Assembly: GCA_020430675.1 (NCBI GenBank)
Contig: JAGQJJ010000170.1
Location: forward strand, 1 to 7,545
Origin: Myxococcales bacterium
GTDB lineage: Bacteria; Myxococcota; Bradymonadia; UBA7976; UBA1532
Direction: 5' to 3'
DNA: 7,545 nucleotides
In this document: positions 1 to 7,545 of the stretch, piece by piece
Layout of the letters: every line of letters starts with the position of its first letter
Position numbering within the stretch: the stretch's first letter is position 1
Position numbers and translations under genes: made by a program
The notes under the pieces: generated by a model
Databases searched by the model: none
What the model saw: only the letters and a program-made list of their open reading frames with translations
What the model was told of the DNA's origin: nothing

Positions 1-99
1 CTGACGCAGCATCTGCACGATGCGGAAGAGGCGGTCGGCGCGGCGGGTGCGATCGGCGTCGGCGATCGCGCGTCGTCGGTTCGGGGGCGGTCCGGGCAT
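1..99 (-). CDS. WYL/YafY-family HTH transcriptional regulator, N-terminal fragment (runs off left edge)
   Basis: Only the first 33 codons are present. After a short basic, proline-rich leader, the translation reads RRADRLFRIVQMLRQ at residues 19-33. This is the typical opening of the first helix of the DeoR-like winged HTH in WYL-domain (YafY-type) regulators, which normally continue into a C-terminal ligand-sensing WYL domain. The ATG at 99-97 is chosen because an in-frame TAA sits at 123-121 and a GGAG (113-110) lies 10 bases upstream of the ATG. The gene has the same orientation as hutI and lies 116 bases downstream of it, so it could be read from the hut transcript or have its own promoter. 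The family call rests on a short motif. The WYL domain itself is outside the window, so the target genes and the ligand cannot be inferred. Confidence 0.7.
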   Translation of the reverse strand, partial: MPGPPPNRRRAIADADRTRRADRLFRIVQMLRQ

Positions 100-181
100 C
101 AGGCGCGTGCTCCGCGGCCATTAGAGACCATCGGGCGCAGCCGATCAAGTGGCAGCATGGGCCGGCATGAATCTGTTGAAT

Positions 182-195
182 CGCGCATTTGCGCG
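182..195. repeat. Small hairpin downstream of hutI (possible weak terminator)
   Basis: CGCGCA and TGCGCG form a 6-base stem around two T bases, about 20 bases past the hutI stop on the minus strand. No T-run follows on either strand, so a classical intrinsic terminator is not supported. The rest of the 100-215 gap shows no gene and no convincing promoter. Confidence 0.25.
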
Positions 196-215
196 CGTCG
201 GCGGCCTGCGCGATG

Positions 216-1448
216 TCAGGAGGCGGCGTAGACCTGCACGCCCTTTTTGTAGACCCGCCAGGTGGTCGGCGTCGCCAGGTGATAGGGCAGATGCTCGTGA
301 TCGGGCACCGAGAAGATCGCGAGATCGGCCGGGCGGCCGATCTCGATGGTGCCGGCCACATGGGCCCGACCGATGGCGCGCGCCGCGTGCACGGTGACGG
401 CTTCCAGCACCTCGCGCGCGGTCATGGCCAACCGGCTCATGCCCAGCGTCAGCATCAGCGGCAGGTTCTCGGTCATGCAGGTGCCCGGATTGCAGTCGGT
501 GGCCAGCGCGACGTGCACGCCATGGTCGATCAGCCGTCGGGCGGGCGCGCGCTCGTCGCTGCCGAGGAAAAGCGCAGCGCCGGGCAGCAGCACCCCGACC
601 GTGCCGTGATCGGCGAGCTGCTTGATGCCGAAGTCGCTGATGTGTTCCAGGTGATCGGCGCTGACCGCGCCCAGCCGCGCGGCCAGCTCGGCGCCGCCGC
701 CCGGGCCGAGCTGATCGGCGTGCACCTTGGGGCGCAGGCCATGCGCCAGCCCGGCGCGCAGTACACGCTCGGCTTCGCCCAGCCCGAAGGCGCCCTCTTC
801 GACAAAGACGTCGCAGAACTCGGCCAGCCCCTCGGCGGCGACGGCGGGCAGCATCTCGTCGATCACCTCGGCCAGATAACCCTTGCGGTCGGCGCGCCGG
901 TCGGGTGGCACCGTATGCGCGCCGAGGAAGGTCGCCACGAGGTCGATCGGGTGCGTCGCATCAAGGCGCCGCACGGCGCGCAGGCAGCGCAGCTCGGCGT
1001 CGGTGCTGAGGCCATAGCCGCTCTTGACCTCGGCGGTGGTCACGCCACAGGCGAGCAGGCGGTCGAGGCGCGGGCGGGCGCCGGCGACCAGCTCATCGAC
1101 GGTGGCGGCCCGGGTCGCGCGCATGGTGGCGGCGATGCCCCCGCCCTCAGCGGCGATCTGCAGATAGCTCACGCCGGCCGCGCGCAGCGCGAACTCGTGG
1201 GCGCGGTCGCCGGCAAAGACCAGGTGGGTATGCGGATCGATCAGCCCCGGCGTCAGCAGGCGACCCTGCACATCCACGCGATGGGTCTGCGGACCGACCT
1301 GGTGGCCGGTCGCGGCGAGGCCCTCGGGCGGGCCCACATACACCACCATGCCGTCGTGCACCGCGACCACCACCTCGGTCAGCGGACCGGCGGTGGTGGC
1401 GGTGAACACTTCGCTGGCGTTCTCAAAAAGCAGGTCGACCGGGGTCAT
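216..1448 (-). CDS. hutI: Imidazolonepropionase (EC 3.5.2.7)
   Basis: This enzyme hydrolyses 4-imidazolone-5-propionate to N-formimino-L-glutamate, the third step of cytosolic histidine catabolism. It is a metal-dependent amidohydrolase (TIM barrel) of about 410 residues, the usual HutI length. Visible landmarks, numbered from the chosen start, are LTPGLIDPHTHLVF with the metal-binding HxH pair at His73 and His75, the family signature EVKSGYGL (140-147), KVHADQ with His243, DHLEHIS with His266, and ATDCNPGT with Asp318. These match the zinc ligands and catalytic residues known for HutI. Three consecutive start codons occur: GTG 1454, ATG 1451 and ATG 1448. The GAAGG at 1459-1455 abuts the GTG but sits 6 bases before ATG 1448, so 1448 is preferred. 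Starting at 1451 or 1454 would add one or two residues. The gene follows hutH after a few bases and is almost certainly co-transcribed with it. Confidence 0.97.
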   Translation of the reverse strand: MTPVDLLFENASEVFTATTAGPLTEVVVAVHDGMVVYVGPPEGLAATGHQVGPQTHRVDVQGRLLTPGLIDPHTHLVFAGDRAHEFALRAAGVSYLQIAAEGGGIAATMRATRAATVDELVAGARPRLDRLLACGVTTAEVKSGYGLSTDAELRCLRAVRRLDATHPIDLVATFLGAHTVPPDRRADRKGYLAEVIDEMLPAVAAEGLAEFCDVFVEEGAFGLGEAERVLRAGLAHGLRPKVHADQLGPGGGAELAARLGAVSADHLEHISDFGIKQLADHGTVGVLLPGAALFLGSDERAPARRLIDHGVHVALATDCNPGTCMTENLPLMLTLGMSRLAMTAREVLEAVTVHAARAIGRAHVAGTIEIGRPADLAIFSVPDHEHLPYHLATPTTWRVYKKGVQVYAAS

Positions 1449-1454
1449 CATCAC

Positions 1455-1459
1455 CCTTC
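1455..1459 (-). promoter_or_regulatory. Ribosome binding site for hutI in the hutH-hutI junction
   Basis: On the minus strand the hutH TGA (1462-1460) is followed directly by GAAGG and then GTG-ATG-ATG. The spacing (0, 3 and 6 bases to the three candidates) favours the third start codon. The tight junction suggests translational coupling. Confidence 0.6.
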
Positions 1460-3004
<1,545 letters not shown>

Positions 3005-3031
3005 GGATCCTCTCGGGAGATCGACGCGAAG

Positions 3032-3060
3032 AGTGTAGCAGTCCCCGCGCGCAGTGTCCC
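3032..3060 (-). promoter_or_regulatory. Sigma70-like promoter of hutHI
   Basis: On the minus strand there is GGGACA (3060-3055), a 17-base spacer, and TACACT (3037-3032) preceded by TGC, an extended -10. Four of six bases match consensus in each box and the spacing is ideal. Transcription would begin near 3025, giving a leader of about 21 bases that carries the hutH ribosome binding site. This is predicted by eye, and the sigma-factor preference of this organism is unknown. Confidence 0.5.
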
Positions 3061-3066
3061 CCGGTC

Positions 3067-3078
3067 CGATGCGCATCG
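3067..3078. promoter_or_regulatory. 12-base perfect palindrome, candidate operator for hutH or the divergent gene
   Basis: CGATGCGCATCG is its own reverse complement. It is centred about 47 bases upstream of the predicted hutH transcription start, just beyond the -35 box, and within the 157-base divergent region shared with the HAD gene. The position suits an activator site, or a regulator serving both directions. The cognate protein is unknown, and in such GC-rich DNA a 12-base palindrome can occur by chance. Confidence 0.35.
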
Positions 3079-3161
3079 TTCGGCCGCTCGGCAGGGCGCG
3101 CGCAGCAGATGCACGGCGGACCTTTTCCAGCTAGAGTGCGCCATCGCTTGCTGGAGCCCGA

Positions 3162-3776
3162 ATGCGCCCCGCCGTCTTCCTCTTCGACCTCGATGGCACG
3201 CTGCTCGACACGGCGGGCGATCTGGCCGACGCGGTCAACGCGGCGCGCGCGGGCTTCGATCTGCCGCCGCTGGCCGATGCCCAGGTGGCGGCGAACGTCG
3301 GCCACGGGCTGGGGCATCTGATGCGGGCGGCGCTGCCCGCGCATTTGCATGACCGTGTCGATGAGGCAAGGGCGCGCTTCATGGCGCATTACGACGCGCA
3401 TCTCCTGGAACGGGCGCGACCGTGCCCGGGCGCCGAAGCGGTGCTCGCCGCGCTGCCCGTGGCGCGGCGGGGGCTCGTCACCAATGCGCCGTCGGTGTTT
3501 TTGTCGCGCCTGCTCGCGGGGCTGGGCTGGGCGTTTGGCGCGGTGATCGACGGCGACGTCGCCGCGTGGCGCAAGCCCGCGCCCGGCGGCTTGCTCGCGG
3601 CGCTTTCGCGCCTGGGCGCACGACCCGACGAGGCGCTGTTCATCGGCGACACCGACGTCGACCGCGCCGCCGCCGCAGCCGCGGGCGTGCCCTTTGCCAC
3701 CGTCGCGTGGGGCGCCATCAAGGACGCCTCCGTGCCCCGCCTCGATCGCCTGGACGGGCTGCTGACATGGGCCTGA
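3162..3776 (+). CDS. gph: HAD-superfamily phosphatase, phosphoglycolate phosphatase (Gph)-like
   Basis: This is a 204-residue cytosolic phosphohydrolase of HAD subfamily I with a helical cap between motifs I and II. All four HAD motifs are present: FDLDGTLLDT with nucleophile Asp9 and acid/base Asp11, LVTNAPS with Thr107, WRKPAP with Lys138, and FIGDTDVD with Asp163 and Asp167 for magnesium. The layout is that of Gph/PpaX-like enzymes, which hydrolyse 2-phosphoglycolate or similar small phosphates, but substrate cannot be read from sequence. It is slightly shorter than typical Gph (about 220-225 aa). The ATG at 3162 has GGAG (3153-3156) upstream. A weak -10-like TAGAGT lies at 3132-3137 without a clear -35. 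The stop codon overlaps the start of crcB, so the two are probably translationally coupled. Confidence 0.88.
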   Translation: MRPAVFLFDLDGTLLDTAGDLADAVNAARAGFDLPPLADAQVAANVGHGLGHLMRAALPAHLHDRVDEARARFMAHYDAHLLERARPCPGAEAVLAALPVARRGLVTNAPSVFLSRLLAGLGWAFGAVIDGDVAAWRKPAPGGLLAALSRLGARPDEALFIGDTDVDRAAAAAAGVPFATVAWGAIKDASVPRLDRLDGLLTWA

Positions 3777-4147
3777 CGCTCGCGGTTTTCATCGGCGGGG
3801 GCCTGGGCGCCTGCGCGCGCTACGGGCTGGCGGTGTTTGCGCGCCGGCTGCTGCCCGCGAGCCTCGTGCCTTGGGGCACGCTGGCGGCCAATGTGCTGGG
3901 CTGCCTGCTGCTCGGCTTCCTCGCGGCGCTGTTTGCCGTCCGCGAAGACACCTCACCGGCGATCAAGCTGGGCGCGACCACGGGATTCATGGGCGGGCTG
4001 ACCACGTTCAGCACGTTCAGCCACGAGACGCTGATCTTGTTCAACAACGGGCGGCCCGGTCTGGCGGCGGCCAACCTGGGCGCAAATCTTCTGCTCGGCA
4101 TCGGCGCGGCCGCTTGCGGGGCGCTGCTGGCCGGGCGTGTGGCCTGA
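3767..4147 (+). CDS. crcB: Fluoride ion channel CrcB/Fluc
   Basis: This is a 126-residue inner-membrane protein with four predicted hydrophobic helices, acting as a dual-topology dimer that exports fluoride. The N-terminal helix reads VFIGGGLGACARYG. The second contains WGTLAANVLG, with the conserved Asn at residue 42. The family hallmark GFMGGLTTFSTFS spans about 73-85, covering the central sodium site and the phenylalanine residues lining the pore. The fourth helix is the Gly/Ala/Leu-rich C-terminus. Length and motifs are normal for the family. The ATG at 3767 lies inside the 3' end of the HAD gene, a 10-base overlap in another frame, so translation is likely coupled. No fluoride riboswitch was recognised upstream; there is no room for one unless it lies before the HAD gene. 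CrcB with a phosphatase may reflect fluoride inhibition of phosphoryl-transfer enzymes, but that is inference. Confidence 0.95.
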   Translation: MGLTLAVFIGGGLGACARYGLAVFARRLLPASLVPWGTLAANVLGCLLLGFLAALFAVREDTSPAIKLGATTGFMGGLTTFSTFSHETLILFNNGRPGLAAANLGANLLLGIGAAACGALLAGRVA

Positions 4148-4184
4148 CCCAAACCCTCAACCTTTCATCGGAAGAGAGACGACG

Positions 4185-4892
4185 ATGCGCATCTGGGCAC
4201 ACCGCGGCAGTCATGGCCCCGGGGCTCCGCTGGAGAACACGCTGGCGGCATTTGAGAAGGCCGTCGCTGACGGCGCCGCGGGCATCGAACTTGACGTTCA
4301 GCTCAGCGCCGACGGCGTACCGGTCGTGTTTCACGACGACACGCTGCTGCGGCTGACGCCCGACGCCGACGCGCGTCGCGTGGCGCGGCTCGCCCACAAG
4401 ACGCTGGCCGCCGTCGAGCTGGTCGGGGGCCATCACATCCCGACGCTGGCCGCGGTGCTGGACGCCGTGGGCGGCCGCATTGAGGTGAACATCGAGCTGA
4501 AGGTCGCCGAGGCCGTGCCCACCGTGGCTCGCCTGCTGGCGGGCGGCGCGCCCGGCGTGCTGATCTCGAGCTTCTCGCCGGCCGCCGTCGCCGCGGCCGC
4601 CGACGCGCTCCCCAAGGTGCCCCGCGCGCTGATCACCGACGCGGCGGCGGATGGCGGCGCCACCTTCAACCGGGCGACGCTGCCGTTTGCGGCCCTCAAG
4701 GCCGCCCATGCGACCCATTGGCACCCCCATCACGGCCTGGTCGTCGCGCCGCTGGTCGAGGCGGTGCGCCACCTGGGCCTCGGCCTCAACGTCTGGACGG
4801 TCAACGACGCCAAACGCGCGCAGGCCCTGGCCGCGCTGGGCGTTGACGCGGTCATGACCGACCGCCCGCGCTGGCTGCGCGCCCAGCTCTAG
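4185..4892 (+). CDS. glpQ: Glycerophosphodiester phosphodiesterase (EC 3.1.4.46), cytoplasmic UgpQ-like
   Basis: This enzyme hydrolyses deacylated phospholipid headgroup diesters to sn-glycerol 3-phosphate plus an alcohol. The 235-residue TIM-barrel protein shows the complete GDPD signature: AHRG with His6 and Arg7, PLENT with Glu17 and Asn18, IELDVQLSADG with metal ligands Glu35 and Asp37, and VVFHDD with catalytic His50. NIELK (about 102-106) and NVWTVND near the C-terminus follow. There is no signal peptide, and the size fits cytoplasmic UgpQ-type enzymes rather than the longer periplasmic GlpQ. The ATG at 4185 places the HRG motif at the usual distance from the N-terminus, with a purine-rich GGAAGAGAG upstream. 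An upstream in-frame GTG at 4137 would add 16 unlikely residues overlapping crcB. The 37-base gap from crcB supports a gph-crcB-glpQ operon. Confidence 0.95.
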   Translation: MRIWAHRGSHGPGAPLENTLAAFEKAVADGAAGIELDVQLSADGVPVVFHDDTLLRLTPDADARRVARLAHKTLAAVELVGGHHIPTLAAVLDAVGGRIEVNIELKVAEAVPTVARLLAGGAPGVLISSFSPAAVAAAADALPKVPRALITDAAADGGATFNRATLPFAALKAAHATHWHPHHGLVVAPLVEAVRHLGLGLNVWTVNDAKRAQALAALGVDAVMTDRPRWLRAQL

Positions 4893-5048
4893 CAGCCCCC
4901 GGGGAAGTCCCCTGCTGCGCCGGTCGATGCACCGCCATCGGCTACGTTCCTCACCGCTCGACGTAGCGCTGCTACGCCTTCGGGCGCTCGCGCCTTGCCG
5001 CTGACGGCGCCTCGCGCGGCTCGCAACGGGGACTTTCCCCGGGTTCTG
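4893..5048. repeat. Non-coding palindromic element with about 20-base imperfect terminal inverted repeats
   Basis: The left end (4893-4912) reads CAG-CC-CCCGGGGAAGTCCCC. The right end (5028-5048) is its reverse complement apart from two mismatches and one extra base. Each end also folds on itself (GGGGA/TCCCC), and similarity continues weakly inward (GCTGCG against GTTGCG). Inside are GCTACGT (4941-4947) with ACGTAGC (4961-4967), the mutually exclusive CGTAGC (4962-4967) with GCTACG (4971-4976), and GGCGC-TC-GCGCC (4983-4994). It begins on the base after the glpQ stop codon. No T-run or coding signal is seen. It may be a dispersed REP/MITE-like repeat, or a structured 3' end for the upstream operon. 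Copy number elsewhere in the genome would decide. Confidence 0.6.
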
Positions 5049-5131
5049 CCAGGCCTGACGCCCGCCTTTTTCTCGACAATCTGCGCAACATTCGCGCGCC
5101 GCTTCCGATGGATCTCTTGTGGCCCGCGGAA

Positions 5132-5137
5132 GAGGAG
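5132..5137 (+). promoter_or_regulatory. Strong ribosome binding site selecting a GTG start
   Basis: GAGGAG sits 7 bases before the GTG at 5145, an ideal spacing. The ATG five codons later (5160) has no comparable upstream signal, so this site decides the start of the ComEA-like gene. Confidence 0.65.
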
Positions 5138-5144
5138 CCGGCGA

Positions 5145-5696
5145 GTGGATGCGCGATCGATGACCGGCCTGGCCGCGGTGCTGCTCTTTGCCGCTGTCGC
5201 TGCGCATCGTCATTGGCCCGCGCCCGACCCGCTGCCAGCGGCGCCCTGCACCGCACCGGTGCTGCTGGGCGGATCTTCACCCCGACTGATCTGCGACGCC
5301 TCATCCCGCGCCGTGCTGTTGGCGCTGTGCCCGCCAGACCAGGCGATACGCCCAGGCGACCGGCTGACGGCAATGCCCGCGGTGGGGGGCTGCGAGACCC
5401 GCGTCACGCGGGGTTCGACGACGATCCGCCTCGGCTTCGGCGTGCCGATCGACATCAACAACGCCCACCGGGACGACCTGCTGCACCTGCCCGGCGTGGG
5501 GCCGCATACCGCCGACGCGCTGATCGCCGGACGACCCTACAAACGACTGGAAGACTTGTTGAACGTGCCGGGCATCGGACCCGCCCGACTCCGCGCCCTG
5601 CGGCGCCTGCTCACGGTGTCGCCGGCGGCTCCGCTTCCGCGGCCTCTTTGGCCTTCTTCTCGGCCTCGCGGCGCTTCAACTCTTCAAAAACCTTGA
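5145..5696 (+). CDS. ComEA-like helix-hairpin-helix protein with N-terminal membrane segment
   Basis: This is a 183-residue protein. Residues 6-20 form one hydrophobic segment (signal anchor or signal peptide), so the rest is probably outside the cytoplasm. A tandem helix-hairpin-helix module fills about 103-157, opening with IDINNAHRDDLLHLPGVGP and repeating VPGIGPARLRALRRLL. The two GxG hairpins, at 117-119 and 143-145, are the DNA-backbone-binding loops. This is the ComEA/HHH_3 arrangement, in which ComEA binds incoming DNA during natural transformation. The middle (about 35-95) has three cysteines (50, 62, 83) and no family I recognise. The last 25 residues are low-complexity and overlap the opposite-strand gene. 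No other competence gene is adjacent, so a role in DNA uptake is inference; a general DNA-binding envelope protein is also possible. ATG 5160 is the alternative start. Confidence 0.8.
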   Translation: MDARSMTGLAAVLLFAAVAAHRHWPAPDPLPAAPCTAPVLLGGSSPRLICDASSRAVLLALCPPDQAIRPGDRLTAMPAVGGCETRVTRGSTTIRLGFGVPIDINNAHRDDLLHLPGVGPHTADALIAGRPYKRLEDLLNVPGIGPARLRALRRLLTVSPAAPLPRPLWPSSRPRGASTLQKP

Positions 5697-6243
5697 GGTT
5701 TTCTTCGAGCGTCTGCTGGTGCAGGCGGGCGCGGTTCAGGTTCTGCTCCAGCGGTCGCTCAAAAGCGGTGGTCTTCCAGACCCCGTCTTCGAGCACAAAC
5801 TCGTACGACTCGCCGCTATGCGTCGGCACCGTGGCGCGATCATCGCGCACCGCCGGGCTGCCGTACGCGGTCAGGCCGTACTTCAGGCCTTCGCCGCCTT
5901 CGAGCTTCTCCAACTCGGGCTGCACCAGCGCAGCAAACAGCGCGGCGCTGTCGGTGGCCTCCAGCGCGCCCTTCGGATAGGCCACCTTCGCCGGCCCCCG
6001 GTGTTCTTCGGGGTAGCGCTCGTCGAACGCGACCCGCTGCTCCTTGAGCAAGGCGTGCAGCGCGGCGAGGTGATCGTGGGTCGCCTTCGACGACGCGGCG
6101 AGCAGGGCCGGCACGTCGCGCGCGAGCACGGCGTCGCGCAGCGTGTGCAGCGCGCCGACCGGCGTCTTGGGGTCGAGGTTCTCCTCGCAGCCGAAGCCGA
6201 CGAGGACCGAGAGGCCGACGATGAGGGCGAAGATGGCGCGCAT
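5611..6243 (-). CDS. Putative lipoprotein or exported protein of unknown function with charged C-terminal helix
   Basis: This is a 210-residue protein. Residues 1-18 form a short basic then hydrophobic signal sequence ending VGFGC. Cys19 could be lipidated, but the -3 residue is Gly rather than Leu/Val/Ile, so the lipobox is poor and simple export is possible. Residues 25-70 hold a helical stretch (TPVGALHTLRDAVLARDV), a middle region follows, and about 150-163 read VLEDGVWKTTAFER. The tail (about 165-203) is strongly charged, likely helical or coiled-coil, ending Ala/Glu/Pro-rich. The shape suggests a small NTF2/SnoaL-like domain, but I do not recognise a named family. It shares its pattern with the divergent gene at 6348 and overlaps the ComEA-like gene tail-to-tail by 86 bases. 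The ATG at 6243 starts the signal peptide cleanly; the nearest Shine-Dalgarno-like GAGGG is 13 bases away, too far to be convincing. Confidence 0.75.
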   Translation of the reverse strand: MRAIFALIVGLSVLVGFGCEENLDPKTPVGALHTLRDAVLARDVPALLAASSKATHDHLAALHALLKEQRVAFDERYPEEHRGPAKVAYPKGALEATDSAALFAALVQPELEKLEGGEGLKYGLTAYGSPAVRDDRATVPTHSGESYEFVLEDGVWKTTAFERPLEQNLNRARLHQQTLEENLKVFEELKRREAEKKAKEAAEAEPPATP

Positions 6244-6249
6244 GGTCTT

Positions 6250-6278
6250 GCAGTAACCCTCGCCGGGCCCCGCGTCAA
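6250..6278 (-). promoter_or_regulatory. Possible promoter of the 6243 minus-strand gene
   Basis: TTGACG (6278-6273) is a five-of-six match to the -35 box. Seventeen bases on is TACTGC (6255-6250), a poor -10. If real, transcription would start at or next to the ATG at 6243, which would make the message leaderless and fit the weak ribosome binding site. It rests mainly on the -35 box. Confidence 0.2.
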
Positions 6279-6347
6279 CCCATCGCGACCGGCATCGCAC
6301 CACCGCAGGGGTTGCGCCGCGGCGGACGCGGTGGGCATCATCGTGGC

Positions 6348-6779
6348 ATGCTCCGCGCGTGCGCTCTTCTCCTCATCTGCTTCGCGGTTGGCCTGCCGGG
6401 CTGCGGCCCGCCGCAGAAGGATCCGGCGGTCATCGCATACGAACAGCTCCACTCTGCGGTACGGCGCGGCGACGCCGAGGCGTTTGTTGAGCTGCTGGGC
6501 CCGGCGAGCCGCAAGACGCTGGCCGATCGGGTCGGCGCATCGCCCGATGACACGGCGGCGTTGGCGAAGCGCGTCGGGGTGCGGCCCGATTGGGCCATTC
6601 TCGACGATCTGCCCCGCCGCGCGCGGGTCGAGCCGGTCGAAGGTGACGCCACGCGACGGGTGGTGACCGGCCCGATCGGGGGCATGGACGCGGCCATCCC
6701 GGTGGTTCTGGTCGACGGCGCGTGGCGGGTGGAGCTCTTCGAGGCCCGCCGTATCGAGCCCGCCGCGCGGGACGGCTGA
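6348..6779 (+). CDS. Small putative lipoprotein of unknown function, likely paralogue of the divergent gene
   Basis: This is a 143-residue protein. Residues 1-18 are a hydrophobic lipoprotein signal peptide ending LPGC, with Cys19 the likely lipidated residue (Leu at -3, Gly at -1). The mature part begins with a Pro-rich linker, then DPAVIAYEQLHSAVRRGDAEAFVELL (25-50), a helical pattern common to small NTF2/SnoaL-like lipoproteins. It ends with VVLVDGAWRVELFEARR (119-135). That C-terminal motif (V-L-x-D-G-x-W-R/K, then F-E) matches the divergent gene, suggesting common ancestry. Length is half to two-thirds that of the partner, which has an added charged tail. The ATG at 6348 is chosen because it gives a compact signal peptide; the frame is open for 12 more codons. 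No good Shine-Dalgarno sequence is seen. It lies 87 bases before the pseudokinase gene in the same orientation. Function unknown. Confidence 0.75.
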   Translation: MLRACALLLICFAVGLPGCGPPQKDPAVIAYEQLHSAVRRGDAEAFVELLGPASRKTLADRVGASPDDTAALAKRVGVRPDWAILDDLPRRARVEPVEGDATRRVVTGPIGGMDAAIPVVLVDGAWRVELFEARRIEPAARDG

Positions 6780-6835
6780 CCGCAGCGCGAGGGCGTTGCG
6801 TTCGGCGCGTCATCCAGCTAACCATCGATCATCGG

Positions 6836-6849
6836 TCGATCGAATTCGA
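6836..6849. promoter_or_regulatory. Overlapping palindromes upstream of the pseudokinase gene
   Basis: TCGATCGA (6836-6843) and TCGAATTCGA (6840-6849) are both perfect palindromes sharing four bases. CGATC at 6826-6830 adds a further inverted copy of GATCG (6838-6842). The patch is noticeably less GC-rich than its surroundings and lies 17-30 bases before the GTG at 6867, a position suited to an operator or core promoter. No clear -35/-10 pair was found. Confidence 0.3.
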
Positions 6850-6866
6850 GTGGGAGTGCTCTGCTC

Positions 6867-7545
6867 GTGGACAGTGCCCAGTCGCCGGCTACCGCAAACG
6901 CCGCCCCGCGTCCGTCGCCACCCAAAGAGGCGACGGCGATCAAGCAGGGGGACAAGGTTGGCAACCGCTTTGTCATCGACGAGCGGCTTGGCGACGGGGT
7001 CTTTGGCACCACGTACCGCGCGGTCGACGAAAAGAGCGGCAAGAAGATCGCCATCTTGATGATGGATCCGGCCCTCGCGGCCGACAAGGCGTCGACCGAC
7101 GCCCTGCGCACGTCGGTCAAGCTGGCGACCGAGCTGGTGCACAAGAATGTGCTCGGCGTGTTTGGCATGGGCAAAGAGGGCGCGCGGCGCTACGTGGCCT
7201 ACGAATATGTCGACGGCCAGACGCTCTCCGAGCTGCTCGACAAGAAGGCCGAGGCGGGCAAGCAGTTCACGCTCAAGGGCGCCTACAACCTGATGGCGCA
7301 CGTCTGCAACGGGCTGCAATACGCCCGCGAGAAGATGTCGCACGATACGCTGCGGCCCTCGGTGGTGCTCATCAACCGCACCGGACGGGTCAAGGTCGCC
7401 GACTTCGGCTTCGCGGCGCTGCGGCCCGCGCTGCTGGGGGCGGGCACGGCTTTGGGGCAATGGGACCTAGCCTGCCTGGACGACGGTTCAAGCCCGATCG
7501 ACGGTCTGCACGCGCTGGGCATCATGATCTACGCGCTGCTCGTCG
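6867..7545 (+). CDS. Serine/threonine protein kinase-fold protein, probable pseudokinase (partial, runs off right edge)
   Basis: The first 226 codons of a longer protein are present. Residues 1-28 are a Pro/Ala-rich leader. A kinase-like domain starts near 30: RLGDGVFGTTYRAVD (40-54) keeps the GxGxxG loop. In the next strand KIAILMMD, the usual VAIK lysine is Leu64, and the alpha-C glutamate is not evident (Thr82/Ser83). YEYVDGQTLSELL (112-124) is a normal hinge region. The catalytic loop reads SHDTLRPSVVLI: against HRDLKPSN, Arg is Asp160, the catalytic Asp is Thr161, Lys is Arg163 and Asn is Val166. DFG is intact at 179-181. No APE motif is seen, but IDGLHALGIMIYALL (211-225) matches the alpha-F region. 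The fold is sure and catalysis very unlikely. Start: GTG 6867 with GGGAG (6852-6856) ten bases upstream; an in-frame TAA lies at 6819. Any C-terminal sensor or membrane domain is outside the window. Confidence 0.88.
   Translation, partial: MDSAQSPATANAAPRPSPPKEATAIKQGDKVGNRFVIDERLGDGVFGTTYRAVDEKSGKKIAILMMDPALAADKASTDALRTSVKLATELVHKNVLGVFGMGKEGARRYVAYEYVDGQTLSELLDKKAEAGKQFTLKGAYNLMAHVCNGLQYAREKMSHDTLRPSVVLINRTGRVKVADFGFAALRPALLGAGTALGQWDLACLDDGSSPIDGLHALGIMIYALLV

Follow-up and report, generated by a model that had tools for sequence, protein, structure and literature searches.

The window, by which we mean the whole 7,545-nucleotide stretch of DNA analyzed here, ends within a gene for a kinase-like protein; the features of this gene and of its nearest neighbors are listed in Table 1. 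The frame begins with a GTG codon and stays open to the contig end, and a protein search identified the exact protein (P0001) on this 7545-base contig only. The two lipoprotein-like genes upstream, lipA and lipB, are located back to back with similar size and layout by eye, and may be paralogues. A pair of genes for a hutI-like amidohydrolase and a hutH-like aromatic amino acid lyase occupies positions 216-3076 (minus strand), and hutH likewise precedes the pseudokinase region in L001, L082, L083, L084 and L086.

Table 1. Features of the window at and beside the pseudokinase gene.
Feature	Position	Strand	Basis
lipA, small lipoprotein-like gene, divergent from lipB	5611..6303	-	no Pfam match over cut-off; lipoprotein by eye
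lipB, small lipoprotein-like gene directly upstream of pseudokinase	6312..6779	+	no Pfam match; lipoprotein by eye
Pseudokinase gene, 5' part (226 codons, GTG start at 6867), runs off contig	6867..7545	+	frame, Pfam, full-length orthologues L001-L004
Glycine loop, residues 42-47, intact in window, degenerate in nearly all relatives	6990..7007	+	residue check and family alignment
Leu64 at beta3 (VAIK) Lys site	7056..7058	+	residue check and family alignment
Ser83 at expected alpha-C Glu site	7113..7115	+	offset from HPN-like motif
Hinge region, residues 112-117, conserved	7200..7217	+	orthologue alignment
Catalytic-loop remnant, residues 159-166	7341..7364	+	residue check and family alignment
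Thr161 at HRD Asp site	7347..7349	+	residue check and family alignment
Val166 at catalytic Asn site	7362..7364	+	residue check
DFG, residues 179-181, present in window	7401..7409	+	residue check and family alignment

The window frame scored 72.9 bits against Pfam Pkinase (PF00069; cut-off 31.7) and has the predicted bilobal fold of a Hanks-type kinase. The first-pass annotation had described it as a bacterial pseudokinase, and the residue check found leucine, threonine and valine at the beta3 Lys, HRD Asp and catalytic Asn sites, as claimed. The alpha-C Glu, reported as missing, was indeed replaced by serine at the expected column, which we take to lie nine residues N-terminal of the His in the HPN-like motif. 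The hinge pattern that had been called retained was conserved in the orthologue alignment, and the window frame contained no APE triplet after DFG, again as described. Four orthologues with 64-68% identity to the window over 223-226 codons had the same kind of catalytic-site replacements, and their differences from the window averaged approximately 52, 46 and 86 by codon position.

An alignment of the family was grown stepwise from 98 through 105 to 108 rows; P0058, P0059 and P0060 (no kinase region) and L081 (a generic kinase of G035) were left out before the 98-row stage. The alignment contained 11 pairs of rows that were at least 95% identical, so that the residue counts given below do not represent independent events. 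The HRD Asp was present in 0 of 108 rows, its site being occupied by Thr (58), Val (20), Ala (11), Leu (7), Ser (5), Cys (5), Gly (1) or His (1), and 87 of the 108 rows had a His-Gly-x-Leu pattern. This orthologue comparison had been named beforehand as the check on the annotation, and it bears directly on the explanation that the window holds a single-strain decay or a sequencing error. Such an origin would fit a gene cut at the end of a metagenome contig, yet the same sites were replaced in all aligned relatives and the substitution pattern was of the coding type, leaving this explanation with practically no probability. Based on the alignment, the catalytic defect is a property of the family, not of the strain.

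Two sister clades were distinguished in the family: clade I, to which the window belongs (66 rows with P0062, 65 without), and clade II (39 rows). As P0062 was unplaced in our trees, counts for clade I are given without it where available. The beta3 Lys was found in 0 of 64 scored rows in clade I and in 35 of 39 in clade II, and the catalytic-loop Asn in 9 of 65 and 27 of 39 rows, respectively. Conversely, the DFG Asp was present in 51 of 65 clade I rows (otherwise Glu in seven and Gly in seven) and in none of the 39 clade II rows (Asn in 38, His in one). The alpha-C Glu column held Glu in 1 of 65 rows of clade I and 16 of 39 of clade II, and an APE/SPE triplet occurred in 5 of the 66 rows that make up clade I with P0062 and in all 42 other rows. 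Three rows of the same architecture from outside the class (L116-L118) also had no HRD Asp; their Lys site was occupied by Arg, Arg and Tyr, and their DFG site by Asp, Glu and Glu. The annotation had stated that the protein keeps its glycine loop and DFG, which was correct for the window and did not extend to the family. Of 105 rows, only two, those of the window and P0062, had all three loop glycines; the first and second were mostly gone in clade I and the second in clade II, and DFG was retained as counted above. In a fast-evolving subclade (G037-G044; L080, L088-L094), the HRD His was also replaced, by Phe or Tyr.

These counts indicate that the two sister clades shed opposite parts of the ATP machinery, clade I the Lys and clade II the DFG Asp. 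Judged by its aligned residues, the family does not have the beta3 Lys and HRD Asp together that mark an active Hanks-type Ser/Thr kinase, and the conserved loss across orthologues of at least one of Lys, HRD Asp and DFG Asp strongly supports its designation as pseudokinases. The residues that remain could be taken to indicate a nucleotide sensor, in which ATP or another nucleotide is bound without phosphotransfer and binding switches docking. The Lys and Asn kept in clade II, the DFG Asp kept in most of clade I and the intact glycine loop of the window would all suit such a protein; however, neither clade has the full set of residues, as clade I is without the Lys and mostly without the first and second Gly, and clade II without the DFG Asp and mostly without the second Gly, and we consider a sensor unlikely. 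An unusual catalysis like that of SelO (AMPylation) or SidJ (glutamylation) is very improbable. Pseudokinases can acquire other chemistries (PMC12599244) and pocket residues are in part retained here, but SelO and SidJ both keep the Lys and the Asp at the DFG site (Table 1 of PMC12599244), and the sister clades of this family lost different pocket residues while their architecture was unchanged.

Phylogenetic analysis placed the family on one side of a branch from canonical kinases, with support of 100/99 and in 200 of 200 bootstrap trees (main tree: 76 family rows, after thinning, and 20 canonical kinases). Support was 98/98 for clade I (38 rows) and 100/99 for clade II (34 rows); L116-L118 and P0062 lay at the base of the family with no supported placement, and a second, quick tree of 99 rows, likewise after thinning, agreed with the main tree. 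The 20 outgroup rows came from those search matches whose HRD motif is canonical (54 of 65), and the tree alone therefore cannot exclude an active kinase nested inside the family. No intact active ancestor on the same chassis was found; among the matches listed (120 of 226), the 65 non-family matches (P0063-P0127) included a single one, P0079, that matched the GYF-tail profile, and it did so weakly and in part. On these data, the simplest history is that the HRD Asp was lost a single time, ahead of the radiation of the family, and that opposite further losses followed.

The full-length architecture was read from orthologues, as the window's own copy ends before the GYF-like part. The orthologues in L001-L004 are approximately 640 residues long and consist, in order, of the pseudokinase, a Pro-rich linker, a GYF-like domain, one transmembrane (TM) helix and a TonB/TolA-like tail of a putative AgmX/PglI type; the kinase, GYF and TonB-like folds and the membrane topology are predicted. 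With the AgmX/PglI tail model NF033768 (domain cut-off 40 bits), domain scores were 40.1 for G001, 41.5 for G003, 38.3 for G004 and 36.9 for G002, four whole proteins scored 32.9-36.9 bits, and 44 of 45 rows matched at E up to 0.01. By sequence, the profile of the C-terminal half matched no solved relative, the best E being 0.66. The order of GYF, TM and TonB-like tail that characterizes a GltJ-type chassis was found in the orthologues, with each structural match weak when taken alone.

The zinc ribbon of GltJ and its neighboring motifs bind MglA, AglZ and MglB. GltJ (AgmX), which has a TonB-like C-terminus (PMC8262864), and GltG (PglI), which has an FHA domain, are parts of the Agl-Glt gliding machinery of Myxococcus xanthus (PMC3169522). 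GltJ shares the GYF domain, the TM helix and a TonB-like tail, putatively of the AgmX/PglI type in the family, with the proteins described here, the N-terminal end being a zinc ribbon in the GltJ-like proteins of these genomes and a pseudokinase in the family. GltG likewise has a cytoplasmic signaling domain, a TM helix and a TonB-like tail (PMC3169522), and carries FHA where the family carries the pseudokinase.

These similarities raise the question of whether the family serves as the GltJ of its class within a gliding machine of the Agl-Glt type. Its GYF-TM-tail half matched the GltJ model in 40 of 45 rows and the GltJ GYF structure was among the best, individually weak, structural matches. 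However, no class genome, out of 57, reached the equivalog cut-off for GltJ (NF033761, 450 bits), separate proteins with a zinc ribbon, GYF and tail were present in G001, G003, G035 and G039, and no glt gene occurred among the neighbors scanned or compared. We consider a gliding role improbable. Orthology of the pseudokinase protein to GltJ was ruled out by the cut-off (19.7 versus 450 bits for L001), and the parts of PMC7460792 on gliding and on kinases provided nothing of use for the family.

The tail model matched 17, 13, 22 and 20 times in the genomes with the loci L001-L004, respectively. Ten such tail proteins were scanned: two had an FHA domain, four a zinc ribbon with GYF_2 (one of the four ribbons scoring under its cut-off) and four no recognized N-terminal domain. 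G003 contained pseudokinase, FHA and zinc-ribbon tail proteins together. The occurrence of these different ends on tail proteins indicates that the cytoplasmic end of the design is exchangeable.

Of the 57 genomes searched in the class that includes G003, 52 encoded a kinase-bearing orthologue, obtained by direct extraction in 45 and via the A3 profile in seven (G038-G044), with one strong match per class genome among the matches listed. Single-large-contig genomes (G005, G006 and G018) were included in this number. In G023, G053, G054 and G057 the A3 profile matched in its later part only, with no full-length match, and in G035 (L087) the GYF-TM-tail part lay in a 418-residue frame with no kinase in frame, possibly because the pseudokinase was lost or the frame is disrupted. 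In a phylum sample of 95 genomes, 19 of which belong to the class, with at most 24 candidates scored per genome among the matches listed, 13 loci outside the class were examined, so that occurrence in the phylum is given as a lower bound. Three had the same architecture (G080, G095 and G119), seven (L119-L125) had a short GYF-TM-tail frame of 297-359 residues with no kinase in frame, and three encoded other tail proteins. The stand-alone frames represent either the chassis before its fusion to the pseudokinase or the chassis after its loss. The carriers of the family are a group of mostly uncultured myxobacteria-like bacteria.

The gene order in clade I, whole or partial, was hutH, HAD, crcB, GDPD, HhH, lipA (minus strand), lipB, pseudokinase, a Cys-rich gene, NUDIX, tsaE and a sigma-like gene. 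NUDIX, TsaE and Sigma70_r4_2 were over their Pfam cut-offs in L003 and CRCB in the window, and the place of crcB in this order is taken from the window locus. lipA was beside the pseudokinase gene in 12 of 13 other clade I loci, and lipB was present in several loci of the clade. Farther along the same strand, tsaE followed the pseudokinase gene in 7 of the 13 loci of clade I and in 21 of the 32 of clade II; some of the loci stop short of this position. The Cys-rich gene (63-66 Cys) occurred beside the pseudokinase in both clades. Of the 37 loci in which a frame follows the pseudokinase, 11 had this gene, its mechanically assigned start lying approximately -1 to 62 bases after the stop codon of the pseudokinase. 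Its product matched no Pfam family above threshold, 8 of the 11 proteins were flagged for a lipobox-like pattern, and relatives were found in 17 of 57 class genomes. The pairing is therefore common, not obligatory. The protein is lipoprotein-like and approximately 440-480 residues long (L003:9984-11390, plus strand, with equivalents in L001, L004, L047-L050, L052, L069, L082 and L083), and its Cys count is nearly fixed across distant lineages.

Several pseudokinases resemble the family in part. The MviN pseudokinase domain of Mycobacterium (ActPs3) is likewise an inactive Hanks fold on a membrane protein; it recruits the FHA protein FhaA after phosphorylation by PknB, and its hallmark is an activation-loop deletion with family-specific constraints (PMC12599244). 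Compared by description only, ActPs3 differs in being mainly actinobacterial, with no GYF or TonB-like tail in its account in that paper. EssB/YukC is likewise a single-pass membrane pseudokinase that acts as an assembly scaffold; its description sets it apart as a part of Firmicutes type VII secretion, with no GYF or TonB-like tail mentioned there (PMC12599244). The GLW pseudokinases also have a hydrophobic residue at the beta3 Lys and a TM helix behind the kinase domain (PMC12599244); membership in that family was ruled out by motif, as GLW stood in place of HRD in 0 of 108 rows. The inactive kinase domains of NTP-dependent conflict systems mostly have disrupted catalytic residues and are taken as non-enzymatic; they differ in being vWA-MoxR components related to actinobacterial kinases, and the relevant sections of PMC7159879 describe no GYF-kinase fusion. 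None of the seven families of PMC12599244 is described with GYF or TonB-like domains, both words being absent from its main text, and a literature search, with subscription papers mostly outside its reach, found no paper on a pseudokinase family with GYF and a TonB-type tail. Membrane pseudokinases are already known, and the combination with GYF and a TonB-like tail appears to be absent from the described families.

The maintenance of the same inactive design across the group points to a working signaling scaffold and not to a decaying gene, and, set against the scaffold, allosteric regulator or nucleotide sensor put forward as possible roles in the annotation, the full-length architecture favors a membrane adaptor. 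We consider it probable that the family is a non-catalytic bitopic adaptor of the inner membrane, passing a signal from the cytoplasm on to the envelope, the window encoding its N-terminal third. The sequence basis for this adaptor comprises a catalytic Asp lost from all aligned members, the single branch of the family, the domain order of the orthologues and the class-wide presence. In the cytoplasm, a catalytically dead Hanks-type fold would be followed by the Pro-rich linker and the GYF-like domain, with pseudokinase and GYF serving as docking platforms for cytoplasmic partners. The single TM helix would lead into a periplasmic helix and the TonB/TolA-like end domain, and this tail would pass on partner docking to the cell envelope or anchor it there. 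Other Ser/Thr kinases encoded in these genomes may phosphorylate the linker in trans. By sequence, class genomes encode many kinase-domain proteins, and together with the FHA tail proteins of the same genomes this makes it conceivable that FHA might contact a phosphorylated linker. MviN and EssB/YukC provide precedents for a non-catalytic recruiting or scaffold role (PMC12599244).

Tentatively, and as a possibility that could well prove wrong, we propose a more specific reading of the adaptor. A pseudokinase on a GltJ/TonB-type trans-envelope chassis, in nearly all genomes searched, would have lost its catalytic Asp once in an ancestor and then opposite parts of its ATP machinery, with fold, linker, GYF, TM and tail kept. 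With its exchangeable cytoplasmic end, it would be a reader module coupling a Ser/Thr-kinase network to an envelope machine, partly paired with the lipoprotein-like protein of some 64 cysteines.

Bacterial pseudokinases have been little studied by experiment (PMC12599244), and this family is near-universal in the class searched and fused to domains of known behavior. Its two clades constitute a natural experiment: ATP chemistry would be irrelevant to the function of the fold should the proteins of both prove to work in the same way. The findings also suggest that the trans-envelope design of GltJ and GltG serves purposes other than gliding, with different input modules at its cytoplasmic end. 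If the reader-module reading is correct, the pseudokinase in these bacteria would be a reader and not a failed enzyme.
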